NCBI GenBank assembly: GCA_016124855.1 | Contig: WGMX01000013.1 | Location: 1 to 64,000 of the forward strand | DNA: 64,000 bases | Reading direction: 5' to 3' | Source of the DNA: Anaerolineaceae bacterium | GTDB lineage: Bacteria; Chloroflexota; Anaerolineae; Aggregatilineales; Phototrophicaceae | Shown here: one piece after another, positions 1 to 64,000 of the stretch | Layout: each line of letters starts with the position of its first letter | Numbering within the stretch: the stretch's first letter is position 1 | Translations under genes and position numbers: made by a program | Notes under the pieces: generated by a model | What the model saw: only the letters and a program-made list of their open reading frames with translations | Told to the model about the DNA's origin: nothing | Database searches by the model: none

Positions 1-123
1 CTGGTGCGCGCTCGTCTATGGGCTTATTGGATTTTTCACATGTCTCTTGATGACCCTGACATGGTAAAAGTTCCCCGTGCCTTGCTGGAGCGCTTCACCG
101 ATTTACTGGCTTATGCCGCCTAA
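1..123 (+). CDS. C-terminal fragment of an unidentified protein
   Basis: An open frame runs from the window edge to a TAA at 121-123 and gives 40 residues ending LLERFTDLLAYAA. The start lies outside the window. The fragment is too short to assign a family. It reads on the same strand as the oxidoreductase that follows, but 121 bases of non-coding sequence separate them and that gene has its own ribosome binding site. Confidence 0.5.
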   Translation: MVRARLWAYWIFHMSLDDPDMVKVPRALLERFTDLLAYAA

Positions 124-244
124 TGTACAAAGTCCAGCTTATGTTGTGCCATTTGCCCCTTAACTTATCTCTCTTTGTGGAGAGCGCTGCCTAAAAAATC
201 TTCCGTAGTAAATTTATTCAAATTCATTTTGAGGAAATCATATT

Positions 245-1222
245 ATGACTATACCAACCATAGGCGTTATTTTTCATCCCACCAATCCACCGGAAGTCCT
301 TGGCGAATTTGCCCGTAAGGCCGAAGCAGGTGGCTTTGATGAAGTCTGGTTGTGGGAAGATTCCTTTTGGGCAGGGGCATTAACTTCCGCTGCCACCATG
401 CTTGCTGCCACATCTCGTATCAAAGTGGGTATCGGTCTGATGCCTGCTACTGTACGTAACCCGTTATTTTTCGCTATGGAAATTACGACTTTAGCGCGGT
501 TATATCCCGGACGTTTTCTGCCGGGGTTCGGACATGGTGTGGATGTCTGGCTGAAGCAAATGGGGGCAGCACCCAAATCGACCATGAAAGCGCTCGAAGA
601 AACCGTCAATGCAGTTCGCGCACTTTTGCTTGGCGAAAGTGTAACGATGCATGGCGATTATGTGCAGTTTGAAAATGTCCAATTGAAGGTCATGCCCAAA
701 CAGCAGCCACCGCTTTATATTGGCGCGATTCGTGAAAAATCAATGCAGCTTGCCGGACGGGCGGGTGATGGCACGATTTTGACCGAGATGGCTTCACCAG
801 CTTATGTGCGTTGGGCGCGTGACCAAATCAAAATTGGTATGGCTCAAAGTGGTCGTAGCGAGAATAAACTGGTTGTGTTTACCTATGCCAAAGTGGACAA
901 GGACAGCCAGCAAGCGCGTCTGCCAGTTCGCAAAATTCTCGGTGAAACCTTGAGTTGGGCTAGACCTCATTTAACTCCACTCGGCATTGCGGATGAAGCG
1001 GCGCAGCTTTTTGATGCGGTTGGTCCCGAAAAAACCGCCGAACAAATGCCCGAAGCATGGCTTGACGAAATTTCCTCTTCTGGCACACCTGAACAAGCCG
1101 CAGCCACCATAAAACGCTTGGGTGAGGCTGGTGCAGACTCAATCGTCTTACTGCCGCCGAAGGGTGACCCCGCTTGCTTGGACGAATACATCACCTATTT
1201 GATGCCTTTGCTCAAACAATGA
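245..1222 (+). CDS. LLM-class (luciferase-like) flavin/F420-dependent oxidoreductase
   Basis: A 325-residue single-domain luciferase-like TIM-barrel protein. It opens with a short beta strand (IGVIFHPTNPPE) followed by FARKAEAGGFDEVWLWED, then the SRIKVGIGLMP strand and the GRFLPGFGHG loop that lies near the cofactor in this family. PPLYIGAIREKSMQLAGRAGDG is the typical later strand-helix. Family members oxidise or reduce diverse small molecules using FMN or F420; the substrate cannot be read here. An SD-like GAGG precedes the ATG by about 10 bases. It is a different subfamily from the second luciferase-like gene at 13251. Cytoplasmic. Confidence 0.85.
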   Translation: MTIPTIGVIFHPTNPPEVLGEFARKAEAGGFDEVWLWEDSFWAGALTSAATMLAATSRIKVGIGLMPATVRNPLFFAMEITTLARLYPGRFLPGFGHGVDVWLKQMGAAPKSTMKALEETVNAVRALLLGESVTMHGDYVQFENVQLKVMPKQQPPLYIGAIREKSMQLAGRAGDGTILTEMASPAYVRWARDQIKIGMAQSGRSENKLVVFTYAKVDKDSQQARLPVRKILGETLSWARPHLTPLGIADEAAQLFDAVGPEKTAEQMPEAWLDEISSSGTPEQAAATIKRLGEAGADSIVLLPPKGDPACLDEYITYLMPLLKQ

Positions 1223-1266
1223 GGTATAGTATCCTTTTTATATCTCAATAAAGAATCCAAACTGTT

Positions 1267-3084
1267 ATGTCATCCCGTAAGAAGTCGCGTAACCAGTGGT
1301 ATCGGATGGATTTGCATCTGCATACCCCTGCGTCGGCGGACTATCAAGAACCCAATACCACTTATTTAGACATTTTACGCAAGGCAGAGTTTCGCGGCAT
1401 CGACATGATCGCTATGACCGACCACAATTCAGTGGCAGGTTATTCGCACATGATGCGCGACATCGAGCAGCTTACCTATCTGGAAGGTCTAGGGCGGGCG
1501 CAGCCGGACGAGCTCAAACGGCTGGTCGAATATCGCCGCTTGCTTGAGAAAATTTTGGTGCTGCCCGGTTTTGAATTCACCGCCACCTTTGGCTTTCATA
1601 TCCTCGGTATATTTGCGCCCTCAACGCCGGTGCGCTTAATAGAGCATCTGCTGCTGAGCTTGAATGTACCGCCGCATGTTTTGGACGAAGGCAATTCGGA
1701 AGTAGGCGCATCCGCTGATGTGCTGACCGCTTACGAAACCATCAATACATCCGGTGGCATTTGCATCGCGGCTCACGTCAATAGCAGTCACGGTGTCGCC
1801 ATGCGCGGCTTCGACTTCGGCGGACAAACCAAGATCGCTTATACTCAAGATCGTTATCTTCATGCCCTCGAAGTCACGGACTTGGGGCGGCAAGATCGTA
1901 ACAGTACCGAACGCTTTTTTAATGGTACAAAATCGGGTTACGACCGCCGGATGCGCTGCATTCAAGGTTCGGATGCGCACCGACTAAATGCACTCCCCAA
2001 CACCGATAAAAATGCCAAAAATGCGAACCTCGGCGTGGGTGACCGTGTAACCGAAGTGCTGCTCCCAGAACGCAGCTTTGAAGCGCTTCTGGAAATGTTT
2101 CAAGGTACAGATTTTTCGCGCACGCGGCCCTACAATCCCAGTCGCCAGCCGTTGGACTATATTCAGGCGGCGCGGGAAGAGGGCGCTTCGCTCGTCCAAT
2201 CGTTTCACGAGATCATGACCAAAGCAGGTGGTCGGCTCTACAGTATCATTGCCGATGTCTGTGCCTTCGCCAATACTAACGGCGGTACTATCTATGTCGG
2301 CCTCACCTCCGACCCTAAGCGTACGCCACGCGGGATCGAAAATGCACAAGAAGGAATCGACATCCTCCAACAAGAAATCAGTCGCATGATTAGCCCGCGC
2401 TTGGACGTAGAAATTGATATGCAGGAAACGCAAGGCAAACCAATCATTCGTCTGCAAGTCCCGTCGGGCGGTGACCGTCCCTATGCCATCGATGACAACA
2501 AAATTTATGTTCGAGATGAGGCCGATACCACTTTGGCTGTGCGTGATGAAATTGTAAATTTGGTGCGGCAGGGCTTGAAGATTCAAGTGGAAGCCTCCCC
2601 GCCGGAACCGCCGCCTATCCCGAATGATCCGCCTCGTCCGAAAGCGAAACGTTTCGCCCCGATTGTTGATGAAACGGCTCCGGTCATTGAGCCTGTCCCG
2701 CCGGAAACGCCATCTCCAACAGCCGGTGTCGAAATCATCGGCGAGGAACAGCGCGGCGACGAACGCTATTACACCATGCGTGATTTGCGTAACAGCAACA
2801 TTGTCCAAAATGTTACACGCTCGTCTGCCCGGCGCTTGTGGCATTATGCCATCAAGCAGCACGAAGGCAATCTACCCCGTCAAGATAAAGTGACGTGGCA
2901 TGGTGACATCGGCTTATGGCAGCGCTACGTCAAAAACGGCGAGACTCGTTATGATTTGGTGCAGCGCGTGGACGGCCAGATGCGCGTTTACTATGGGGTG
3001 ACGGATAGCGGAATGCCCGGCGCATGGCAGGTATTCCTCGTACCTGAAGAAGCCGAATCTATCGATCCACAACGTAAAGAATAA
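1267..3084 (+). CDS. PHP-domain protein fused to an AlbA_2/Schlafen-type domain
   Basis: A 605-residue multidomain protein. Residues about 13-270 are a PHP metal-dependent phosphoesterase domain: HLHT at 17-20, TDHN at 51-54, and later AAHVNSSHG and QGSDAH motifs supply the expected metal ligands. Residues about 300-435 match the AlbA_2 (Schlafen-like, divergent AAA/DNA-binding) domain, with FANTNGGTIYVG followed by a conserved beta-rich half. A proline-rich linker (about 447-490) leads to an unrecognised C-terminal domain of about 110 residues rich in Trp and Tyr. PHP domains hydrolyse phosphoesters, including nucleotide and nucleic-acid substrates; AlbA_2 is found in regulators and some RNases. 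The combination suggests a nucleic-acid or nucleotide hydrolase, which is inference. It ends 4 bases before the next gene, so the two are likely co-transcribed. Confidence 0.8.
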   Translation: MSSRKKSRNQWYRMDLHLHTPASADYQEPNTTYLDILRKAEFRGIDMIAMTDHNSVAGYSHMMRDIEQLTYLEGLGRAQPDELKRLVEYRRLLEKILVLPGFEFTATFGFHILGIFAPSTPVRLIEHLLLSLNVPPHVLDEGNSEVGASADVLTAYETINTSGGICIAAHVNSSHGVAMRGFDFGGQTKIAYTQDRYLHALEVTDLGRQDRNSTERFFNGTKSGYDRRMRCIQGSDAHRLNALPNTDKNAKNANLGVGDRVTEVLLPERSFEALLEMFQGTDFSRTRPYNPSRQPLDYIQAAREEGASLVQSFHEIMTKAGGRLYSIIADVCAFANTNGGTIYVGLTSDPKRTPRGIENAQEGIDILQQEISRMISPRLDVEIDMQETQGKPIIRLQVPSGGDRPYAIDDNKIYVRDEADTTLAVRDEIVNLVRQGLKIQVEASPPEPPPIPNDPPRPKAKRFAPIVDETAPVIEPVPPETPSPTAGVEIIGEEQRGDERYYTMRDLRNSNIVQNVTRSSARRLWHYAIKQHEGNLPRQDKVTWHGDIGLWQRYVKNGETRYDLVQRVDGQMRVYYGVTDSGMPGAWQVFLVPEEAESIDPQRKE

Positions 3085-3088
3085 ATCT

Positions 3089-4042
3089 ATGACACTCATC
3101 ACACTCGACGATATTCAACATGCACGTCAGGTTATCACTGGAAAACTCCACCGCACACCCATCTTAACTGCCTCACTCCTCGGCGACATGCTCGGTGTCA
3201 ATTTGCTCTTTAAGGCCGAGTTATTTCAGAAAACGGGTTCGTATAAACCGCGTGGAGCAATCAACAAGCTCAACAGTTTGTCTGCTGAAGCCCGCGCCAA
3301 CGGCGTGGTATCCATGTCAGCAGGGAACTTTGCCGCAGGCTTGGCATATGCTGCCTCAATCATGGGTGTAAAAGCCACCATCGTCATGCCCGAAGCCGCT
3401 GTCAAAGGCAAGGTCGCCGCGACCCGTGCTTATGGCGCAACCGCCTTATTACACGGTGTCGGTAAAGACCTCGTGCCTAAAGCGATGGAATTGGCTGAAC
3501 AACAGCATTTAACCTTCGTGCATCCATTCGATGATCCGATGGTGATTGCTGGAACAGGAACGGTTGGCTTGGAAATTCTTGAGGACGTTCCCGCACCGGA
3601 TTTCATTTTTGTTCCGGTGGGTGGTGGCGGATTAATCGCCGGTGTGGCGACGGCTGTTAAACTGCTGCATCCTGCCACAAAGATCATCGGTGTCGAACCG
3701 ACTGGCGCAGTCAAAATGCTTCTCAGCTTGCAGCATCATCAAGCGATGGCCGCAGAAAAGCTCAATACGATTGCGGATGGTTTGGCAGCACCATTTGCCG
3801 GCAAGCATACACTGGAACATGTCGAGCACTATGTAGATGAAGTGGTGTTGGTATCCGACGACGAAATCAAGGAAGCGATGCTCTTGATTATGGAGCGGGG
3901 TAAATTGTTTGTTGAACCATCAGGTGCAGCCGGATTTGCAGCACTCTTGACTCACAAGGTCAATGTTCCAGCGGGCAATACTGTAGTCTGTGTGTTATCC
4001 GGTGGCAACATTGACCGCGAAAAACTGAAAGCGATTTTGTAG
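3089..4042 (+). CDS. threonine dehydratase / Ser-Thr ammonia-lyase-type PLP enzyme
   Basis: A 317-residue fold-type II PLP enzyme. The PLP lysine is K53 in KTGSYKPRGA. The phosphate-binding glycine loop VPVGGGGLIAG is near residue 180, and the C-terminal VLSGGNID is the typical cofactor-ring contact. Length matches the catabolic, ACT-less type (TdcB-like) rather than biosynthetic IlvA, which carries a C-terminal regulatory domain. The expected reaction is L-threonine to 2-oxobutanoate plus ammonia; serine dehydratase or serine racemase activity is also possible in this family. The ATG lies 4 bases after the PHP gene stop, indicating one transcript. Cytoplasmic. Confidence 0.9.
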   Translation: MTLITLDDIQHARQVITGKLHRTPILTASLLGDMLGVNLLFKAELFQKTGSYKPRGAINKLNSLSAEARANGVVSMSAGNFAAGLAYAASIMGVKATIVMPEAAVKGKVAATRAYGATALLHGVGKDLVPKAMELAEQQHLTFVHPFDDPMVIAGTGTVGLEILEDVPAPDFIFVPVGGGGLIAGVATAVKLLHPATKIIGVEPTGAVKMLLSLQHHQAMAAEKLNTIADGLAAPFAGKHTLEHVEHYVDEVVLVSDDEIKEAMLLIMERGKLFVEPSGAAGFAALLTHKVNVPAGNTVVCVLSGGNIDREKLKAIL

Positions 4043-4062
4043 TGAAAACTCTCAGCATTTAA

Positions 4063-4102
4063 CTTGGCGTTCTTTGCGTCTTGCGGTTCAATTATATTTT
4101 TG
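4063..4102 (+). repeat. dispersed 'CTTGGCGTTC...GCGGTTCAAT' repeat, copy 1
   Basis: The stretch reads CTTGGCGTTCTTTGCGTC then TTGCGGTTCAATTATATTTT. A closely related, longer copy lies at 9993-10082 and a shorter reverse-oriented one at 22479-22520. It lies in the 3' gap between the PLP-enzyme gene and the convergent hypothetical gene. It has no ORF of its own. Confidence 0.6.
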
Positions 4103-4133
4103 TCTTGCAGCCTACTTCCATTTTATAGTCTTT

Positions 4134-4700
4134 CTACCGCACACCGCCAACAGTGCTCCCCGGCAGCAAATAACGCGTGTGGAACCAGCTATCATCCACT
4201 GTCCACGGTTCGCCTTCCGTACCCACACATAACCACGCGCCAGCCGAGGCTAATACCGGTTTCGAACTTTCGATACTTTGCACGTAGGTATTTTCTTTGA
4301 GCTTTTTAGCCCAAACACCGGCCACCTTATAAAAGGGCTTACAACCTAAACTCATCAGATGGCGCTCAGTTTGTGATGGTTTCCAGCGCGCATCATCCCA
4401 CGTTTTATAGGTCTTGGCGAAAATTTTGGGTTCAATCGGGCGCGGTTCGTATTCATCAAGGCTGTGTTTCAATGTGTCGCCCGCGACATAAGCAATAATA
4501 TATCCGGCACGCGCTACCAGTGTATCCCATTGTGTTTTGATGATCTTGGGTGCTTCAGACTGTGGCAGTACCCGTGCCATTGTCACTCGCTTTACAGGGC
4601 GGTAGTATTGGAATCCCTGTTCCACAAGTTGTCTGTCTGTCCATTTACGGGCTTGGTATATGGCTGGACGGGCGACCAAATTATTATCGGCTGGACTCAT
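4134..4700 (-). CDS. uncharacterised protein, 188 residues
   Basis: The product has no signal peptide or membrane segment. The core reads ARAGYIIAYVAGD, a Glu/Pro stretch, then PKIFAKTYKTWD; further on are PFYKVAGVWAKKL and WLCVGTEGEPWTVDDSWFHTRYL. This recalls the PGDYG-type small domain in which a beta hairpin ends in GD and is followed by I/F-F-x-x-T-Y, but the match is loose and I give no function. The ATG at 4700 is chosen over an upstream GTG at 4715 because AAGGGA sits 6 bases before it. It is convergent with the PLP-enzyme gene. Confidence 0.6.
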   Translation of the reverse strand: MSPADNNLVARPAIYQARKWTDRQLVEQGFQYYRPVKRVTMARVLPQSEAPKIIKTQWDTLVARAGYIIAYVAGDTLKHSLDEYEPRPIEPKIFAKTYKTWDDARWKPSQTERHLMSLGCKPFYKVAGVWAKKLKENTYVQSIESSKPVLASAGAWLCVGTEGEPWTVDDSWFHTRYLLPGSTVGGVR

Positions 4701-4759
4701 ATTATGTCCCTTCACGTACGTTTCCTAAAGAAAGTATAACGTATTTTTTCGGATGTGCG

Positions 4760-4782
4760 CCCCCCTACAATGAAGGGGTTTA
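4760..4782. repeat. C-rich hairpin, partner of 46190-46210
   Basis: CCCCT and AGGGG arms enclose an ACAATGA loop. CCCCCCTACAAT followed two bases later by AGGGGTT recurs at 46190-46210. Both copies lie upstream of a minus-strand gene. Confidence 0.45.
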
Positions 4783-4964
4783 TTGTAGTAATTGTGTTTT
4801 ACTAGGGTTTGTTTTGCGTTTGTTTTCGCGGATTAACAATTGAGATTTATGAAACTCATCATTCCTGTGGTCCCTTGGTTTTCAGCTCGTTTGGTTGACC
4901 TGTTTTCTTGGCCTAATAAATAAATATCCAACATCCTGCCCGAATCATTGTTGCTGTTTACTGA

Positions 4965-4993
4965 TTGCGAACTCTCTTTAGACCGACTACAAT
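4965..4993 (+). promoter_or_regulatory. sigma70-like promoter for the transglutaminase pair
   Basis: TTGCGA, a 17-base spacer and TACAAT, ending 34 bases before the ATG at 5028. The same TTGCGA -35 with a 17-base spacer precedes the TIR gene. Confidence 0.45.
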
Positions 4994-5027
4994 GCCATTC
5001 TATGGCATATCATCGAGGTCACTCTCT

Positions 5028-5870
5028 ATGCGCGTCCGTGTTGGTTGCAGCATTGAATATGAATTCCCTCAGCCAACCCCTATGTTGATGGCCATCCGCC
5101 CGCCGCAGATGTATGACCATCGACTTATAGAAGAACAACGCATTGTCACGCCCAACGTGACCTTGCACGACTACACCGATAGCTACCGCAACACGATATG
5201 GCGGCTGATGGCTCCTCAAGGACGCTTGTCTGTTGTCTATGACGCGCTGGCGGATGTACCCCCTACAGGCGATGTAGTGCTGCCCGACTTGCCCAAAACG
5301 CCTGTCGAAAGTTTGCCCGACGAAGTCATTGTTTTCACCTTGCCCAGTCGTCTCTGTCCGTCCGATTTGTTTATTCCTGACGCTTGGGCTTTGTTCGGAA
5401 ATATTATCGGTGGATGGGCGCAGGTGCAAGCCGTTTGCGACTGGTTGCATACCAACGTCACCTATGCCAAAGGGACAATCTCGACAACTACTGCTTGGGA
5501 TGCTTACCAGCAGCGCAGCGGTGTTTGCCGTGACTTCGCCCATCTCGGCGTGTCCTTTTGTCGGGCGTTGAACTTCCCCGCGCGTTATGTCTGTGGCTAT
5601 CTGCCAGACATCAATGTACCATTTGATCCAACCCCAATGGATTTTCATGCATGGTTTGAGGTATATATAGATGGAGAGTGGCGTACATTCGATGCGCGGC
5701 ACAATATCCCGCGTATCGGGCGCGTGTTGATTGCGCGTGGGCGTGATGCGGTAGATACAGCTTTCGCGACGATTTATGGCGGAGCACAGTTGATTAACTT
5801 CAAAGTATGGGCTGATCAGGTCGCTGATGATTTACATCTCAGCGATGCGCCGCTGCCAATCAAAGCATAA
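5028..5870 (+). CDS. transglutaminase-like cysteine protease-fold protein
   Basis: A 280-residue protein of the bacterial transglutaminase-like family. The N-terminal third is a beta-rich domain (MRVRVGCSIEYEFPQPTPM). The papain-like core carries Cys in SGVCRDFAHLGVSFCR, His in MDFHAWFEVYIDGEW and Asp in TFDARHN, so the catalytic triad is complete. Members are cytoplasmic amidases or proteases of unknown substrate. The ATG at 5028 is chosen over an upstream in-frame TTG at 4965 because GAGG lies about 10 bases before it and because the TTG overlaps the -35 box. It is followed after one base by a second transglutaminase-like gene, so they form an operon. Confidence 0.85.
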   Translation: MRVRVGCSIEYEFPQPTPMLMAIRPPQMYDHRLIEEQRIVTPNVTLHDYTDSYRNTIWRLMAPQGRLSVVYDALADVPPTGDVVLPDLPKTPVESLPDEVIVFTLPSRLCPSDLFIPDAWALFGNIIGGWAQVQAVCDWLHTNVTYAKGTISTTTAWDAYQQRSGVCRDFAHLGVSFCRALNFPARYVCGYLPDINVPFDPTPMDFHAWFEVYIDGEWRTFDARHNIPRIGRVLIARGRDAVDTAFATIYGGAQLINFKVWADQVADDLHLSDAPLPIKA

Positions 5871-5871
5871 G

Positions 5872-6795
5872 ATGAGGACTCAACACTTGTCCCAACATTT
5901 TGATTTTATTGACCACCACAGCGTCAGTTGGGGTGATGTGCGGCGGGTACGCTGTCGCTTTTATAACCGTTTTCACTACGAATATCCCGGCCCCATCCAC
6001 GATTTAAAACAGCGCCTTGTGGTGATTCCCGCCGACCATTACGGTACGCAGCAGCTAAGACATCACCAGCTTACCGTTGACCCAACCCCCATCACTACAC
6101 GGCAGGCAACCGACCGTTTTGGTAACCGGATTCTCGAATTCGAAATTCCGACTGCCGAACACACCGTATCTTTTGATATCTCGCTGGAAATCGAAAATCA
6201 CTTTATGCCGGAGCATCGTCCTTCAGTATTAGCGTCCAAACGTCAATATTATCTCCAGCCGACCCCCCTTACGGCGCCCAATCGCCAGATCAATACCATT
6301 GCCCGCGATTTGCAGCGTCAGGCCAGCACGCCGCAGCAGCTTGCACAATCCATCCACGATTATGTCTACGATATTATGCAGTATGCCGAGGGGGTCACCA
6401 CTGTTGCCACCACTGCCGCCGAAGCGCTCGAAATCGAACATGGCCTGTGTCAGGACTACGCCCATATCATGATCGCCATTTGTCGCAGCGCTGGTTTAGC
6501 CGCGCGTTACGTTTCCGGTCACTTGCTCGGTGAAGGCGGATCACACGCATGGGTAGAAGTGCTGCTGCCTACCGATAGAGGCTATAGCGCCTTTGCCTTT
6601 GATCCCACCAATAACCGCCAACCACATCTCGGTTATATTACTGTCGCTGTCGGTCGAGATTATCGCGATGTATCACCGACTTCCGGCAGCTATAAGGCAC
6701 CCTACGGTGGACACCTCACCTGTAGCAAACGGGCAGGGCTAACACTGGTTGAATACAGTAGCGGCGAGATTGTAGAAATTCACTCAATCCACTAA
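5872..6795 (+). CDS. transglutaminase-like protein with N-terminal beta domain
   Basis: A 307-residue protein. Residues about 15-110 form the bacterial transglutaminase-like N-terminal domain (VRCRFYNRFHYEYPGPIHDLKQRL and a run of beta strands). The catalytic core has Cys in HGLCQDYAHIMIAICR, His in GGSHAWVEVLL and Asp in AFDPTNN. The ATG one base after the preceding stop is used; an in-frame start 45 bases upstream would overlap the first gene. This type is often paired with a second transglutaminase, an alpha-E protein and an ATP-grasp protein; here only the two transglutaminases are present. Function is probably isopeptide or peptide cleavage in the cytoplasm, by inference. Confidence 0.85.
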   Translation: MRTQHLSQHFDFIDHHSVSWGDVRRVRCRFYNRFHYEYPGPIHDLKQRLVVIPADHYGTQQLRHHQLTVDPTPITTRQATDRFGNRILEFEIPTAEHTVSFDISLEIENHFMPEHRPSVLASKRQYYLQPTPLTAPNRQINTIARDLQRQASTPQQLAQSIHDYVYDIMQYAEGVTTVATTAAEALEIEHGLCQDYAHIMIAICRSAGLAARYVSGHLLGEGGSHAWVEVLLPTDRGYSAFAFDPTNNRQPHLGYITVAVGRDYRDVSPTSGSYKAPYGGHLTCSKRAGLTLVEYSSGEIVEIHSIH

Positions 6796-6799
6796 ATAT

Positions 6800-7471
6800 T
6801 TATCGCCGTCCGATAAGCCGTGCCGCTGACCATCCTAAGAAATTAGCAATCACATCCCGCGCCGTATCATCAGCACTCCACATCATATTAATTTTGCTAA
6901 TGTCGCCGCCTTGCAGTTCCAATTCGTGGTTATGTACCCGATACTCCCCATATTCCCAGATAAATGTCAGCGCCGCCAATACCCCGAACGTTGCTAAAGA
7001 CGGATGCTCATTGCACCAACGGACAAACTGCGTGAATAAACTTTTATTGGTCGGTTCAAGCTCTGCCGCCGTTTGCAGGGTATCTTGTACCAGTACCGTC
7101 AGCGCAAAACCGGTCGCACTGTGTGGGATGGCGTCCAATCCTAAACCCGCGACTCGAATATCCCCCATATCCCCTTTGAAAATGTTGAACTTGGGATGCG
7201 ACAGAATATAACCGGCTGCCAGCGGCGCAACATAAACCACATACTTGGGATTATCGCGCACCATCTCATCCATGACGTCCTCTACCAAATTGGAAGGCTT
7301 CCGCTTCGATGGAATCAACAGCCGCAGTACATCCGGTAGCAGCAGCGTAATTGAGTTCGTGATCAAATGCGGCAGCCACGTCGTTGACATATGATACTCA
7401 CGCCGGTTAGCGTCGGCTGTAGCCGCCAGTACACCCCAGATGCCGTAACGCAGCAGGTCAGGTAGCTTCAA
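6800..7471 (-). CDS. DUF2238/YjdF-like integral membrane protein
   Basis: A 223-residue protein with three or four hydrophobic segments (about 30-50, 80-95, 120-140 and 170-185). The signature is a His before a hydrophobic helix (LDAIPHSATGFALTVL), a helix ending IWEYGEYRVH, and SADDTARDVIANFLGW at the C-terminus. This order of HxxxGF, WExxE and DTxxDxxxNxxG is what I know from the DUF2238 (YjdF) family. No function is established. It is convergent with the second transglutaminase gene, 4 bases apart. Confidence 0.6.
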   Translation of the reverse strand: MKLPDLLRYGIWGVLAATADANRREYHMSTTWLPHLITNSITLLLPDVLRLLIPSKRKPSNLVEDVMDEMVRDNPKYVVYVAPLAAGYILSHPKFNIFKGDMGDIRVAGLGLDAIPHSATGFALTVLVQDTLQTAAELEPTNKSLFTQFVRWCNEHPSLATFGVLAALTFIWEYGEYRVHNHELELQGGDISKINMMWSADDTARDVIANFLGWSAARLIGRR

Positions 7472-7507
7472 TCCAATCCTCTTTCGTTAATCCAACACAA
7501 CTAGCCT

Positions 7508-7513
7508 TATAAT
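7508..7513 (+). promoter_or_regulatory. -10 box for the EEP hydrolase gene
   Basis: TATAAT lies 42 bases before the ATG at 7555. The -35 position holds only a weak match (around CGTTAA at 7485-7490). Confidence 0.3.
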
Positions 7514-7554
7514 AACGCTCGTCTGTAAATGAGTCCTGAGCCATATGGAGGACA

Positions 7555-8373
7555 ATGCCCACATTTTCGTTACTCACCTTTAACTGTTATGGCGTGCCAA
7601 CACCCGGCACCAGCGGACGTTTGAAGCTGCTTGCTCACCACCTTAATCATCTGGATATGTCGGCGGTTTGTTTGCAAGAAGTGCAGTCTAATCGTCATCG
7701 TCGTCTATTCGAGCGTGAATGTGGTAGTTACTCGTCTCGTGCCTACGAGCCGTTTATCCATGCGCCCAAAGGTGGCCTGCTAACGCTCTCCCGCTCCCCG
7801 ATTGTTCATTCCGAGTTCAATCTCTTTACCGAGCGCGGCCTCTGGTATACACCGGCCTTAGCCGATTGGATTCTCCACAAAGGTATTTTAATTACCCGCA
7901 TTGATTGGGAACATATGCCCGTTGTGTTGATTAACACTCACCTCACCGCCAACTACATGGGTGATTGGAGTCGTACCAACCCCTTCGCCAAGCACGAATA
8001 TAACCAACTGCGCCAGCTTGCTGCCTGCGTCCAAGCACAACCTTCTGATGCGCTCGTACTGGTCTGCGGTGATTTTAATATTCCGCGTGGCAGTTGGATG
8101 TACGAAGCTTTCCTCGAAGAAAGCGGCCTAACTGATCCATTGGCAGGTAATCTCCAACCGACCTTGCGCCCGCGTTCCATCTTGCCCGACCGTTATATCA
8201 TGCCCATTGATTTCGCCCTGTGGCGCGCCCCTCAAACGCATACCGTCGATGTCCAAAGCCGCTTTCAGTTCGAAGAAGTCATCCCCCATAACAACAAACA
8301 CGTCGAACTTTCTGATCACTACGCCGTCGAATTGCTTGTAAATATTACTAGCGCTCGTCGTTTATCGAGCTAA
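7555..8373 (+). CDS. endonuclease/exonuclease/phosphatase (EEP) family protein
   Basis: A 272-residue soluble EEP-fold hydrolase. The metal and catalytic motifs appear in the usual order: Asn in LLTFNCYG, Glu in VCLQEVQ, His in LINTHLTANY, Asp and Asn in VCGDFNIPRGS, and Asp-His in LSDHYAVELL. It has no signal peptide or membrane segment, unlike the three EEP proteins at 26319-29442. Family members cleave DNA, RNA, phosphoinositides or sphingomyelin; the length and the Tyr/His-rich insert recall sphingomyelinase-like members, but the substrate is not determinable. GGAGG stands 4 bases before the ATG. Monocistronic. Confidence 0.85.
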   Translation: MPTFSLLTFNCYGVPTPGTSGRLKLLAHHLNHLDMSAVCLQEVQSNRHRRLFERECGSYSSRAYEPFIHAPKGGLLTLSRSPIVHSEFNLFTERGLWYTPALADWILHKGILITRIDWEHMPVVLINTHLTANYMGDWSRTNPFAKHEYNQLRQLAACVQAQPSDALVLVCGDFNIPRGSWMYEAFLEESGLTDPLAGNLQPTLRPRSILPDRYIMPIDFALWRAPQTHTVDVQSRFQFEEVIPHNNKHVELSDHYAVELLVNITSARRLSS

Positions 8374-8412
8374 AAGTAATTACTTTATGATCAAGCATGA
8401 AGATAAAATACT

Positions 8413-8441
8413 TTGCGATTTTAACTTGTAGTGCTTATAAT
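8413..8441 (+). promoter_or_regulatory. sigma70-like promoter for the TIR gene
   Basis: TTGCGA, a 17-base spacer and TATAAT, ending 43 bases before the ATG at 8485. Confidence 0.5.
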
Positions 8442-8484
8442 GCTTTCCTACTAATTGTTGCTTCCGAACCAGTGAAAGTCAAAT

Positions 8485-9861
8485 ATGCCAAGTGCTTTTA
8501 TCTCTTATCGTCGCGAAGACAGTGCTTCTTTAGCTACCCTTATTGCAGTCCAACTTAAAGAAAGACACGGCATTGATGCGTATGTTGATACCCGTAATAC
8601 CGACAGTGGTGGTTTATTTCCGGATAGGTTGCGTACAGCGATAGACCGAGCAGAGGTATTTGTTTGTCTGCTTGGTGCTGACACACTTAAATCACCTTGG
8701 GTACTTACGGAAATTGAACATGCACATGATCTTGGCAAGGTTATGATTCCTATATTTCAAGAGCGTTACATCGCCCCAAATTCGCCGCCTGCCCCTCATA
8801 TTGAGGCACTCCTTCAATATGATGGTGTTCATATTCTTGATATTCGGAATTTGTATGTTGATGAAGCTATTGCTCAGCTTGCAGTAATGATACGGAACTC
8901 TGTGCCTACGACCATTTCCACAAGTTCTGCCAAGTCTTTTTCTCAAGCGCCGAAGTCGTGGCCTCCTTTTTATGGTAAAATCGCAGTTATTATTGGTATT
9001 GTTATCTTTTTGCTTGCTTTAGCAATTTTAGCTGTCGCCAATTTACCGAGTTCACTAGTTGCATCTGTCACTAATGTACTAATCAAGCCATCTGAGACCT
9101 CTGTTCTCACTCAAATAAGCATTACCGCTACTTTGACTGACACTGCTATACCAACTAGTATTACTACTAGTACGCCCCCGACCTTAACGGATACTCCCAC
9201 TATTGATGTTATTCATCAAGTACAAACGCTTGATGCCAAAGCGACCAATGAACAGGCTACTGTTATTGTCCAATCTAGCCTAGTTGCCCGCGTTACTGCC
9301 TATTTTGCTAGCACACAGGAAAAAATATTTGATCAAACAAAAACAGCCACAGCTTGGACTAACACGCCTACTCCTTCTTCAACTAATACAGCCATATTTA
9401 CTCCTATGCCTTCCTACACAGCGACTTTTACTCCAACGATAGTTCCTACGCTTACACCAGTGTCTAACACACCAATACCATCAACTGCAACTGCTTCTTT
9501 ACAATCACTTGGTGGAACATTTGAGGGAGAATGGGCATCCAACGATGGCAAATATTTGTATGGGGCTGTATATCAAATTGATATAACTAACTCTGGTAAG
9601 ATAAAAGGTCAAATTGAGTGGACTTTGCTCGTCGGGCCAAATCGGTCAAAAGTCGAGCAAACGGCAATTGAATACATTTCAGGTGCATACAATGATCAAA
9701 CAAGGACCATGTCATTTCGTGGTGTCAGTGAAGATGATCCGAACGGAATCATTGATCTGTTTCGTTATGTAATGGTTCTATCGTCTGATGGCAAAAGAAT
9801 TAGCGGTAAATCATATGATAAGGGTGGAAATTCAGTGAAAATCGAAGCAAATAGAAAGTGA
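8485..9861 (+). CDS. membrane-anchored TIR-domain protein with extracytoplasmic domain
   Basis: A 458-residue protein. Residues 3-135 are a TIR_2-type domain: AFISYRREDS at the start, then DRLRTAIDRAEVFVCLLG, then SPWVLTEIEHA in which E76 sits where NADase-active TIR proteins carry the catalytic glutamate. One transmembrane helix follows (about 165-187). A Thr/Ser/Pro-rich linker of about 150 residues (TNTPTPSSTNTA and similar) ends in a 110-residue beta-rich domain (LGGTFEGEWASNDGKYLYG onward) that I do not recognise. The expected topology is TIR inside and beta domain outside, so this may be a one-component sensor whose output is NAD consumption or signalling; that is inference. Codons are more A/T-rich than in neighbouring genes, which may hint at transfer. 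Confidence 0.8.
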   Translation: MPSAFISYRREDSASLATLIAVQLKERHGIDAYVDTRNTDSGGLFPDRLRTAIDRAEVFVCLLGADTLKSPWVLTEIEHAHDLGKVMIPIFQERYIAPNSPPAPHIEALLQYDGVHILDIRNLYVDEAIAQLAVMIRNSVPTTISTSSAKSFSQAPKSWPPFYGKIAVIIGIVIFLLALAILAVANLPSSLVASVTNVLIKPSETSVLTQISITATLTDTAIPTSITTSTPPTLTDTPTIDVIHQVQTLDAKATNEQATVIVQSSLVARVTAYFASTQEKIFDQTKTATAWTNTPTPSSTNTAIFTPMPSYTATFTPTIVPTLTPVSNTPIPSTATASLQSLGGTFEGEWASNDGKYLYGAVYQIDITNSGKIKGQIEWTLLVGPNRSKVEQTAIEYISGAYNDQTRTMSFRGVSEDDPNGIIDLFRYVMVLSSDGKRISGKSYDKGGNSVKIEANRK

Positions 9862-10332
9862 TAAACCGTTTCCTAACCATCCATCAACCTCTTAACATTC
9901 GTTCCTCCCTCAAACTGGTTACGAAATTGCCTCGCAAAGAGTTACATTTTGGTAACCCCAAATCCCTTAATCTGTGCTAAGATTTTCCTATCTTTGTGCC
10001 ACTGTGTCTTGGAGTCTCTGTGTTAAATCGCTCGGTATTTTCTCTGCGTTCTTGGCGGCTTGGCGGTTCAATTGCATTTTTGCGACTTGCTCCCTCATAC
10101 CCGCCGCAGCGACACCCCAATTTGCACAGCGGTGGCTTCCTCCCTCACATCCGCTGCAAATGCGTCATTTCAGCGGCAGCAGCCGAGCCAGCCGCCACAC
10201 CAAATTGTCAATTCAGCGCCTCGCTCCCTCACATCCGCCAGTCATTTCGGCGGGAAATCTGCAAAATATGCAGTAAATGTTGCAACTATTCTCAATCCTA
10301 TTTTGTCTTCTGTTTTAGCTGGAGACTGGCGA
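9862..10332. other. 471-base intergenic region with dispersed repeats
   Basis: No gene seen. It holds a 90-base dispersed repeat (9993-10082) and then a degenerate C/G-rich tract in which CTCCCTCACATCCGC occurs twice (around 10140 and 10226) with a variant CTCCCTCATACCCGCC near 10090. A short tandem GACTGG repeat follows at the right end. Confidence 0.5.
9993..10082 (+). repeat. dispersed repeat, copy 2 (longest)
   Basis: It starts TTTGTGCCACTGTGTCTTGG and ends GGCTTGGCGGTTCAATTGCA. The right half matches 4063-4102; the left half matches, in reverse, the GCAAAGACACAGAG part of 22479-22520. So all three copies derive from one element of at least 90 bases. Confidence 0.6.
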
Positions 10333-10354
10333 CTATAGACTGGTGACTATCGAC
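10324..10354. repeat. tandem 14-base repeat at the end of the GNAT gene
   Basis: Two near-identical units, GACTGGCGACTATA and GACTGGTGACTATC, in tandem. The stop codon and last codons of the acetyltransferase gene (minus strand) lie inside the repeat. Confidence 0.5.
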
Positions 10355-10899
10355 TCCCAATCCAGACTCGCCAAATCCTTCGTCGGACTCGGAACGTCCG
10401 GTGGAGGCTGTAACGTCATCTCAAAAAATGCCACCCCATGCCACCCGCCAAACTTGTATCCTGCGTTGTGGGTCACACCCGTCGCTGCAAACCCTACCGC
10501 CTCGTGCAGCCCCACACTCGCATCGTTCGGGAGCGTCACTCCCGCTACCGCCTGCACAAACCCTTGTAGGCGCAGAGCTTTAAATAATGCTGCGTAAAGG
10601 GCCTTTCCAAACCCACCTCGTCGCGCCGCCGCGTTCACATAAACCGTCGTCTCCACTGTCCAATCGTATGCCTTCCGATCACGCCACCGCCCCGCATAGG
10701 CATAACCGAGCATCATCCCATCCCGCTCCATCACCAACCATGGATAATGAGCCAGCTTACTCCGTATTCGTCCCCGCATTTCTGCCTCGCTCGGTACTTC
10801 ATACTCAAACGAGATTACTGTCTCCCGCACAATCGGCGCATAAATATCAAGAATAGCCGGTGCGTCATCTTCAGTCGCCAATCGCATAAGTGCAGACAT
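10333..10899 (-). CDS. GNAT N-acetyltransferase, phosphinothricin-acetyltransferase-like
   Basis: A 188-residue GNAT protein. MRLATEDDAPAILDIYAPIV and FEYEVPSEAEMRGRI are characteristic of the PAT/MddA branch, followed by YDWTVETTVYV, the acetyl-CoA loop RRGGFGKALYAALF, and VGLHEAVGFAATGV. Proteins of this branch acetylate phosphinothricin, methionine sulfoximine or related amino-acid analogues, so a detoxification role is likely but the substrate is not fixed. ATG 10899 is favoured over the adjacent ATG 10902 because GGAGG lies 5 bases upstream of it. The last residues are encoded by a short tandem repeat, so the C-terminal tail may be an add-on. Confidence 0.85.
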   Translation of the reverse strand: MSALMRLATEDDAPAILDIYAPIVRETVISFEYEVPSEAEMRGRIRSKLAHYPWLVMERDGMMLGYAYAGRWRDRKAYDWTVETTVYVNAAARRGGFGKALYAALFKALRLQGFVQAVAGVTLPNDASVGLHEAVGFAATGVTHNAGYKFGGWHGVAFFEMTLQPPPDVPSPTKDLASLDWESIVTSL

Positions 10900-11115
10900 C
10901 ATTCCCTCCGCAAAAATAGTTTCATAAAATCATCTCCCCTTCCTGAATTGGATGCCATGACCTGACCCTACAAATTTACAATCAGCTTTTTGTTGAATTT
11001 TATTGCCCTCCAAAACTAACGAATCTGTCTTCCTAGCCCATGTCTGGACGCAGAAAACAAATTACCATCATCCTAACGTAGCCTCAGCGTTGGGCAAAAG
11101 TACCACCGTCCACCT

Positions 11116-11143
11116 TTGCCGATGCCCGTCCTCCGGTTACAAT
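11116..11143 (+). promoter_or_regulatory. sigma70-like promoter for the FHA gene
   Basis: TTGCCG, a 16-base spacer and TACAAT, 34 bases before the ATG at 11178. Confidence 0.4.
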
Positions 11144-11177
11144 CAGCGTATTGGGTACACAATGGAGCGTTAGCGCT

Positions 11178-13211
11178 ATGGCATATGGTCGGCTGGATGT
11201 ATTTTGGCCTGAGGGCCAGTTTATGACCTTCCCCTTGGTCGAAAACTCAATTTCTGTTGGGCGCTCAACCGGGAATAGGGTTGCGCTCGAAACCAACACC
11301 ATCTCTCGCTACCACTTCAGCCTGACTCATGATGGTCAAAAAACCTTCATCACCGATATGGATTCAGCTAATGGGACGTTTGTCGACGGTGAGCGCCTCG
11401 CCCCGAATACACCACGTGAATTAGATGGTGGCGATGAGATCCAAATCGGTGATCTACGCCTGATTTACCATCAACTTGACGAGATGGCCACCCAGCCCAT
11501 GAAGGCCGTTGAAGAAACCACCCAGCGCATCGAAGTCGCCGCGCTTAATTTCCGCTTGGATGTAATTGGCCCGCCTGCGCCATTTTCACCCGGCGCGCAT
11601 ATGTCTGCCGAGGTCAACGTCACCAATACCTCTGCCGAAGCCCATCGTTACCGTATTGATGTCACGGGAATGCCCTCGGAGTGGATACGGCTTGATCGCA
11701 CCGAAATTCTGGTTGAGCCTCAGCAGAGTGAACAAATCCTCATCAATTTCCGTCCCGTTCGCCGCAGTGACAGTCGCCCCGGTGACTACAAAGTGCAGGT
11801 GCGGGTCTATCAAGCCGATAAGCCTGAACTCAAATTAGATGCCCAAATGGTCGTGCGTGTGCTGCCTTTCAGTGGCTTTGGCATGGCGCTCGAAAAACCG
11901 GTTATCAACAGGGGCGAACACTTTCGTCTCCATCTCCATAATCAGGGCAGTGCGCCCTTACCCTTGAATGTCACCTGCCGCGCTAAAGATAACGACTTAC
12001 GCTTTGTCCTGCCTGCTCCTCAATCCACACTCATGCCGGGTGCACGCTTTATACTGTCTGGCTCGGTCGTACCTCAGAAACCATTGTTGTGGGGTAAACC
12101 GCGTTCGCATACCTTTGATATTAAAGTTACGTCCGGTGATGCGGCTCACTTCTTGGCTGTCGCCCGTGCTAAATTTATCGAAAAACCGATGCTGCCCGCT
12201 TGGACACCTTTAGCTTTAGCCGGTGCTGCCATTGTTGGGATTGCTGCTGTTTTGGTGGTGTTGGCGATTTTGTTTCGGCCTGTTCGCCCACCGCAGATTA
12301 CCACCTTTACGGTTAATAAACCGCAGGTCGCGCAAGGGGAAGATATTTCGCTCAGTTGGGTGGTCCAAGATGCCAGTAACCTCAGTTTGAGTGTCAACAG
12401 CAGAACGGTCATCGAGCGTATCAGCACCGAAACCACCGGCCTAACATTAGATACAAGTGGTCTGTCTGGTAACGTTGTCCTCGAATTAGTCGGTGAAAAT
12501 GGAACGCAGAAAACCTCAGCCGTTCAAACCATCACCGTTTATCAACCGCTCGGTCAAATCACGTTTACCAGTAAGCCCGACCAATTGATACGCTACGTTG
12601 TCCAGAACCTGACCATCAGTTGGTCGGTGCCCGGTGCAATCAAGACACGTCTAACAGGGTTAGAAACCTTCACCAATACACCGCTTCAATCCGAGTATGG
12701 CGCTCAAGGCGATTTAACTGGTTTGGCTGGTATCCCCGATCAAGCACTCCATCTGGTTTTGTACGCCGAAGATACTGCGGGAAATCAACAACAGCAGGTG
12801 CTTGATATTCCCGTCATTAATCCCGAATGTCTGCCCGCTGGCCCACCCGTCACCTTGTACAATGGACCTGATGTACGTTATCAAGTAGTGGGAACAGTCC
12901 CGGCGGGCGCTGTGGTCGTTGTTGATGCTCAGGACGGAAGCGGTCAGTGGCTGCGGGCGCGTTTACAGGGAGGGCTTTCTGGTTGGGGGATTCGTTCGGA
13001 GTTTGCCTGCGCCCAAACCTTTAACACGGCTGATTTGGTCAAAGAGCTGAATGTGCCGACCTTGCCCCCTGCAACGTTAACACCTGTTCCAACGCCGACA
13101 CCCACCACACGACCTGTTACGGCGGCACCTGCCATGACCTTAACGCCCAGTGCGTCTAGGCAAACAGAATCGCAGTCCCTGCCGACTTTACAGCCAACCG
13201 CATCAGGATAA
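11178..13211 (+). CDS. FHA-domain membrane protein with Ig-like and SH3-like extracytoplasmic domains
   Basis: A 677-residue protein. The N-terminal FHA domain (about 5-105) has the phosphothreonine-binding signature SVGRSTGNRV, SRYHFSL and DMDSANGTFVDG. Residues about 120-330 are two beta-sandwich modules. A single transmembrane helix (about 343-367, ALAGAAIVGIAAVLVVLAIL) is followed by two Ig-like beta modules, an SH3b-like module (LYNGPDVRYQVVGTVPAG through GWGIRSEFAC) and a Thr/Pro-rich tail. FHA domains read phosphothreonine, so a Ser/Thr-kinase link is expected; no kinase gene is in this window. ATG 11178 is chosen over TTG 11151 because GGAG lies upstream and the FHA strand begins right after it. 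Topology (FHA inside, SH3b outside) is inferred. Confidence 0.8.
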   Translation: MAYGRLDVFWPEGQFMTFPLVENSISVGRSTGNRVALETNTISRYHFSLTHDGQKTFITDMDSANGTFVDGERLAPNTPRELDGGDEIQIGDLRLIYHQLDEMATQPMKAVEETTQRIEVAALNFRLDVIGPPAPFSPGAHMSAEVNVTNTSAEAHRYRIDVTGMPSEWIRLDRTEILVEPQQSEQILINFRPVRRSDSRPGDYKVQVRVYQADKPELKLDAQMVVRVLPFSGFGMALEKPVINRGEHFRLHLHNQGSAPLPLNVTCRAKDNDLRFVLPAPQSTLMPGARFILSGSVVPQKPLLWGKPRSHTFDIKVTSGDAAHFLAVARAKFIEKPMLPAWTPLALAGAAIVGIAAVLVVLAILFRPVRPPQITTFTVNKPQVAQGEDISLSWVVQDASNLSLSVNSRTVIERISTETTGLTLDTSGLSGNVVLELVGENGTQKTSAVQTITVYQPLGQITFTSKPDQLIRYVVQNLTISWSVPGAIKTRLTGLETFTNTPLQSEYGAQGDLTGLAGIPDQALHLVLYAEDTAGNQQQQVLDIPVINPECLPAGPPVTLYNGPDVRYQVVGTVPAGAVVVVDAQDGSGQWLRARLQGGLSGWGIRSEFACAQTFNTADLVKELNVPTLPPATLTPVPTPTPTTRPVTAAPAMTLTPSASRQTESQSLPTLQPTASG

Positions 13212-13250
13212 TGAACGGCTTAACTGAATTCACTTAAAGAAAGACTCATC

Positions 13251-14117
13251 ATGAAATTAGGCGTGATATTTCCCCAGACCGAAATTGGTGCTGATCCAGC
13301 GGTAATCCGTGAATACGTACAGACGGTCGAAGGACTCGGTTACGATTACTTGACGGTTTATGACCATGTTTTGGGTGCGAACCCGGATCGTCCCGGTGGC
13401 TGGTCCGGCCCGTATACTTATCTAACTCAGTTTCATGAACCGATGGTGCTTTTTGGCTGGATGGCTGCGCTCACTCAGCACCTCGAATTTGTAACCGGTG
13501 TCATCATTCTTCCTCAGCGTCAAACCGCGCTGGTTGCCAAACAAGCTGCTGAATTGAGTGTGCTTTCTGGCGGACGCTTTCGTTTAGGTGTAGGGGTAGG
13601 CTGGAATACAGTCGAATATGAAGGACTGAACGAGGATTTCCATACACGTGGCAAACGGCTTGAGGAGCAAATACCACTGCTTCGTGAACTTTGGGCGAAG
13701 CCGCTAGTCACGTTTAAGGGCGAGTTTGACAAAATTCCCGATGCCGGTCTAAATCCACTGCCTGCGCGCCCAATCCCGATTTGGTTCGGTGGGGATGCGG
13801 ATGTTGCCTTGCGCAGAAGTGCTCGTTTGGGGGATGGTTGGCTGCCCAATACCATGCCGGTGTCTGAACTGCGTCTCCGATTGAAAACTTTACGTTCGTA
13901 TCTTGTTGAAGCAGGCCGTGACCCACAAGGATTTGGCGTGGATTTTCGAATTAGCGCTAATCGTACACCGCAATCCGAATGGGCGAATGATGCGGCCCAA
14001 TTAGCTGAGATGGGTGTTTCTCATGTCGCTATTAACACAATGGGTATGGGTTACAAAAACCTCCAAGAACATCTAGAGGCTGTTAAAGCCTTCAAAACAA
14101 TCTTGACGAACGGCTAG
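13251..14117 (+). CDS. LLM-class F420-dependent oxidoreductase
   Basis: A 288-residue luciferase-like protein of the F420-dependent subgroup found in actinobacteria and Chloroflexota. MKLGVIFPQTEIGADP, LGYDYLTVYDHVLGANP, EFVTGVIILPQRQTALVAKQAAELSVLSGGRFRLGVGVGWN and RPIPIWFGGD are all hallmarks. The reaction is a hydride transfer between F420 and an unknown substrate. AAAGAAAG upstream is a weak SD. A lipoprotein gene starts 14 bases after its stop, probably in the same transcript. Cytoplasmic. Confidence 0.88.
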   Translation: MKLGVIFPQTEIGADPAVIREYVQTVEGLGYDYLTVYDHVLGANPDRPGGWSGPYTYLTQFHEPMVLFGWMAALTQHLEFVTGVIILPQRQTALVAKQAAELSVLSGGRFRLGVGVGWNTVEYEGLNEDFHTRGKRLEEQIPLLRELWAKPLVTFKGEFDKIPDAGLNPLPARPIPIWFGGDADVALRRSARLGDGWLPNTMPVSELRLRLKTLRSYLVEAGRDPQGFGVDFRISANRTPQSEWANDAAQLAEMGVSHVAINTMGMGYKNLQEHLEAVKAFKTILTNG

Positions 14118-14130
14118 GAAGTACCTATTC

Positions 14131-14655
14131 ATGAAGCGTTTGGTTATCCTCTGCCTCGCCTTTTTGTTAGCTGCTTGCGGCAGTGCTGCTTCTCAAAGTG
14201 TCGGTACGTCTTCGCCAACTGGTGGGGCAGATCGTATTCCTGTAAGTGGTTTTAAGGCGACTGTGAGCGGCGCAGTTAGTGGTGATTTCAGCGGTACAGG
14301 TAGCCCTTTTAAGCAAAGTGGAGGCGGCATTCTCATCAGTTTGATCGGCACACAAGGGCGAACCGGTCTGGAAATCAATATCATCTTGCCTGCCGGAACA
14401 ACCGCTGGAACGTATACACCCAAATCGTATGCTGATGCTTATGACAGTACAAACAATAAAATCACTGCGGTTGGAGCTACCTTTAGCATCCGTAACGCGA
14501 CCAACGGTATTGATAGTTACTCAATCATCAGTGAAGGTATATTAACGCTTGAATCGGTCGATCCGGTGACAGGCAGCATCCACTTCAAAGCCAAATTAGA
14601 AGGTGGTGGCGAAGTCGATGTGTCCGCCACTTTCTATCAACTGATACCGGTATAA
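14131..14655 (+). CDS. small lipoprotein of unknown function
   Basis: A 174-residue protein with a lipoprotein signal peptide: MKRLVILCLAFLLAACGS with the lipobox cysteine at 16. A Ser/Gly/Thr-rich stretch follows, then a mature domain with many beta strands (VSGAVSGDFSGTG, GRTGLEINIILPAGTTAGTY, VDPVTGSIHFKAKLEGGGEVDVSATF). This pattern is typical of small surface beta-sandwich lipoproteins that I cannot assign further. AGGAAG precedes the ATG by 9 bases. It ends 5 bases from the stop of the convergent STAND gene. Confidence 0.7.
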   Translation: MKRLVILCLAFLLAACGSAASQSVGTSSPTGGADRIPVSGFKATVSGAVSGDFSGTGSPFKQSGGGILISLIGTQGRTGLEINIILPAGTTAGTYTPKSYADAYDSTNNKITAVGATFSIRNATNGIDSYSIISEGILTLESVDPVTGSIHFKAKLEGGGEVDVSATFYQLIPV

Positions 14656-14660
14656 ATTTA

Positions 14661-17324
14661 TTACGCGGGTTGTTTGTTTAATTCAGCAATTTGCTTGTCC
14701 AACGATTTGACGACGTGCTGCATTCCCAAACCATCAAAAATCGCCCGTGCTTGCTGGAAGGTGTTCGCTGCTTTCTCCAATTGACCTTCCATACAGTAAT
14801 CGGTCGCCAAATCTGCCAATCCATAACCTTCACCGCGCTTATCATCCATTTGTCGGGTCAGCGCTAAGCCTTGTTCGTGCTGCTGGATAGCGGCCTCGAT
14901 TTGCCCTTGATCACGGTAAGTGTCGCCTAAACGTCCAAGGTTAATAGCCTCCCCGCGTTTATCGGCTGTTTCGCGGGCAATCGTCAGCGCTTGTTCCAGA
15001 TACTCGGCTGCACGGGCATATTGCTTGAGTCCGCGATAGGCATCTCCCAGCCGTCCCAGATTGATACCACCACCGCGTTTGTCACCTGTTTTGTGGGCAA
15101 TCGCCAGAGCCTGTTCATAGGTGCGGATAGCATCTTCCAGTTGGTTTTGTTCACGGTAAATATCACCGATATTACCGAGGTTTATGGATTCGCCGCGCAC
15201 GTCTCCACGTTCCCGTGCAATCGCCAAAGCTTGTTCTAGATGGTCAATTGCTTTGTCTGACTTCCCTACCAACCGGTAAGCGATGCCGAGATTGGCGAGG
15301 TTAATCCCCTCTGTACGCTTGTTGCCGACTTCCCGGGCGATTGTTAGCGCTTCTTCTAGATGTTCAATCGCGGGCTGTGCTTGGCCCGACAGACGATGCG
15401 CGATGCCGATTCGCCCCAATGTAATTCCTTCACCGGCTTTATCACCCAGATCACGATAAATCTTTAGCGCTTGGCGGTAATATTTCATACCGATTTTAAT
15501 AATACTCAAGTCACGGTAAGCGCTGCCTAAACCGCCCAAATACTGTGCTTGACTGCTGTAATCCTTAAGCATTTCGCTGGCGTTCGCGGCCTGTTCCAAT
15601 AGTGTCGTTGCAATATTGCCATAACCCTGCAAATGCAAAAAGCCTTCGGAAGTATCGCTGTCAAAGTTACGGTAAAGCCAGTTGGTGAACTGCTGTACAT
15701 CAGTATAACGTTCGGCACTCATCGCCCAACTACTCGCGCCGATAAAGTTATCGAGTTCGGTTCGCAGCGCGGCAAAGTTTTCCGGCTTCGGTTCATGATA
15801 ACGCTTGAGATAAATTAAACAGGCGTCGAGCGCTTTGTGATGGTCATTGTTGGTCGCTTGCGAACGCACATAGCTATAAGCTAAATCGTGGATGCGGAAC
15901 TCACCGGTGCGCTCGTTGCTTTCCGAGACCCGTTCAGCTAATCCGCGCCGTTGTAAGCGATTTAAAGCATCTTCAACCGCGCTTGCTGTGAGATGCATGT
16001 ATAAAGACAGCATTTCCGGCGTAGCGCTTGACGTAAAAAATGCGCCGAAGGCCAGAAATACCGTTCGTGCTTCCTCGTCCAATCCGTGAAGGCTGGTTGT
16101 GAGTAATTCTTCAATACTGCTGCGACCTTCTTCGTCCGAGCCCTCTGGTGCAGCCAGTTTCCACGGAGCCGCTGCCACACGCCGCAGTAATTCACCGGGC
16201 GCGAGATCATCCAACGCCAGTGTGAGCGCGGCTATTTTGACTGCGAAACTGTGATCGCCTAGTTTTTCGCACAGTTGATGCGCGTCGGGGTCATCCATCC
16301 ATTCGGCTTGCCCGTAATGGCATAATAATTCCAGCGAAGCTTTGCGTTCTAAACGTCCAACATCCACTCTTGTCAGACCTGTAAATCGGTGACGTGAAGT
16401 CACGATAATCGGAACGCCGCCCGGTACGGCATTCACGGCTAAAAGTTGGGTGAGGGCACGCGCATTCCACACGTCGTCCAGCACAATCAGTTTGACGTTG
16501 TGCTCGGTCAGCAAAAGCCGTACCACACGAGCTTGGTTGGCGATGCCTGTTTCTTTAATAATGCTGTGTTGAGCGTTGAAAGGTCGGGCTAATGCTAACA
16601 TCAATCCGTCGCGGTCTTCCGAACCTGCGCGCAGCCACAACACCGAGCCTTTGTCAGCTGCAATTCGTTCAGCCGCGATAGCTGCCGCGAGCGCGGTTTT
16701 CCCCATTCCACCGAAGCCTTGCAGCAGAACACGCTTGCCCTTGTCCAGCAGGCCGTTGATCTCAGTGAGTAACGTTTCACGCCCGACTAATCGCTCTGGT
16801 CTGCCGGGAATATCATCGGGTACCGTAGCATGAATAGCATCCAACTCACCGCTGCGGGCCGTGCGCCATTCCTGCCAATTGACCAGTGCCATCGTCAATT
16901 TTTGCCGGAAATCATTCACATCAGTAAAGTGATTGCGAATAACAGCCTTTTCGATTTTCGCCTTAAAAGCATCTATTCGCACGACCTGCCGCTTTTCTAT
17001 CGAGCGTTTAGGCCATGTATAAGCAGGATCGACAATGAAGCACAACCGATCAAGCCCGCGTTCTCCAGCATAGTCGAATTCACTTTCGGTTACACTGCGG
17101 TCGTGCCCGTCCTCAACATAACCGTAGCGATGCGCCACAATACCGATGAATAAATCGGCCTCTTTTAGTTTTCGTTTGCTGCCTTCCGTAGCCCCAACGC
17201 CCATTGCTTCGAAGTTTTCCATCGCAATTGGCTCGAAACCGAGGTCTTTGCAAACCTCTATAGCTGCTTTACGATAACGTTTGAGGTCAAGGCTGGTACT
17301 GCTGATGAATACACTTTTGGTCAT
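14661..17324 (-). CDS. STAND-type NTPase: DUF4062, NB-ARC and TPR repeats
   Basis: An 887-residue protein. Residues 3-110 are DUF4062 (SVFISSTSLDLKRYRKAAIE, and LKEADLFIGIVAHRYG). The NB-ARC ATPase follows: Walker A QGFGGMGKTALA near 200-212, Walker B LIVLDDVW near 280, sensor IIVTSRHR near 300, then a winged-helix region. The C-terminal 300 residues are about eight TPR units of the Rapsyn/LGN type (GEGITLGRIGIAHRLSGQAQPAIEHLEEAL and repeats, each with a conserved KRGEGINLGRLG turn). Proteins with this layout act as ligand-triggered oligomerising switches; some bacterial STAND proteins are phage sensors, but no effector nuclease is evident here. DUF4062 may be the effector or adaptor. No good SD is visible before the ATG. 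Confidence 0.85.
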   Translation of the reverse strand: MTKSVFISSTSLDLKRYRKAAIEVCKDLGFEPIAMENFEAMGVGATEGSKRKLKEADLFIGIVAHRYGYVEDGHDRSVTESEFDYAGERGLDRLCFIVDPAYTWPKRSIEKRQVVRIDAFKAKIEKAVIRNHFTDVNDFRQKLTMALVNWQEWRTARSGELDAIHATVPDDIPGRPERLVGRETLLTEINGLLDKGKRVLLQGFGGMGKTALAAAIAAERIAADKGSVLWLRAGSEDRDGLMLALARPFNAQHSIIKETGIANQARVVRLLLTEHNVKLIVLDDVWNARALTQLLAVNAVPGGVPIIVTSRHRFTGLTRVDVGRLERKASLELLCHYGQAEWMDDPDAHQLCEKLGDHSFAVKIAALTLALDDLAPGELLRRVAAAPWKLAAPEGSDEEGRSSIEELLTTSLHGLDEEARTVFLAFGAFFTSSATPEMLSLYMHLTASAVEDALNRLQRRGLAERVSESNERTGEFRIHDLAYSYVRSQATNNDHHKALDACLIYLKRYHEPKPENFAALRTELDNFIGASSWAMSAERYTDVQQFTNWLYRNFDSDTSEGFLHLQGYGNIATTLLEQAANASEMLKDYSSQAQYLGGLGSAYRDLSIIKIGMKYYRQALKIYRDLGDKAGEGITLGRIGIAHRLSGQAQPAIEHLEEALTIAREVGNKRTEGINLANLGIAYRLVGKSDKAIDHLEQALAIARERGDVRGESINLGNIGDIYREQNQLEDAIRTYEQALAIAHKTGDKRGGGINLGRLGDAYRGLKQYARAAEYLEQALTIARETADKRGEAINLGRLGDTYRDQGQIEAAIQQHEQGLALTRQMDDKRGEGYGLADLATDYCMEGQLEKAANTFQQARAIFDGLGMQHVVKSLDKQIAELNKQPA

Positions 17325-17490
17325 GGCTGTTTTATTGTTGCGTCCATATGTATTACAAACATGTTACGACAAGTACGAGTCTCAGACAATATGAGAAATT
17401 CAAACAAAACAAATGTTCTTGCAACGTTTTGTTCTATAATAGTGGTACAATTGCGACCTGAGTAAGACAAGTAAATATGGTCACGCACCC

Positions 17491-19371
17491 ATGACAGGCT
17501 ATCCCTCTAACGACTATTACATTCCTCAACAACCTGAATCCAACATCAATCCGTGGTTAGTCCGCATACCCATATTATTCTTTAGCGGCTGCGTATTATT
17601 GGTGATGGCCTTATTGGCCCTGCTAATGGTATTCCAATTCGAATACGGCAATAAAGCCCTGCCGGGTTTGTCCGTCTATAACGTTAACTTGGGTGGACTC
17701 ACTCGTGACCAAGCCAAAACCGCCCTTACAAATGCTTTTACCTATGATAAGCAAGCTGTGTTCACCTTTCGTTATAACGAAAAGTTCTGGCAAGCCACGG
17801 CTGGCGAACTGGGTATCACCTTTGATGTTGATAAAACATTGGATGAAGTTTACCTGACCGGACATAGTGGCAGCATACTCACTGACCTTGGCACGCAAGC
17901 CAGTATTTGGTTGAATGGTCGCAGCATCGCCCCGATTGTGCGCTACGATGAGCAAATTGCCGTACAGCGCCTAAGTGCCATTGCCTCCGAGTTTGACCGT
18001 CCGGCAGTCGATGCCACCCTCAACATGAGTGGAACAGTGGTGGTTACAACACCGGCACAAACTGGCTTAGCGTTGGATGTAAGCACCACGCTCAACACAC
18101 TTGAAGGTTTAATGCGCCAGCTTCAAACAGGTGGCGAAATTGCGCTGGTGGTCAAAGAGGCCAAACCGTTAGTTACAGATGCCAGCGCAGCCGCAGCCAA
18201 AATAAACACTGCGCTTTCGGCTCCATTAACCTTAGTGACGGATGATCAGAAAGGTGGTTCGCTCGGCCCTTGGACAGCCAATGTTGACCAAATTAAGTCT
18301 TTGTTGATCCTTAAACTGATCCCTAACGGTGATGGCACGGAAAGCTATGATGTAACGGTTAATCCTGAACCTTTGCGCGGTTTTCTACAGAGTCTCGCAC
18401 CGGGTTTAATTAGCCAACCGAAAGATGGACGTTTCCATTTCAATGAAAGTTCACGTCAACTTGAAATGATTAAGGATAGCGTCAACGGTCGAGCCTTAGA
18501 TGTTGATGAAACCCTCAAACGGGTGAGCGACACCGTATTTAGCACCACCAACCGGCTTGTACCGTTGGTGTTTGCCTATAATTTGCCGAAGTACAGCAGC
18601 AACGTCACAGCCAGCGAATTAGGCATTACCCAATTGGTTGGTGATTCAACCACTTATTACACCGGATCAACTCAAAGTCGCGTCAAGAATATTATTGAAG
18701 CAGCCTCTCGCATGAATGGGATTATCGTCGCTCCCGGTGAAACTTTCTCCTTCAACAATTACCTTGGTGATATCAGCCCCGAAGAAGGCTTTGTACAGGG
18801 TAAGGTTATTTTTGGTGGTCGCACGATTGACGGTGTAGGCGGTGGGGTTTGTCAGGTCAGCACTACGGCTTTTCGCGCGGCGTTAAAGGCGGGTTATCCG
18901 ATTGTTGAGCGTAACTCACACGGCTATCGAGTTGGTTTTTATGAACTTAACGGTGCGCCTCCCGGATTAGACGCGGCTATTTTCCAGCCAACGGCGGACT
19001 TCCGATTCTTGAATGACACGCAGTATTCCCTGTTGATCGAGACATCGGTTTTTCCGGCTGACCAGTCCATCCAGTTCCGTTTCTACAGCACCAATCCCGG
19101 TCGGCAGGTTATTCTGGAAGGGCCAGTTATTAAGTCTGTTGTACCTGCACTCCCGACAGTTTATCAAGCAAATGCCCAGTTGCAGTTAGGGCAAGAACAA
19201 TATGTGGACTGGTCAAAAGATGGCGCGGATGTAACCTTTACACGGCGCATTTTAGATACGGCGGGTAAGGAAATTCGTACCGATACCATTTATACACATT
19301 ACCTTCCATGGGCAGCCGTAGTACAGGTTGCACCCACTGACCCGCGTGTAAGCCAGTCCAATACCGGATGA
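17491..19371 (+). CDS. VanW family protein with putative peptidoglycan-binding repeats
   Basis: A 626-residue envelope protein. A cytoplasmic N-tail (about 25 residues) and one transmembrane helix (about 28-50) are followed by two PG_binding_4-like domains (GLSVYNVNLGGLTRDQAKTAL is the typical opening) and a VanW domain at about 385-510 (NIIEAASRMNGIIVAPGETFSFNNYLG, and GVGGGVCQVSTTAFRAALKAGYPIVERNSH). The C-terminal 90 residues include a G5-like beta module. VanW was named from vancomycin-resistance clusters but its biochemical role is unknown; a cell-wall role is likely. A TATAAT lies at 17435-17440 upstream of the ATG, with a poor -35. Confidence 0.88.
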   Translation: MTGYPSNDYYIPQQPESNINPWLVRIPILFFSGCVLLVMALLALLMVFQFEYGNKALPGLSVYNVNLGGLTRDQAKTALTNAFTYDKQAVFTFRYNEKFWQATAGELGITFDVDKTLDEVYLTGHSGSILTDLGTQASIWLNGRSIAPIVRYDEQIAVQRLSAIASEFDRPAVDATLNMSGTVVVTTPAQTGLALDVSTTLNTLEGLMRQLQTGGEIALVVKEAKPLVTDASAAAAKINTALSAPLTLVTDDQKGGSLGPWTANVDQIKSLLILKLIPNGDGTESYDVTVNPEPLRGFLQSLAPGLISQPKDGRFHFNESSRQLEMIKDSVNGRALDVDETLKRVSDTVFSTTNRLVPLVFAYNLPKYSSNVTASELGITQLVGDSTTYYTGSTQSRVKNIIEAASRMNGIIVAPGETFSFNNYLGDISPEEGFVQGKVIFGGRTIDGVGGGVCQVSTTAFRAALKAGYPIVERNSHGYRVGFYELNGAPPGLDAAIFQPTADFRFLNDTQYSLLIETSVFPADQSIQFRFYSTNPGRQVILEGPVIKSVVPALPTVYQANAQLQLGQEQYVDWSKDGADVTFTRRILDTAGKEIRTDTIYTHYLPWAAVVQVAPTDPRVSQSNTG

Positions 19372-19463
19372 TTTTGCTTTTGGCTCAACTTATGCAACCG
19401 GACTCCCGTGTCCTACGTATAAACGCATGTACAAAAGTCGGATAGACATTCGGGACAACAACT

Positions 19464-19817
19464 ATGAACAATGTAAGTCGGGTATTCGCAACCGGTTTTA
19501 TCTGGGCGGCGCTAACCATTTTGGGCGTAGCCATGATGGTTTCAAAAACTGACATTAGCAGTGGTAACTTGACATTCATGATGATTGCCCTCATTATCGG
19601 GTCGACTATTGGTACGGCGGCTATCTGGACAAGTAATAAACCAGAAAGTGATAGTCGAGAAGCCAGCGAGAAAGCTAAACGCCACAGCCGGGTTGAGCGC
19701 CTTATGAATGATTTGAATGAACATGATATTGAGGAGCTGCGTTACCGGTTGATGAGCCAAGATGATGAAGATAGAATTCCTCTCGAAGAACTGATTAACA
19801 AGGGACGTGGCCGCTAG
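19464..19817 (+). CDS. small two-helix membrane protein
   Basis: A 117-residue protein with two membrane helices (about 8-27 and 36-54) and a charged cytoplasmic tail (KAKRHSRVERLMNDLNEHDIEELRYRL) that should be helical or coiled-coil. I recognise no named family; similar two-helix proteins with this kind of tail are common in Chloroflexota. It follows the VanW gene by 92 bases and precedes the tandem paralogues. Confidence 0.65.
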   Translation: MNNVSRVFATGFIWAALTILGVAMMVSKTDISSGNLTFMMIALIIGSTIGTAAIWTSNKPESDSREASEKAKRHSRVERLMNDLNEHDIEELRYRLMSQDDEDRIPLEELINKGRGR

Positions 19818-19939
19818 TACCTTAGTCACGTTTGAAACAATTGTTAGGTTAATTTACTTTCGTTAGGACTTCTGTTATGGTTTTTTTAGGCTAAGGTAAT
19901 ACAACTAATAACACTTATCGTTAGTTAGAGAATTGTTAT

Positions 19940-20500
19940 ATGGCTGTCCTCCGTGAGGAAACGCGCAATCGCTGGTCAGCACTCGCTCCTGATAAATTTA
20001 TCAACACAGTTTTATATGGTGCGCTCGGTGATCAGCTCAAGCTGGCATATACATTCATTGCTGTCTATACCCAGATTATGCATAACCTTCCTCGCACACA
20101 GACGTTAGGACTTGTGCATCATCAATCGGTAGTGGAACTTCGAAGTCTATTGAAACAGTTAAGGACTTTGATTAGCGATGCAAACAATGCGCTGCACGGT
20201 GATGATACGCCGACGGTACCCGTTTCTAGCTATACGGATGAAGGCTATATTTTAGACCTCGTAACGACTATCCGCCGTTTTATTCAAGAAATAGAGCGCG
20301 GCGTATCCAGAATTGAGACGACGCCGGAATTGATGGATATTCCAATGCCCGGTTCTAATGGTCGTTTAGCGAGTTCAGTTGCCAGTGACATAAACGGTTA
20401 CATGTTTGAAATTGTCCAAATATTGGACTTTGCCCAAAATTACGCCCAGCGAATTCTGGAACGAACAAGTCACAACCCTAAAAGTGAGTGTAAGGATTAA
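19940..20500 (+). CDS. uncharacterised protein, tandem paralogue A
   Basis: A 186-residue soluble, mostly helical protein, clearly homologous to the next gene along its whole length. The N-terminal half has LREETRNRWSALAPDKF, YGALGDQLKLAYTFIAVYTQI and LPRTQTLGL. The C-terminal half has TIRRFIQEIERGVSRIE and SSVASDINGYMFEIVQILDFAQNYAQ. The C-terminal pattern of an amphipathic helix, a loop and a second helix with YMF..Q.L.FAQ.YA recalls a histidine-kinase dimerisation bundle, but no phosphorylatable His is at the expected place. Function unknown. No ATPase domain is attached. Confidence 0.65.
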   Translation: MAVLREETRNRWSALAPDKFINTVLYGALGDQLKLAYTFIAVYTQIMHNLPRTQTLGLVHHQSVVELRSLLKQLRTLISDANNALHGDDTPTVPVSSYTDEGYILDLVTTIRRFIQEIERGVSRIETTPELMDIPMPGSNGRLASSVASDINGYMFEIVQILDFAQNYAQRILERTSHNPKSECKD

Positions 20501-20565
20501 CCTTTCGGAAACAGCTCATTATTTAGTTTTCCGTTAGGGTTTTGGTTTAATTTGTGTCATACTAG

Positions 20566-21150
20566 ATGTCACAAAATACCAACCTATTGATCCGAGATTC
20601 GAACGTGACACTCCTTCACGAAGAAACCTTAGCGCGTTATCAAGAATTACTCCCGTCAGAGTTTATGGAGTACGTCATCTTTGGCACGTTACGCGACCAT
20701 ATGTATACGGTCTATACGGTTATTAACGTCTATACCAAGATTGTGTTGAGCTTACCTTCCACCATTGATTTGCGGCTCACCTACGTACCGAACACCGTGC
20801 TTCAGATTCCCACAGAATTACGTGAGATTATGCGTAACATACAGTTGTGTGCGGTTGAAGCTTATAACCTGATGCAGATTGATATTCCGCGCGATTCTGA
20901 CTCGATAGAACATGTCATTTTGCAATTTGTGAATAACCTTCGCCAACCGATTGAGACAATTGATCGTTGGGCAGCGGCTATCGAAGGTGACATCGTCATG
21001 AAAAGTTGGGTTCTACATGGCTTGCGCGACAAGACTCCATCACAGGTTGCCAGCGAAATTCGGCAGTACATGTTTGATACGAACCAAGTACTGCTGTTTG
21101 CACAAGCCTATGCCTTATGGTGGAGTCGTAAGTCACCTCGCCTGACCTAA
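20566..21150 (+). CDS. uncharacterised protein, tandem paralogue B
   Basis: A 194-residue paralogue of the preceding gene. Shared features are LHEETLARYQELLPSEF, FGTLRDHMYTVYTVINVYTKI, LPSTIDLRL, VNNLRQPIETIDRWAAAIEGD and SQVASEIRQYMFDTNQVLLFAQAYA. The string LRQPIETIDRWAAAIEGD resembles the first DHp helix of histidine kinases (LRTPLxxIxGxxExLxxG) with the phospho-accepting His absent. It starts 65 bases after paralogue A and overlaps the convergent glycosyltransferase gene by 4 bases. The tandem arrangement suggests the two products interact or have split roles; this is inference. Confidence 0.65.
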   Translation: MSQNTNLLIRDSNVTLLHEETLARYQELLPSEFMEYVIFGTLRDHMYTVYTVINVYTKIVLSLPSTIDLRLTYVPNTVLQIPTELREIMRNIQLCAVEAYNLMQIDIPRDSDSIEHVILQFVNNLRQPIETIDRWAAAIEGDIVMKSWVLHGLRDKTPSQVASEIRQYMFDTNQVLLFAQAYALWWSRKSPRLT

Positions 21151-22235
21151 GCGGATGTTTCATCTTCTACGAACGCTTTGATTTTTGCTTCGGCCTCGCT
21201 GACGCTGATGCCATCGCGCGTCCAGTTCCAATCCAGCGCAGGATTTCCAGCAACACCCTTTTGATTGACCTGTGTAGGCTTCCAAAGGGCGAGGCTGTTG
21301 GGGGTAAATGGCGCGTAACGGATGGGATCAGATGGGCCAAGAATCATGACTGTTCGTGCACCAGCGGCAGCGGCTAAGTGCGTCATACCGGTATCGTTAC
21401 CGATATATAGGAAGCTTAGGCTGGCAAGTGCCGCGATCTGACCAAAACTCAGGCTGCCCACAAAAGTGATAGGAGGCTGTTCCAACTTTTCAACAACGGC
21501 GTTGACAATATCTCCGTCACTTGGACCACCGATTAATACAATTTTGGTATTAAGCGATTTGGCGAGACGATTGGCTAATTCCGCAAAGTTAGCAGGCGGC
21601 CAGCGTTTGCTATCCATCGTCATGCCGGGATTACGCCCACCTGAAGGATTGATGACGATGAAGGATTCGGTAACATTGGACTTTAACAGTTCATTTTTGA
21701 CTGATGTTCGATTTTCCGGCGTAACTGGAACGTTGGCGACGCAGCCGCTTACATCCAAGCCGAGCGCGCGCGGCACATCCAGATAAATGTCGGCTTCATG
21801 ACGCGGTTGATTGGGATCAATGGGCGCACGAATGGTGTAGCCGAAACCCCGTCTGGAACTGTCTAAACCGGCACGATTTGGAATGCCTGATAACAGGAGC
21901 GCGGCACTCATCAAGGGTGAGCGCACCAATGACACGGCGAGGTCAAAATGACCTGAGCGTATCTGGCGTACAAATTGGAAAAAACCGCCGACTGATTTAA
22001 CAGGCAGCGCTTGTGAACCAGTATCTATAACGGCATCCAAAAGTGGATGATGTTCGATGACGCCTTTCGACCATGTACCAACGGCCCATGTGATGTGTGC
22101 CTGCGGATAGGCACGGCGCAAGGCCATGAGTGTGGGCGTGGCGAGTATCACGTCACCGATGCAGCAGGGAAGAATGAGGACAATTCGTTTAGTACTGAGT
22201 GCTGAGTACCGAGTGCTGAGTGAAGACAAAAGCAT
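21147..22235 (-). CDS. glycosyltransferase family 9 (heptosyltransferase-like)
   Basis: A 362-residue GT-B fold protein of family GT9. RIVLILPCCIGDVILATPTLMALRRAYP is the N-terminal Rossmann start with the catalytic Asp (GD). The C-terminal half has IVLIGGPSDGDIV, FVGSLSFGQIAALASLSFLYIGNDTGMTHLAAAAG and the TVMILGPSDP loop. GT9 enzymes move heptose or other sugars from nucleotide sugars, often in LPS; here the acceptor is unknown because no LPS genes are seen. The first 15 codons are made of a tandem ACTCAGC-type repeat, so the native start may lie further in (TTG 22229 has AGGAA 6 bases before it). Confidence 0.8.
   Translation of the reverse strand: MLLSSLSTRYSALSTKRIVLILPCCIGDVILATPTLMALRRAYPQAHITWAVGTWSKGVIEHHPLLDAVIDTGSQALPVKSVGGFFQFVRQIRSGHFDLAVSLVRSPLMSAALLLSGIPNRAGLDSSRRGFGYTIRAPIDPNQPRHEADIYLDVPRALGLDVSGCVANVPVTPENRTSVKNELLKSNVTESFIVINPSGGRNPGMTMDSKRWPPANFAELANRLAKSLNTKIVLIGGPSDGDIVNAVVEKLEQPPITFVGSLSFGQIAALASLSFLYIGNDTGMTHLAAAAGARTVMILGPSDPIRYAPFTPNSLALWKPTQVNQKGVAGNPALDWNWTRDGISVSEAEAKIKAFVEDETSA
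22191..22225. repeat. tandem heptamer-type repeat at the 5' end of the GT9 gene
   Basis: AGTACTGAGTGCTGAGT is followed by ACCGAGTGCTGAGTGAAG, so GTRCTGAGT-like units repeat about four times. The unit encodes the low-complexity N-terminus SLSTRYSALST of the GT9 protein. Confidence 0.55.
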
Positions 22236-22478
22236 TTCCTGATGATGGGTGATTATGATCTAGCAAAATGATTCGGAAAATTCTGCAAATTCTTCAGATT
22301 CAGAATGCAATTTTTTTGGCGAACTATTGGCAAAACGTGAAAGATATATGGCAAAAGTGGCAGCATTTCGGCGGATTGCCCGGCTAAAATTGCGGCAATC
22401 GGCTAGTGGCATGTCCGACGCCAAGATTGCCAATAAGTAGATTCAAGCGGCAAATTTCAAGTTACAAGTGAAAGCATA

Positions 22479-22520
22479 ATTAACCGCCAAGAGATTTTTA
22501 ACGCAAAGACACAGAGTAGA
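22479..22520 (-). repeat. dispersed repeat, copy 3 (reverse, shortened)
   Basis: TTAACCGCCAAGAGATTTTT then AACGCAAAGACACAGAG. It is the reverse orientation of the element at 9993-10082 with the middle missing. Confidence 0.5.
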
Positions 22521-22538
22521 AAACATGGTAGGCCTCTA

Positions 22539-22637
22539 TTAAGTGGCGGAGATGATGTTTGTCCACATGTACCCCACCCCAAAACACAGGGACGGGCTTT
22601 AAATGCGGGACACGACATGTCGTGTCCCTACGAAAAT
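22539..22637. repeat. hairpin repeat family, copy A
   Basis: A left flank TTAAGTGGCGGAGATGATG, then ATGTACCCCACCCC, AAAACACAGGGACGGGCTTT, and a perfect 22-base palindrome at 22607-22628 (GGGACACGACA and its complement) followed by CCTACG. Flanks match copy B at 23678-23782 but the palindrome arms differ. Confidence 0.7.
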
Positions 22638-22723
22638 GACTCACCCCGTATTTTGTAGATATGAGTATAGAACAAAAAGGCTACAAAATCAAGTTCGAAT
22701 CCGGTTAGAATATCGGTCAGGTT

Positions 22724-23569
22724 TCATTTAACAAAATAAAAGAGTTCGCCGGGTTGCAAGATTTTATACGGCTGGCGCGGCGCGAATTTGGCGAAGGCGT
22801 CAGCGATGCTGCCCATTGAAATGGTGTTATTGGGATAGAGATCATTATGTCCGGCGATGACTGTTCCCCAGCCTATTTCTATGGCAAGCCGTGCGGCTTC
22901 TTCCGGCAGCAGGTTACCGATTGCACCAACTAACGTTTCGCGGTACCAATCGCGTCCATTGACCGGCAGCATGGCTACATCGGCAGTCGGGTAGGATTTG
23001 AGCATATCGACATAACCGGGATAAATCACGGTATCCCCTGAATGATAGAACGTGACACCATTCCACTCGATGAGATAACCGAACCAGCGGTAACCTTTTT
23101 GTTCATCATATTCTTTTTCATAATGAGCCGAGGGCAGCGCTGTGAGTTTAATACTTGTGCCGGGCAGCGTTATCGGTTCAAGTGCCTTCGGAATGATGGT
23201 GCGTTCCTCAGCGACTTCTGCTTTGGTAAACAAAGGGCGACACCAAGCGGGTGCAACAAAACGGGCATTTGGTGAGGCTTTGGCTAAGGGCTTAACGGTA
23301 TGGGTGTCAAAGTGGTCTTCATGTTCATGGCTGGCGAGATGATAGGTGGCGTTGGTGACAGTCTCGGGTTCGATGGGCGGTGGATAGGCTCGATACCACC
23401 AACTGCCTGCTTGGTCTTCGACGATGTTGCTCAGGCAGGGATCAATACACAGAATGGCATCAGGTCCTTTGATGGCGATTCCCATTTGCCCCATGCCCCA
23501 GAAGGCGAGGCTGTTAGGGATAATCGGTATGGTATTCATTTGAGTAAGTAGGGCATTTCCAGTAGGCAT
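22724..23569 (-). CDS. MBL-fold metal-dependent hydrolase (UlaG-like)
   Basis: A 281-residue metallo-beta-lactamase-fold enzyme. The metal motif is SHEHEDHFD (HxHxDH); further ligands are His in LPSAHYEKEYD, Asp in FYHSGDTVIYPG and His in IAGHNDLYPNN. Overall layout resembles the UlaG-like L-ascorbate-6-phosphate lactonase group and other MBL phosphodiesterases; the substrate is not determinable. ATG 23569 is chosen over an in-frame start 30 bases upstream because GGAG lies about 9 bases before it. It stands alone between repeat-containing gaps. Confidence 0.8.
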   Translation of the reverse strand: MPTGNALLTQMNTIPIIPNSLAFWGMGQMGIAIKGPDAILCIDPCLSNIVEDQAGSWWYRAYPPPIEPETVTNATYHLASHEHEDHFDTHTVKPLAKASPNARFVAPAWCRPLFTKAEVAEERTIIPKALEPITLPGTSIKLTALPSAHYEKEYDEQKGYRWFGYLIEWNGVTFYHSGDTVIYPGYVDMLKSYPTADVAMLPVNGRDWYRETLVGAIGNLLPEEAARLAIEIGWGTVIAGHNDLYPNNTISMGSIADAFAKFAPRQPYKILQPGELFYFVK

Positions 23570-23677
23570 AAAGATTTCTCCAGAAAAATATTTCAGCACA
23601 CAGTTGCGGAGATTTTAATTGTGAGGGTGAACTTATACAAATCGATTGGTCAAGGGGCATCAATTGGTGAGATTAAG

Positions 23678-23782
23678 TTAAGTGGTGAAATGATTTGTCG
23701 AATGTACCCCACCCCTACCCCTCCCCAAAACACAGGGAGGGGCTTTAAATACCGGAAAAGGCACGCCTTTTCCCTACAGAAA
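23678..23782. repeat. hairpin repeat family, copy B
   Basis: TTAAGTGGTGAAATGAT then ATGTACCCCACCCC, an extra TACCCCTCCCC, AAAACACAGGGAGGGGCTTT and a hairpin at 23754-23773 with 9-base arms GGAAAAGGC and GCCTTTTCC, then CTACAG. Flanks agree with copy A while hairpin arms do not. Confidence 0.7.
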
Positions 23783-23856
23783 TCAGCTTGAAGCATAAAA
23801 TGTTTTAGTGCGAGTTACCCCATTAATCCCTATTTTATTTCCGTAGAACAAACGTA

Positions 23857-23885
23857 TTGACTCTCAGGTTGGCTTAGGGTTTATC
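23857..23885 (+). promoter_or_regulatory. sigma70-like promoter
   Basis: TTGACT, a 17-base spacer and TTTATC, 46 bases before the ATG at 23931. The -35 is good and the -10 is weak. Confidence 0.35.
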
Positions 23886-23930
23886 CTTATTTCAAATTCG
23901 GTGCAGGCATTGATTGAAGGAGAAATAACC

Positions 23931-24476
23931 ATGACAACGGCAGAAATGACATTGGTGGGAAAGACAAGGACATGGGCGAGCGAACCTAGAATCTACGAGC
24001 GACCCGATGAGCGCTATATGGGTATCAGAGTTCAGACTCCTTTCAAGGGGATGTTTACGCTGATTGATAAACATCTTTTTAAGGAGCTCAGAGATTGGAT
24101 GAAACAGGAAGGCATAGAGCCAGATGGTAAACCGTTTTTCCGTTATTACGTCATCAATATGGATGGCGAAATGGACGTTGAAGTTGGAATTCCGGTTGTC
24201 ACAGGGCTGCCGGGTAATGGGCGGATTTGTCCAAGAGTGCTGCCTGCTGGACGCTACGCCAGTCTAATTTACGTGGGAACGGGTTATACGGGCAGCGGGG
24301 CATTGACGAGATGGGCTATCGAACACGGTTATACTTTTGATCAATGGGATGATCCTAAAGGTACTGCGTTCCGCGCGCGTTATGAGCGCTATCTCACCGA
24401 TCCGAAAATTCAGCCGCTCAAGTCAAAATGGGAATGTGAAGTAGCCGTCAAGCTGGCCGATATTCAGCCGCGGTAA
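23931..24476 (+). CDS. GyrI-like small-molecule-binding (effector-binding) domain protein
   Basis: A 181-residue stand-alone GyrI-like/AraC effector-binding domain. It shows the duplicated beta-alpha-beta-beta pattern: YMGIRVQTPFKGMFTLIDKHLFKELRDWM, FFRYYVINMDGEMDVEVGIPV, GNGRICPRVLPAGRYASLIYVGTGY, and the closing KWECEVAVKLAD. Such domains bind hydrophobic cations or drugs and usually sit next to a DNA-binding domain; here there is none, as in SbmC/GyrI or SOUL-like stand-alone proteins. AAGGAGA 6 bases before ATG 23931 fixes the start; an in-frame ATG/GTG further up lacks an SD. Cytoplasmic. Confidence 0.8.
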   Translation: MTTAEMTLVGKTRTWASEPRIYERPDERYMGIRVQTPFKGMFTLIDKHLFKELRDWMKQEGIEPDGKPFFRYYVINMDGEMDVEVGIPVVTGLPGNGRICPRVLPAGRYASLIYVGTGYTGSGALTRWAIEHGYTFDQWDDPKGTAFRARYERYLTDPKIQPLKSKWECEVAVKLADIQPR

Positions 24477-24487
24477 CGGCGTTGTTA

Positions 24488-24535
24488 ATCCTCACCCCCA
24501 ACCCCCTCCCATTGCATAGAGGGGGCTTTAAAGAC
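24488..24535. repeat. hairpin repeat family, related copy
   Basis: ATCCTCACCCCCAACCCCCT, then a hairpin with arms CCCCCTC (24502-24508) and GAGGGGG (24519-24525), then CTTTAAAG. The GGGCTTTAAA end is shared with copies A and B. It lies between the GyrI-like gene and the convergent antiporter gene and could act as a terminator. Confidence 0.5.
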
Positions 24536-24570
24536 CACAAATCGTCGATGCCTTGTTTTTTGAATATTAA

Positions 24571-26175
24571 TTACGCCAATTGGACAGCCGCCATGCCTTT
24601 GGGTTCAACCGGATATTTGGCTTCCCACGCTTTGTAGCCACCTTGCAAGGCGCTGGCTTGAAAGCCTAATGTTTCAAGGTGGCGGGATACACGACCGCTG
24701 GAAGCCTCATCGGGGCAGGTGCAGTAAGCGACAATCGGACGATCTTTAGGCGCAGTGGATGCCCAATCTTCAATCTGGTCGGGCAGCACGCGGATGCTGT
24801 CGGGAATTTGCCCTTCATCACGTTCGTAATGCGCCCGCGAGCGGACATCCAAAACTAGCGGCGGTGTCTCACTGGCAAGCTGTGCTGCTAGTTCATCGGG
24901 CGAAATGCGGCGAATTTCGTTGGCATCCGGTTCGAACAAGCCGACAAATGAACTCTCGCGTTCCTCAGCCATTGTGAGTTGGGCTTTGGCGACACGATTG
25001 GCATAAACCGTAGCAAACGGCGTAGCTGTTATCCCGTGTGCGAGAACCGACACAACCACCACCATTCCGGTGATCGCCAGCAGCTTTTCAGCATCCGGCG
25101 CACCGGCTTGGACAACCAGCAGCGCTAAGAGCAGCGAATTGAGTCCGCGCGGGCCAAACCAACCCATGAATAAGCGGGCGGTATTACTCATCTTAGCTTT
25201 TTGAAGGATGATTCCTAAAGACGCGGGGCGAATGAATACCAGCGCGACCACGGCTAGGGCAAGCGCTGGAACGACTGTTATTGTACCTAACAAAGTCGAG
25301 AGCATCGCACCAAAAAGAACGAATGCTAAGAGCATCATCATCTCGGCAGTGACTTCGCCATATTCCATAAAACAGTCACAGAGCGACACGTTGAATAAGG
25401 TGACGGCTAAACCGGCGAAAAAGGCGGCGAGGAAGCCATCGCCATCAATCATTTGACCGGCGGCGAACGAAGCCAGCACCAAGCCGATTCCGTATAAAGC
25501 TTGATACTCACGGCGGATGCCAAAACGGGCATCGGCACGTCCCATCAAATTTGCGCCGAGGCCGCCCACCGCAAGGCCAACGGCAGGACTGAGGATCAAA
25601 ATGCGGAAAAAGAACAGCGGCCAATTCATGTCTTCGCTGCCTTGAGCCGACAGAATGGCGATCAGTATCAGGACAATTGGCAGCACAACGATGTCGTTCA
25701 TACCGCCTTCGATGCCGAGCGCGCGCCGAACCGAGCGCGGGATACGTTCGTCACGGACAATATCGCGCAGCACAACCGGATCGGTGGAGGCTAAAATTGC
25801 GCCGAGCAAAAGTGATTGCAGCGGTGTTGTGCCGACGATCAAATAAGCCGCGAGCGCCACACCTAAGATGACCATAATCGTGCCGGGGCCAAGCGTCAAA
25901 AACGGGATGTGCCAATCACTTTTGAGTTCGTCAACTTGCAGCTTCACCGCATCCAGAAACAAGACCAATGACAAACTGACGGTGGCGACAATTTCGAGTA
26001 ATTGATTATGTGGATTAATTTCGATGACTTTTAGGCCACCGCCGCCTAACAAAAACCCTAAGCCTAAGAAAATAATAGGGAACGAGAGCGGCGCGCGCTC
26101 GACTAAGCCGGAGGCCAGCGCGGACACCGTTAAAACAATGGCGATAATTCCCATGCCGATGACAAGTTGAGACAT
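24571..26175 (-). CDS. CPA1-type cation:proton antiporter with C-terminal rhodanese domain
   Basis: A 534-residue protein. Residues 1-390 have about 12 membrane helices of the CPA1/NhaP Na+/H+ exchanger type: FPIIFLGLGFLLGGGG, LLLGAILASTDPVVLRDIV (the conserved STDPV in the ion-binding region), GGMNDIVVLPIVL and LFMGWFGPRGLNSLLLALLV. Residues about 425-525 are a rhodanese domain: PLVLDVRSRAHYERDEGQIPDSI and an active-site loop AYCTCPDEASSG with the catalytic Cys near 484. The exchanger should extrude Na+ or K+ for H+; the rhodanese part may sense or transfer sulfur or act as redox control, which is inference. GGGAGAAG lies just upstream of the ATG. Confidence 0.88.
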   Translation of the reverse strand: MSQLVIGMGIIAIVLTVSALASGLVERAPLSFPIIFLGLGFLLGGGGLKVIEINPHNQLLEIVATVSLSLVLFLDAVKLQVDELKSDWHIPFLTLGPGTIMVILGVALAAYLIVGTTPLQSLLLGAILASTDPVVLRDIVRDERIPRSVRRALGIEGGMNDIVVLPIVLILIAILSAQGSEDMNWPLFFFRILILSPAVGLAVGGLGANLMGRADARFGIRREYQALYGIGLVLASFAAGQMIDGDGFLAAFFAGLAVTLFNVSLCDCFMEYGEVTAEMMMLLAFVLFGAMLSTLLGTITVVPALALAVVALVFIRPASLGIILQKAKMSNTARLFMGWFGPRGLNSLLLALLVVQAGAPDAEKLLAITGMVVVVSVLAHGITATPFATVYANRVAKAQLTMAEERESSFVGLFEPDANEIRRISPDELAAQLASETPPLVLDVRSRAHYERDEGQIPDSIRVLPDQIEDWASTAPKDRPIVAYCTCPDEASSGRVSRHLETLGFQASALQGGYKAWEAKYPVEPKGMAAVQLA

Positions 26176-26318
26176 GCACTTCTCCCTGATAGGCGTTGAT
26201 GGGTATCAGAAGCGCTCAAAATGGCGATTCTTACGCAAGATATAAAGGAAATTTTGATGTTGTGATTGAGGTTGCTACGAGCCTAATTAAAACCTATGCA
26301 GGCACATCCCGCAACAAA

Positions 26319-27341
26319 TTAAGAGGCGAGCGCCAGCACTGCGAACACAGGCCGATGATCCGAACCGCCAGATGTGGGCCAGACGTGGGTTTCGATGGGT
26401 AGAAACCACTTGTTGTGGAAAATGTAGTCCATACGCTGGTGGATGGGGATAAAGGGAGACCCTTCCTGTGACTGCGGATGACTCCAATCGGGGCCGGTGA
26501 AGCCCATGCCCCAACCGACTTCGCGGAAAGTGTCGCTCATACGTTTAACGATATGTGGGTAATTGACATCAGTATCGTTGGTGTTGAAGTCGCCCATCCA
26601 TAAGACCGCGCTGTTGTCTCTGGCGATCATGCTTAGGATGTCGTTAATTTGTTGACCGCGTGGATGAATGTCAAAGCCTTGTCCGTAAATGGGATATGAT
26701 GGCGGTGCGTGAAAGTTATAGATGGTGATGGGTGTGCCATTCATATCGACAACCGCACGCATCAGGCGAACCGGAATCGGATATTCGACAGGCCACGATT
26801 TTGATTCGGTGATAGGATAACGGCTGAGTAAACCCCGTCCATGATATGGGTTGTCGTCAGGGGCGGGAAAGAGCGCTCGATAGGGATAAGCATCAGCAAG
26901 CTGGGTATCAAAAGCCTTGCCCGCTTCGGGACTCATTTCTTGGAAGGCTACGATGTCGGCATCAGCTTGACGGACAAGGTCAGCCATTGGCTGGAGAATT
27001 TTGCGCTCGGCATGAAGATTGTAGGTTAGCAAACGCAGATGCGGATTATTTTTATCCATGTCGATTGGACGCGGCATGAAAAATGGCAGATAAGCGATCA
27101 TGAAGGCGAGAAATGGTGGTGCGAGAATCGCTGCGACCCACCATCGACGCAGGATAAGTAGCATTGGAAATAACAAAAGTGTGGGAATCAGCAGGATAGT
27201 AATCGACACGTTTATGGCGGCGATGAGTGTCGATTCGCCATCCATGAATGATCGCAGCAGGAGCATCAGGCATAAGAGGAGACCGTATAGCGCGATAAGG
27301 AGCAGTAGGGCGCGTCCCAAGTAACGTTTGGCTCTGGTCAT
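26319..27341 (-). CDS. membrane-anchored EEP-fold hydrolase, paralogue 3 of 3
   Basis: A 340-residue protein. Three membrane helices (about 8-28, 40-62 and 68-88) precede an extracytoplasmic EEP domain with LRLLTYNLHAER (Asn), VAFQEMSPEAG (Glu), YNFHAPPSYP (His), WMGDFNTNDTD (Asp, Asn) and SGGSDHRPVFAV (Asp-His). The complete set of metal and catalytic residues suggests an active phosphodiesterase or phosphatase acting outside the membrane. ATG 27341 overlaps the stop of the preceding gene as ATGA and is preferred to a longer frame whose N-terminus is a shadow of that gene. Last gene of a three-gene operon. Confidence 0.82.
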   Translation of the reverse strand: MTRAKRYLGRALLLLIALYGLLLCLMLLLRSFMDGESTLIAAINVSITILLIPTLLLFPMLLILRRWWVAAILAPPFLAFMIAYLPFFMPRPIDMDKNNPHLRLLTYNLHAERKILQPMADLVRQADADIVAFQEMSPEAGKAFDTQLADAYPYRALFPAPDDNPYHGRGLLSRYPITESKSWPVEYPIPVRLMRAVVDMNGTPITIYNFHAPPSYPIYGQGFDIHPRGQQINDILSMIARDNSAVLWMGDFNTNDTDVNYPHIVKRMSDTFREVGWGMGFTGPDWSHPQSQEGSPFIPIHQRMDYIFHNKWFLPIETHVWPTSGGSDHRPVFAVLALAS

Positions 27342-28384
27342 GATGGATTCACCAGCGCGAAGGTTGCATAAACCGGAAAGTGATCCGAGCCAGCGGAGTC
27401 GCTGCCGACGTGTATTTCTAGCGGCTGAAAGTGCGTGTCGTGGAAAATATAGTCGATGCGGGCAAGTGGCGGGACGAAACGAATATGAAAGGCATTGGCA
27501 AAGTTCGGGAAGCCGAAGCCCATTCCCCAACCAACTTGCTCATATGTATCACTGTAATGGTCGGTGACATGCGCGTAATCATCGCTGAGGTTGGTCATGT
27601 TGAAGTCGCCCACAATCAACAATGGAGTGGTGACGCTTCCAGCGCGGCGCAGCACATCATTAACTTCCATTGCCCGTGCCTCACCATCGAATCGGAAACC
27701 GCGTAGTGGATGAATCGGATGGACGTTAAAGAGGGTAATCGTTTGACCGTTCCAATCCATATCGACATGTTGATGACCGAGGTTAATCTGCCAGAATTCA
27801 TCATTGGAAAGTGGAAATCGGCTGAGTACGCCTTGACCCGAAAAATCGGTTTGTGGGTGCAAGGCACGATAGGGATAGAACTGAGCCAATTGTTCGTCAG
27901 CGGCTTGGGCTACCCAAGGACTCAATTCTTGAATCGCTACCACGTCAGCATCTGACTCGCGGATGACGCGAAGCATTTGGTCAACCTGCTGATTGTCTTT
28001 GTTGATGTTGAAGGAGCGCAGATGCAAGCGCGGTGCTTCGGCGGGTACGTTGATGCTGCGCGGGAGGAATTGTCCACCGTAAGTCGAGATGAAAAAGAAA
28101 AAGGGCGCTGCCAGCTCGATCACTAACCAGCGTCGGCGCAAGATCAAACTGAGAGGTAACAAAACGACAGCAGGTAAAATCAGCAAATGAAAATAAGAGT
28201 TAAAGAAGCCGATGATATTCCAGCGTTCGCCGATGATGGCCCTGAGAAGGAGGTAAAGGGTGGTGTTCAGACCATAGCCACCCACCAGCGCAATATAAGT
28301 ATTCATGCCTATGCGTCGCAGCATGGAACGCCGAGAAGTGGATACACGTTTGACAACCAGCGGCGGGTTCGGCGCGTCGATCAT
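27338..28384 (-). CDS. membrane-anchored EEP-fold hydrolase, paralogue 2 of 3
   Basis: A 348-residue protein with the same plan as its neighbours: three membrane helices (about 28-48, 58-78 and 84-104), then an EEP domain with LRSFNINKDN (Asn), VAIQELSPW (Glu), LFNVHPIHP (His), IVGDFNMTNLSDDY (Asp, Asn) and SAGSDHFPVYA. Start and stop are both tied to neighbours by 4-base ATGA overlaps, implying translational coupling. It is clearly related to the flanking copies but not a recent duplicate. Confidence 0.82.
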   Translation of the reverse strand: MIDAPNPPLVVKRVSTSRRSMLRRIGMNTYIALVGGYGLNTTLYLLLRAIIGERWNIIGFFNSYFHLLILPAVVLLPLSLILRRRWLVIELAAPFFFFISTYGGQFLPRSINVPAEAPRLHLRSFNINKDNQQVDQMLRVIRESDADVVAIQELSPWVAQAADEQLAQFYPYRALHPQTDFSGQGVLSRFPLSNDEFWQINLGHQHVDMDWNGQTITLFNVHPIHPLRGFRFDGEARAMEVNDVLRRAGSVTTPLLIVGDFNMTNLSDDYAHVTDHYSDTYEQVGWGMGFGFPNFANAFHIRFVPPLARIDYIFHDTHFQPLEIHVGSDSAGSDHFPVYATFALVNPS

Positions 28385-29442
28385 TCACGATCCTCGTCAA
28401 TCAGCGCGAACTCAGCCCACACCGGACGATGATCGGAACCCCCGGAAGTCGGCCAAACATGCACTTTGATGGGACGGAATGCGGCATTGTGGAAAATGTA
28501 ATCCAACCTCAAAAAGGGGAACAAACGAATCGGTAACGGCCAATACGCCGGAAGCGATTGAAAGTCGCTTAGGTCAGGAAATGTGAAGCCCATGCCACTG
28601 CCAACTTCGCGGAAGCTGTCCTTAAACTGCTGAGTGATGCGCTGATAATCTTCAGCTTGGTCAGTCATGTTGAAGTCGCCCATGATGAGAACTGGGCCGG
28701 TGTCATTGTCGGCGAGTTCCAAGACCACATCAATTTCCTGACCGCGTGGACGTGTGCTAAAACCCTCGTTCCCCATACCGGGATGCAGCGGATGGGTGTT
28801 ATAGACAATAATCGGTGTGCCGTCGAAATCAATCTCGGCGCGTAGATGTCCGAGTGAATGATGGGCGATCAGTGGATTGCGCCAATAATGTGGATTGTTA
28901 ATCGGATGGCGGCTGAGGATGCCCTGCCCACGACTGCTTTGCTCAACCGCATATAAGGCTTGATGGGGATAGAGATCGGCAAGGACGGCTTTAAAACAAT
29001 CCGCAGCACTTATGCTTAACTCTTGCACCGAGATAATGTCGGCATCCGAGGCGCGAAGAATATCGAGAATAGGTTCCAACAGGTGAGCTTCACCGTGCAA
29101 GTTGAAGGTTAGGATTTTGATGGTGCGCTTTGCGACAGATGATGTCGATGGCTGACGCGGGGTGAATAAACGCCCATAAGCCGCGATGAACGTGGCGACG
29201 GGTATCACTTGAAACCACCCCAACCACGGACGGAATAAGAGATTAATGGGCAGCAGGATCAGCGTAGGCAGCATGAGCATATGAGCGAACGAATTGAAAA
29301 GGCCAATCCATTTGAAGTTTTCGGTCAGCCGGTTTCGCAGGAGTAAAACCGCTGATAGGCCGATACTGTAAAGAGTTCCAAGTACGAGCAGTAGGTTGAA
29401 CAGATTGCGAAGCGGCTTTTTCGGTGATGTACTGCGTGGCAT
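28381..29442 (-). CDS. membrane-anchored EEP-fold hydrolase, paralogue 1 of 3
   Basis: A 353-residue protein, first gene of the operon. Three membrane helices (about 14-33, 43-64 and 68-88) are followed by an EEP domain: IKILTFNLHGEAH (Asn), ISVQELSISA (Glu), VYNTHPLHPG (His), IMGDFNMTDQAEDY (Asp, Asn) and SGGSDHRPVWAEF. A TATAAT on the minus strand lies at 29478-29483, 35 bases before the start. The segment FREVGSGMGFTFPDLS is conserved in all three copies and differs from soluble EEP proteins, marking this as one subfamily. Confidence 0.82.
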   Translation of the reverse strand: MPRSTSPKKPLRNLFNLLLVLGTLYSIGLSAVLLLRNRLTENFKWIGLFNSFAHMLMLPTLILLPINLLFRPWLGWFQVIPVATFIAAYGRLFTPRQPSTSSVAKRTIKILTFNLHGEAHLLEPILDILRASDADIISVQELSISAADCFKAVLADLYPHQALYAVEQSSRGQGILSRHPINNPHYWRNPLIAHHSLGHLRAEIDFDGTPIIVYNTHPLHPGMGNEGFSTRPRGQEIDVVLELADNDTGPVLIMGDFNMTDQAEDYQRITQQFKDSFREVGSGMGFTFPDLSDFQSLPAYWPLPIRLFPFLRLDYIFHNAAFRPIKVHVWPTSGGSDHRPVWAEFALIDEDRE

Positions 29443-29477
29443 AAATGGATGTCATCCTAATGATTTGATAAATGATG

Positions 29478-29483
29478 ATTATA
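29478..29483 (-). promoter_or_regulatory. -10 box for the EEP operon
   Basis: TATAAT on the minus strand, 35 bases upstream of the first EEP gene. No convincing -35. Confidence 0.3.
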
Positions 29484-29611
29484 CGATAGCTATTTTGTTT
29501 GTACCCGTTGATAAGACATTTTACTCACTCGCTCCACCTTATTTTCCCTATTCAGTGACCTTAAAATGATCTAGACTCGGCATCATGTGACGAATTGGAT
29601 TGAGGCAGATC

Positions 29612-30325
29612 ATGACGAATCAACAGGATATTGTGCAGGCGTTGATTACGAGCTTGCATGATGATAATCATATGGTACGCAGTGCGGCGGTACGGGCGTT
29701 GGGACGCACGGCTGACCCAGCGGTGACTCCGGCGCTGCTTGAGGCACTGCATGATAAGGGTGGATTGGTATATGACTTCGCCTTGCACGCACTGGGCGAA
29801 ATGAAAGATCCACAGGCTGTTTCTACTCTCATGAATATGTTGAGCGACCCGGACGCTGATTTGCGGCGGGCAGCGGCGACTCTGTTAGGCAAGCAAAAAC
29901 ATGCTGATGCTGTTCCAGCATTGATTACGCTGTTGAACGATGAAGTGTTAGCGGTGGGCCATGCCGCTGCCGAGGCACTAGGCGATATTGGTGACCGACA
30001 AGCCGTTCCCGCTTTGCTGACAATTCTCGCCAGCCCCCATACGGATTGGGCAATGTGCATTAATGCTGCCCAAGCGCTCGGTAAATTAGGTGACGCGCAG
30101 GCTGCTTCGACGCTCATCAACGTGTTCCGCCGTCGCTGGGATGTCATACCGGGGATGAATACAACCCCGCCCGTGCGGAAGCATGTCATGGAAGCCTTGG
30201 TGAAATTGGGCGAGGGCGCACTACCAGATTTGTTGACAGCGTTAACCGATACCGACGTGAAGGTAAGGCACGGTGTGGTCGAGACATTGGGGCATCTAGC
30301 AGGTGGGAGCGAAGCGGTCAGTTGA
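29612..30325 (+). CDS. HEAT/PBS-lyase-type repeat protein
   Basis: A 237-residue protein built from about seven HEAT-like units of 30 residues, such as NHMVRSAAVRALGRTADPAVTPALLEAL, DADLRRAAATLLGKQKHADAVPALITLL and EVLAVGHAAAEALGDIGDRQAVPALLTIL. Such repeats form superhelical protein-binding scaffolds; the EZ/PBS type also occurs in phycobilin lyases, but nothing here indicates pigments. GAGG 6 bases before ATG 29612 fixes the start over a TTG at 29600. One of four HEAT-like genes in the window. Confidence 0.8.
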   Translation: MTNQQDIVQALITSLHDDNHMVRSAAVRALGRTADPAVTPALLEALHDKGGLVYDFALHALGEMKDPQAVSTLMNMLSDPDADLRRAAATLLGKQKHADAVPALITLLNDEVLAVGHAAAEALGDIGDRQAVPALLTILASPHTDWAMCINAAQALGKLGDAQAASTLINVFRRRWDVIPGMNTTPPVRKHVMEALVKLGEGALPDLLTALTDTDVKVRHGVVETLGHLAGGSEAVS

Positions 30326-30357
30326 GGCAGGGGATAAGGCCTCGCTCCACATTCTCG

Positions 30358-30549
30358 TTAACGGCCTAAGCGCCGGTTGTTTTCGTTAGATGCGGGCAAT
30401 GTCAATACGGGACTATATACGCGTGTACCGCAGTGGGTACAAACTTTTTCATTGCCAATTTGCTGCCAAACGGCAGGTCGGCGGCAATATTGGCATGAGT
30501 CTTTGGCGAATTCCTCGTACTGCTTTGGTTGGTGACGATCACTCATCAT
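30358..30549 (-). CDS. small zinc-ribbon protein
   Basis: A 63-residue protein. Two Cys pairs, CQYC and CTHCG, are spaced 15 residues apart and should bind one zinc. The N-terminus is charged and the C-terminal 20 residues look disordered. AGGGG about 10 bases upstream supports the start at 30549; an in-frame extension to 30645 lacks an SD. Function unknown; short zinc ribbons of this kind often bind RNA, DNA or protein. Convergent with the HEAT gene. Confidence 0.6.
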   Translation of the reverse strand: MMSDRHQPKQYEEFAKDSCQYCRRPAVWQQIGNEKVCTHCGTRVYSPVLTLPASNENNRRLGR

Positions 30550-30762
30550 AATGATATTACCCCTGAAACTAAAACTTACTGAACCTTTGATTTCCAATCT
30601 ATGCAATTTACCTTGCACGCTCCTTACGGTATAACAAATTATCATTATGGATAATGCGAGTTTTGTTTAAGGATTGTTCGATCTTCCTGTGCAATGTGAA
30701 CAAGAGTCGCCTTGCAAAAGATATTTTCACCTGCTTAATGCGTGAGATTGGCCTTAACAACG

Positions 30763-31611
30763 ATGATGACCCGTAGTATTCACACCGCCTTGCAAGCCGC
30801 CCGTCAATTGATTCAGGCGGCTTCGGACTCCGCTTCGTTAGATGCACAAGTCTTGTTAGCTGATGTTTTAGGTGTTGACCGCAGTTATTTACTCAGTCAT
30901 CCCGAACAAACGCTCACGGCTGAACAAGATTCTCGATTTACCTCGTTGGTTGAACGCTGCGCGGCGGGCGAACCGCTGGCCTATCTGATCGGACGGCGGG
31001 CATTTTATGACCGTGACTTGATTGTTTCGCCTGACGTTTTAGTACCACGCCCCGAAACGGAATTATCACTTGAACGAGCGCTGACTTTTGCTAAAGGGCG
31101 CGCCAGTTTGACAGCGGTTGATGTAGGAACCGGCAGCGGTACATTAGCCGTGACCTTCGCCGCTAATTGTCCCCAAGCGACCGTATACGCTACCGACCTA
31201 AGTCCGGCAGCGATAGCGATTGCCCGACAAAATGCAGCCTTACATCAAGCAAAAGTAACCTTCTTTGAAGGAGATTTGTTACAGCCTTTGTTGGATCGCG
31301 ACACTCATGTGGATTTGATTATGGCGAACTTGCCTTATATCCCCAGTGAGGAAGTGCCTGCCCTTGCCGTCAGTAAATATGAACCTCTGATGGCTTTGGA
31401 CGGTGGTGCAGATGGCTTGGTGCTTGTACGGCGATTGTTATCGCAAGCCGTTACTTTGATAAATCACAATGGATTGATCGTTTTAGAGATTGGTGCTGGA
31501 CAAGGGGCAGCCGCACAGATGTTGGCACAAGAAGCCTTTCCAACTGCGCATGTCAGTATCGAACTGGATTACGCGGGTCTAGACCGGATGGTTGTCATTG
31601 ACCATAAATGA
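30763..31611 (+). CDS. prmC: peptide chain release factor N5-glutamine methyltransferase
   Basis: A 282-residue protein of the HemK/PrmC family. The N-terminal helical domain is followed by EPLAYLIGRRAFYDRDLIVSPDVLVPRPETE, the SAM site AVDVGTGSGTLAV, and the catalytic loop IMANLPYIPSEEV (NLPY in place of the common NPPY). It methylates the glutamine of the GGQ motif of release factors RF1 and RF2, improving termination. ATG 30763 or 30766 agrees with the family's usual N-terminal length; a GTG at 30742 is the alternative. No strong SD is seen at any of them. Here it is not next to prfA. Confidence 0.88.
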   Translation: MMTRSIHTALQAARQLIQAASDSASLDAQVLLADVLGVDRSYLLSHPEQTLTAEQDSRFTSLVERCAAGEPLAYLIGRRAFYDRDLIVSPDVLVPRPETELSLERALTFAKGRASLTAVDVGTGSGTLAVTFAANCPQATVYATDLSPAAIAIARQNAALHQAKVTFFEGDLLQPLLDRDTHVDLIMANLPYIPSEEVPALAVSKYEPLMALDGGADGLVLVRRLLSQAVTLINHNGLIVLEIGAGQGAAAQMLAQEAFPTAHVSIELDYAGLDRMVVIDHK

Positions 31612-31642
31612 TGCCGCCAGCGTCTTTCGAGGCTGGCGGCAT
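31611..31642 (+). terminator. GC-rich hairpin at the prmC stop
   Basis: An 11-base perfect stem, ATGCCGCCAGC with GCTGGCGGCAT, starting at the last base of the stop codon. No T-run follows directly. Confidence 0.5.
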
Positions 31643-32069
31643 ACCGTTGGGGGAGTCGGGGATATAGCTTTTTTGGAGATCAATTTGTTTATTGATCTTT
31701 TTGTATGCTACATCAACTCTGTGACAATTGAGTGTTAAGGTTTTGGAAAAGGCGTAAGTCGTGCATGTCCTCAGATGTACGACAGCCTGCTTACCACAGC
31801 GTAATGTTACCAACAAGACCGTAATTCCTTTCTATTTTTTTGGTCTAAAAGCAGAAAAAGAGGTCGATTTACACCTGATTTTTAGGTAAATGTCAGGCTA
31901 TAGATGTTATTATGAAGTCACTTAATATTCATATATGATTAATTAATTTATGATTGCTCGTTGATTACTGCTTAAACCTATCATAATGGTTGAGTGGCAT
32001 CCGGTAGCAGCTTCTTTTTTATTCACCGCCTCCAATATTTAAAGCAGATTATAAAGAAGCCCAAAAATC
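31612..32069. other. 458-base AT-rich intergenic region
   Basis: It holds two hairpins after prmC (31611-31642 and 31677-31702) and then about 370 AT-rich bases with no convincing ORF or known element. Only short ORFs without ribosome binding sites were seen. Confidence 0.5.
31677..31702 (+). terminator. intrinsic-terminator-like hairpin after prmC
   Basis: Arms AGATCAAT and ATTGATCT, loop TTGTTT, followed by TTTT. The stem is A/T-rich, so termination may be weak. Confidence 0.4.
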
Positions 32070-33635
32070 ATGCTGATTGAACTGCTGCGTTCCATTACCT
32101 TTTTGGCTGCGTTGTTTGTGGTAGGACTTGGTTATTGGCGGGTACGGTTGCTTCCGTTTACAAACGCCATCACCGATTGGGCTGTTGGTCTATTTGCAGT
32201 AGGCAGCATTGCCTTCATGGTTTTTCTGTGGTTCAACCACGTTACTTTTCCCCTCAATTTGGATTTAATGGAAAGCACCATATTGCAGCATGTTACTCGG
32301 TTAGCATCTGGCCAATATGTTTATGTCGCTCCAACACCTGAATATGTTCCTCTTGCCTATAACCCACTGTTCTACGTTATTTCTCTTCCCCTTGTAAAAC
32401 TTTTTGGTGTTAACCTTGTCAGTTTGCGAATTACGGCAATTGTGGGCATGTTCGGCATCGGCGTCATGATTTTTTTGATCGTGCGCGATCAAACGCACAA
32501 TACATGGTGGGCGGTTATTGGTGTTGGGCTTTTTGCCGCCGCCTATCGAGTAATGGATACCTTTCTAGACAACGCCCATTCCGATGGGTGGTTCATATTC
32601 TCGGCGCTGCTCGGAACATATGTCATTAGTAAGAATCGCTCCTACGTGAATAACTTGCTCGGCGTAGTGATTTTGGTGGCAAGTTTCTGGTTTAAACAAC
32701 ATGGAGTGATTTTTGTGATAGGTGGTCTAGCCTATCTATTATGGCGCGATGGCTGGCGGCCTATGATCGGCTACGGTTTAATTGTCGTTTTATTGGGTGT
32801 AGCTGCTTATTTATTTGGGGGATCGGCTGTATTTGGGCCTTATTTCTTGTACTTCACTTATCAGGTTCCGCGTCACTGGACTGAAGTTAATCTTCTCACT
32901 TTTTACCGTTATTTGCGATACATTTTGCAGAGCTATCCCATATTGGCATTCTTTGCCGCATTAGAGACTGTCTGGACGGCGCGTTCCAAATATAGACGTT
33001 TAACCATCTGGCATTTTCAATTTGCTGCGGCGCTAGCAACAGGTGTGATGGGGTCACTTGATCCCGGTTCGGCCAATAATGTCTACATCCCTATGGGTCT
33101 ATGGTTTATCATTTTAGGAACAATTGGCCTGTACAACGTGACGATAAACGTGGCTACTGTAAATCGTCACCATTTAGCGTCGTTGGCCTTCATAACCACT
33201 TTTGGTGTATTTCTATATATCCCCGCTACAGTGATAGTTTCACCTCAGGCAGATGAAATTTACCAAGAATTCATAAGCACCCTAAAAAATTTGAACGGTC
33301 AGGTTTACGCCCCTTACATTGGGCAGTTGAATGCGGATTATGTGTTTGTTCCGGGCGCGCATTGGGTCGCGCTGGAAGATATGGTTCGCGGGCCGGGGAT
33401 TGACGAACAGAATCACCCGACTACCCGTAAGCTGCTTGAGGCAGTCATTCAGCCGGATAAACCTGCTTATATGATTCTTCCCTACCGTCTGGAGGGCGAT
33501 CCGCTGATTGGCTTCTTGACGCAGTATTATGTTCTTGACACGGATTTTGGAGATCGGTTTAAAGCCCTTGCCACCTTGCCTAAGCGTTTTAGTAACGGGT
33601 GGCCCCGATATTTGTATCGGTACAACCTCCATTAA
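32070..33635 (+). CDS. polytopic GT-C type glycosyltransferase-like protein
   Basis: A 521-residue protein with about 11 membrane helices. The first outer loop contains NLDLMESTILQHVTRLASGQYVYVAPTPEYVPLAYNPLFYVISLPLVKLFG, which follows the plan of GT39/ArnT-like transferases (an acidic residue in the first loop, then a P-L-x-Y-x-P-x-F-Y motif before helix 3). A soluble C-terminal part of about 120 residues follows. These enzymes move sugars from polyprenyl phosphate donors outside the membrane. Acceptor unknown. It opens the glycan block. SD is weak (AAGAAG). Confidence 0.65.
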   Translation: MLIELLRSITFLAALFVVGLGYWRVRLLPFTNAITDWAVGLFAVGSIAFMVFLWFNHVTFPLNLDLMESTILQHVTRLASGQYVYVAPTPEYVPLAYNPLFYVISLPLVKLFGVNLVSLRITAIVGMFGIGVMIFLIVRDQTHNTWWAVIGVGLFAAAYRVMDTFLDNAHSDGWFIFSALLGTYVISKNRSYVNNLLGVVILVASFWFKQHGVIFVIGGLAYLLWRDGWRPMIGYGLIVVLLGVAAYLFGGSAVFGPYFLYFTYQVPRHWTEVNLLTFYRYLRYILQSYPILAFFAALETVWTARSKYRRLTIWHFQFAAALATGVMGSLDPGSANNVYIPMGLWFIILGTIGLYNVTINVATVNRHHLASLAFITTFGVFLYIPATVIVSPQADEIYQEFISTLKNLNGQVYAPYIGQLNADYVFVPGAHWVALEDMVRGPGIDEQNHPTTRKLLEAVIQPDKPAYMILPYRLEGDPLIGFLTQYYVLDTDFGDRFKALATLPKRFSNGWPRYLYRYNLH

Positions 33636-33761
33636 CCCTCTGCGAAGAATAAGTAAAAATCTTCTACTTAGCATCTTCCGTTTAGGATTATGATATGTCT
33701 AGACGAGACAATCACATTCAAAACGGACTATATGTGCTTGTATTGAGTCAGAAAGGTTGTT

Positions 33762-34298
33762 ATGGCGTTTATTCATCCTAGCGCGGAAGTCGAAGCTGAT
33801 GTCATTATCGGCGCTGAGAGCAAGGTGTGGCATTTGTGTCACATTCGGCGCGGCGCTCATATCGGCAGTGAATGTGTAATCGGGCGCGGCGTATTTGTAG
33901 ACGCAGGTGTACAAATCGGCAATCGTGTCAAAATCCAGAATTACGTCTCGGTGTTTCACGGCGTGACGATTGAGGATGGCGTGTTTGTCGGGCCGCATGT
34001 GTGCTTCACCAACGATATGTTTCCGCGTGCTGTGAATGTCGATATGTCCCTTAAAGCGGCGGATGATTGGGTGCTGAGCGAAACGCTCATTAAAGCCGGT
34101 GCGGCGCTCGGTGCAAATTCGACCATCGTCTGTGGCATCACCATCGGACGTTGGGCAATGGTCGGGTCGGGTAGTGTAGTGACGAAAGACGTGCCGGATT
34201 ATGCGCTTGTGGTCGGTAATCCAGCCCGTATCATCGGATACGTGACTCCGGCAGGTAAACGGGTAGCGACGCAGGAAGAGGCGGCACAAGGATCATAA
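33762..34298 (+). CDS. wbpD: UDP-2-acetamido-3-amino-2,3-dideoxyglucuronate N-acetyltransferase (WbpD-like)
   Basis: A 178-residue left-handed beta-helix (hexapeptide repeat) acyltransferase. IGRGVFVDAGVQIGNRVKIQNYVSVFHGVTIEDGVFVGPHVCFTNDMFPRA is the signature of the WbpD/WlbB branch, and GSGSVVTKDVPDYALVVGNPARIIGYV ends the helix. It acetylates the 3-amino group of the UDP-sugar produced by WbpE. The three partners WbpE, WbpB and WbpI are encoded downstream (35257-38538), which fixes the pathway. GAAAGG lies upstream of the ATG. Confidence 0.85.
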   Translation: MAFIHPSAEVEADVIIGAESKVWHLCHIRRGAHIGSECVIGRGVFVDAGVQIGNRVKIQNYVSVFHGVTIEDGVFVGPHVCFTNDMFPRAVNVDMSLKAADDWVLSETLIKAGAALGANSTIVCGITIGRWAMVGSGSVVTKDVPDYALVVGNPARIIGYVTPAGKRVATQEEAAQGS

Positions 34299-34314
34299 TT
34301 TTCGGAGGTTCATC

Positions 34315-35229
34315 GTGATTCTGGACAATCTGCTAAATGGGGTTCAGCAAGTTGATGCACTTCAAAGGCTGAATGCGGTTATTGTGCTAGGCACGGTAGA
34401 TGAAATCGAAGCAATCCCTACACTCATCGAAGTTTTTAAGGCCGAGCGAGAACCAGACGTCAAACAGGCTCTCGCATGGGCGGGTAAGCGTTTGCAGGAG
34501 GCTCGACAATCCGGTTATTCGACCTTAGAGGCCATCTTTAAGCAGTTCAGAATTGACCGTGCGCTGGCAGAAGCAGAAGATGAACGCGAACGCCGTTTGA
34601 TGGAACAGATGAAATTCAAAGCTGATATGGAACACATCCAGCGGCAGGATGATAACTTAAAACAAAGTCTCGCCAATACAGCCGTGAGTACCGCTTTGTT
34701 CGGCATTTCGGGCTTTATGTCCGGTATGGGAAGTTCGTCACCTAGCGGCGCGAACTTCATTTCATCTAATCTAGATAGTAATCGTCCGCAGCATGGCGCG
34801 CAGCGTATCATGCCGACCCGACCCAGCGACGGTGACATTCGCGTCTACGTGCGCCGTCTGCGGGAGGAAAAAGATGCTGCCAAACGAGTCGGTGCTGCGC
34901 AGAGTCTCTCCCGGTTAGTGAATAACCCCGAAGCCTTACCCGATCTGGCGGCGGCCTTTATTGACGATAAGTCCGACGCTGTTAAGGAAGCTGCCCAGCA
35001 AGCAGCCAAAGAGATTTATTGGAATGCGGTTTACTGGGAAATGGAGCAGGATGGTCGCATGAAAGCGGAAATCGAGCGTCGCGGCGGAAAGGCGGACACC
35101 AGCTCTGCCCCGCAAACGCCCGCTCAATCCGAGCCAACACCGTCACTGCCACCTAAACCCAAACCCGCTGACATCGCCTCTATATTAAAGAAGGCAGAAG
35201 CTCAACGCGAGAAGCGCAAGCGTTTTTAA
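34315..35229 (+). CDS. HEAT-like/coiled-coil protein of unknown function inside the glycan block
   Basis: A 304-residue protein starting at GTG with GGAGG 7 bases upstream. An N-terminal HEAT-like unit (LNAVIVLGTVDEIEAIPTLIEVFKAEREPDV) is followed by a charged helix (AEAEDERERRLMEQMKFKADMEHI), a Gly/Ser-rich hydrophobic stretch (STALFGISGFMSGMGSSSPSG), a second HEAT-like unit (GAAQSLSRLVNNPEALPDLAAAF) and a Lys/Pro-rich tail ending KKAEAQREKRKRF. No enzyme motif is seen. It starts 16 bases after wbpD and precedes wbpE by 27, so it is co-transcribed with nucleotide-sugar genes. Confidence 0.7.
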   Translation: MILDNLLNGVQQVDALQRLNAVIVLGTVDEIEAIPTLIEVFKAEREPDVKQALAWAGKRLQEARQSGYSTLEAIFKQFRIDRALAEAEDERERRLMEQMKFKADMEHIQRQDDNLKQSLANTAVSTALFGISGFMSGMGSSSPSGANFISSNLDSNRPQHGAQRIMPTRPSDGDIRVYVRRLREEKDAAKRVGAAQSLSRLVNNPEALPDLAAAFIDDKSDAVKEAAQQAAKEIYWNAVYWEMEQDGRMKAEIERRGGKADTSSAPQTPAQSEPTPSLPPKPKPADIASILKKAEAQREKRKRF

Positions 35230-35256
35230 TTGTGCTAGAGAACTAAGGTCATAACA

Positions 35257-36339
35257 ATGCAAATTCCAATCGCAAAGCCCTTTATTGGGGAAGAAGAGAA
35301 GCAAGCGGTCATGCAGGTTTTGAGCAGTGGACAGCTCACCTCTGGGCCGAAAGTCGTTGAATTCGAAAAAGCCTTCGCTGCTTATCACGGTGCGAAACAT
35401 GGTGTCGCCACTAGTAATGGCACAACCGCCTTGATGGCTGCCATGATGGCACATGGTATTGGCCCCGGCGATGAGGTCATTATTCCGTCATTCAGTTTTT
35501 TCGCGACTGCTTCTTGCGTCCTCAGTACGGGTGCGCGCCCTGTATTCGCTGATATTGATGCAGATACATTTTGTATGTCACCGGAAGCTGCTGAAGCTGC
35601 CATCACACCCAAGACCAAGGCGATTATGCCGGTACATCTTTACGGTTTGCCCGCTAATATGCCAGCATTTGAAGCCATCTGTCAGAAACATGGTCTAATT
35701 TTGCTCGAAGATGCGGCACAGGCTCACGGCGCGGCGATTGGCAAACGACATGTGGGCACATGGGGAACGGCATCATTTAGCTTTTATCCCACTAAGAACA
35801 TGACCACGACCGAAGGTGGTATGGTGCTGACCAATGATGATGAAATCGCCCGTAAATTGCGGATGATCCGCGCACAGGGCATGAACACCCAGTATTATCA
35901 TGAGGTAGTGGGCTACAACTTCCGCCTGACTGATATGGCCGCCGCTATTGGTTTGGTGCAGCTTGGACGTTTGCCGGAGTGGAGCTGTTCGCGCGTCGGC
36001 AACGGCAATTACTACAACACCCATTTGGAAAGTGTCAAGACACCGACTGTCCCCGAAGATTACACCCACGTCTATCATCAATATACCGTTCGTGTTCCCG
36101 ATGGTGTTGACCGTGACGCGGTCGCTAAACATCTCAATGATAAGGGTGTTGGCGTGCGGGTCTATTATCCACTGCCCATTCACCAGCAGCCGGTTTTCCA
36201 GAACATGGGCGGATATAACGATGTGCATCTGCCGGTGACTGAAAAATTAACCAAGCAGGTCTTTAGCTTGCCGGTTTACCCAACACTGACTGAAGAAGAA
36301 CGCGCTTACGTGGTGCAGGAGGTCAATGCAGCATGTTAA
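35257..36339 (+). CDS. wbpE: DegT/DnrJ/EryC1 aminotransferase (WbpE-like)
   Basis: A 360-residue fold-type I PLP sugar aminotransferase. MQIPIAKPFIGEEEKQAV is the typical start; TSNGTTALMAAMMAHGIGPGDEVIIPSFSFFATA, LLEDAAQAHGA and the PLP lysine in SFSFYPTKNMTTTEGGM follow. With the neighbouring WbpB, WbpD and WbpI homologues, the best assignment is the transaminase converting UDP-2-acetamido-3-oxo-glucuronate to the 3-amino sugar using glutamate. Its last 7 bases overlap the next gene's start. Confidence 0.85.
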   Translation: MQIPIAKPFIGEEEKQAVMQVLSSGQLTSGPKVVEFEKAFAAYHGAKHGVATSNGTTALMAAMMAHGIGPGDEVIIPSFSFFATASCVLSTGARPVFADIDADTFCMSPEAAEAAITPKTKAIMPVHLYGLPANMPAFEAICQKHGLILLEDAAQAHGAAIGKRHVGTWGTASFSFYPTKNMTTTEGGMVLTNDDEIARKLRMIRAQGMNTQYYHEVVGYNFRLTDMAAAIGLVQLGRLPEWSCSRVGNGNYYNTHLESVKTPTVPEDYTHVYHQYTVRVPDGVDRDAVAKHLNDKGVGVRVYYPLPIHQQPVFQNMGGYNDVHLPVTEKLTKQVFSLPVYPTLTEEERAYVVQEVNAAC

Positions 36340-37340
36340 AAACAGCGGTCATCGGTGTCGGCAGTATTGGACAAAACCACGCGCGTGTTTACCGCGAGAT
36401 GGACGGGATACAGCTTGTAGGCGTGACGGATGCCAATGCAGGCAGCGCCGCCAAAATCGGTAACCGGCTGAACGTGCCCTACTACACCGATGTCAAAAAA
36501 ATGTTAGAGGAACAAAAGCCGGATATGGTTTCGATCTCCGTGCCGACCAGTTTACACTTCTCGGTTGGCATGGACATGATAAAACGCGGGCTGCATGTAT
36601 TGGTGGAAAAGCCCATTACCAGCACGTTGGAACAGGCCGAAGAATTGTGTGACGAGGCTAAGAAGCAGGGCGTCATGCTGGCGGTCGGGCATATCGAACG
36701 TTTCAATCCAGCGGTCATGGAACTCCGCCGCCGTTTGAAGGAAGGTTATGCCGGACGAGTCTACAAAATTCACTGCCAGCGTTTAAGTCCTTATCCGTCA
36801 CGCATTCAAGATGCAGGCGTAGTGATTGACCTTGCCTCACACGATATTGATTTGATGCGTTATTTGACAGGCGAAGAAATCATCCGTGTCTACGGCGAAA
36901 CAGTGCAGTCGATTAACTCTGATCGCGAGGATATGTTCAATGGGCTGCTGCGCTTTCGCAATGGAACTGTAGGTGTACTCGATGTGAATTGGATGACACC
37001 CACCAAAATTCGCCGCTTAGCTGTGACAGGCGCTCGTGGGATGTTTGAATGTAATCTGATTTCTCAGGAATTGTTTTTCTACGAAAACGAGGTTGCGCCC
37101 AGTCAATGGGATGCATTGAGCGTGTTGCGTGGAGTCAGCGAAGGCAATGTCATCGGTATAAAGCTTCAGCGTCACGAACCGCTGGCGGCTGAATTGGCTG
37201 ATTTTGTGGCGTCAGTGCGTGATAATCGCGAGCCTACCGTGACCGGACAGGACGGTTTGGAAACCTTGCGCCTAGCTTTGGACTTCGTCAAATCCGGCAA
37301 GGATGTGGTGGTCATCGACGAATTCAAAGTTCCGGGCTAG
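36333..37340 (+). CDS. wbpB: Gfo/Idh/MocA oxidoreductase (WbpB-like 3-dehydrogenase)
   Basis: A 335-residue NAD-dependent sugar oxidoreductase. The Rossmann start is AVIGVGSIGQNHARVYREM; VEKPITSTLEQAEEL carries the catalytic EKP motif; GVVIDLASHDIDLMRYLTG carries the conserved Asp-His pair. In the WbpABEDI route WbpB oxidises C3 of UDP-GlcNAc-uronate for WbpE. It overlaps wbpE by 7 bases, indicating translational coupling. WbpA (the 6-dehydrogenase) is not in the window. Confidence 0.85.
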   Translation: MLKTAVIGVGSIGQNHARVYREMDGIQLVGVTDANAGSAAKIGNRLNVPYYTDVKKMLEEQKPDMVSISVPTSLHFSVGMDMIKRGLHVLVEKPITSTLEQAEELCDEAKKQGVMLAVGHIERFNPAVMELRRRLKEGYAGRVYKIHCQRLSPYPSRIQDAGVVIDLASHDIDLMRYLTGEEIIRVYGETVQSINSDREDMFNGLLRFRNGTVGVLDVNWMTPTKIRRLAVTGARGMFECNLISQELFFYENEVAPSQWDALSVLRGVSEGNVIGIKLQRHEPLAAELADFVASVRDNREPTVTGQDGLETLRLALDFVKSGKDVVVIDEFKVPG

Positions 37341-37473
37341 TTGATGCGTTTACGGGCGGTGGACGTGATGTTTCCTGTCCGCCGTTCCTCTAATAACCGG
37401 ATTCAAATCCGCTTGTCGATAGGTTATTTGCTCTCCCTTTGATACTGAACCCATAATCATTTGGATGTTGACA

Positions 37474-38538
37474 ATGAAAATCATGAACATTGTTGGTGCA
37501 AGGCCGGAATTTATTCAAACTGCACCGGTGACTCGCGCCATTCGCAAACGGCATACCGAGATTCTGGTGCATACCGGACAGCACTATGACGACAATATGT
37601 CCGCTGTGTTTTTCCGTGATCTGGGCATCTCTGCGCCGGAAATTAATATCGGTGTAGGCGGCGGCAGCCATGCCAGCATGACCGGACAAATGTTGATGAA
37701 GCTGGAACAGGCCATGCAGGAACATCAACCGGATTGGGTGCTTGTTTTCGGCGATACAAACTCAACCATAGCAGCGGCTTTAGCGGCAGCCAAGATTCAC
37801 ATTCCAGTTGCCCATATTGAAGCGGGTCTGCGCAGTTATGATCGCAAGATGCCCGAAGAAATTAACCGTGTCATGACCGATCACTTGAGCAGTATCTTAT
37901 TCCCGCCAACGCAGGTTGCGGTTGATAACCTGAAAAAAGAAGGGATTACGCAAGGTGTGCATCTAGTGGGTGATGTGCGCGTTGACGTGGTGTTGGATAC
38001 AGTGCCGCGTGCCAAGCCGCGACAGACTAATCTTTTCGCCCAAACTGGTCTGAAATCAGGTGAACCCTTTGCGCTGGCAACGATACATCGTGCCTCCAAT
38101 ACTGACGATCAGGTACGGCTGCTGGCGATTGTCGATGCCTTCAATACACTAGATTTGCCGGTTGTACTGCCGGTTCATCCACGCTTGCGCAAAATGATGG
38201 ATGAGTTTGGTTTAAGTTTCAGCGGCAATGTTCGCGCGATTGAACCCATCGGCTTCCTTGATATGGTCGCGCTGCTGGATGCTTGTACGATTGTCATCAC
38301 CGACAGCGGCGGCTTGCAGAAAGAAGCCTATATGATGAAGCGCCCCGGCGTGACTGTCCGTGACACCACCGAATGGGTGGAGACAGTGACTTCAGGTTGG
38401 AATCGCTTGACTGAACCGGGGGCATTTAAAGCGGCAGTTGCCGAGGCGCTGCGTCCGCCGCCTGCCGAACATCCTGATTTTTACGGCGCACCGGGTGTTT
38501 GCGACCGTATTGTGGATGCACTTGAAGTGGGTAAATAG
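37474..38538 (+). CDS. wbpI: UDP-N-acetylglucosamine 2-epimerase family (WbpI-like)
   Basis: A 354-residue non-hydrolysing 2-epimerase. MNIVGARPEFIQTAPVTRAI is the N-terminal motif (GARP.FI as in WbpI, instead of GTRPE in WecB); GDTNSTIAAALAAAKIHIPVAHIEAGLRSYDRKMPEEINRVMTDHLS and VITDSGGLQKEAYMMKRPGVTVRDTTEWVE complete the family pattern. It would turn UDP-GlcNAc(3NAc)A into UDP-ManNAc(3NAc)A. ATG 37474 and 37465 are both possible starts. An intrinsic terminator ends the unit. Confidence 0.85.
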   Translation: MKIMNIVGARPEFIQTAPVTRAIRKRHTEILVHTGQHYDDNMSAVFFRDLGISAPEINIGVGGGSHASMTGQMLMKLEQAMQEHQPDWVLVFGDTNSTIAAALAAAKIHIPVAHIEAGLRSYDRKMPEEINRVMTDHLSSILFPPTQVAVDNLKKEGITQGVHLVGDVRVDVVLDTVPRAKPRQTNLFAQTGLKSGEPFALATIHRASNTDDQVRLLAIVDAFNTLDLPVVLPVHPRLRKMMDEFGLSFSGNVRAIEPIGFLDMVALLDACTIVITDSGGLQKEAYMMKRPGVTVRDTTEWVETVTSGWNRLTEPGAFKAAVAEALRPPPAEHPDFYGAPGVCDRIVDALEVGK

Positions 38539-38555
38539 ACAAATGACATAAACCT

Positions 38556-38584
38556 AGAAGGGCGCTTTCAGGCGCTCTTTTTAT
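38556..38584 (+). terminator. intrinsic terminator after wbpI
   Basis: Arms AAGGGCGC and GCGCTCTT (one G-T pair), loop TTTCAG, and a T-run. Confidence 0.75.
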
Positions 38585-38671
38585 TTCTTCGCTCAAAAGA
38601 AAATTCATTGAAGTATTTTAGGTTGTTCATGCTTTATGCTTAACGAAGTACAACCAATCTCAGGAAAATTG

Positions 38672-39898
38672 ATGATGACAAGCGTAAGCGTAAACTATGA
38701 AGGGCAAGACTCGAAACAGGTTGTTAGTCGGCGGCCTCGTGTGTCTCCGCTCAGCATCGGGATATTGGCAATTGTTCTCACGGTAATTTTTACGCCTATC
38801 CTCTTGATGATGATTAAAGCCGGTAATGATTACCCGATGCACATTTGGTGGGCGTGGTATTGGGATAAGACCGGGCTCGTAACCGAACCGCTGCCGCACT
38901 TCTTATATCAAGTGTTGGTCATTGTATTCGAGCATATTCTTCCCGGTAACAGTTATGATGGGGCAGCAGTATTCGTAGGAATCCTGTGTTACGTCACAAC
39001 AGGCATTTTGCTGTTTGTTTTGATTTACCCTCTTTATGGTGCTGGCTCGGCTCATATGAGAACTTTGGTCGCCGCTTTGACGACTTTAGCCGTTATGCTA
39101 GTCGGGCCGATTAATTTCCTTTGGGGCAGTACCAACCTGTCATTTGGTTATATCCCTACGAATGCCTATAACAATCCCACGATTGTGCTGCTCAAACCTT
39201 TCGCTTTGCTGCTCTTTCTATTCGCACTTCGTACCTTGAATAGCACATCTGCTTCCCGCATAACTATCGTAGGCTGTGCTATAGTCACCATTCTCGGCAC
39301 GATTGCGAAGCCCAATTATGCGATTGCCTTTTTACCGGCATTCGCCTTAGTAGTTGCTTACTATTTGCTGCGTAAAAGGCCGATTAATTGGCCGTTGTTG
39401 ATAATCGGTATTCTTGTTCCTGCTGCCGAAATTTTAGTGTGGCAGTTGAATTATGTGCGCGGTTCAAGTTTGAGTGGGTTTGTCATCGCATCTTTTCAGG
39501 TGATGCAGCTTCTTTCGCCCAATAATCTTCTTCCAAAGTTTGTTCTTTCTATTCTGTTTCCCATTTGTGTGATGGCTGCATATTGGCAGAATGCCCGTAA
39601 TGATAGTGCGCTGGGGTTAGCGTGGATTTCTTTTGCGGTTGGCGCCTTTTACACCTATTTTCTTTCAGAGACCCAGAATTATTCTTCGGGAAACTTTACA
39701 TGGAGCGGGCAGATAACCCTTTTTGTTTTGTTCGCGGCCAGCATTATGTTTCTTATACGACAAAACAGGGATGTATTGAGTCAGCGGCGTTTGGATTGGC
39801 GGCTTGCAGCGAGTCTGGTTCTCCTTTCACTGCATCTGTTAGGGGGTATCGCCTTATATCTTGCACACTTGAATCCGAATTGGCGATCATGGTTATGA
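38672..39898 (+). CDS. polytopic membrane protein of the glycan block
   Basis: A 408-residue protein with about 10 membrane helices (LAIVLTVIFTPILLMMIKAG, TLVAALTTLAVMLVGPINFLWG, ALLLFLFALRTL and others). The first loop has NDYPMHIWWAWYWDKTG, an acidic-His pair after the first helix as in GT-C transferases, but the rest is too divergent to name. ATG 38672 has AGGA 8 bases upstream, better than ATG 38636. It likely acts with the GT2 and radical SAM genes that follow. Confidence 0.6.
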   Translation: MMTSVSVNYEGQDSKQVVSRRPRVSPLSIGILAIVLTVIFTPILLMMIKAGNDYPMHIWWAWYWDKTGLVTEPLPHFLYQVLVIVFEHILPGNSYDGAAVFVGILCYVTTGILLFVLIYPLYGAGSAHMRTLVAALTTLAVMLVGPINFLWGSTNLSFGYIPTNAYNNPTIVLLKPFALLLFLFALRTLNSTSASRITIVGCAIVTILGTIAKPNYAIAFLPAFALVVAYYLLRKRPINWPLLIIGILVPAAEILVWQLNYVRGSSLSGFVIASFQVMQLLSPNNLLPKFVLSILFPICVMAAYWQNARNDSALGLAWISFAVGAFYTYFLSETQNYSSGNFTWSGQITLFVLFAASIMFLIRQNRDVLSQRRLDWRLAASLVLLSLHLLGGIALYLAHLNPNWRSWL

Positions 39899-39952
39899 GG
39901 TTCATCTCGTTAACCCCCTTACCTGAGAAGTGACTTAATAAAAAAGATAGCC

Positions 39953-39973
39953 CCTAAAAAAATTCATTTTAGG
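39953..39973. other. small inverted repeat before the GT2 gene
   Basis: CCTAAAA and TTTTAGG arms around a 7-base loop, without a following T-run. It may be a weak terminator for the upstream gene. Confidence 0.25.
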
Positions 39974-40037
39974 AGTACGTTAGGTCGCACATGGCAAAGT
40001 GTATCGTGAAGCGCATACGTAAGGGGTTAAAGCATTC

Positions 40038-41318
40038 ATGAGTAACATATTATCAATAGTTGTCCCAGCATATAACGAAGAAGACGGAGTCGCTGCGGTT
40101 ATCGACCGGACGCTGACTATCGAGCCAGAACTTCGCAAGCTTGGTTTGGACGGCATGGAATTGATCATCGTTGATGATGGTTCCAAAGACCGCACCGCCG
40201 AAATCGTTAAAGGGTATATTGACCGGGGCGTGGTTCTTATTCAACACAAGAAGAACCGGAATTATGGTGGCGCACTAAAAACTGGCTTTCATCACGCTAA
40301 AGGTAATCTGCTGGCGTTCATGGATGCCGATGGTACGTACCCGCCGGAATATTTCCCGCGTATGGTGCAAGCCATGTTGGAACAGAATGCCGACCTCGTG
40401 ATTGGTTCGCGCATGGCAGGTGTTGAAAGTGACATGCCGCTGACCCGACGTATTGGTAATACACTTTTTGCTGGCCTCGTGACCATGATTGGCAACGTCC
40501 GCATTACGGATAGTGCCAGCGGTCAGCGCGTTTTGAAGCGTGAAGTGCTGGAAAAACTTTACCCGCTGCCAGATGGGTTGAACTTTACCCCCGTAATGAG
40601 TACCCGTGCACTTCATGAAGAATTGAATATGATCGAAGTGCCTATTCGCTATGAAGAGCGCGAAGGTGAAAGCAAACTGAGCGTCGTTCGAGATGGTCTG
40701 CGCTTTTTGTTCACCATTCTCGGTACGGCTTCGACCTACAATCCGGTACGGTTGTTGGGTTCGCTTGCGATTGTAGCGATGGTGTTGGCGATACTGGCGC
40801 TCATCCCGTGGTTTATCGCTTACACGAGTGGCGTACAGGATCGTTCTGCTTACACCTACTTCGTCTTCATCGCTATGATGGGCATCATTGCCGCTGTCAA
40901 CCTATTCAGTATGGGTACAGCCTTTAACTGGATTGTGAGTTTGTTCCATCGTCGCCCCATCCGCCAAGGGTTATTCGGTCGCCCGCTCTTTAAGAAACCC
41001 TTCGAAATGAAGTTCGGCACGATTGGGGCAGGTTTGATCGTCTTTGGTGTGATCTTGTTTGTTGCTGCTATCATTGCCGGTCGCGGCGGTGATCCAGAGT
41101 GGGTCTTGTTGGTTCCCAGCGCAATGTTTGTGATTACCGGTATTCAGTTGGGTACGGTCTGGATGATTATTAAAACCCTCATGACCTTGAGCCAACGTGA
41201 AATTAAAGCTGCCGGTGATCTGATCGCCAATGACGTAAACGATGAAAATGCTGTGATTATTCGCCGCACCAATGAGATGCGGAAGGTGACTTCTGAAATT
41301 AACAAGGCGATGGTTTAA
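40038..41318 (+). CDS. family 2 glycosyltransferase with C-terminal membrane helices
   Basis: A 426-residue protein. Residues 5-215 are a GT2 domain of the DPM1/DolP-mannosyltransferase type: LSIVVPAYNEEDGVAAVI, LIIVDDGSKDRTAEIV, NRNYGGALKTGFHHAKGNLLAFMDADGTYPPEYFPRM (DxD) and ITDSASGQRVLKREVLEKLYP. Four membrane helices follow (about 235-258, 274-294, 330-352 and 358-382). It probably loads a sugar on a polyprenyl phosphate at the inner face. It is followed after 77 bases by the radical SAM gene, likely as one operon. Confidence 0.87.
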   Translation: MSNILSIVVPAYNEEDGVAAVIDRTLTIEPELRKLGLDGMELIIVDDGSKDRTAEIVKGYIDRGVVLIQHKKNRNYGGALKTGFHHAKGNLLAFMDADGTYPPEYFPRMVQAMLEQNADLVIGSRMAGVESDMPLTRRIGNTLFAGLVTMIGNVRITDSASGQRVLKREVLEKLYPLPDGLNFTPVMSTRALHEELNMIEVPIRYEEREGESKLSVVRDGLRFLFTILGTASTYNPVRLLGSLAIVAMVLAILALIPWFIAYTSGVQDRSAYTYFVFIAMMGIIAAVNLFSMGTAFNWIVSLFHRRPIRQGLFGRPLFKKPFEMKFGTIGAGLIVFGVILFVAAIIAGRGGDPEWVLLVPSAMFVITGIQLGTVWMIIKTLMTLSQREIKAAGDLIANDVNDENAVIIRRTNEMRKVTSEINKAMV

Positions 41319-41395
41319 CTACTACAACCCTAAAAGTGCAATACATGTAAGGGGCATCCCTTACGGAACATCCTAGAGGAATGAGGAGAGCTGTA

Positions 41396-43132
41396 ATGTC
41401 TGACATGAACTACGACGAGAGAAAAGATAATTACCCGAAGTCACCAGAGCCTTTTATCGGCGGTGAGATTTCCGGTCGCCGCGATTTACCGGATGAACTG
41501 CGTGAAAATCTGGGCTCACGCCGTGTGCCCAAGCTGAGCAATGTGCGCTTCCCGGATGCCGATCCGGTTGTCGCCAAATTTACTGAGGAATATCGTCAAT
41601 ACGGTGTGGATATTCTGTTTGTGAATCCGCCGTCGCCTGATGGTGACATCTGGATTCGCAGCCAGCACCGTGTAGGCCGCCGCAGCCGTGAAAACATGAT
41701 TTGGGGGCAGGTGTCGCTGGCACAGATGGCTGCCGTCATGCATCCTGATTATAAGGTTGCCGTCATTGATGCGATTGCCGAGCGCATGAGCTGGCCTGAT
41801 TTTGAGAAGAAGCTGCGCGACTATAAACCGCGGTTCTATGTCACGCAGATGACCGCGCCGACTTTGACCAACGACAACTATGGCTGTTTCCTCGCCAAGT
41901 CAATAGGTGCCATCACCATCGCTTTCGGTACGCATGTAACACCGTTAGCGGTCGAAACCATGCGTCCGCATCCATCACTGGATTTGTGCTTGCGCGGTGA
42001 GCCGGAAGTCACTTTGCGTGAAGTCGTTGATACCATTACGGGCCGTACCACCGACTTTAGTGAAGGTACGCTTAAGCTCTATAAGAGCTGCGATCCTGAA
42101 TGGGAACCTAAGAAAGCCGAACGCCTTCCTAACAGCGACTTCTATGATTTGGCACATGTGAAGGGTTTGGTTTGGCGACGTGGTTTGGAAATCGTCCGCA
42201 ATGTTGACCGCAACTTCATCCCGAATTTGGATGATCTTCCGCTGCCGATGCACCACTTGCTGCCGTTGGATAAATATCGTACAGCGGTACTTGACGGTTC
42301 ATATCAATTTATCGTCACCAGCCGTGGTTGCACCGCTGGCTGCATCTACTGCATCAAACATGTGAGCTATCAGGCAGGTTTGCGCCTCCGCAGTCCCGAA
42401 AACGTGGTCGCTGAAATCGAAATGCTGGTTAAGCTCGGTGTGAAAAACATTCACATGTATGCTGACCTCTTTACAGCCAATCGCGATCAGGTTATGGGCA
42501 TCTGCAAGTTGATTATTGACCGTGGCATCAAGATTGGTTTTACCGCCAACAGCCGCGTTGATTATGTCGATAAAGAAATGTTGCAGATGATGGCGAAGGC
42601 TGGTTGCACCGTTTTGTCATGGGGTATTGAAAGCGCCAATGAGGAAATCCTCAAGAAGGCTCGTAAGGGTACTGTTCCAGAACGCGCCCGCCAGAGTGTG
42701 ACATGGGCGAAGGAAGCCGGAATCCGTAATCTTGGTTACTTCATCGTTGGTCTGCCCGGTGAAACGCGGGAAACCATTCAGGAAACCATCGACTTCAGCA
42801 AGACACTGCCGCTCGATCTGGCGATCTTCCATATCGCGGCGCCTTACCCCGGCACACCGTTCTTCTTCATGGTCATGGAGAACAACTGGTTCAAACCCGG
42901 CACACGTTGGGAACAGGTCGATATGGATCAGTCAACCGTGCTGCAATATAGCAACCTCAGCGCGGAAGACCTCGAAAGCGAAGCCCGCCGTGCTATGCGC
43001 GAGTGGATGTTCCGTCCGGGGCCAGTGATTACCTACTTGAAGTCGCTGCGGAATATCGGTGCGCTGCGCTCCGCCATCAACGTCGGTATGCAGCAGGTCA
43101 AGTGGACGTTGTTCCCCGACGCCGCTCACTAA
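41396..43132 (+). CDS. cobalamin-binding-domain radical SAM protein
   Basis: A 578-residue protein. The N-terminal part (about 55-210) is a B12-binding-like Rossmann domain (VDILFVNPPSPDGDIWIRS, YKVAVIDAIAERMSW, GTHVTPLAVETM, DLCLRGEPEVTLREVVD). The radical SAM core starts with TSRGCTAGCIYCIKH, which carries the CxxxCxxC iron-sulfur ligands, followed by NIHMYADLFTANRDQVMGIC and TVLSWGIESANEEIL. Such class B enzymes catalyse methyl transfer or ring-forming chemistry on lipids, tetrapyrroles or antibiotics. The position behind a polyprenyl-sugar GT2 gene suggests lipid or glycan modification, by inference. GAGGAG 7 bases before ATG 41396 decides the start. Confidence 0.88.
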   Translation: MSDMNYDERKDNYPKSPEPFIGGEISGRRDLPDELRENLGSRRVPKLSNVRFPDADPVVAKFTEEYRQYGVDILFVNPPSPDGDIWIRSQHRVGRRSRENMIWGQVSLAQMAAVMHPDYKVAVIDAIAERMSWPDFEKKLRDYKPRFYVTQMTAPTLTNDNYGCFLAKSIGAITIAFGTHVTPLAVETMRPHPSLDLCLRGEPEVTLREVVDTITGRTTDFSEGTLKLYKSCDPEWEPKKAERLPNSDFYDLAHVKGLVWRRGLEIVRNVDRNFIPNLDDLPLPMHHLLPLDKYRTAVLDGSYQFIVTSRGCTAGCIYCIKHVSYQAGLRLRSPENVVAEIEMLVKLGVKNIHMYADLFTANRDQVMGICKLIIDRGIKIGFTANSRVDYVDKEMLQMMAKAGCTVLSWGIESANEEILKKARKGTVPERARQSVTWAKEAGIRNLGYFIVGLPGETRETIQETIDFSKTLPLDLAIFHIAAPYPGTPFFFMVMENNWFKPGTRWEQVDMDQSTVLQYSNLSAEDLESEARRAMREWMFRPGPVITYLKSLRNIGALRSAINVGMQQVKWTLFPDAAH

Positions 43133-43154
43133 TTGTATTCTCTGCTACTATGAA

Positions 43155-43180
43155 AGGGACGCTGGAAAGCGTCTCTTTTT
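43155..43180 (+). terminator. intrinsic terminator after the radical SAM gene
   Basis: Nine-base arms AGGGACGCT and AGCGTCTCT (one G-T pair), loop GGAA, then five T. Confidence 0.8.
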
Positions 43181-43340
43181 ATTTTCCTGAACCTGACGGA
43201 ATCCCAAATTAACCCAAGTTTATCCCAAAGAGGAAGTCAAACGGCTTACTCTTTTGTTTAGGGAGCATGATTAAATTAACTTTTCTGTTGTGGGTTGCGT
43301 TCTATAATCAACATATATCCACCTGCCTGCGAGAAATAGT

Positions 43341-44027
43341 ATGTCGAATCAGCCCGCCCCTCAATCGACCTCAGTGTTGAAAAACCCACAGATTATTTTG
43401 GCGTTGATAAGTGGTGTGGTAACGATTGTTGCGGCTTTGATCGGCGTTTTACCGCATTTACTTCCTGCCTCCGCAACTCCAACGCCTACCATGACACCTA
43501 TCGTCGTGACAGCGACAGCTTTGCCCACGTCTATTCCTGTTGCAACCAATGCTCCGCTTGCCGACACTCAAATACCAGAACCTGCTCAGCCAACACTCAT
43601 TAGCTTGGCCGTGACGACTCCAATCACAGCGGTTCCCAATACTAGCTCGATACCAAGTGGCGCTCCCAACGTCAAATTACTATTTGACAAAGCATCTTTT
43701 AATCTGTTGAACCAGAGTGATTACACAATTTCATTAGCGGGTGTGACTTTCCGAAGTACCAGCGGAACATGGGATGCCCGTAAATGGGGACCCTCGATTT
43801 ATATAAACTTACCCGCTGCAAATTGTCTACGACTTCGTGATAGCAGCAGCAATCTGCACACGCCACCGGCTGTTTGCGCCAATCACATCTATGGATTAAT
43901 CGAAGTCGGCCCAACAGCTATGTTCTGGGCTAATACCGATCATTTTGATGTTGTACATAACGATCAAACGATAGCAACTTGTGAAACATCATCGGGTGAA
44001 TGCGATGTCTATATCGGTCTAGAGTGA
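43341..44027 (+). CDS. single-pass membrane protein with Thr/Pro linker and C-terminal domain
   Basis: A 228-residue protein. A short N-tail leads to one membrane helix (about 16-42, IILALISGVVTIVAALIGVLPHLL). A Thr/Pro-rich linker (TPTPTMTPIVVTATALPTS) follows. The exported C-terminal domain (about 108-228) has SFNLLNQSDYTISLAGVTFRS and four Cys that could form disulfides; I do not recognise it. The plan is the same as the outer part of the TIR protein and the FHA protein in this window. TATAAT at 43303-43308 is a candidate -10. Function unknown. Confidence 0.65.
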   Translation: MSNQPAPQSTSVLKNPQIILALISGVVTIVAALIGVLPHLLPASATPTPTMTPIVVTATALPTSIPVATNAPLADTQIPEPAQPTLISLAVTTPITAVPNTSSIPSGAPNVKLLFDKASFNLLNQSDYTISLAGVTFRSTSGTWDARKWGPSIYINLPAANCLRLRDSSSNLHTPPAVCANHIYGLIEVGPTAMFWANTDHFDVVHNDQTIATCETSSGECDVYIGLE

Positions 44028-44050
44028 AACGGTATTCATTTGCTTAGACT

Positions 44051-44509
44051 TCACAGCCATTTCGATGCTGCCAGCGCCGCGTTGGCAACCCGATAAGTAC
44101 CCTCGTTATCGCTGTTGACCGCACCTTCCAAATAGGCACGCTCTCCCAGTCGCAGCAGCGCCAAAGCCGCGTTGTAGCGCACATCGGGTGATTCGCTTTC
44201 GTCAGCTTGTACGATATTCAGCAAAGCAGGCACAGCCGCCTTGTCACCAATTTGCCCCAATCCCCAAATGCAGTTGTATTTCAGAGCGTAGTCCGCACCT
44301 ATACTTGCGCGTTCAATCGCTGCAATAGCCGCCGAATTCCCAATCCATGCCAGCGCTGCCGCTGCTCGCCACCGAATTTCTTCGTCTTCCGGCCCAAGCG
44401 CTGCTGTTAATGCCTCAACCGCCGCATGACCGATCTCAACATAGGCCTGCATCGTTTCATAACGAATGGTCATCTCAGCGTGGTTTAAATCTTCAATGGC
44501 AGGTGTCAT
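44051..44509 (-). CDS. small HEAT-repeat protein
   Basis: A 152-residue protein of four HEAT/PBS-type units (AAVEALTAALGPEDEEIRWRAAAALAWIGNSAAIAAIERA, and LKYNCIWGLGQIGDKAAVPALLNIVQADES). AAGGATG lies 5 bases before the ATG. It follows the RidA gene by 9 bases on the same strand, so they are probably co-transcribed. Likely a protein-binding scaffold. Confidence 0.75.
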   Translation of the reverse strand: MTPAIEDLNHAEMTIRYETMQAYVEIGHAAVEALTAALGPEDEEIRWRAAAALAWIGNSAAIAAIERASIGADYALKYNCIWGLGQIGDKAAVPALLNIVQADESESPDVRYNAALALLRLGERAYLEGAVNSDNEGTYRVANAALAASKWL

Positions 44510-44518
44510 GAGGCATCC

Positions 44519-44917
44519 TTAGACTGGAATCGCGGCGACAGCTTCAATTTCGATGAGAATTTCGTCACGGAACAGTTTGCGAACTTCAACCGCACTGCTA
44601 GCAGGTGGCTGTGCCACATTTATATATTGATTTCGAACTTCGCGCACCACCGGAATTTGCGAAATGTCGAGCATAAAATAGGTGAACTTCACCACATGGC
44701 TGAAGTCTGCGCCAACGGCTGCTAAAGCGGCTTGTATATTTTTAAAGACCTGCTGCGTTTGCTGTTGCAAATCATCTTTGCCGACCAGATTGCCTGCTGT
44801 ATCAAAGGCCACTTGTCCGGCGATGAAAATGAGTTTGCTATTGGAAACTTCAACGACGTGAGTATAACCGTTAGCAGGGGCGATTTCGGGCGGATTGATA
44901 AAGCGTGTATTGGACAT
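44519..44917 (-). CDS. ridA: RidA/YjgF family protein
   Basis: A 132-residue chorismate-mutase-like fold protein. VEVSNSKLIFIAGQVAFDTAGNLVG, QTQQVFKNIQAALAAVGADFSHVVKFTYFMLD and QPPASSAVEVRKLFRDEILIEIEAVAAI match the family, but the usual Arg105 of RidA within the R-x-A/C motif is replaced in SSAVEV, so it may not have enamine deaminase activity. RidA removes 2-aminoacrylate and related enamines formed by PLP dehydratases such as the one at 3089. Forms trimers. Gene symbol is by family only. Confidence 0.8.
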   Translation of the reverse strand: MSNTRFINPPEIAPANGYTHVVEVSNSKLIFIAGQVAFDTAGNLVGKDDLQQQTQQVFKNIQAALAAVGADFSHVVKFTYFMLDISQIPVVREVRNQYINVAQPPASSAVEVRKLFRDEILIEIEAVAAIPV

Positions 44918-44962
44918 TGGATTGCAGCCTTTGTGATTTGAATGTCGGCTACAATCCTACCA

Positions 44963-46036
44963 TTAGTTGATTAAGTAGCCCAACTGCCGCAGCGCCGTTT
45001 GTGACGCTCGCCGTACAGAGGGGTTAAGCTTATGCCGTGCGCGGGTTTGGGTGACTATCGCTTGCATCTCACGGACTTCGATATTGTGCAAAGCATCCTT
45101 AGCGCTGAACGGAACCAGATAATCTTCATCATCAATCAGCCGAATCAAACCATCTATGGCCCGCTCATCACCAATCCAACCTAATGCCACCGCTGCTTGC
45201 ATTCTGACTTCGGGTTCGCTGTCGTATAACGCATCCATAAGCGGGATAACGCTGCGACGGTTGCCAATCCAACCCAATGCCAGTGCTGCCTGAGCCCGTA
45301 CATGCGGGTCTTTATCTTTCAATGCCTCGGACAAAGCTTCCAGCGCCATATCATTTTGCAGCCATGCGAGGATCGTTGTTACCTGCGAACGAGCGCGGCT
45401 TTTACCGTTATACAGGGTATCGAGCAAGACTTTTATCGCGTCATTGCCACCGATTTTGACCAATGCCATTCCAGCATCAAACCGCATTTTGTTGAAAGGA
45501 TCATTGAGTGCCACCACTAAGGCCGGGATGGCGGCTGGATTTTTCAAGTAGCCTAAGCCCCATGCCGCATAACGCCGCACCTTGCGATCTGGATCACGCA
45601 GGCGTGCGATTAATTCATCAAAAACGTATTCGCCGCCAATCGAGTAAAGGACCCACATCAGTTTTTGGCGGACGTTTGTCGGACATCTGTCCAGAACCGC
45701 CAGCAGCGCAGGGACAGCTTTTTCGCCCATCTTATATAGGGCATAGGCCGCCATTGTCTGGCAGGTCTTGCACTTCTGGTACAGCGCATAGATCAGGGTG
45801 TCAACTGCCGGCAAACCGATCAGAGATAGCTCCAGCGCCGCTTTACGTTGTAGGCTAGGATTGCGCGACATGCAAAGCTGCTGCCCGAGGTACTCCACCA
45901 GTGCGTGAGTGGCAAACGGATCAAGCATATCGAGCTGGAGTCCAATGCCAGCTTCGCTTTTCTGTTCATCACGTATTAACCAGCGCCCGACGGGTTGTTT
46001 TGAATTCGTAAGAAGCATTATTTCAGGGTTCGTCAT
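44963..46036 (-). CDS. HEAT-repeat protein
   Basis: A 357-residue protein of about eight HEAT units after an N-terminal region of about 60 residues. Typical units are DRKVRRYAAWGLGYLKNPAAIPALVVAL, DPHVRAQAALALGWIGNRRSVIPLMDAL and EPEVRMQAAVALGWIGDERAIDGLIRLI. The first unit carries QKCKTCQTMAAYALYKMG with a CxxC. AAAAGG lies about 10 bases before the ATG. It starts a run of three minus-strand genes (HEAT, RidA, HEAT) separated by 9 and 45 bases. Probably a scaffold protein. Confidence 0.8.
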   Translation of the reverse strand: MTNPEIMLLTNSKQPVGRWLIRDEQKSEAGIGLQLDMLDPFATHALVEYLGQQLCMSRNPSLQRKAALELSLIGLPAVDTLIYALYQKCKTCQTMAAYALYKMGEKAVPALLAVLDRCPTNVRQKLMWVLYSIGGEYVFDELIARLRDPDRKVRRYAAWGLGYLKNPAAIPALVVALNDPFNKMRFDAGMALVKIGGNDAIKVLLDTLYNGKSRARSQVTTILAWLQNDMALEALSEALKDKDPHVRAQAALALGWIGNRRSVIPLMDALYDSEPEVRMQAAVALGWIGDERAIDGLIRLIDDEDYLVPFSAKDALHNIEVREMQAIVTQTRARHKLNPSVRRASQTALRQLGYLIN

Positions 46037-46189
46037 GGCGTTTGTACCTTTTGGGTAACGGCTATGGCTGGATCGAGTAAGTATCTATCAGGTTCTATTC
46101 GTTTTATGCATACACTCTACAGACGTTCAAACGTTACAATATGTTCCCACTCAACACCCTCGATTATATGGAAGAATATTATTGTATAC

Positions 46190-46210
46190 CCCCCTACAAT
46201 TTAGGGGTTA
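46190..46210. repeat. C-rich hairpin, partner of 4760-4782
   Basis: CCCCTA and TAGGGG arms around CAATT. The string CCCCCCTACAAT followed by AGGGGTT is shared with the first copy. Confidence 0.45.
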
Positions 46211-46239
46211 GTAAAAATAAACGGTTCTCTAACCCATAT

Positions 46240-46258
46240 CCCCCCATTTTGTGGGGGG
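46240..46258. repeat. perfect C/G hairpin
   Basis: CCCCCCA and TGGGGGG arms enclose TTTTG. It lies 30 bases right of the previous hairpin. Confidence 0.45.
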
Positions 46259-46427
46259 TAGGTTTGACAACGTTTGCACGTCATACAACATCACGAAATC
46301 GATTCCCTAAAGTTTGTGACGATGATTTAAAACACTCATATTTTATGGTTATAAAAGAAGGTTGGCATAAACTAAGCTGGAATCATCAGCCTCGCACGAA
46401 ACAATATTAAAGTGTGGTTGTTATCAG

Positions 46428-47189
46428 TTAACTACTGACCAGCGTCAGCAGTTTGACTACCGCAAATAATCCGAACGCCATGTGCGTCAAAACCGCTGCA
46501 CGGGTTGAACCCGTATAAACCCGCACCGCCGCAAAAATTAGACCGCCTATCAGCGGCTGCACCAATCCAATCCAAATCAGGGCGTTATTATTGGCTGATG
46601 CAGGAACCGGAAACGAGACAAAATGAAACATGGTATAAGCTGCTGCCGATAAAATGAATCCCCCCCAAGGTGAGATCGTCGCTCTCAAAGAGGGCAGCAG
46701 TAATCCTTGAAATACCAATCCTTCAGCTAAAGGTTGCAGAATCACCATAAACAAAACCACAAATATCCATGACAGCGGAGCAATTGGCTGCCTCAACTGC
46801 ACAGCAGCGTATAAGTCGAGCAGTTCAGGGTCAGGAATCAGCAGGCCAACCACACTTCGCCCGACGAGATCAAGCAGGATAGCGAGTCCAACGCCGATCA
46901 ATAAATACCAGAAAATACTTTGTCCCCTGCTTGCCGGTGTTCCGTTCCACATCGCTGACCAATAGTGTGGCGACCGGCGCCTAATCCATACAAACACGAA
47001 GACCAATAGTGCCCCAATTGACCAACCGAGTAAGTAAGTGTACTGCGACTGCGGCAATAAGATAATTGATATTGCCGATCCTAAAATAATAGCAACGAAC
47101 GAAGCGATCATCGCGCCAATTGCACCCCACACACCCCACGGTGGAGTAGGCTCGTTGGCAGCGATTCGGTTTACAAGCTGTCTAAACAT
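46428..47189 (-). CDS. CPBP/Abi-like membrane protein with altered active-site motifs
   Basis: A 253-residue protein with about seven membrane helices. The region LQPLAEGLVFQGLLLPSL corresponds to the EExxxR motif of CPBP (Abi/Rce1-like) intramembrane glutamic proteases; here the first Glu is Ala and the Arg position is not Arg. The second motif AAAYTMFHFVSF keeps the His of FxxxH, and AAVLTHMAFGLFAV keeps the third His but not the Asn. So the fold is likely and proteolytic activity doubtful. GAGG lies upstream. A GNAT gene ends 15 bases before its start and is probably co-transcribed. Confidence 0.7.
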   Translation of the reverse strand: MFRQLVNRIAANEPTPPWGVWGAIGAMIASFVAIILGSAISIILLPQSQYTYLLGWSIGALLVFVFVWIRRRSPHYWSAMWNGTPASRGQSIFWYLLIGVGLAILLDLVGRSVVGLLIPDPELLDLYAAVQLRQPIAPLSWIFVVLFMVILQPLAEGLVFQGLLLPSLRATISPWGGFILSAAAYTMFHFVSFPVPASANNNALIWIGLVQPLIGGLIFAAVRVYTGSTRAAVLTHMAFGLFAVVKLLTLVSS

Positions 47190-47204
47190 GCATGTCCTCG
47201 TCTT

Positions 47205-47735
47205 TTAAGTCGTTGGATAATCCATAAATAGCAGTGCCATCATGTACACGTCAACATAAGCACCGTCCTTGAAAAGCGCTGCTCGCTGACGACCTTCTAT
47301 TTGAAAGCCTAATTTCTCGTATACATGGATAGCGCGTGTGTTGTGCGCCATAACGGTGAGTTCCATGCGCGTGATAATACCGGTGTTTTTTGCCCAGTCA
47401 ATCAGCCGCCGCATCAGCGCCGTTCCCACGCCCTTATCGCGCCACTCTATATTCACGCTAATTCCCAGTCCACCTTGATGCCGCACCGCTTTGCGTTTGC
47501 CGCCTTGAAAACCACATACACCAATCACTTCGCCCGCTGGTGTAATCGCGATAAGGAAACATGAATTATCTGCGACTGAACTATTTTTCAGATAGTTTTG
47601 TTCGTCTTCTAATGACATGCTTTCGCCCGGGCCGCGTATGATTCCGTTACGCGGTTCATTTGCGATCAGGTCGTTATGAAAAATGACCGCTGCTGCGTCA
47701 TCCGGTGTGGCCTCACGAATGATATAACTCGTCAT
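47205..47735 (-). CDS. GNAT-family N-acetyltransferase
   Basis: A 176-residue GNAT protein: IREATPDDAAAVIFHNDLIA at the start, ITPAGEVIGVCGFQGGK, then the acetyl-CoA loop WRDKGVGTALMRRLIDWAKN and the terminal HVYEKLGFQIEGRQRAALF. The last motif is typical of RimJ/RimL-like and other small-molecule acetylases; substrate unknown. GAGG is 8 bases upstream of the ATG. Together with the CPBP-like gene it forms a two-gene unit divergent from mscL. Confidence 0.85.
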   Translation of the reverse strand: MTSYIIREATPDDAAAVIFHNDLIANEPRNGIIRGPGESMSLEDEQNYLKNSSVADNSCFLIAITPAGEVIGVCGFQGGKRKAVRHQGGLGISVNIEWRDKGVGTALMRRLIDWAKNTGIITRMELTVMAHNTRAIHVYEKLGFQIEGRQRAALFKDGAYVDVYMMALLFMDYPTT

Positions 47736-48058
47736 GTGTTGTGCCTCAAGTTGTGCTACCGTGCATTGTATCAGCTACCGCGCGCTTTGTTGAGCGTGTG
47801 CGAAAATAACCCTTAAAATTGTTTACCCCAACGCTCCTAAACAATTAGCAAGTGTTTTACCAAATTGTCACGGTATCTCTTGCGCCAAAACTACGCTTTG
47901 AGATGAGCAGACTCAAAACAAGTGTCCAAATATATTGCTGTTTTCAATCAGTAATGGTATACATTACGCAACATTTCGGAACACAGAGGGTTGTCACCAC
48001 TAAGTCTGAAATGTACTGCGAATACGAACCTTCATGACTACACATAAGGGAGTCCAGA
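47736..48058. other. 323-base divergent intergenic region
   Basis: It lies between the GNAT gene (minus) and mscL (plus) and contains the mscL promoter at 47935-47963. Nothing else recognised. Confidence 0.45.
47935..47963 (+). promoter_or_regulatory. sigma70-like promoter for mscL
   Basis: TTGCTG, a 17-base spacer and TATACA, 95 bases before the mscL ATG. The long leader (about 85 bases) shows no clear structure. Confidence 0.4.
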
Positions 48059-48478
48059 ATGATTAAAGAGTTTCGCACGTTCATTATGAGGGGTAACGTC
48101 CTTGACCTTGCTATCGGTGTCATCATCGGCAGCGCATTTGGGGCAATCGTCACCTCGTTGGTGAATAACATCATTATGCCGCCAATTGGGGTGATTCTCG
48201 GCGGGGTAGATTTCAGTGCAATTAAGATCGTCTTGCAGCAGGCAGGGGCCAAAACGCTGGCGGATGGTACACCATCACCGGAAGTCGCCATTGGTATCGG
48301 TCTATTCATAAATGCGATCATCAGTTTCTTGATCATCGCGTTTGTGGTATTTCTTATTGTCCGTGCCGTCAACAAGATTATGCCGCCCCCACCACCGCCC
48401 CCACCACCCGGCCCAACCACTGAAGAAAAGATGCTTGCCCAGTTGGAAAAGCTCAACGAAACGATGGCGAAGAAGTAG
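48059..48478 (+). CDS. mscL: large-conductance mechanosensitive channel
   Basis: A 139-residue MscL. N-terminal amphipathic helix and first membrane helix KEFRTFIMRGNVLDLAIGVIIGSAFGAIVTSLVNNIIMPPIG are diagnostic; the second helix is IGIGLFINAIISFLIIAFVVFLIVRAVNK. The periplasmic loop is short. The C-terminus has a run of nine Pro (PPPPPPPPPG) before the cytoplasmic helix EEKMLAQLEKLNETM, an unusual rigid spacer. It forms a homopentamer that opens under membrane tension in hypo-osmotic shock. GGGAG stands upstream of the ATG. Confidence 0.95.
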   Translation: MIKEFRTFIMRGNVLDLAIGVIIGSAFGAIVTSLVNNIIMPPIGVILGGVDFSAIKIVLQQAGAKTLADGTPSPEVAIGIGLFINAIISFLIIAFVVFLIVRAVNKIMPPPPPPPPPGPTTEEKMLAQLEKLNETMAKK

Positions 48479-48538
48479 CGCGTTTTCGGTATAATGTGGG
48501 GAGCGCTATTTTCCCTACATGATGTACGGTCAAGCTTT

Positions 48539-49132
48539 ATGAATGACAACCCTCGTCCTGAACCATCGCCGCGCAATACCATCATCGCTTTCGCCATTGT
48601 GTTGGTGGCGTTGATCGGTGGCGCGGCTTTATTATTGACCAGCCGTCCGCAGCCCGTTCAGATTACCATTAATCCACCTGTTCCGACCTCAACACCGCTT
48701 CCGACGGCTACAATTGCCCCCATAACCGTTTATGTCACCGGTGCGGTGCAAAAGCCCGACCAAACCATCACGCTGCCCTATCGCAGCCGTGTTCAAGACG
48801 CAATCAACGCTGTCGGTGGCACAACCGCTGAGGCCGATTTGGAAAAGGTCAACTTGGCGGACTATTTACATGACGGTGATCAGGTGCATGTGCCGGTCAA
48901 GGGACAGGCCGTTGAACTGCCAACGCCCAGTGGTGGTGTTGTGGTTCACATTAACACCGCCACCGCCGAGGAGTTGGATGCGCTCCCCGGTATCGGCCCC
49001 ACTTTAGCGCGCGACATCATTGCCTATCGGGATGCCAACGGCATGTTCAAGGGCATGTCCGATCTCGATAATGTTCCCGGCATTGGACCGTCCTTGATGG
49101 AACAGCTTCAGGGCTTACTGGCTTTTGACTGA
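48539..49132 (+). CDS. comEA: ComEA-type DNA-binding protein
   Basis: A 197-residue protein. One membrane helix (about 13-32), a Thr/Pro linker (PPVPTSTPLPTAT), an SLBB domain (ITVYVTGAVQKPDQTITLPYRSRVQDAINAVGG) and two helix-hairpin-helix motifs (VHINTATAEELDALPGIGPTLARDIIAYRDANG and LDNVPGIGPSLMEQL). ComEA binds double-stranded DNA outside the membrane during transformation. No comEC follows; the ROK gene is convergent and overlaps the last 25 bases. ATG 48539 is preferred to 48494 because the latter adds an unusual N-tail. A TATAAT lies at 48490-48495. Confidence 0.87.
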   Translation: MNDNPRPEPSPRNTIIAFAIVLVALIGGAALLLTSRPQPVQITINPPVPTSTPLPTATIAPITVYVTGAVQKPDQTITLPYRSRVQDAINAVGGTTAEADLEKVNLADYLHDGDQVHVPVKGQAVELPTPSGGVVVHINTATAEELDALPGIGPTLARDIIAYRDANGMFKGMSDLDNVPGIGPSLMEQLQGLLAFD

Positions 49133-50055
49133 AGCTGCCTTTGGGCATGAATAGCCGCGCCAGTCAAACAGACATCATCACCCAGCGCTGCCACTTTAAT
49201 TAAATGCTCGTGGTTGAAAAGCGGATCAATCAGCAGCTCGGCTAAGGTTTGTCGGGCAGGCGCAAATATCAATTCGCCCAAATTCACCACACTTCCACCG
49301 ATGACAATCACCTGTGGGTTGAACAGGTGCACCATCGCTACCAGTCCTAATCCCAACCAGTGTCCAGCCTCGGTCACAACTTCTATGGCTAAAGCGTCCC
49401 CTTGTGCTGCTGCCTCACCGACTGCTTTTCCGTCTACATTATCCAGCTTTCGCAAGCTAGAAGGGTCATCACTTGCCGCTAACATTTCCCGCGCGATCCG
49501 CCCGATACCTGTGCCAGAAGCCAGCGCTTCGAGACTGTAAATTTTTCCGTCCTTCGCCGGAAACTTGATATGCCCCGGTTCAATCGCAAGGCCGCGCCAA
49601 CCTGTGAACAGCTCTCCACCGATAACTGCGCCGCCCCCGATTCCAGTGCTGACCGTTAGATAAAGTGCCGGATCTGCCCCCTGTGCCGCGCCAAATCGAT
49701 ATTCAGCTAAAGCTGCCAGATTAGCGTCATTCTCCATGAAGGTCGGAGCGTTGTTAAAAGCTGCGCTGATACGTTGCGCCAGTGGAATATTGTCCCATGT
49801 CGGCAGGGTATGGGCATAACGGATGTAACCCGTATACGCCTGTGGTCCCGGCGCACAAATCCCAATTGCGTCGGGAATTTCACCCTCAGGCACGACTCGC
49901 CGCGCCAGTTGGATAATCCGCTCGATCACCGCGTCAATCGTCTCCTCAGTGTGTGACAAACCCTCTTCGCGTGCGATGAGTTCAAGCGCCTCAGAATACC
50001 ACCCAACGCGTGTCCGTGTTCCACCAAAATCAATCGACAACAATCCCGCAGCCAT
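49108..50055 (-). CDS. ROK-family sugar kinase lacking the zinc motif
   Basis: A 315-residue ROK protein. AAGLLSIDFGGTRTRVGWY is the phosphate-binding start, NAPTFMENDANLAALAEYRFGAAQG the sugar-binding Asn-Asp with the catalytic Asp, and STGIGGGAVIGGELFTGWRGLAIEPGHIKF the second phosphate motif with Glu and His. The family's CxCGxxGC zinc site, expected right after GHI, is replaced by PAKDGKIYSLEALASG. It may be a glucokinase or another sugar kinase with a divergent site. Start ATG 50055 agrees with the family; a longer frame crosses a hairpin repeat. Convergent with comEA. Confidence 0.82.
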   Translation of the reverse strand: MAAGLLSIDFGGTRTRVGWYSEALELIAREEGLSHTEETIDAVIERIIQLARRVVPEGEIPDAIGICAPGPQAYTGYIRYAHTLPTWDNIPLAQRISAAFNNAPTFMENDANLAALAEYRFGAAQGADPALYLTVSTGIGGGAVIGGELFTGWRGLAIEPGHIKFPAKDGKIYSLEALASGTGIGRIAREMLAASDDPSSLRKLDNVDGKAVGEAAAQGDALAIEVVTEAGHWLGLGLVAMVHLFNPQVIVIGGSVVNLGELIFAPARQTLAELLIDPLFNHEHLIKVAALGDDVCLTGAAIHAQRQLQSKASKP

Positions 50056-50102
50056 TTGCGTTCCGTTTCCTATTTTGAGAAAATAAATTTTCATCTCAAA
50101 TT

Positions 50103-50130
50103 GTAGGGGCGGGACTTTTCCCGCCCGTTT
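50103..50130. repeat. hairpin of the GTAGGG...CCC type
   Basis: GTAGGGGCGGGA, loop, TCCCGCCC: eight-base perfect arms at 50107-50114 and 50119-50126. It is the same class as the palindrome of copy A at 22607-22628, where GTGTCCCTAC flanks the arm. Confidence 0.45.
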
Positions 50131-50180
50131 TGAAATTGATTTCTTGGTTTGATAAAACGTCTGAACGGTGACTATATAGC

Positions 50181-50215
50181 AAAAGGACGAGGCCATGCAA
50201 GCACCTCGTCCTTTT
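50181..50215 (-). terminator. intrinsic terminator after the SH3/CARDB gene
   Basis: Perfect 12-base arms AAAAGGACGAGG and CCTCGTCCTTTT with an 11-base loop. On the minus strand it follows the stop at 50237 by 22 bases. It would also stop plus-strand transcripts. Confidence 0.8.
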
Positions 50216-50236
50216 ATACGATGATGGGTTTCGATC

Positions 50237-51400
50237 TTACGGGCAGTTAGCCTTATTTAACAGATAGATCGCCTCTTTGGTGTTGTCATTTTCGTTGGTT
50301 TCGAAGATCAAATTGCTGCCATCGACGGTCATCAGCAAACGGTGATTTTCGTTGTAGTATGTGCTGACCGTTAGCGGAATTGGCCCAACATTGATGGTCT
50401 GACCGGGGGCAATTGCAGGGAAAGCGCCAACCGTACTGGTCTGGAACGCGCCATCTGCCTGCCGGTAATCGTTAATTGAAATCGTTCCGCTGGGGCTGAA
50501 TGAACTGCCAAAGTTAGCAACATCCATGTAGATATTGAATGTTTGGGCGCAGTTCGGTGAACCGGGGTCAAAACGGAAGTTGCCGGCTACCAGATTGATG
50601 GTACTGGTCGGTGTCGCTGTTACCGGAATCGGTGTCGGAGTCGGCGGTGTAGGTGGATTGACACGCGGTACACTGGCAAGGTTGCCCGAAACATCGACCA
50701 CGCTGGGCGCGACCCAACCTTGTTGACCATTGGGCAGTACAACCAGATACCAGTTGGTTCCGAGGCTGCTCACACCGATGATTTGCACTGTCGTTCCGGC
50801 AGGTAAATTACCAATGACTTCAAAAATTGTACCGTCGCCCCGTCGGACATTCGCGTTAATACGGGCGGTCGCCTGCGGTGAGGTGCTAAAAGCCGTTGGT
50901 GTTGGAAGTAAGGTCGGCAAACTACCCGGCGTAGGTAAATTACCCGGTTGTCCGGTTGCGATGCCTGCGAAAGGCGGTGGGTCATTTTCCACTCGAATAG
51001 GCGTGATGAGTGCGTAAACGCGTGTGTTGTTCGACAGGCTGACGTTTAAGCGCAAACTGTACACACCGTCATCTGCAATCGAGGTGTCCCATACTGCCAG
51101 AACACTATTCTCGACCGGCGTACGGCTGACAAGTGTGACGGGTGTCCAGCCCTCGTCCTCATTGGCTAAACTGTCAATTGGGCGGGCTTCAAGGAACCAC
51201 CCGGTCATATTTGGCAGATTGGCAGTTCCATAAACGGTGAACAGACCCCGCACCACATAAACCGGAGGCGGCCATGTAATATTCGCATTTGGGTTGGGCA
51301 TCGGTGTCGATGTGGGTGTCGCCTGAGCGGATACGCTCGCCGTGACCGACAAGATAGCCATCAGCATAAACAGCCCCAATAATCGAACTTTATTTGTCAT
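50237..51400 (-). CDS. secreted protein with SH3b and CARDB-like domains
   Basis: A 387-residue protein. Signal peptide MTNKVRLLGLFMLMAILSVTASVSA (cleaved after A25), a Thr/Pro segment, a beta domain of about 100 residues (PPPVYVVRGLFTVYGTANLPNMTGW), a Pro/Thr linker, an SH3b domain (RINANVRRGDGTIFEVIGNLPAGTTVQIIG to GQQGWVAPSVV), another Pro/Thr linker and a C-terminal CARDB-like module (FNIYMDVANFGSSFSPSGTISINDY). It resembles the lipoprotein at 57237-58511 in module order. Likely binds cell-wall or surface components. Strong AAGGAGGAA before the ATG. Confidence 0.8.
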   Translation of the reverse strand: MTNKVRLLGLFMLMAILSVTASVSAQATPTSTPMPNPNANITWPPPVYVVRGLFTVYGTANLPNMTGWFLEARPIDSLANEDEGWTPVTLVSRTPVENSVLAVWDTSIADDGVYSLRLNVSLSNNTRVYALITPIRVENDPPPFAGIATGQPGNLPTPGSLPTLLPTPTAFSTSPQATARINANVRRGDGTIFEVIGNLPAGTTVQIIGVSSLGTNWYLVVLPNGQQGWVAPSVVDVSGNLASVPRVNPPTPPTPTPIPVTATPTSTINLVAGNFRFDPGSPNCAQTFNIYMDVANFGSSFSPSGTISINDYRQADGAFQTSTVGAFPAIAPGQTINVGPIPLTVSTYYNENHRLLMTVDGSNLIFETNENDNTKEAIYLLNKANCP

Positions 51401-51528
51401 CGGTATTCCTCCTTCAAAAAATAGATTGGTAATGAGTCGTAAACTCGATTACATCAATACTTTCAGCTTACGCACGAAGCGGATCAGGCGCAAGGTGCTT
51501 ACCCTACGCCTGCCCCCCTCCATTGGTA

Positions 51529-52875
51529 CTATATTACAGTAGGTAAAGCGTCTATCGAATGATCCGGCAAATCACCTTCGATCTGCCGTACTTTCGGAAA
51601 CAAATAACCGCTCAAGCAGATGATTGTTCCAGCGATGCTCGTGCAAAGGAACATAAGCGCCATGCCTGCCCCCGGCCCTGTACCCAGCAGTTCACCAAAG
51701 ACGTTTGCCAGCGCACCACCTTCACGCATCGCTGGTTCAAGTAATTTGTCGGCTATCGGGCCAGCGATCAAATAACCAATGGGCATTCCGATTTGCTCAA
51801 TCGCTCCCCGCGCGGCGAATACCCGTCCCTGTAAAGCCGGCGGAACTTTTGACTGCCAGATCGTTTGTTTAGAACCGACGATGATCGGTACGAAAATCGT
51901 GGCAAACAAAATCGCGAACATCCAAACCGCTGGTGTACGTCCGACCGCCATCAGAAAGTCACCCGTCAAAAACGAAAATGCGCCCACAAGGAAGATGCCA
52001 TGAATGCGACGTTTTGGCCCACCCCAAATACTCATGATGATCCCGCCAATGATGCCGCCGACACCCATTGCGGCTTGGACATTGCCCAGTGCAACTTCAT
52101 CACCGCCTGTTCGTGCCAGCACCATCGGCGCAAGAATAGCGTAATAGGTCAGCGCCGCCGTAACATTGATCCCCACGTAGATGCACAGCAATCCGAACAA
52201 ACCGGGGCGCTGACGAATGTAATTAAAACCGGTGACCAGATCAGCACGGATACGGCGATCAGCTTGCTCGTGTTCATTGCTGGTGATAACGCGTGGAATC
52301 GAAATGAACAGCAGCGGGATGATGCCAACGAAAAAGCTAAAGAAGTCGATCAACATCACACCCCCCAACCCGAATGCAATCAGTAGTTGTGCTGCAAGGG
52401 CAGGTGCAATCACCTGTGAGGCGGCTTCAGAAAACGAACGCATCCCACTGACACGTCCATATTGTTCTTTAGTAACCAGCAGTGATATGGAGGCCGTATA
52501 AGCCGGTACTTGAAAAGCCTCAAACGCACCTGTTAAAGCCACCGCCACGTACAGATGCCAGATCAACAGTTGCCCCGACGTGTACAGCAGCAGCAGGATC
52601 AAAACCATTAACCCTGCGCCTACATCACTGACGATCATCACCAAGCGCCGGTCAAGACGATCAACCACCACACCCGCCATCGGGCTGATGAGGATGTATA
52701 GACTATACGAGAAGAACCCGATCAAGGCTAACGGGGTGGCTTGTCCACTTTGCTGGTAAGCCCAGATCATCAAGCTAAAACGGGTAGTCGCTGTGCCAAA
52801 CTGCGACAGCATTTGCGCGAACCAGATGAGCGAAAACTTTTGCATTCCGCTGAGGTGAGATAATCGTTGCGTCAT
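51529..52875 (-). CDS. MFS exporter, macrolide-efflux (MefA)-like
   Basis: A 448-residue MFS protein with 12 membrane helices. SLIWFAQMLSQFGTATTRFSLMIWAYQQSGQATPLALIG, LISPMAGVVVDRLDRRLVMIVSDVGAG and later VTKEQYGRVSGMRSFSEAASQVIAPALAA are typical of the MFS_3/MefA group of drug and siderophore exporters. Substrate is unknown. The start at 52875 is chosen because an upstream extension would translate the hairpin at 52919-52956. The SD before 52875 is poor (CAGG directly before ATG). A leader ORF and terminator lie just upstream, so expression may be attenuation-controlled. Confidence 0.85.
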   Translation of the reverse strand: MTQRLSHLSGMQKFSLIWFAQMLSQFGTATTRFSLMIWAYQQSGQATPLALIGFFSYSLYILISPMAGVVVDRLDRRLVMIVSDVGAGLMVLILLLLYTSGQLLIWHLYVAVALTGAFEAFQVPAYTASISLLVTKEQYGRVSGMRSFSEAASQVIAPALAAQLLIAFGLGGVMLIDFFSFFVGIIPLLFISIPRVITSNEHEQADRRIRADLVTGFNYIRQRPGLFGLLCIYVGINVTAALTYYAILAPMVLARTGGDEVALGNVQAAMGVGGIIGGIIMSIWGGPKRRIHGIFLVGAFSFLTGDFLMAVGRTPAVWMFAILFATIFVPIIVGSKQTIWQSKVPPALQGRVFAARGAIEQIGMPIGYLIAGPIADKLLEPAMREGGALANVFGELLGTGPGAGMALMFLCTSIAGTIICLSGYLFPKVRQIEGDLPDHSIDALPTVI

Positions 52876-52918
52876 CCTGTTATCTTTCTGTGTGTATCCA
52901 TCGACGGCAAATAGGCAA

Positions 52919-52956
52919 TAAAAAACGGCTGTGAACACATGCGTCCACAGCCGTTT
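52919..52956 (-). terminator. leader terminator upstream of the MFS gene
   Basis: Eleven-base perfect arms AAACGGCTGTG and CACAGCCGTTT, a 12-base loop and then a U-run (six U counting the arm). It is 28 bases after the leader ORF and 44 before the MFS start. Confidence 0.8.
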
Positions 52957-52983
52957 AGTAATGAAAAACTGTTAGTGAGTCAC

Positions 52984-53076
52984 TTACTGAGTAGCGGACG
53001 CATCTTCTCTATAGCGCCCCAAAACTTCCATGAATAATATTTTGTTGAAGTCATCTATCAAACAAAACATAGTCAT
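52984..53076 (-). CDS. 30-residue leader peptide candidate
   Basis: A short ORF reading MTMFCLIDDFNKILFMEV then LGRYREDASATQ. AGGAG lies 4 bases upstream of the ATG and a promoter (53103-53130) about 26 bases upstream. It stops 28 bases before a strong intrinsic terminator that precedes the MFS gene. Codons for Asp-Ala-Ser near its end (52996-53003) contain ATGCGTCC, perfectly complementary to GGACGCAT in the loop and arm of that terminator (52939-52946). A leader peptide controlling the exporter is the likeliest role; a free small protein or small RNA is the alternative. Confidence 0.55.
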   Translation of the reverse strand: MTMFCLIDDFNKILFMEVLGRYREDASATQ

Positions 53077-53102
53077 AACACTCCTAACATCATTCCAGTG
53101 TC

Positions 53103-53130
53103 ATCATAGCAAACCTTGCTTCGAAGTCAA
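53103..53130 (-). promoter_or_regulatory. sigma70-like promoter of the leader ORF/MFS unit
   Basis: TTGACT, a 16-base spacer and TATGAT. It is one of the best promoter matches in the window. A start around 53096 would leave about 20 bases before the leader ATG. Confidence 0.6.
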
Positions 53131-53143
53131 TCAGCCTTTAGCC

Positions 53144-53530
53144 CTAGAAATCCGGCTTATACGACATAGCCTCAATGGCCTCCGCCACTTTGATGTCCGT
53201 CGCCGTGACTTTATCGCCTGCATCATGCGTCGAAAACGAAACCGTCACCTTGCGCCATTTAATAAGAATGTCGGGATGATGATCGAAGCCTTCTGCCAAC
53301 GTTCCAATCGTTGTAGCGAAGGCCAATCCCGCCAAATACGTGGTGAATTTGAATGTTTTCTGAATCACATCCCCTTCATGTGACCAGCCATGTAGGGTTT
53401 TGAGTGCTTTGGCAATCGCCTCGTCGGTCATCGGTTTGCGTGCTGCGGGTGTGGGTTTCTTCGGTGCAGATGCGGGCTTCTTAGCTGCCGGTGTCGTTTT
53501 CTTGGGTTTAGACTTAGATGTAGTCGCCAT
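53144..53530 (-). CDS. pterin-4a-carbinolamine dehydratase with Lys/Ala/Pro-rich N-tail
   Basis: A 128-residue protein. The last 95 residues are the PCD/DCoH fold: HGWSHEGDVIQKTFKFTTYLAGLAFATTIG, GFDHHPDILIKWRKVTVSFSTHDAGDKVTATDIKVAEAIEAM. The HHPD and W..V...THDAG motifs are the active site. The N-terminal 33 residues (TSKSKPKKTTPAAKKPASAPKKPTPAARKP) are a basic, low-complexity tail that resembles histone H1-like tails and is not part of the enzyme family. PCD dehydrates 4a-hydroxytetrahydrobiopterin; without an evident pterin hydroxylase here the role is uncertain. GGAGG precedes ATG 53530. Confidence 0.85.
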   Translation of the reverse strand: MATTSKSKPKKTTPAAKKPASAPKKPTPAARKPMTDEAIAKALKTLHGWSHEGDVIQKTFKFTTYLAGLAFATTIGTLAEGFDHHPDILIKWRKVTVSFSTHDAGDKVTATDIKVAEAIEAMSYKPDF

Positions 53531-53706
53531 GTTACGTACCTCCGTTTTGAACATTTGAAATTAGATATAAGTAACATTATAGTTCGAACGCTGCCGATTG
53601 AAAGCGAACCTGTAATCCGGTAGGATTGAACCGTTAACAACCTGAACGAATACAGAGATAAGGCATCAGTCTTTTTGCACAGTATAGAAAGGCGAGAGTG
53701 TTACAC

Positions 53707-55530
53707 ATGGTTGATATGCCTCTTGAAAGAACAACGGGCGCAGAGAATGTCATCTGGGATTTATCCATTTTCTACAAAAGCGTGGATGATCCCGCCATCG
53801 AACAGGATATGAAGGCCATTACCAAAGACGTGGATAGTTTTGCAGCCACCTATAAAGGACGTGTTGCCTCACTTTCAGCCGACGAATTGTTAGCTGCTGT
53901 CAAGGCCATCGAAAACATTTACGACAAAACGGGACGTATTGGAAGTTTTGCCTCACTGCTTTACAGCACCGATACGGCTGATCCAAAGTACGGTGCATTG
54001 GTGCAAAAGGTCACTGAATTTGACTCTGACCTCAGTCAGAAGATTGTGTTCTTCGATCTTGAATGGAACAACACCGATGATGCGGTGGCAAAAAAGCTCC
54101 TAGATGATTCGAAAATCGCTCCCTATCGTCACATGTTGGAAGCCACCCGCCGCTACAAACCGTATCAACTCAGTGAAATTGAGGAGCAGCTTCTGGTTGA
54201 AAAGTCTGTCACCGGCAGCAGCGCGTGGACGCGCTTTTTTACCCAGTTGACCAGTGCCATTCGCCTTGATTTTCAAGGTCAGAAGCTAACCATGACGCAG
54301 GTGCTGACCAAACTGTACAGCGAAGACCGCGAGATTCGCCGCAAAGCTGCTGAGTCCATCACCGCTGGCCTTAAAGAAAAAGCGATGGAGCTGACCTATA
54401 TTTTCAATGTCTTGGCAGCCGACAAAGCTTCGGATGACAAGAAGCGTGGCTATCCGTCGTGGGTTTCAGCACGTAACCTTTCCAACAAAGCGCCGGATGA
54501 AGTGGTTAACGCGCTGATATCATCCGTCACCAGCCATTATGGGATTGTGGCGCAGCATTACAACCTCAAGCGTCAGCTCCTTGGTTTGGACGAACTCACG
54601 GATTATGACCGTTACGCGCCGCTGCCCATCAAAGAGAGCGATGCGTTTTATACGTGGGATGAAGCCAAAGAAATTGTGCTGACGGCCTTCCGCGCCTTCA
54701 GCCCGCGTATTGCCGAAATCTCTCAGCGCTTCTTTGACGAAAACTGGATTCATGCGCCTGTACTGCCGAACAAGCGCGGCGGCGCATTTTGCGCTTTTAC
54801 CGTGCCTTCGGCCCATCCCTATGTCTTTGTGAACTTTGAAGGCAAAGCCCGTGATGTGCAAACACTTGCCCACGAGTTAGGGCATGGTGTTCATGCCTAC
54901 TTGGCCGCCGAAGCACACGGCTTGTTTGGGATGCACACACCCTTGACCACTGCCGAGATGGCATCGACCTTCGGCGAAATGCTGGTTTTTACCGACCTGA
55001 TGAACAAAGAGTCTGATCCTGAAGTCCGGTTAGCCATGCTGGCCCACAAAGTCGAAGATACCTTCGCCACCGTCTTCCGCCAGATTTCGATGAACCGCTT
55101 CGAGGATGCGCTGCACACGGCCCGCCGCAGTGAGGGTGAATTAACCACCGACCGTATCAATGAACTGTGGATGAATTCACAGAAGGCCATGTTTGGTGAC
55201 AGCGTCAGGCTCGGTGAAAACTATGGTCGTTGGTGGAGTTATGTGCCGCATTTCCTGCACACCCCCGGCTACGTTTATGCCTATTCGTTTGGCGAACTGC
55301 TGGTCTTGGGATTATTCAAGGTCTATCGCGAACGCGGCGCGGAATTTGTTCCGCAATTTGTCGAGGTGCTGGCGGCAGGCGACTCCGATTGGCCGGAAAA
55401 TATTCTGAGCAAAGCGGGTGTTGACCTGACCGACCTCAATTTCTGGAACGAAGGACTCGCAGCCATTCAGGATCTGGTGAACCAAGAAGCCGAACTTGCC
55501 AAGCAAGTTTACCCTGATAAAGTGAAGTAA
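53707..55530 (+). CDS. pepF: oligoendopeptidase F (M3 family)
   Basis: A 607-residue M3B metallopeptidase. The zinc motif is LAHELGHGVHAYLA with HExxH at residues 389-393 and the third ligand Glu in TTAEMASTFGEMLVF. The N-terminal half is the helical substrate-cradle domain (ENVIWDLSIFYKSVDDPAIEQD). It cleaves oligopeptides of about 7-17 residues in the cytoplasm. ATG 53707 is chosen over the GTG 53698 since family members start close to a VIWDLS motif; SD is weak (AAAGGCGAG). An intrinsic terminator follows 30 bases on. Confidence 0.9.
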   Translation: MVDMPLERTTGAENVIWDLSIFYKSVDDPAIEQDMKAITKDVDSFAATYKGRVASLSADELLAAVKAIENIYDKTGRIGSFASLLYSTDTADPKYGALVQKVTEFDSDLSQKIVFFDLEWNNTDDAVAKKLLDDSKIAPYRHMLEATRRYKPYQLSEIEEQLLVEKSVTGSSAWTRFFTQLTSAIRLDFQGQKLTMTQVLTKLYSEDREIRRKAAESITAGLKEKAMELTYIFNVLAADKASDDKKRGYPSWVSARNLSNKAPDEVVNALISSVTSHYGIVAQHYNLKRQLLGLDELTDYDRYAPLPIKESDAFYTWDEAKEIVLTAFRAFSPRIAEISQRFFDENWIHAPVLPNKRGGAFCAFTVPSAHPYVFVNFEGKARDVQTLAHELGHGVHAYLAAEAHGLFGMHTPLTTAEMASTFGEMLVFTDLMNKESDPEVRLAMLAHKVEDTFATVFRQISMNRFEDALHTARRSEGELTTDRINELWMNSQKAMFGDSVRLGENYGRWWSYVPHFLHTPGYVYAYSFGELLVLGLFKVYRERGAEFVPQFVEVLAAGDSDWPENILSKAGVDLTDLNFWNEGLAAIQDLVNQEAELAKQVYPDKVK

Positions 55531-55562
55531 TCAGCCAAATTTCGTTAGGATTGTGGTATAAG

Positions 55563-55593
55563 AGGGGCAAGAATCAGTCTTGCCCCTTTTTTT
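55563..55593 (+). terminator. intrinsic terminator after pepF
   Basis: Ten-base perfect arms AGGGGCAAGA and TCTTGCCCCT, loop ATCAG, and seven T. Confidence 0.85.
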
Positions 55594-55630
55594 GTCAGTC
55601 ATATTCCTTTTTAAGTGAGGAGTCCACATT

Positions 55631-57046
55631 TTGAAACGCTCATCCATTGTACTGGCAGCCGCAGTTCTTGCGATTCTGCTTGCCGCCTGTGCGAACGCGA
55701 ATCCCTCGACCGTCGCCATCATGGGAACGACCGATGCTAATATCGCCCTTAGCACTAAAGCCGCCAATGATCTCGCGACCAGCGCCTATATGACCCAGAA
55801 CGCGCCCCCTACTGCCACCCCTGAACCCATTGTTCCGGTGGTCGTAGCAGAATATGCCGCTGCGTCAGATGCCCAAACACCCGAGCAGTTGTGTGCCGCA
55901 GCAGTACCCGCCAAAGACCCCGACACACGCAAGTTTACGGCGGCAGATCAAGTCCTCCAATCGGGAATCGATTATCGGGCTATTTTCTGCACTGCCGTCG
56001 GCCCGGTATATGTTGATCTTACCGAAAAAGAAACGCCGCAGACCGTTAATAACTTCGTCTTTCTGGCGCAGAAGGGCTATTACAATAACACCACCTTCCA
56101 TCGAGTTTTAGCAAATTTTATGGCGCAGGGTGGCGACCCGACCGCTACCGGAACAGGCGATCCCGGCTACAAATTCAATGACGAGATTCGTCCGGCCTTG
56201 ACCTTCAATGCGCCGGGTAAATTAGCGATGGCGAATTCTGGGCCGAATACCAATGGCAGTCAGTTCTTTATTACGGTTGCGCCCCAACCGAATCTCGACG
56301 GCGGCTACACCATCTTTGGCTTGGTGGTTAAGGGGCAGGCCAATGTCAGCAAAATTGAACTCCGTGACCCCGATAAAAATCCGACCACACCCGGTACATC
56401 CCTCAATACTGTGCTGATTATCACCGATCCGACCAAAGTGTTGTTGACTGATAATCCTCCGCCCACACAAGCCGATGTCGAAAAAGCGCTAGATGGCATC
56501 AATACGCGGATTACCACCGAACTCGCGAACATCATTGAAAACAAAAAGCTCAGCCAGACGACAGCCGAAGTCATAAGCAGCGCGCCCGAAGCGGCTCGTA
56601 AAGACTTGGAGACTTTGTTAACGACCAATCATCACCAATATCGGGTGAGCAGCACCTTGAATAACAAAGCCTGTGATGTGTCTCAGCTTCAATTCTACGT
56701 TGCCAGCTATACCATTGATGCTTATGCGACAGTGAAAGATGCGGCAGCAGCCATCTCTGACCCCGCAATGGAGAAAATTGCTGTAGAAAGCGGGCTGACT
56801 GAGAAGAAAACATCGGGTAATCTGACGTTCCCATATTTCATTGCCAGCGAGTCTATCTGCACCAAATCGGTTGTTCATGCGATGACCTATTGGCGACGTG
56901 GTAATTTTGTCATTACCGCCGAAATTGTTTGGCCGACCGAAGCCACACAGGGTCTTGATGTGCTGGATAAACTCCTCAGCGATTTTGTTGGCGCTCGTTT
57001 GTACGAACCTTTGTTAACATCAGTGCTCTACAGCAGCATCCAGTAA
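55631..57046 (+). CDS. lipoprotein peptidyl-prolyl isomerase (cyclophilin type)
   Basis: A 471-residue protein. TTG start with GAGGAG about 8 bases upstream; lipoprotein signal MKRSSIVLAAAVLAILLAACAN with lipobox Cys at 20. Residues about 120-265 are a cyclophilin domain: TPQTVNNFVFLAQKGYYNNTTFHRVLANFMAQGGDPTATG and NSGPNTNGSQFFITVAPQPNLDGGYTIFG hold the catalytic Arg, Phe, Met, Gln and the substrate pocket. The last 200 residues (about 275-471) are an unrecognised domain. It probably isomerises prolines in exported proteins on the outside of the membrane. Followed by a divergent repeat-containing gap. Confidence 0.87.
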   Translation: MKRSSIVLAAAVLAILLAACANANPSTVAIMGTTDANIALSTKAANDLATSAYMTQNAPPTATPEPIVPVVVAEYAAASDAQTPEQLCAAAVPAKDPDTRKFTAADQVLQSGIDYRAIFCTAVGPVYVDLTEKETPQTVNNFVFLAQKGYYNNTTFHRVLANFMAQGGDPTATGTGDPGYKFNDEIRPALTFNAPGKLAMANSGPNTNGSQFFITVAPQPNLDGGYTIFGLVVKGQANVSKIELRDPDKNPTTPGTSLNTVLIITDPTKVLLTDNPPPTQADVEKALDGINTRITTELANIIENKKLSQTTAEVISSAPEAARKDLETLLTTNHHQYRVSSTLNNKACDVSQLQFYVASYTIDAYATVKDAAAAISDPAMEKIAVESGLTEKKTSGNLTFPYFIASESICTKSVVHAMTYWRRGNFVITAEIVWPTEATQGLDVLDKLLSDFVGARLYEPLLTSVLYSSIQ

Positions 57047-57087
57047 TCTTCTCCTCTGAAATAACCCTGATACAACTCTCTTGCGCC

Positions 57088-57109
57088 CTTCCCTGTTACT
57101 ACAGGGAAG
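57088..57109. repeat. hairpin plus G-rich repeat, reverse orientation of the 24488 element
   Basis: Nine-base perfect arms CTTCCCTGT and ACAGGGAAG with loop TACT, followed by AGCCGGGGGTAGGGGGCT. This is the reverse of the CTCACCCCCAACCCCC-type unit at 24488-24535. It may terminate both convergent genes. Confidence 0.45.
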
Positions 57110-57236
57110 AGCCGGGGGTAGGGGGCTACTTTATTTTCACAACATCCTTATATTGAAGTCCCAAGAATCAAACAGGGCTGACTTTGTCGCCTGCCCTGTC
57201 TGATTTTGCTTTATAGATTGTGCTGCGTGCGGAAGT

Positions 57237-58511
57237 TTAGCAGCTCCCTAAGGTGTAAGTGAGTTCGCGGCTGTTATCACTGTTGCTCGTTTCAGGAACT
57301 CCACCGTCAGGATTGATGGTAACAACCAGCTTATGCTGTTCGCCCACGAATGCCGTCACAGTCAAGAAGATGCCGGAAACGTTGACGGTTTGACCATTGT
57401 TAATCGGACCAAAAGCACCGTTGGTCGAAGCCACTTCTTGATTATTACTCACGAGATAATCTTTAATGCTGATGCTGCCGCTTGCCGTCGTTGGTTGCCC
57501 GCCGAGGTTCGCCACATCAATCGAGATACCAACCGTCTTGCCGCATACAATTGGCAGACCCGGATTGATATTGACATTCCCCAGTACCAGATTAGCCGTC
57601 GTCTGCTGCGGAACGGCTGTTGGCGGAATCGGTGCGGCAGTCGGTGGCACAGGTGTCAAAGTCGGGACGGGCGGGCCAGCATCGACCGTCAGGTTTGCCA
57701 CATCAATTGAAGGCTTGGTATAAGCTGCGAATACCCAACCGGAACCGTTGTAATACTTAATCTTGAACCATTGTCCATCAGGCGATTTAGCGAGCAAATC
57801 AACCGATTGATCGGCTGCAAGACTGCCAATAGGTGGGTTGAAAAGTGTGCTTGGGCCGCTCCGTACATTAATCCCCTGCGTAGTCGTGGTATAAGGTGTG
57901 CTGGGGGTAGCCGATGCAGCAGGTGCTGGTGGATTGGTTGGTTGGGCAGGCTGCGCCGTCGGGTTGTTGCCGCCGGATGCTGTTGTCGGTGGTGGATTAT
58001 TATCACCGCTGCTCGTCGATGGTGTATTTGTCGGTTGCACGGTCGATCCGCCGGTAGTTTGGCTGGCTCCGCCGCTCGTTGGTGAAGGTTGTGACGTAAT
58101 CACATTGAGGACCACAGTTGCGGGCGCGCTGCTCGAACCATCTGCCCGGAATGCCGTAATGCTTATGGTATGTTGTCCCGCACCGGCGGCCTGCCAACTT
58201 TGGACGATGCTAAAACTCGGTGCGCCACCGGGATTAGGTGTCTTCAGGTTCTGGATAATCGTGCCATCCACCAGAATTTCGATGCGGTCAATATCTGTTC
58301 CGGCGTTGCCGATAAGTGCCTGAATATTGACGGCAACATTTTCCAGATAGGTCGCGTTTGCGGGAGGTGCAGCGATTTGTACGGTGGGTGGCCCGCTGAT
58401 AGCCGCCGTGTTTTGACCGGGCGTGTTGGCTAGGTTGCAGCCGCTGACCATCAGCACCAGTGCTATTGCCAAACACAGGGTCATCCAACGCCCAGATTGG
58501 GTTATCCGCAT
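57237..58511 (-). CDS. lipoprotein with Ig-like, SH3b and CARDB-like domains
   Basis: A 424-residue protein. Lipoprotein signal (LCLAIALVLMVSGCNLA, lipobox Cys at 25), an Ig-like beta domain (PPTVQIAAPPANATYLENVAVNIQALIGNAGTDIDRIEILVDG), a Ser/Thr/Pro/Asn linker, an SH3b domain (TQGINVRSGPSTLFNPPIGSLAADQSVDLLAKSPDGQWFKIKY) and a CARDB-like module (VGISIDVANLGGQPTTASGSISIKDYL) near the C-terminus. The last two modules match the secreted protein at 50237-51400. Probable surface adhesin or wall-binding protein. GAGGAG lies 7 bases before the ATG. Confidence 0.82.
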   Translation of the reverse strand: MRITQSGRWMTLCLAIALVLMVSGCNLANTPGQNTAAISGPPTVQIAAPPANATYLENVAVNIQALIGNAGTDIDRIEILVDGTIIQNLKTPNPGGAPSFSIVQSWQAAGAGQHTISITAFRADGSSSAPATVVLNVITSQPSPTSGGASQTTGGSTVQPTNTPSTSSGDNNPPPTTASGGNNPTAQPAQPTNPPAPAASATPSTPYTTTTQGINVRSGPSTLFNPPIGSLAADQSVDLLAKSPDGQWFKIKYYNGSGWVFAAYTKPSIDVANLTVDAGPPVPTLTPVPPTAAPIPPTAVPQQTTANLVLGNVNINPGLPIVCGKTVGISIDVANLGGQPTTASGSISIKDYLVSNNQEVASTNGAFGPINNGQTVNVSGIFLTVTAFVGEQHKLVVTINPDGGVPETSNSDNSRELTYTLGSC

Positions 58512-58725
58512 AAATACTCTCCTCGTTCAAATCCGCTCAAACAAAGTAATTACTGTAGCGCATCCCTCTGATTTCTGCGAGTTGCAGCCTTGAATCGTCG
58601 GGGAAGCGTAGATTATATCAGGTGGCTTTCGGCTCACCGAAACCCGTCATGACAAACTTGGCGTTATGAAAATACCGGGTGTTTGTTACAATCAACGGCG
58701 CGAACATAGTGGAGGACAAACATGC

Positions 58726-59208
58726 ATGGAACTTTATTTTTTCCGTCACGGACATGCTGAGGATGCACAAGGCCCTGATTTTGATGATTTTGCGCGTAAA
58801 CTAACCGATAAAGGCGTGGAACGTACACGCGCCGCCGGACGCGCGCTCCATAAGTTAAGTGTTAAGCCTGCGCGTATCTATACCAGCCCACGCTTACGGG
58901 CACGGCAGACAGCCGACTTACTCGCAATCGAATTAGGCGTCGTTCCCGAAGCCAAGCAGGAACTTAATTTTGGGTTTAATCCGCAGCTAATTCCCGCCCT
59001 CATTAACGATATCCCTAATGACAGCGCACTTCTGTTGGTCGGTCATGAACCGGATTTGAGCATCACTGTCGGTGCGCTGATAGGGGGTGGCGAAATCGAA
59101 ATGAAAAAGGGCGGTGTAGCCCGCGTCGATCTGTTAGCTCGAACACCGCTGCGGGGCGTACTGATGTGGGTGTTGACCGCGCGTGTCATGGAATTGATCG
59201 GCAGTTAA
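58726..59208 (+). CDS. sixA: phosphohistidine phosphatase SixA
   Basis: A 160-residue histidine-phosphatase superfamily protein. MELYFFRHGHAED has the catalytic His of the RHG motif at residue 8; RIYTSPRLRARQTADLL holds the second Arg, and LLLVGHEPDLSI the second catalytic His. Size and LTDKGVERTRAAG agree with SixA, which dephosphorylates the HPt domain of histidine kinases. The ATG at 58726 has GGAGG 10 bases upstream; an in-frame ATG at 58666 lacks an SD. Cytoplasmic. Confidence 0.85.
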   Translation: MELYFFRHGHAEDAQGPDFDDFARKLTDKGVERTRAAGRALHKLSVKPARIYTSPRLRARQTADLLAIELGVVPEAKQELNFGFNPQLIPALINDIPNDSALLLVGHEPDLSITVGALIGGGEIEMKKGGVARVDLLARTPLRGVLMWVLTARVMELIGS

Positions 59209-59229
59209 TGTGCAATATTAGAGGATTGT

Positions 59230-59778
59230 CTATTCAGAAATCAGGCGGTAATGAGCAGACGAAGGTCGCCAATCCGCTCGTTTAAGTTCATATAAGGTCA
59301 AGGTTGCGTTATAGTACACCTCGGTCATTCCGACATAACTCATGCCCAGTTTTTCCATCCCCTTACGCGACCCCACATTTTCAGGATACGCCAGCCCGAT
59401 AATCCGTTCGAGGTGAGCGTTTTCAAACCCGTAGCGCAGGGCAGCGCTAGCCGACTCCGGCCCTAGCCCCTGCTTCTGATAATCTTTACCTAACGCGCAG
59501 ACCAATTCAACTTCCGGCTTGTCTTGTGGATGGATCAACCCGCAGTGACCAATGAACTGGTTATCCGCGCGGTTTAGCAGCGCCCAAAGTGAAAAGCCGT
59601 AAGTTTTTTCGTGACGCATCGCGAATTGAAGCACATCGTCGGTGCGTTCGCGGTTGCGTGCTTGACCGCCGGAGATATAACGCATGACCTCGGCATCGCC
59701 ATAAACTTGGATGAAATACGCATCCAAGTCATCAGGCACAAACGAACGCAGGCGCAAATTTTCGGTTTCGATAATCAC
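59230..59778 (-). CDS. GNAT-family acetyltransferase (RimJ/RimL-like)
   Basis: A 182-residue GNAT protein: IIETENLRLRSFVPDDLDAYFIQ and FSLWALLNRADNQFIGHCGLIH, then ALGKDYQKQGLGPESASAALRYGFENAHLERIIGLAYPENVGSRKGMEKLGM with the acetyl-CoA loop. This is the RimJ/RimL-type that acetylates protein N-termini or small molecules. The start is a GTG with AAGGA about 10 bases upstream. It lies 33 bases downstream of the SDR gene on the same strand, and may be co-transcribed with it. Confidence 0.85.
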   Translation of the reverse strand: MIIETENLRLRSFVPDDLDAYFIQVYGDAEVMRYISGGQARNRERTDDVLQFAMRHEKTYGFSLWALLNRADNQFIGHCGLIHPQDKPEVELVCALGKDYQKQGLGPESASAALRYGFENAHLERIIGLAYPENVGSRKGMEKLGMSYVGMTEVYYNATLTLYELKRADWRPSSAHYRLISE

Positions 59779-59811
59779 AGCACTTGTGTCCTTCGATAAA
59801 TGAAATGTGCT

Positions 59812-60594
59812 TTATGCCCAACCAGCGCCGCCGCGAGAATGAATAATCTCTCCGGTAATCCATTCAGCTTCTTCACTGGCTAAAAACGCCACCAATCGCG
59901 CGGCATCTTCAGGAAGCCCGACCCGACCGGATGGCATACTTTGGGCGATAGCAGCTTTGATTTCAGGAGTCATCCAGCCCGTATCCGTTGCTCCCGGATC
60001 AACCGCGTTGACGGTGATACCCAATTTGGCAACACCACCTGCCAATGATAGGGTAAAGGCTTCGACTGCCCCTTTCGTCGCGGCGTAGGCCAATTCGCCC
60101 GACATCGGGCCAAGTGATTGACCGGATGTCATATTGATAATTCGCCCGCCGCGTCCCGCTTTGAAGCGCCGCGCAAATTCCACACTCACCAAGAATGCGC
60201 CGCGAATGTTGACCGCATAATGGGCATCTAAACTTTGGGCATCCAACTGCTGATAATCACCGCTGACCGAATACGCCGCATTGTTAACCAGCACACTGAC
60301 GCTGCCAAGCTGCTCCTCAACTTGATCAAGTAGTCGAGCAGGAGTATCAGCTTGGCTGAGGTCAGCCGAAATCGCCATGCAGCGTACACCCATTGCTTGT
60401 AATTCAGCGGTGAGCAAGTCAGGCGCATTTTCATCGGCTCCCCAATCCATTTGTTGGTCATAGGGATGCCAATAGGTGAAGGCAATATCCAGCCCTTGAG
60501 CGGCAAGCGCTTTACAAATCGCCGCGCCGATACCGATTCGCCTGCTGGCTCCCGTCACAAGGGCAATTCGTGATTGTTGAGGTGATTGGGTCAT
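59812..60594 (-). CDS. SDR-family oxidoreductase
   Basis: A 260-residue short-chain dehydrogenase. Cofactor motif TGASRRIGIGAAI near the N-terminus, NNAAYSVSG, catalytic Ser in INMTSGQSLG, and Tyr-Lys in YAATKGAVEAF. The C-terminal GEIIHSRGGAGW matches a group annotated as 3-oxoacyl-ACP reductase-like, but substrate is unknown. The N-terminal residues show RR after the first Gly motif, favouring NADP. No good SD; the start lies just behind the terminator of the next gene, so the transcript may be leaderless or very short. Confidence 0.85.
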   Translation of the reverse strand: MTQSPQQSRIALVTGASRRIGIGAAICKALAAQGLDIAFTYWHPYDQQMDWGADENAPDLLTAELQAMGVRCMAISADLSQADTPARLLDQVEEQLGSVSVLVNNAAYSVSGDYQQLDAQSLDAHYAVNIRGAFLVSVEFARRFKAGRGGRIINMTSGQSLGPMSGELAYAATKGAVEAFTLSLAGGVAKLGITVNAVDPGATDTGWMTPEIKAAIAQSMPSGRVGLPEDAARLVAFLASEEAEWITGEIIHSRGGAGWA

Positions 60595-60602
60595 TTAAAA
60601 GT

Positions 60603-60629
60603 AAAAGGGCGACCTTTATGATCGCCCTT
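60603..60629 (-). terminator. intrinsic terminator after the clostripain-like gene
   Basis: On the minus strand AAGGGCGA, a 9-base loop and TCGCCCTT, then TTACTTTT. It lies 18 bases past the stop at 60648. Confidence 0.75.
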
Positions 60630-60647
60630 CCATAACTAGATTAACGC

Positions 60648-63600
60648 TTAAGACGTTTCGGCTGGCTTCGGATCGTCAATGCGGAAGCCATCCAACATGA
60701 TGGTGAAGGTACTCACGAACACCTCCTTGAATTGGGTTGTCGGTGCTTCGAACCACAGCGCATAAGGAATCTTGTTCTTAATCGTCACATACACACGCCC
60801 TGTGATTTCCTCACCATCGTCATTGTTGTAGGTGAAGGTCTGGTAAGCCCATTCATTCTTCTCACCGTAGTAGGTATCAGTGTCTACCAGCTTGAAGCCA
60901 TCTTTTTCCGATACTTTGTCGCTGACAATATCATCCACCCATGTAGCGGTATCATCTTCCGATTCGCCATAAACCTCTACGGCTGCAAACGTCGGGTCGT
61001 TCTTATCATCATTCGGATGGTAATACCACCAATTCGAATCTTTGACATCTTCGCCGCCCGGCATCCATGTCGTCGCCACCGGATAATGAGTTTCATCGGT
61101 GAAATGGTCACTTGACCAAACACCCGTATCCTTCGACTTAACTTCGGTCGCATTGAAAAGCGTTAGATGGTCAAGCAGCAGTTGATAGTTGGCATCCATA
61201 TCGGCCTTGCTCATCGCTTCCGAAGCAAAGACCAAACCGAACTGCAAATCATCTTGGTAAACAGCCACCGCCCGTCCGAAGTATTTACCGGCATCATTGG
61301 TGTAGGTGTAAGTAAATTCTTGACCCTCTCGCCCATCAACCGTGATCTTCTTGAATTTGCCGTTGCTTTCAAGGCTGAATTTATCAATCACACCCTGCGC
61401 AATTTTCTTCAAATCAGTGACATCATTATCACCCGGATACACGAACATATACTGCTTGTTGTCGCGGCTGCCGGTTTGCAAGAAGTTTTGTTCAGGGAAG
61501 TAATCGACATCGAACCAACCGACTGGACGTTGGAACATCAATCCCCAATCGTTATCGACATATCCGCGCAAACTGGTATCAACATTGTCGTTATTGACAT
61601 TGACCTTTGCCGAAGAGAAGCCGGTTGTACCACCCACTGATTCGATCAGGAAGCCGAGGTTATATTGTCCGGTAGGGGCCGGCGCATAATCCCACGTGAT
61701 GCCATTTGCAGGCCATGTGAAGGTCGTACCTTCTTGCTGCAGGACGCGGCCATCCGCTGTCACCACTGATTTATAAGTCTGGAATTCGCCGCCTGTCGCA
61801 ACTTTGACGCTGGCGAGCGCGTTGCCGCTGGCATTACTGCTAACGACGTTGGCGACTCCGCCGTCATCGTTGAACATAACTGTAACATCGACCCATTCCT
61901 GACTGCCGGGGTACTTATATCGACCTGCCAGAGATGATACACCCTCAGAAGTCACCACTTGTTCAAAACTGCTCGTCTTGCCATCAGTCACGAACGGAAC
62001 TTCAGCATCCCATGTAAAGTCGCTGTCATCCACGCCGGGGTTCCATTGGTTGACTTCCTGTGTCACATTGTCGATGACCACTTTGGTGATGATGCGCGAG
62101 GTTTCGAGGCGTACCGCTGTGCCATCATCCTGAATCTTATCGACTGTGAACTTACCCTGTGAAATATTGCGTCCGGTGACTTCCATCGAAATCGTGATCG
62201 GTACAGCAATGCTCGTAACGTCTTCAGGGTAAATATTCGTAATCGTCACCACTGGAATACTGCTCGGTGCTAATGCTGCAGAACCTTGTGGCCCCCGGAA
62301 CGCGCGTGATTGTGGACTGGCTCCACTGTAGAAGGCCACCAGCATATCCGTCCAATTTTGCAGCGGACTTTGTTCCCTGTAATTGCCGTCGGCATCCGTA
62401 CTGCGCTGCGGGAAGTAAATGTTGTAGTAACTGGTGTATTTGCTCAGTTGTCGTCCCGCTGTACCGTAAATACGCACACTATCGAGGGCGATACCCACGT
62501 TGTCGGCAGCGTTCTTCAGCGCTTTATCCTTTGTACTCGCCGAAACCCGCCGCATAAAGTCCCCAAGATCAATATTCGTAGGCGGCCCGTATTGATCTTC
62601 TGGCAGGAAGAAAGAATAAGCATAGGTATTCGCGCGCGCCTGACCCAACAGCGAAATATACGCACGTGGATTGGCGTTGACAATCTCAGTGAACTGGTTC
62701 AGTGCATCAATGACATTGCCGAATTTGCGCAAATCGGTTACATCTGCGCCCAGCACAGGTTCAGTATCCGCCGAAATATCGGTCATATCTTCAATGTACT
62801 TATCAGCCATCTGCTTGCCCAACTGCCCGATATCCATGTTGGGGTTCTTGTTCAACAGTTTAGTAAGGAGCGTCATGTCGAAGCTGGGATTGAGCGTGAT
62901 TTCAGGCGAACCCAATGCATAGTCAAAGTAGCGTGACATAGCCGCGTAGTGTTCGACACTGCTCATCAAACAAGCGTCATTAATCAACAGGTCGAATTTC
63001 TTTAACCCCGTGTTCTTGAGCGCCGCATCAAAAGTCTGCGACATTCCGGGGATCGTCAGCAAACCATGACCCGTAGTTTCATCCTGTACGGTTCCGTACC
63101 ATGCACCACCATGATCATTGAGGATAATGGCATAGTGCTGCGCCGGATAACTCTTTACACCCCAAACGATGAAGTCGAGAAGGTTGCCGGGATACGCGGT
63201 ATCAATTTCACCTAAATCACCCAACGGCTCGGTGTCGATGGTTGGTGGGTAAACTGTCCGGTAGTCCTTGCTAATATCTGGCCCCGGCTCGAAAAGTCTT
63301 GTATCTGTCCAGTCCCCGTTGGATTGGTCATAATCCGGCGTGCGGTCAAGCAGCGCCAGAATACGAACGCTCGATGTACTGCCGCCTGCTCGCTCGAATT
63401 CATCAAGGTCGTTAATCAGACCATCTTCAAGGTTATTATCTGCCCCCATATAAACCAGCACCGTCCAATCGGCGATGTTGGGGGTGGGAGAAATAACAGG
63501 ATAACCTGCTGCGATGGTTGTAGTCGTATTGTTGTTGTTCGAGGCAATAGTCGTTGTACCCTTGCCCACTTTGACGCTGGCCTCAAACTCGCCGCTGGTT

Positions 63601-64000
63601 TCACCCTGTTCATAACCGTAACGGGTGATAACAAGTGTATAATCTCCGGCTTCTGCCTGCGGATAAACTAGACAAGAGTCTTTGGTAGATTTGTCACAGT
63701 CGTCATTTTCGGCAACTACCGTGTCGCCAAAGAAAATACCTGTGTAGAGGTCGAGATCGCCGCTGGTGGCTTTTGCGTCAATCGTGATGGTATCGCCTGC
63801 ATGAACACCATTCAGCGGATATTGGACGTAATACTGACCATCGTCAATCGTATCGCTGAAGGTTTGACCTTTATCGCCTGTCTCCGAAACCGGAATGCTG
63901 CCGCCGCTGCCATTTCCACTATCTAATGTCAGCTCAAACGAACCCTTATCGTAACCAAAAACTCCGATTAAATAATCACCGTTAGCAGGCAGCACCGCCT
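60648..64000 (-). CDS. clostripain-like (C11) cysteine peptidase, N-terminus outside the window
   Basis: At least 1116 codons, open to the window edge. A PPC-like domain stands first (VSETGDKGQTFSDTIDDGQYYVQYPLNGVHAGDTITIDAKATSGDLDLYTG). The C11 domain follows (about 175-520 from the edge): DWTVLVYMGADNNLED, catalytic His in AIILNDHGGAWYG and catalytic Cys in INDACLMSSVEHYA. Beta-sandwich modules come next. The last 300 residues hold two similar copies of a PsbP/Mog1-like fold (GLMFQRPVGWFDVDYFP and HYPVATTWMPGGED onward). It is probably a secreted or surface protease cleaving after Arg. A terminator follows the stop. The true start lies beyond 64000. Confidence 0.85.
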   Translation of the reverse strand, partial: AVLPANGDYLIGVFGYDKGSFELTLDSGNGSGGSIPVSETGDKGQTFSDTIDDGQYYVQYPLNGVHAGDTITIDAKATSGDLDLYTGIFFGDTVVAENDDCDKSTKDSCLVYPQAEAGDYTLVITRYGYEQGETSGEFEASVKVGKGTTTIASNNNNTTTTIAAGYPVISPTPNIADWTVLVYMGADNNLEDGLINDLDEFERAGGSTSSVRILALLDRTPDYDQSNGDWTDTRLFEPGPDISKDYRTVYPPTIDTEPLGDLGEIDTAYPGNLLDFIVWGVKSYPAQHYAIILNDHGGAWYGTVQDETTGHGLLTIPGMSQTFDAALKNTGLKKFDLLINDACLMSSVEHYAAMSRYFDYALGSPEITLNPSFDMTLLTKLLNKNPNMDIGQLGKQMADKYIEDMTDISADTEPVLGADVTDLRKFGNVIDALNQFTEIVNANPRAYISLLGQARANTYAYSFFLPEDQYGPPTNIDLGDFMRRVSASTKDKALKNAADNVGIALDSVRIYGTAGRQLSKYTSYYNIYFPQRSTDADGNYREQSPLQNWTDMLVAFYSGASPQSRAFRGPQGSAALAPSSIPVVTITNIYPEDVTSIAVPITISMEVTGRNISQGKFTVDKIQDDGTAVRLETSRIITKVVIDNVTQEVNQWNPGVDDSDFTWDAEVPFVTDGKTSSFEQVVTSEGVSSLAGRYKYPGSQEWVDVTVMFNDDGGVANVVSSNASGNALASVKVATGGEFQTYKSVVTADGRVLQQEGTTFTWPANGITWDYAPAPTGQYNLGFLIESVGGTTGFSSAKVNVNNDNVDTSLRGYVDNDWGLMFQRPVGWFDVDYFPEQNFLQTGSRDNKQYMFVYPGDNDVTDLKKIAQGVIDKFSLESNGKFKKITVDGREGQEFTYTYTNDAGKYFGRAVAVYQDDLQFGLVFASEAMSKADMDANYQLLLDHLTLFNATEVKSKDTGVWSSDHFTDETHYPVATTWMPGGEDVKDSNWWYYHPNDDKNDPTFAAVEVYGESEDDTATWVDDIVSDKVSEKDGFKLVDTDTYYGEKNEWAYQTFTYNNDDGEEITGRVYVTIKNKIPYALWFEAPTTQFKEVFVSTFTIMLDGFRIDDPKPAETS

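Follow-up and report, generated by a model that had tools for sequence, protein, structure and literature searches.

Most known leader peptides that sense drugs come from a handful of well-cultured groups. In attenuators of the trp type, four segments numbered 1 to 4 pair alternatively as 1:2, 2:3 or 3:4; the leaderless short-ORF attenuators of mycobacteria, which Canestrari is said to have described in 2020, are reportedly cysteine-responsive. The locus considered here lies in a stretch of 64,000 nucleotides (the window) of a 7.1 Mb Anaerolineaceae genome. With the trp type it shares the predicted 1:2, 2:3 and 3:4 alternatives, and it differs in the absence of a regulatory codon run and in the targets of its relatives, mostly exporter, ABC-F and acetyltransferase genes. 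The likeness to the mycobacterial attenuators is the leaderless attenuator ORF predicted for most leaders of ABC-F genes, whereas the leader in the window is not leaderless.

The closest described system is streptococcal mefA/msrD, where a Mef exporter and an ABC-F protein are each subject to ribosome-mediated attenuation through their own short leader peptide (MefAL and MsrDL), as proposed below, and where an intrinsic terminator was demonstrated for msrD (PMC10314930). In the present system, by contrast, the two genes stand apart on the genome, each leader comprises 20-34 codons, both a covarying antiterminator and a competing 1:2 hairpin are predicted, and MTASMRLR and MYLIFM are absent from the MFS and ABC-F leaders listed. 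Bacillus subtilis vmlR resembles it in placing an upstream ORF, an anti-antiterminator, an antiterminator and a terminator before an ABC-F gene; its ORF is a tripeptide, and the comparison made here is one of layout (PMC9226507). Escherichia coli toiL also has a short upstream ORF and senses ribosome-targeting drugs but acts on a ribosome-binding site and Rho (PMC12121999), whereas an intrinsic terminator is found here. Further literature covered is PMC7790235 and PMC10219788. Searches of the open-licence literature, judged by title, listed no report of leader peptides or attenuators of this kind in Chloroflexota, and titles matching Anaerolineae and ABC-F dealt with other matters.

The leader in the window is real, conserved and attenuator-like. 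Judged from its sequence, the segment 53130-52923 is probably a ribosome-operated transcription attenuator of an MFS exporter gene, likely induced by ribosome-targeting antibiotics. Such a mechanism had been proposed in the initial annotation; taken part by part, it is supported as a predicted ribosome-stall attenuator and is extended here by a predicted competing 1:2 hairpin, a candidate stall site, a class-wide spread and a second target gene. We predict an antibiotic-type attenuator family in Anaerolineae, a variant of the known kind in which many members have predicted leaderless ORFs. Such a family would mark environmental genes responding to antibiotics, and its many natural variants, arrest-like peptide and frame-free ruler would form a test set for ribosome arrest by drug and nascent peptide. 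It is open to testing because named Leptolinea and Longilinea strains carry the element.

The leader in the window

The features of the locus are collected in Table 1.

Table 1. Positions of the attenuator elements and the exporter gene in the window.
Feature	Position	Strand	Sequence or basis
Promoter	53103..53130	minus	TTGACT (53130-53125), 16 nt, TATGAT (53108-53103); TG before the -10
Shine-Dalgarno AGGAG of the leader ORF	53081..53085	minus	sequence
Leader ORF, 30 codons	53076-52984	minus	sequence; stop codon 52986-52984
Leader ORF, shorter version, 28 codons	start at second ATG, 53070	minus	MFCLIDDFNKILFMEVLGRYREDASATQ; aligned with relatives
In-frame Met codon, candidate stall site	53029..53031	minus	recurrence in MFS leaders
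Segment 1, inside the ORF	53014..53019	minus	GGGCGC; duplex scan, RNA folds
Segment 2	52994..53003	minus	ATGCGTCCGC; complementary to segments 1 and 3; duplex scan
Segment 3, terminator left arm and loop	52939..52948	minus	GTGGACGCAT; duplex scan
Intrinsic terminator hairpin (3:4)	52923..52956	minus	terminator scan, folds; T-rich tail TTTATT 52922-52917
MFS exporter gene, 448 aa	51529..52875	minus	likely ATG at 52875

The promoter and the AGGAG were where the initial annotation had placed them, and a TG extension is now added to the former. The 30-codon ORF that it had read is present, although the second ATG, which aligns with the start in relatives and gives 28 codons, is the likelier start. 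Its remark that the exporter gene has a poor Shine-Dalgarno sequence of its own was accurate: CAGG directly abuts the ATG. The hairpin, described as an 11-base perfect stem, does have 11 perfect pairs (the scan counted 15) and is the longest among eight terminator-like sites in 6 kb. Neither those eight sites (6.9 +/- 2.6 in shuffles) nor the 10 promoter-like sites in the same 6 kb (5.6 +/- 2.4) are clearly above chance, so the weight rests on the recurrence of promoter and terminator in relatives. The RNA 53097-52876 folds more strongly than 200 of 200 shuffles (z -2.97). No Rfam 15 family reached its gathering score and nothing credible appeared at E <= 1, a GABA3 match being set aside as chance (19 bits against a cutoff of 57).

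An 8-base complementarity between the leader ORF and the terminator had also been pointed out. It is exact (53003-52996 with 52946-52939) and extends to 10 pairs including one G·U (53003-52994 with 52948-52939), and none of 300 dinucleotide shuffles matched leader to terminator equally well (p 1/301). The two outcomes are balanced in predicted energy, at -21.4 kcal/mol for the 2:3 state and -22.2 for the terminator.

The downstream gene had been called a MefA-like exporter. Its product matches the MFS_1 and MFS_3 profiles, and TIGR00900 below that model's cutoff; the resemblance to Mef stands as a distant one, far below the NCBIfam Mef cutoffs (113.3 bits against 675 for Mef(A)). No PDB sequence matched the exporter at E <= 0.001.

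Recurrence among exporter homologues

Homologous loci were found by exporter protein sequence alone in named genomes, mostly Anaerolineae MAGs, and the best 80 of 98 confirmed loci were kept. Within these best 80, a terminator-like match lies upstream in 41 and a terminator with a visible leader in 36; the remaining five (L050, L073, L086, L105 and L106) were left out by eye because no leader was visible. The 36 named loci and the window form the working set of 37. Close homologues within the genus carry, by eye, the same leader. Named strains in the working set are Leptolinea tardivitalis (L067), Leptolinea sp. HRD-7 (L064) and Longilinea arvoryzae (L063). The initial annotation had made its reading depend on conservation among homologues, and the ORF, the hairpin and the complementary pair do recur at matching places across divergent loci.

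On a tree of 78 exporter proteins (L100, L103 and L106 not included), the leader is confined to one group, in which 37 of 46 members carry it. Support for this group is 0.46, and 1.0 for its 51-member parent. Leader status requires six parsimony changes on the tree, against a mean of 26.4 and a minimum of 20 in 500 shuffles.

Some further cases deserve mention. Locus L032 (JAPUDW010000406.1), titled Bacteroidetes, has an exporter 77% identical to that of the window and the same leader, and is likely a mislabelled Anaerolineae bin. Four loci of the genus (L017, L018, L019 and L022) share upstream of an MFS gene a TATTATGGT-like -10, in L019 TATTATCAT, immediately followed by a GC-rich hairpin. 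In the Lachnospiraceae relatives L104 and L108, a different shared short ORF, MLCHM[DN]IDLSGKLCTRSVCRA[IM]LVQR by eye, lies some 200 nt upstream of the MFS start and contains an 11-bp perfect hairpin, possibly an unrelated attenuator.

Predicted alternative pairings of the leader RNA

The terminator was the one helix that RNAalifold recovered from the MAFFT alignment A2. The loops of 1:2 differ in length, and the pairings were therefore tested by script; the duplex scan used was a narrow one, since a wider search region gave pairings at odd positions in some loci. Of the 37 loci, 15 pair 2:3 better than shuffles do (p < 0.05), with p >= 0.05 in the other 22, and the distribution of p values is far from uniform (KS 4e-12), these values not being independent across related loci. 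In 31 of 37 loci segment 2 lies at -60..-30 relative to the terminator (scan span -75..-21). Leaders pair better with their own terminators than with swapped ones, the mean energy being equalled in 23 of 20000 permutations. The helix is kept through compensatory changes, as between the window (ATGCGTCC/GGACGCAT, own p 0.003), L083 (AACGCCTGC/GCAGGCGTT, 0.003), L044 (GGAGTGTG/CACACTCC, 0.017), L074 (GCGCGCCC/GGGCGCGC, 0.023), L093 (GTGTGCC/GGCACAC, 0.056) and L047 (ATGTGTC/GACACAT, 0.066). Segments 2 and 3 are predicted to form, in divergent loci, an antiterminator that would exclude the terminator. The suggestion that the complementary stretch acts as antiterminator or competitor gains from this recurrence in place and covariation.

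The pair is broken by a mismatch in the three closest relatives, L031-L033, whose exporters are 77-80% identical to that of the window. There 2:3 is no better than in shuffles (p 0.96), GCGCCC standing opposite GGACGC with the mismatch in mid-helix, and the predicted energies of the 2:3 state are -12.9 to -18.7. The same loci have a stronger 1:2 (-14.6 to -20.3) than the window (-11.3).

The competing 1:2 pairing reaches p < 0.05 in six of 37 loci and stays at or above 0.05 in 31, the window among them (0.136); for the set, Fisher's combination gives 5e-5. Examples are L041 (GCGCACTG/CGGTGCGC, p 0.010), L042 (GCGCACCT/AGGTGCGC, p 0.023) and L051 (GCTACACGT/GCGTGTAGT, p 0.023); L067 (GGGCAC/GTGCCC, p 0.136) and L046 (GCACGC/GCGTGC, p 0.209) are less certain. 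Mean predicted energies are -12.3 kcal/mol for 1:2, -20.3 for the state preceding the right arm with a ribosome at the Met codon, and -18.8 for the terminator. In the full-length RNA with a ribosome at Met, the terminator is still the best fold in 33 of 37 loci, so antitermination would need to be kinetic, with 2:3 forming first.

The leader peptide and the candidate stall site

The N-termini of the 36 MFS leaders are too diverse for a common arrest peptide. Of these leaders, 27 have an internal in-frame Met codon at 68-92 nt ahead of the terminator and nine lack it, against 11.2 +/- 2.5 in codon shuffles (maximum 20 in 5000), the interval having been picked after inspection of the leaders. 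The Met codon precedes segment 2 by 11-35 nt (median 28) in 23 of the 27; the four distances of 5-8 nt (L031-L033 and L038) were omitted from the median because segment 2 is not at its usual place. In 17 of 36, the window included, a promoter (score >= 8) is found 25-42 nt upstream of the leader ATG, and 13 of the 17 have a Shine-Dalgarno-like stretch; in 14 of 36 the gap is 6-9 nt, as in the predicted leaderless transcripts described below. Locus L041, with an unclear start codon, is excluded from the Met and promoter counts.

ABC-F genes as a predicted second target

A covariance model built from 23 MFS leaders alone (R1) was used to search the genus (17 genomes). At E below 0.01 it matched 11 MFS leaders, 11 further full-length sites and one partial site. 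Nine of the 11 further full-length matches, in nine of the 17 genomes, precede an ABC-F gene; the other two look like chance.

An ORF of 22-31 codons was obtained by script from 43 of 44 ABC-F loci; the exception, L202, lacks a scripted leader though its sequence by eye starts MVYVGYFTLISRCRITS. These leaders share the N-terminal consensus M[IV]YF[ST]xxxxLS[FR]ALM[TA]S. In the 41 leaders used for the codon-position test (L182 and L186 left out), the commonest residues are Y3 (32), L10 (28), S11 (31) and S17 (32), while A13 (16), L14 (18) and M15 (19) are the commonest at their positions, yet in under half of the leaders. Entropies at codon positions 1, 2 and 3 are 1.33, 1.06 and 1.61, a contrast equalled in 17 of 100000 phase permutations, and this pattern is the mark of a leader peptide under selection. 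Segment 2 is not kept as peptide: its GCGCC falls in frame 1 in 20 leaders, frame 2 in six, frame 0 in one and after the stop in 16, and its distance to codon 15 is 32-36 nt in 43 of 43. It is the RNA that is maintained, at a distance from codon 15 and not in a frame. A promoter (score >= 8) ends 6-9 nt, most often 7, before the ATG of 37 of the 43, and most ABC-F leaders are accordingly predicted to be leaderless transcripts.

In the window genome, the ABC-F gene and its own attenuator (L170, G000:C78, 3322-11830) lie near two paralogues of the MFS exporter of the window (41 and 47% identity). The protein passes the ribosomal protection-like model NF000355 of NCBIfam (417.8 bits, cutoff 380) and falls below the cutoffs of named resistance ABC-F proteins (Msr, for example, 274.3 against 680). 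The solved chains nearest to it in sequence are YbiT and EttA, and a role in resistance is on both counts only putative.

Spread and other candidate target genes

A second model (R2), which includes ABC-F leaders, matched, at E <= 0.01, 69 of the 154 order genomes and, at E <= 0.001, 71 of the 396 class genomes. From the 112 order matches listed, six MFS leaders already in the set, three partial matches and the 18 weakest were removed. The resulting 85 order loci precede ABC-F genes (44), MFS genes (16), DrrA-like ABC ATPase genes (8), GNAT acetyltransferase genes (5) and unrecognised genes (12). The ABC-F share under R2 arises partly by construction, since the model includes ABC-F leaders; R1 is the independent test. 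L210 scores 251.6, below the drrA cutoff of 312.45, and the MFS case L194 could not be placed. The 25 class loci comprise six ABC-F cases (one at 33%), five GNAT cases, three DrrA-like cases (one of them over just 40 residues) and 11 without a match.

Acetyltransferases of the GNAT type, about 340 aa long, stand behind the attenuator in L228, L231, L236, L250 and L251 and are candidate resistance enzymes; that of L228 is weakly MshD-like (60.5, below the cutoff of 163.1). L157, L161, L237, L238, L242 and L244 look like terminator-only or chance matches. Two of them, L237 (partial) and L238, are weak matches in the vicinity of genes that by eye are DAHP synthase-like, and could be an amino-acid attenuator or chance.

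Proposed mechanism and alternative readings

The proposed attenuator would work through the position of the ribosome on the leader. A ribosome that reaches the stop codon would cover segment 2, and the terminator would fold and stop transcription; with no ribosome on the leader, 1:2 would form, again leaving the terminator to fold and transcription to stop. Were a ribosome to stall with the Met codon (53031) near its P site, its front edge would lie at about 53015, given the 16-nt reach beyond the P-site codon taken from published toeprints (PMC9226507, PMC6851288). Segment 1 would then be covered and segment 2, from 53003, left free to pair with segment 3 ahead of synthesis of the right arm, and RNA polymerase would read on into the exporter gene. 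The distant Mef resemblance and the ABC-F partners suggest, by analogy, a drug whose target is the peptidyl transferase centre or the exit tunnel.

A wider and more tentative reading, to which we give slightly less than even credence, is that Anaerolineae possess a class-wide regulon of ribosome-arrest attenuators. It would include a new type of arrest peptide before ABC-F genes, bearing the consensus given above and often on leaderless mRNA, would sense ribosome-targeting compounds, and would turn on genes for export, ribosome protection and acetylation, a frame-free distance of ~28-34 nt from stall to switch coupling peptide to RNA.

The same attenuator could answer a signal other than an antibiotic: translation stress, a metabolite, or the native substrate of the exporter held in the ribosome tunnel. 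TnaC, a leader whose substrate is sensed in the tunnel, offers a model. Such a signal would suit the diversity of the MFS leader peptides, the putative status of resistance for exporter and ABC-F alike, the housekeeping nature of the nearest solved relatives of the ABC-F protein, and the few matched loci that precede other genes, namely a RIO kinase (L247) and RsgA (L246). We nevertheless consider it unlikely, as 73 of the 85 order loci precede ABC-F, MFS, DrrA-like ABC or GNAT genes.

The stall might instead occur late in the leader, at the RYR of the window (codons 19-21, 53016-53008) or at the R-x-x-A-[PS] end of leaders, and act directly on the terminator. RYR is a known macrolide arrest motif, described for tylosin in the B. 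subtilis yxjB leader (PMC6851288), and some R/K-x-R/K is present in six of 36 MFS leaders, that of the window included, and in eight of 43 ABC-F leaders. The motif, however, has no common place, the nearest relatives have THR, LHR or AHR instead, and a ribosome at RYR would cover half of segment 2. The conserved end of the ABC-F leaders falls in different frames, so that RNA is kept there. A late stall is very improbable.

Also very improbable is an amino-acid attenuator of the trp kind, in which the ribosome would stall for want of one charged tRNA. It has in its favour the four-segment layout and the two weak matches near DAHP synthase-like genes, and against it the absence of a regulatory codon run, no single-residue run exceeding three in the 36 MFS leaders or two in the 43 ABC-F leaders, and recognised targets that are not biosynthetic. 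Scarcely credible is the reading in which the hairpin serves the upstream pterin dehydratase gene as a constitutive terminator and the ORF is there by chance: that gene does end at 53144, adjoining the leader, but a promoter-like site lies between the two, the layout is found again behind different upstream sequence and also before ABC-F genes, and the ABC-F leaders show codon periodicity.

Elsewhere in the window, at 48059-48478 on the plus strand, a protein that by eye resembles the MscL channel has nine consecutive prolines close to its C-terminus.
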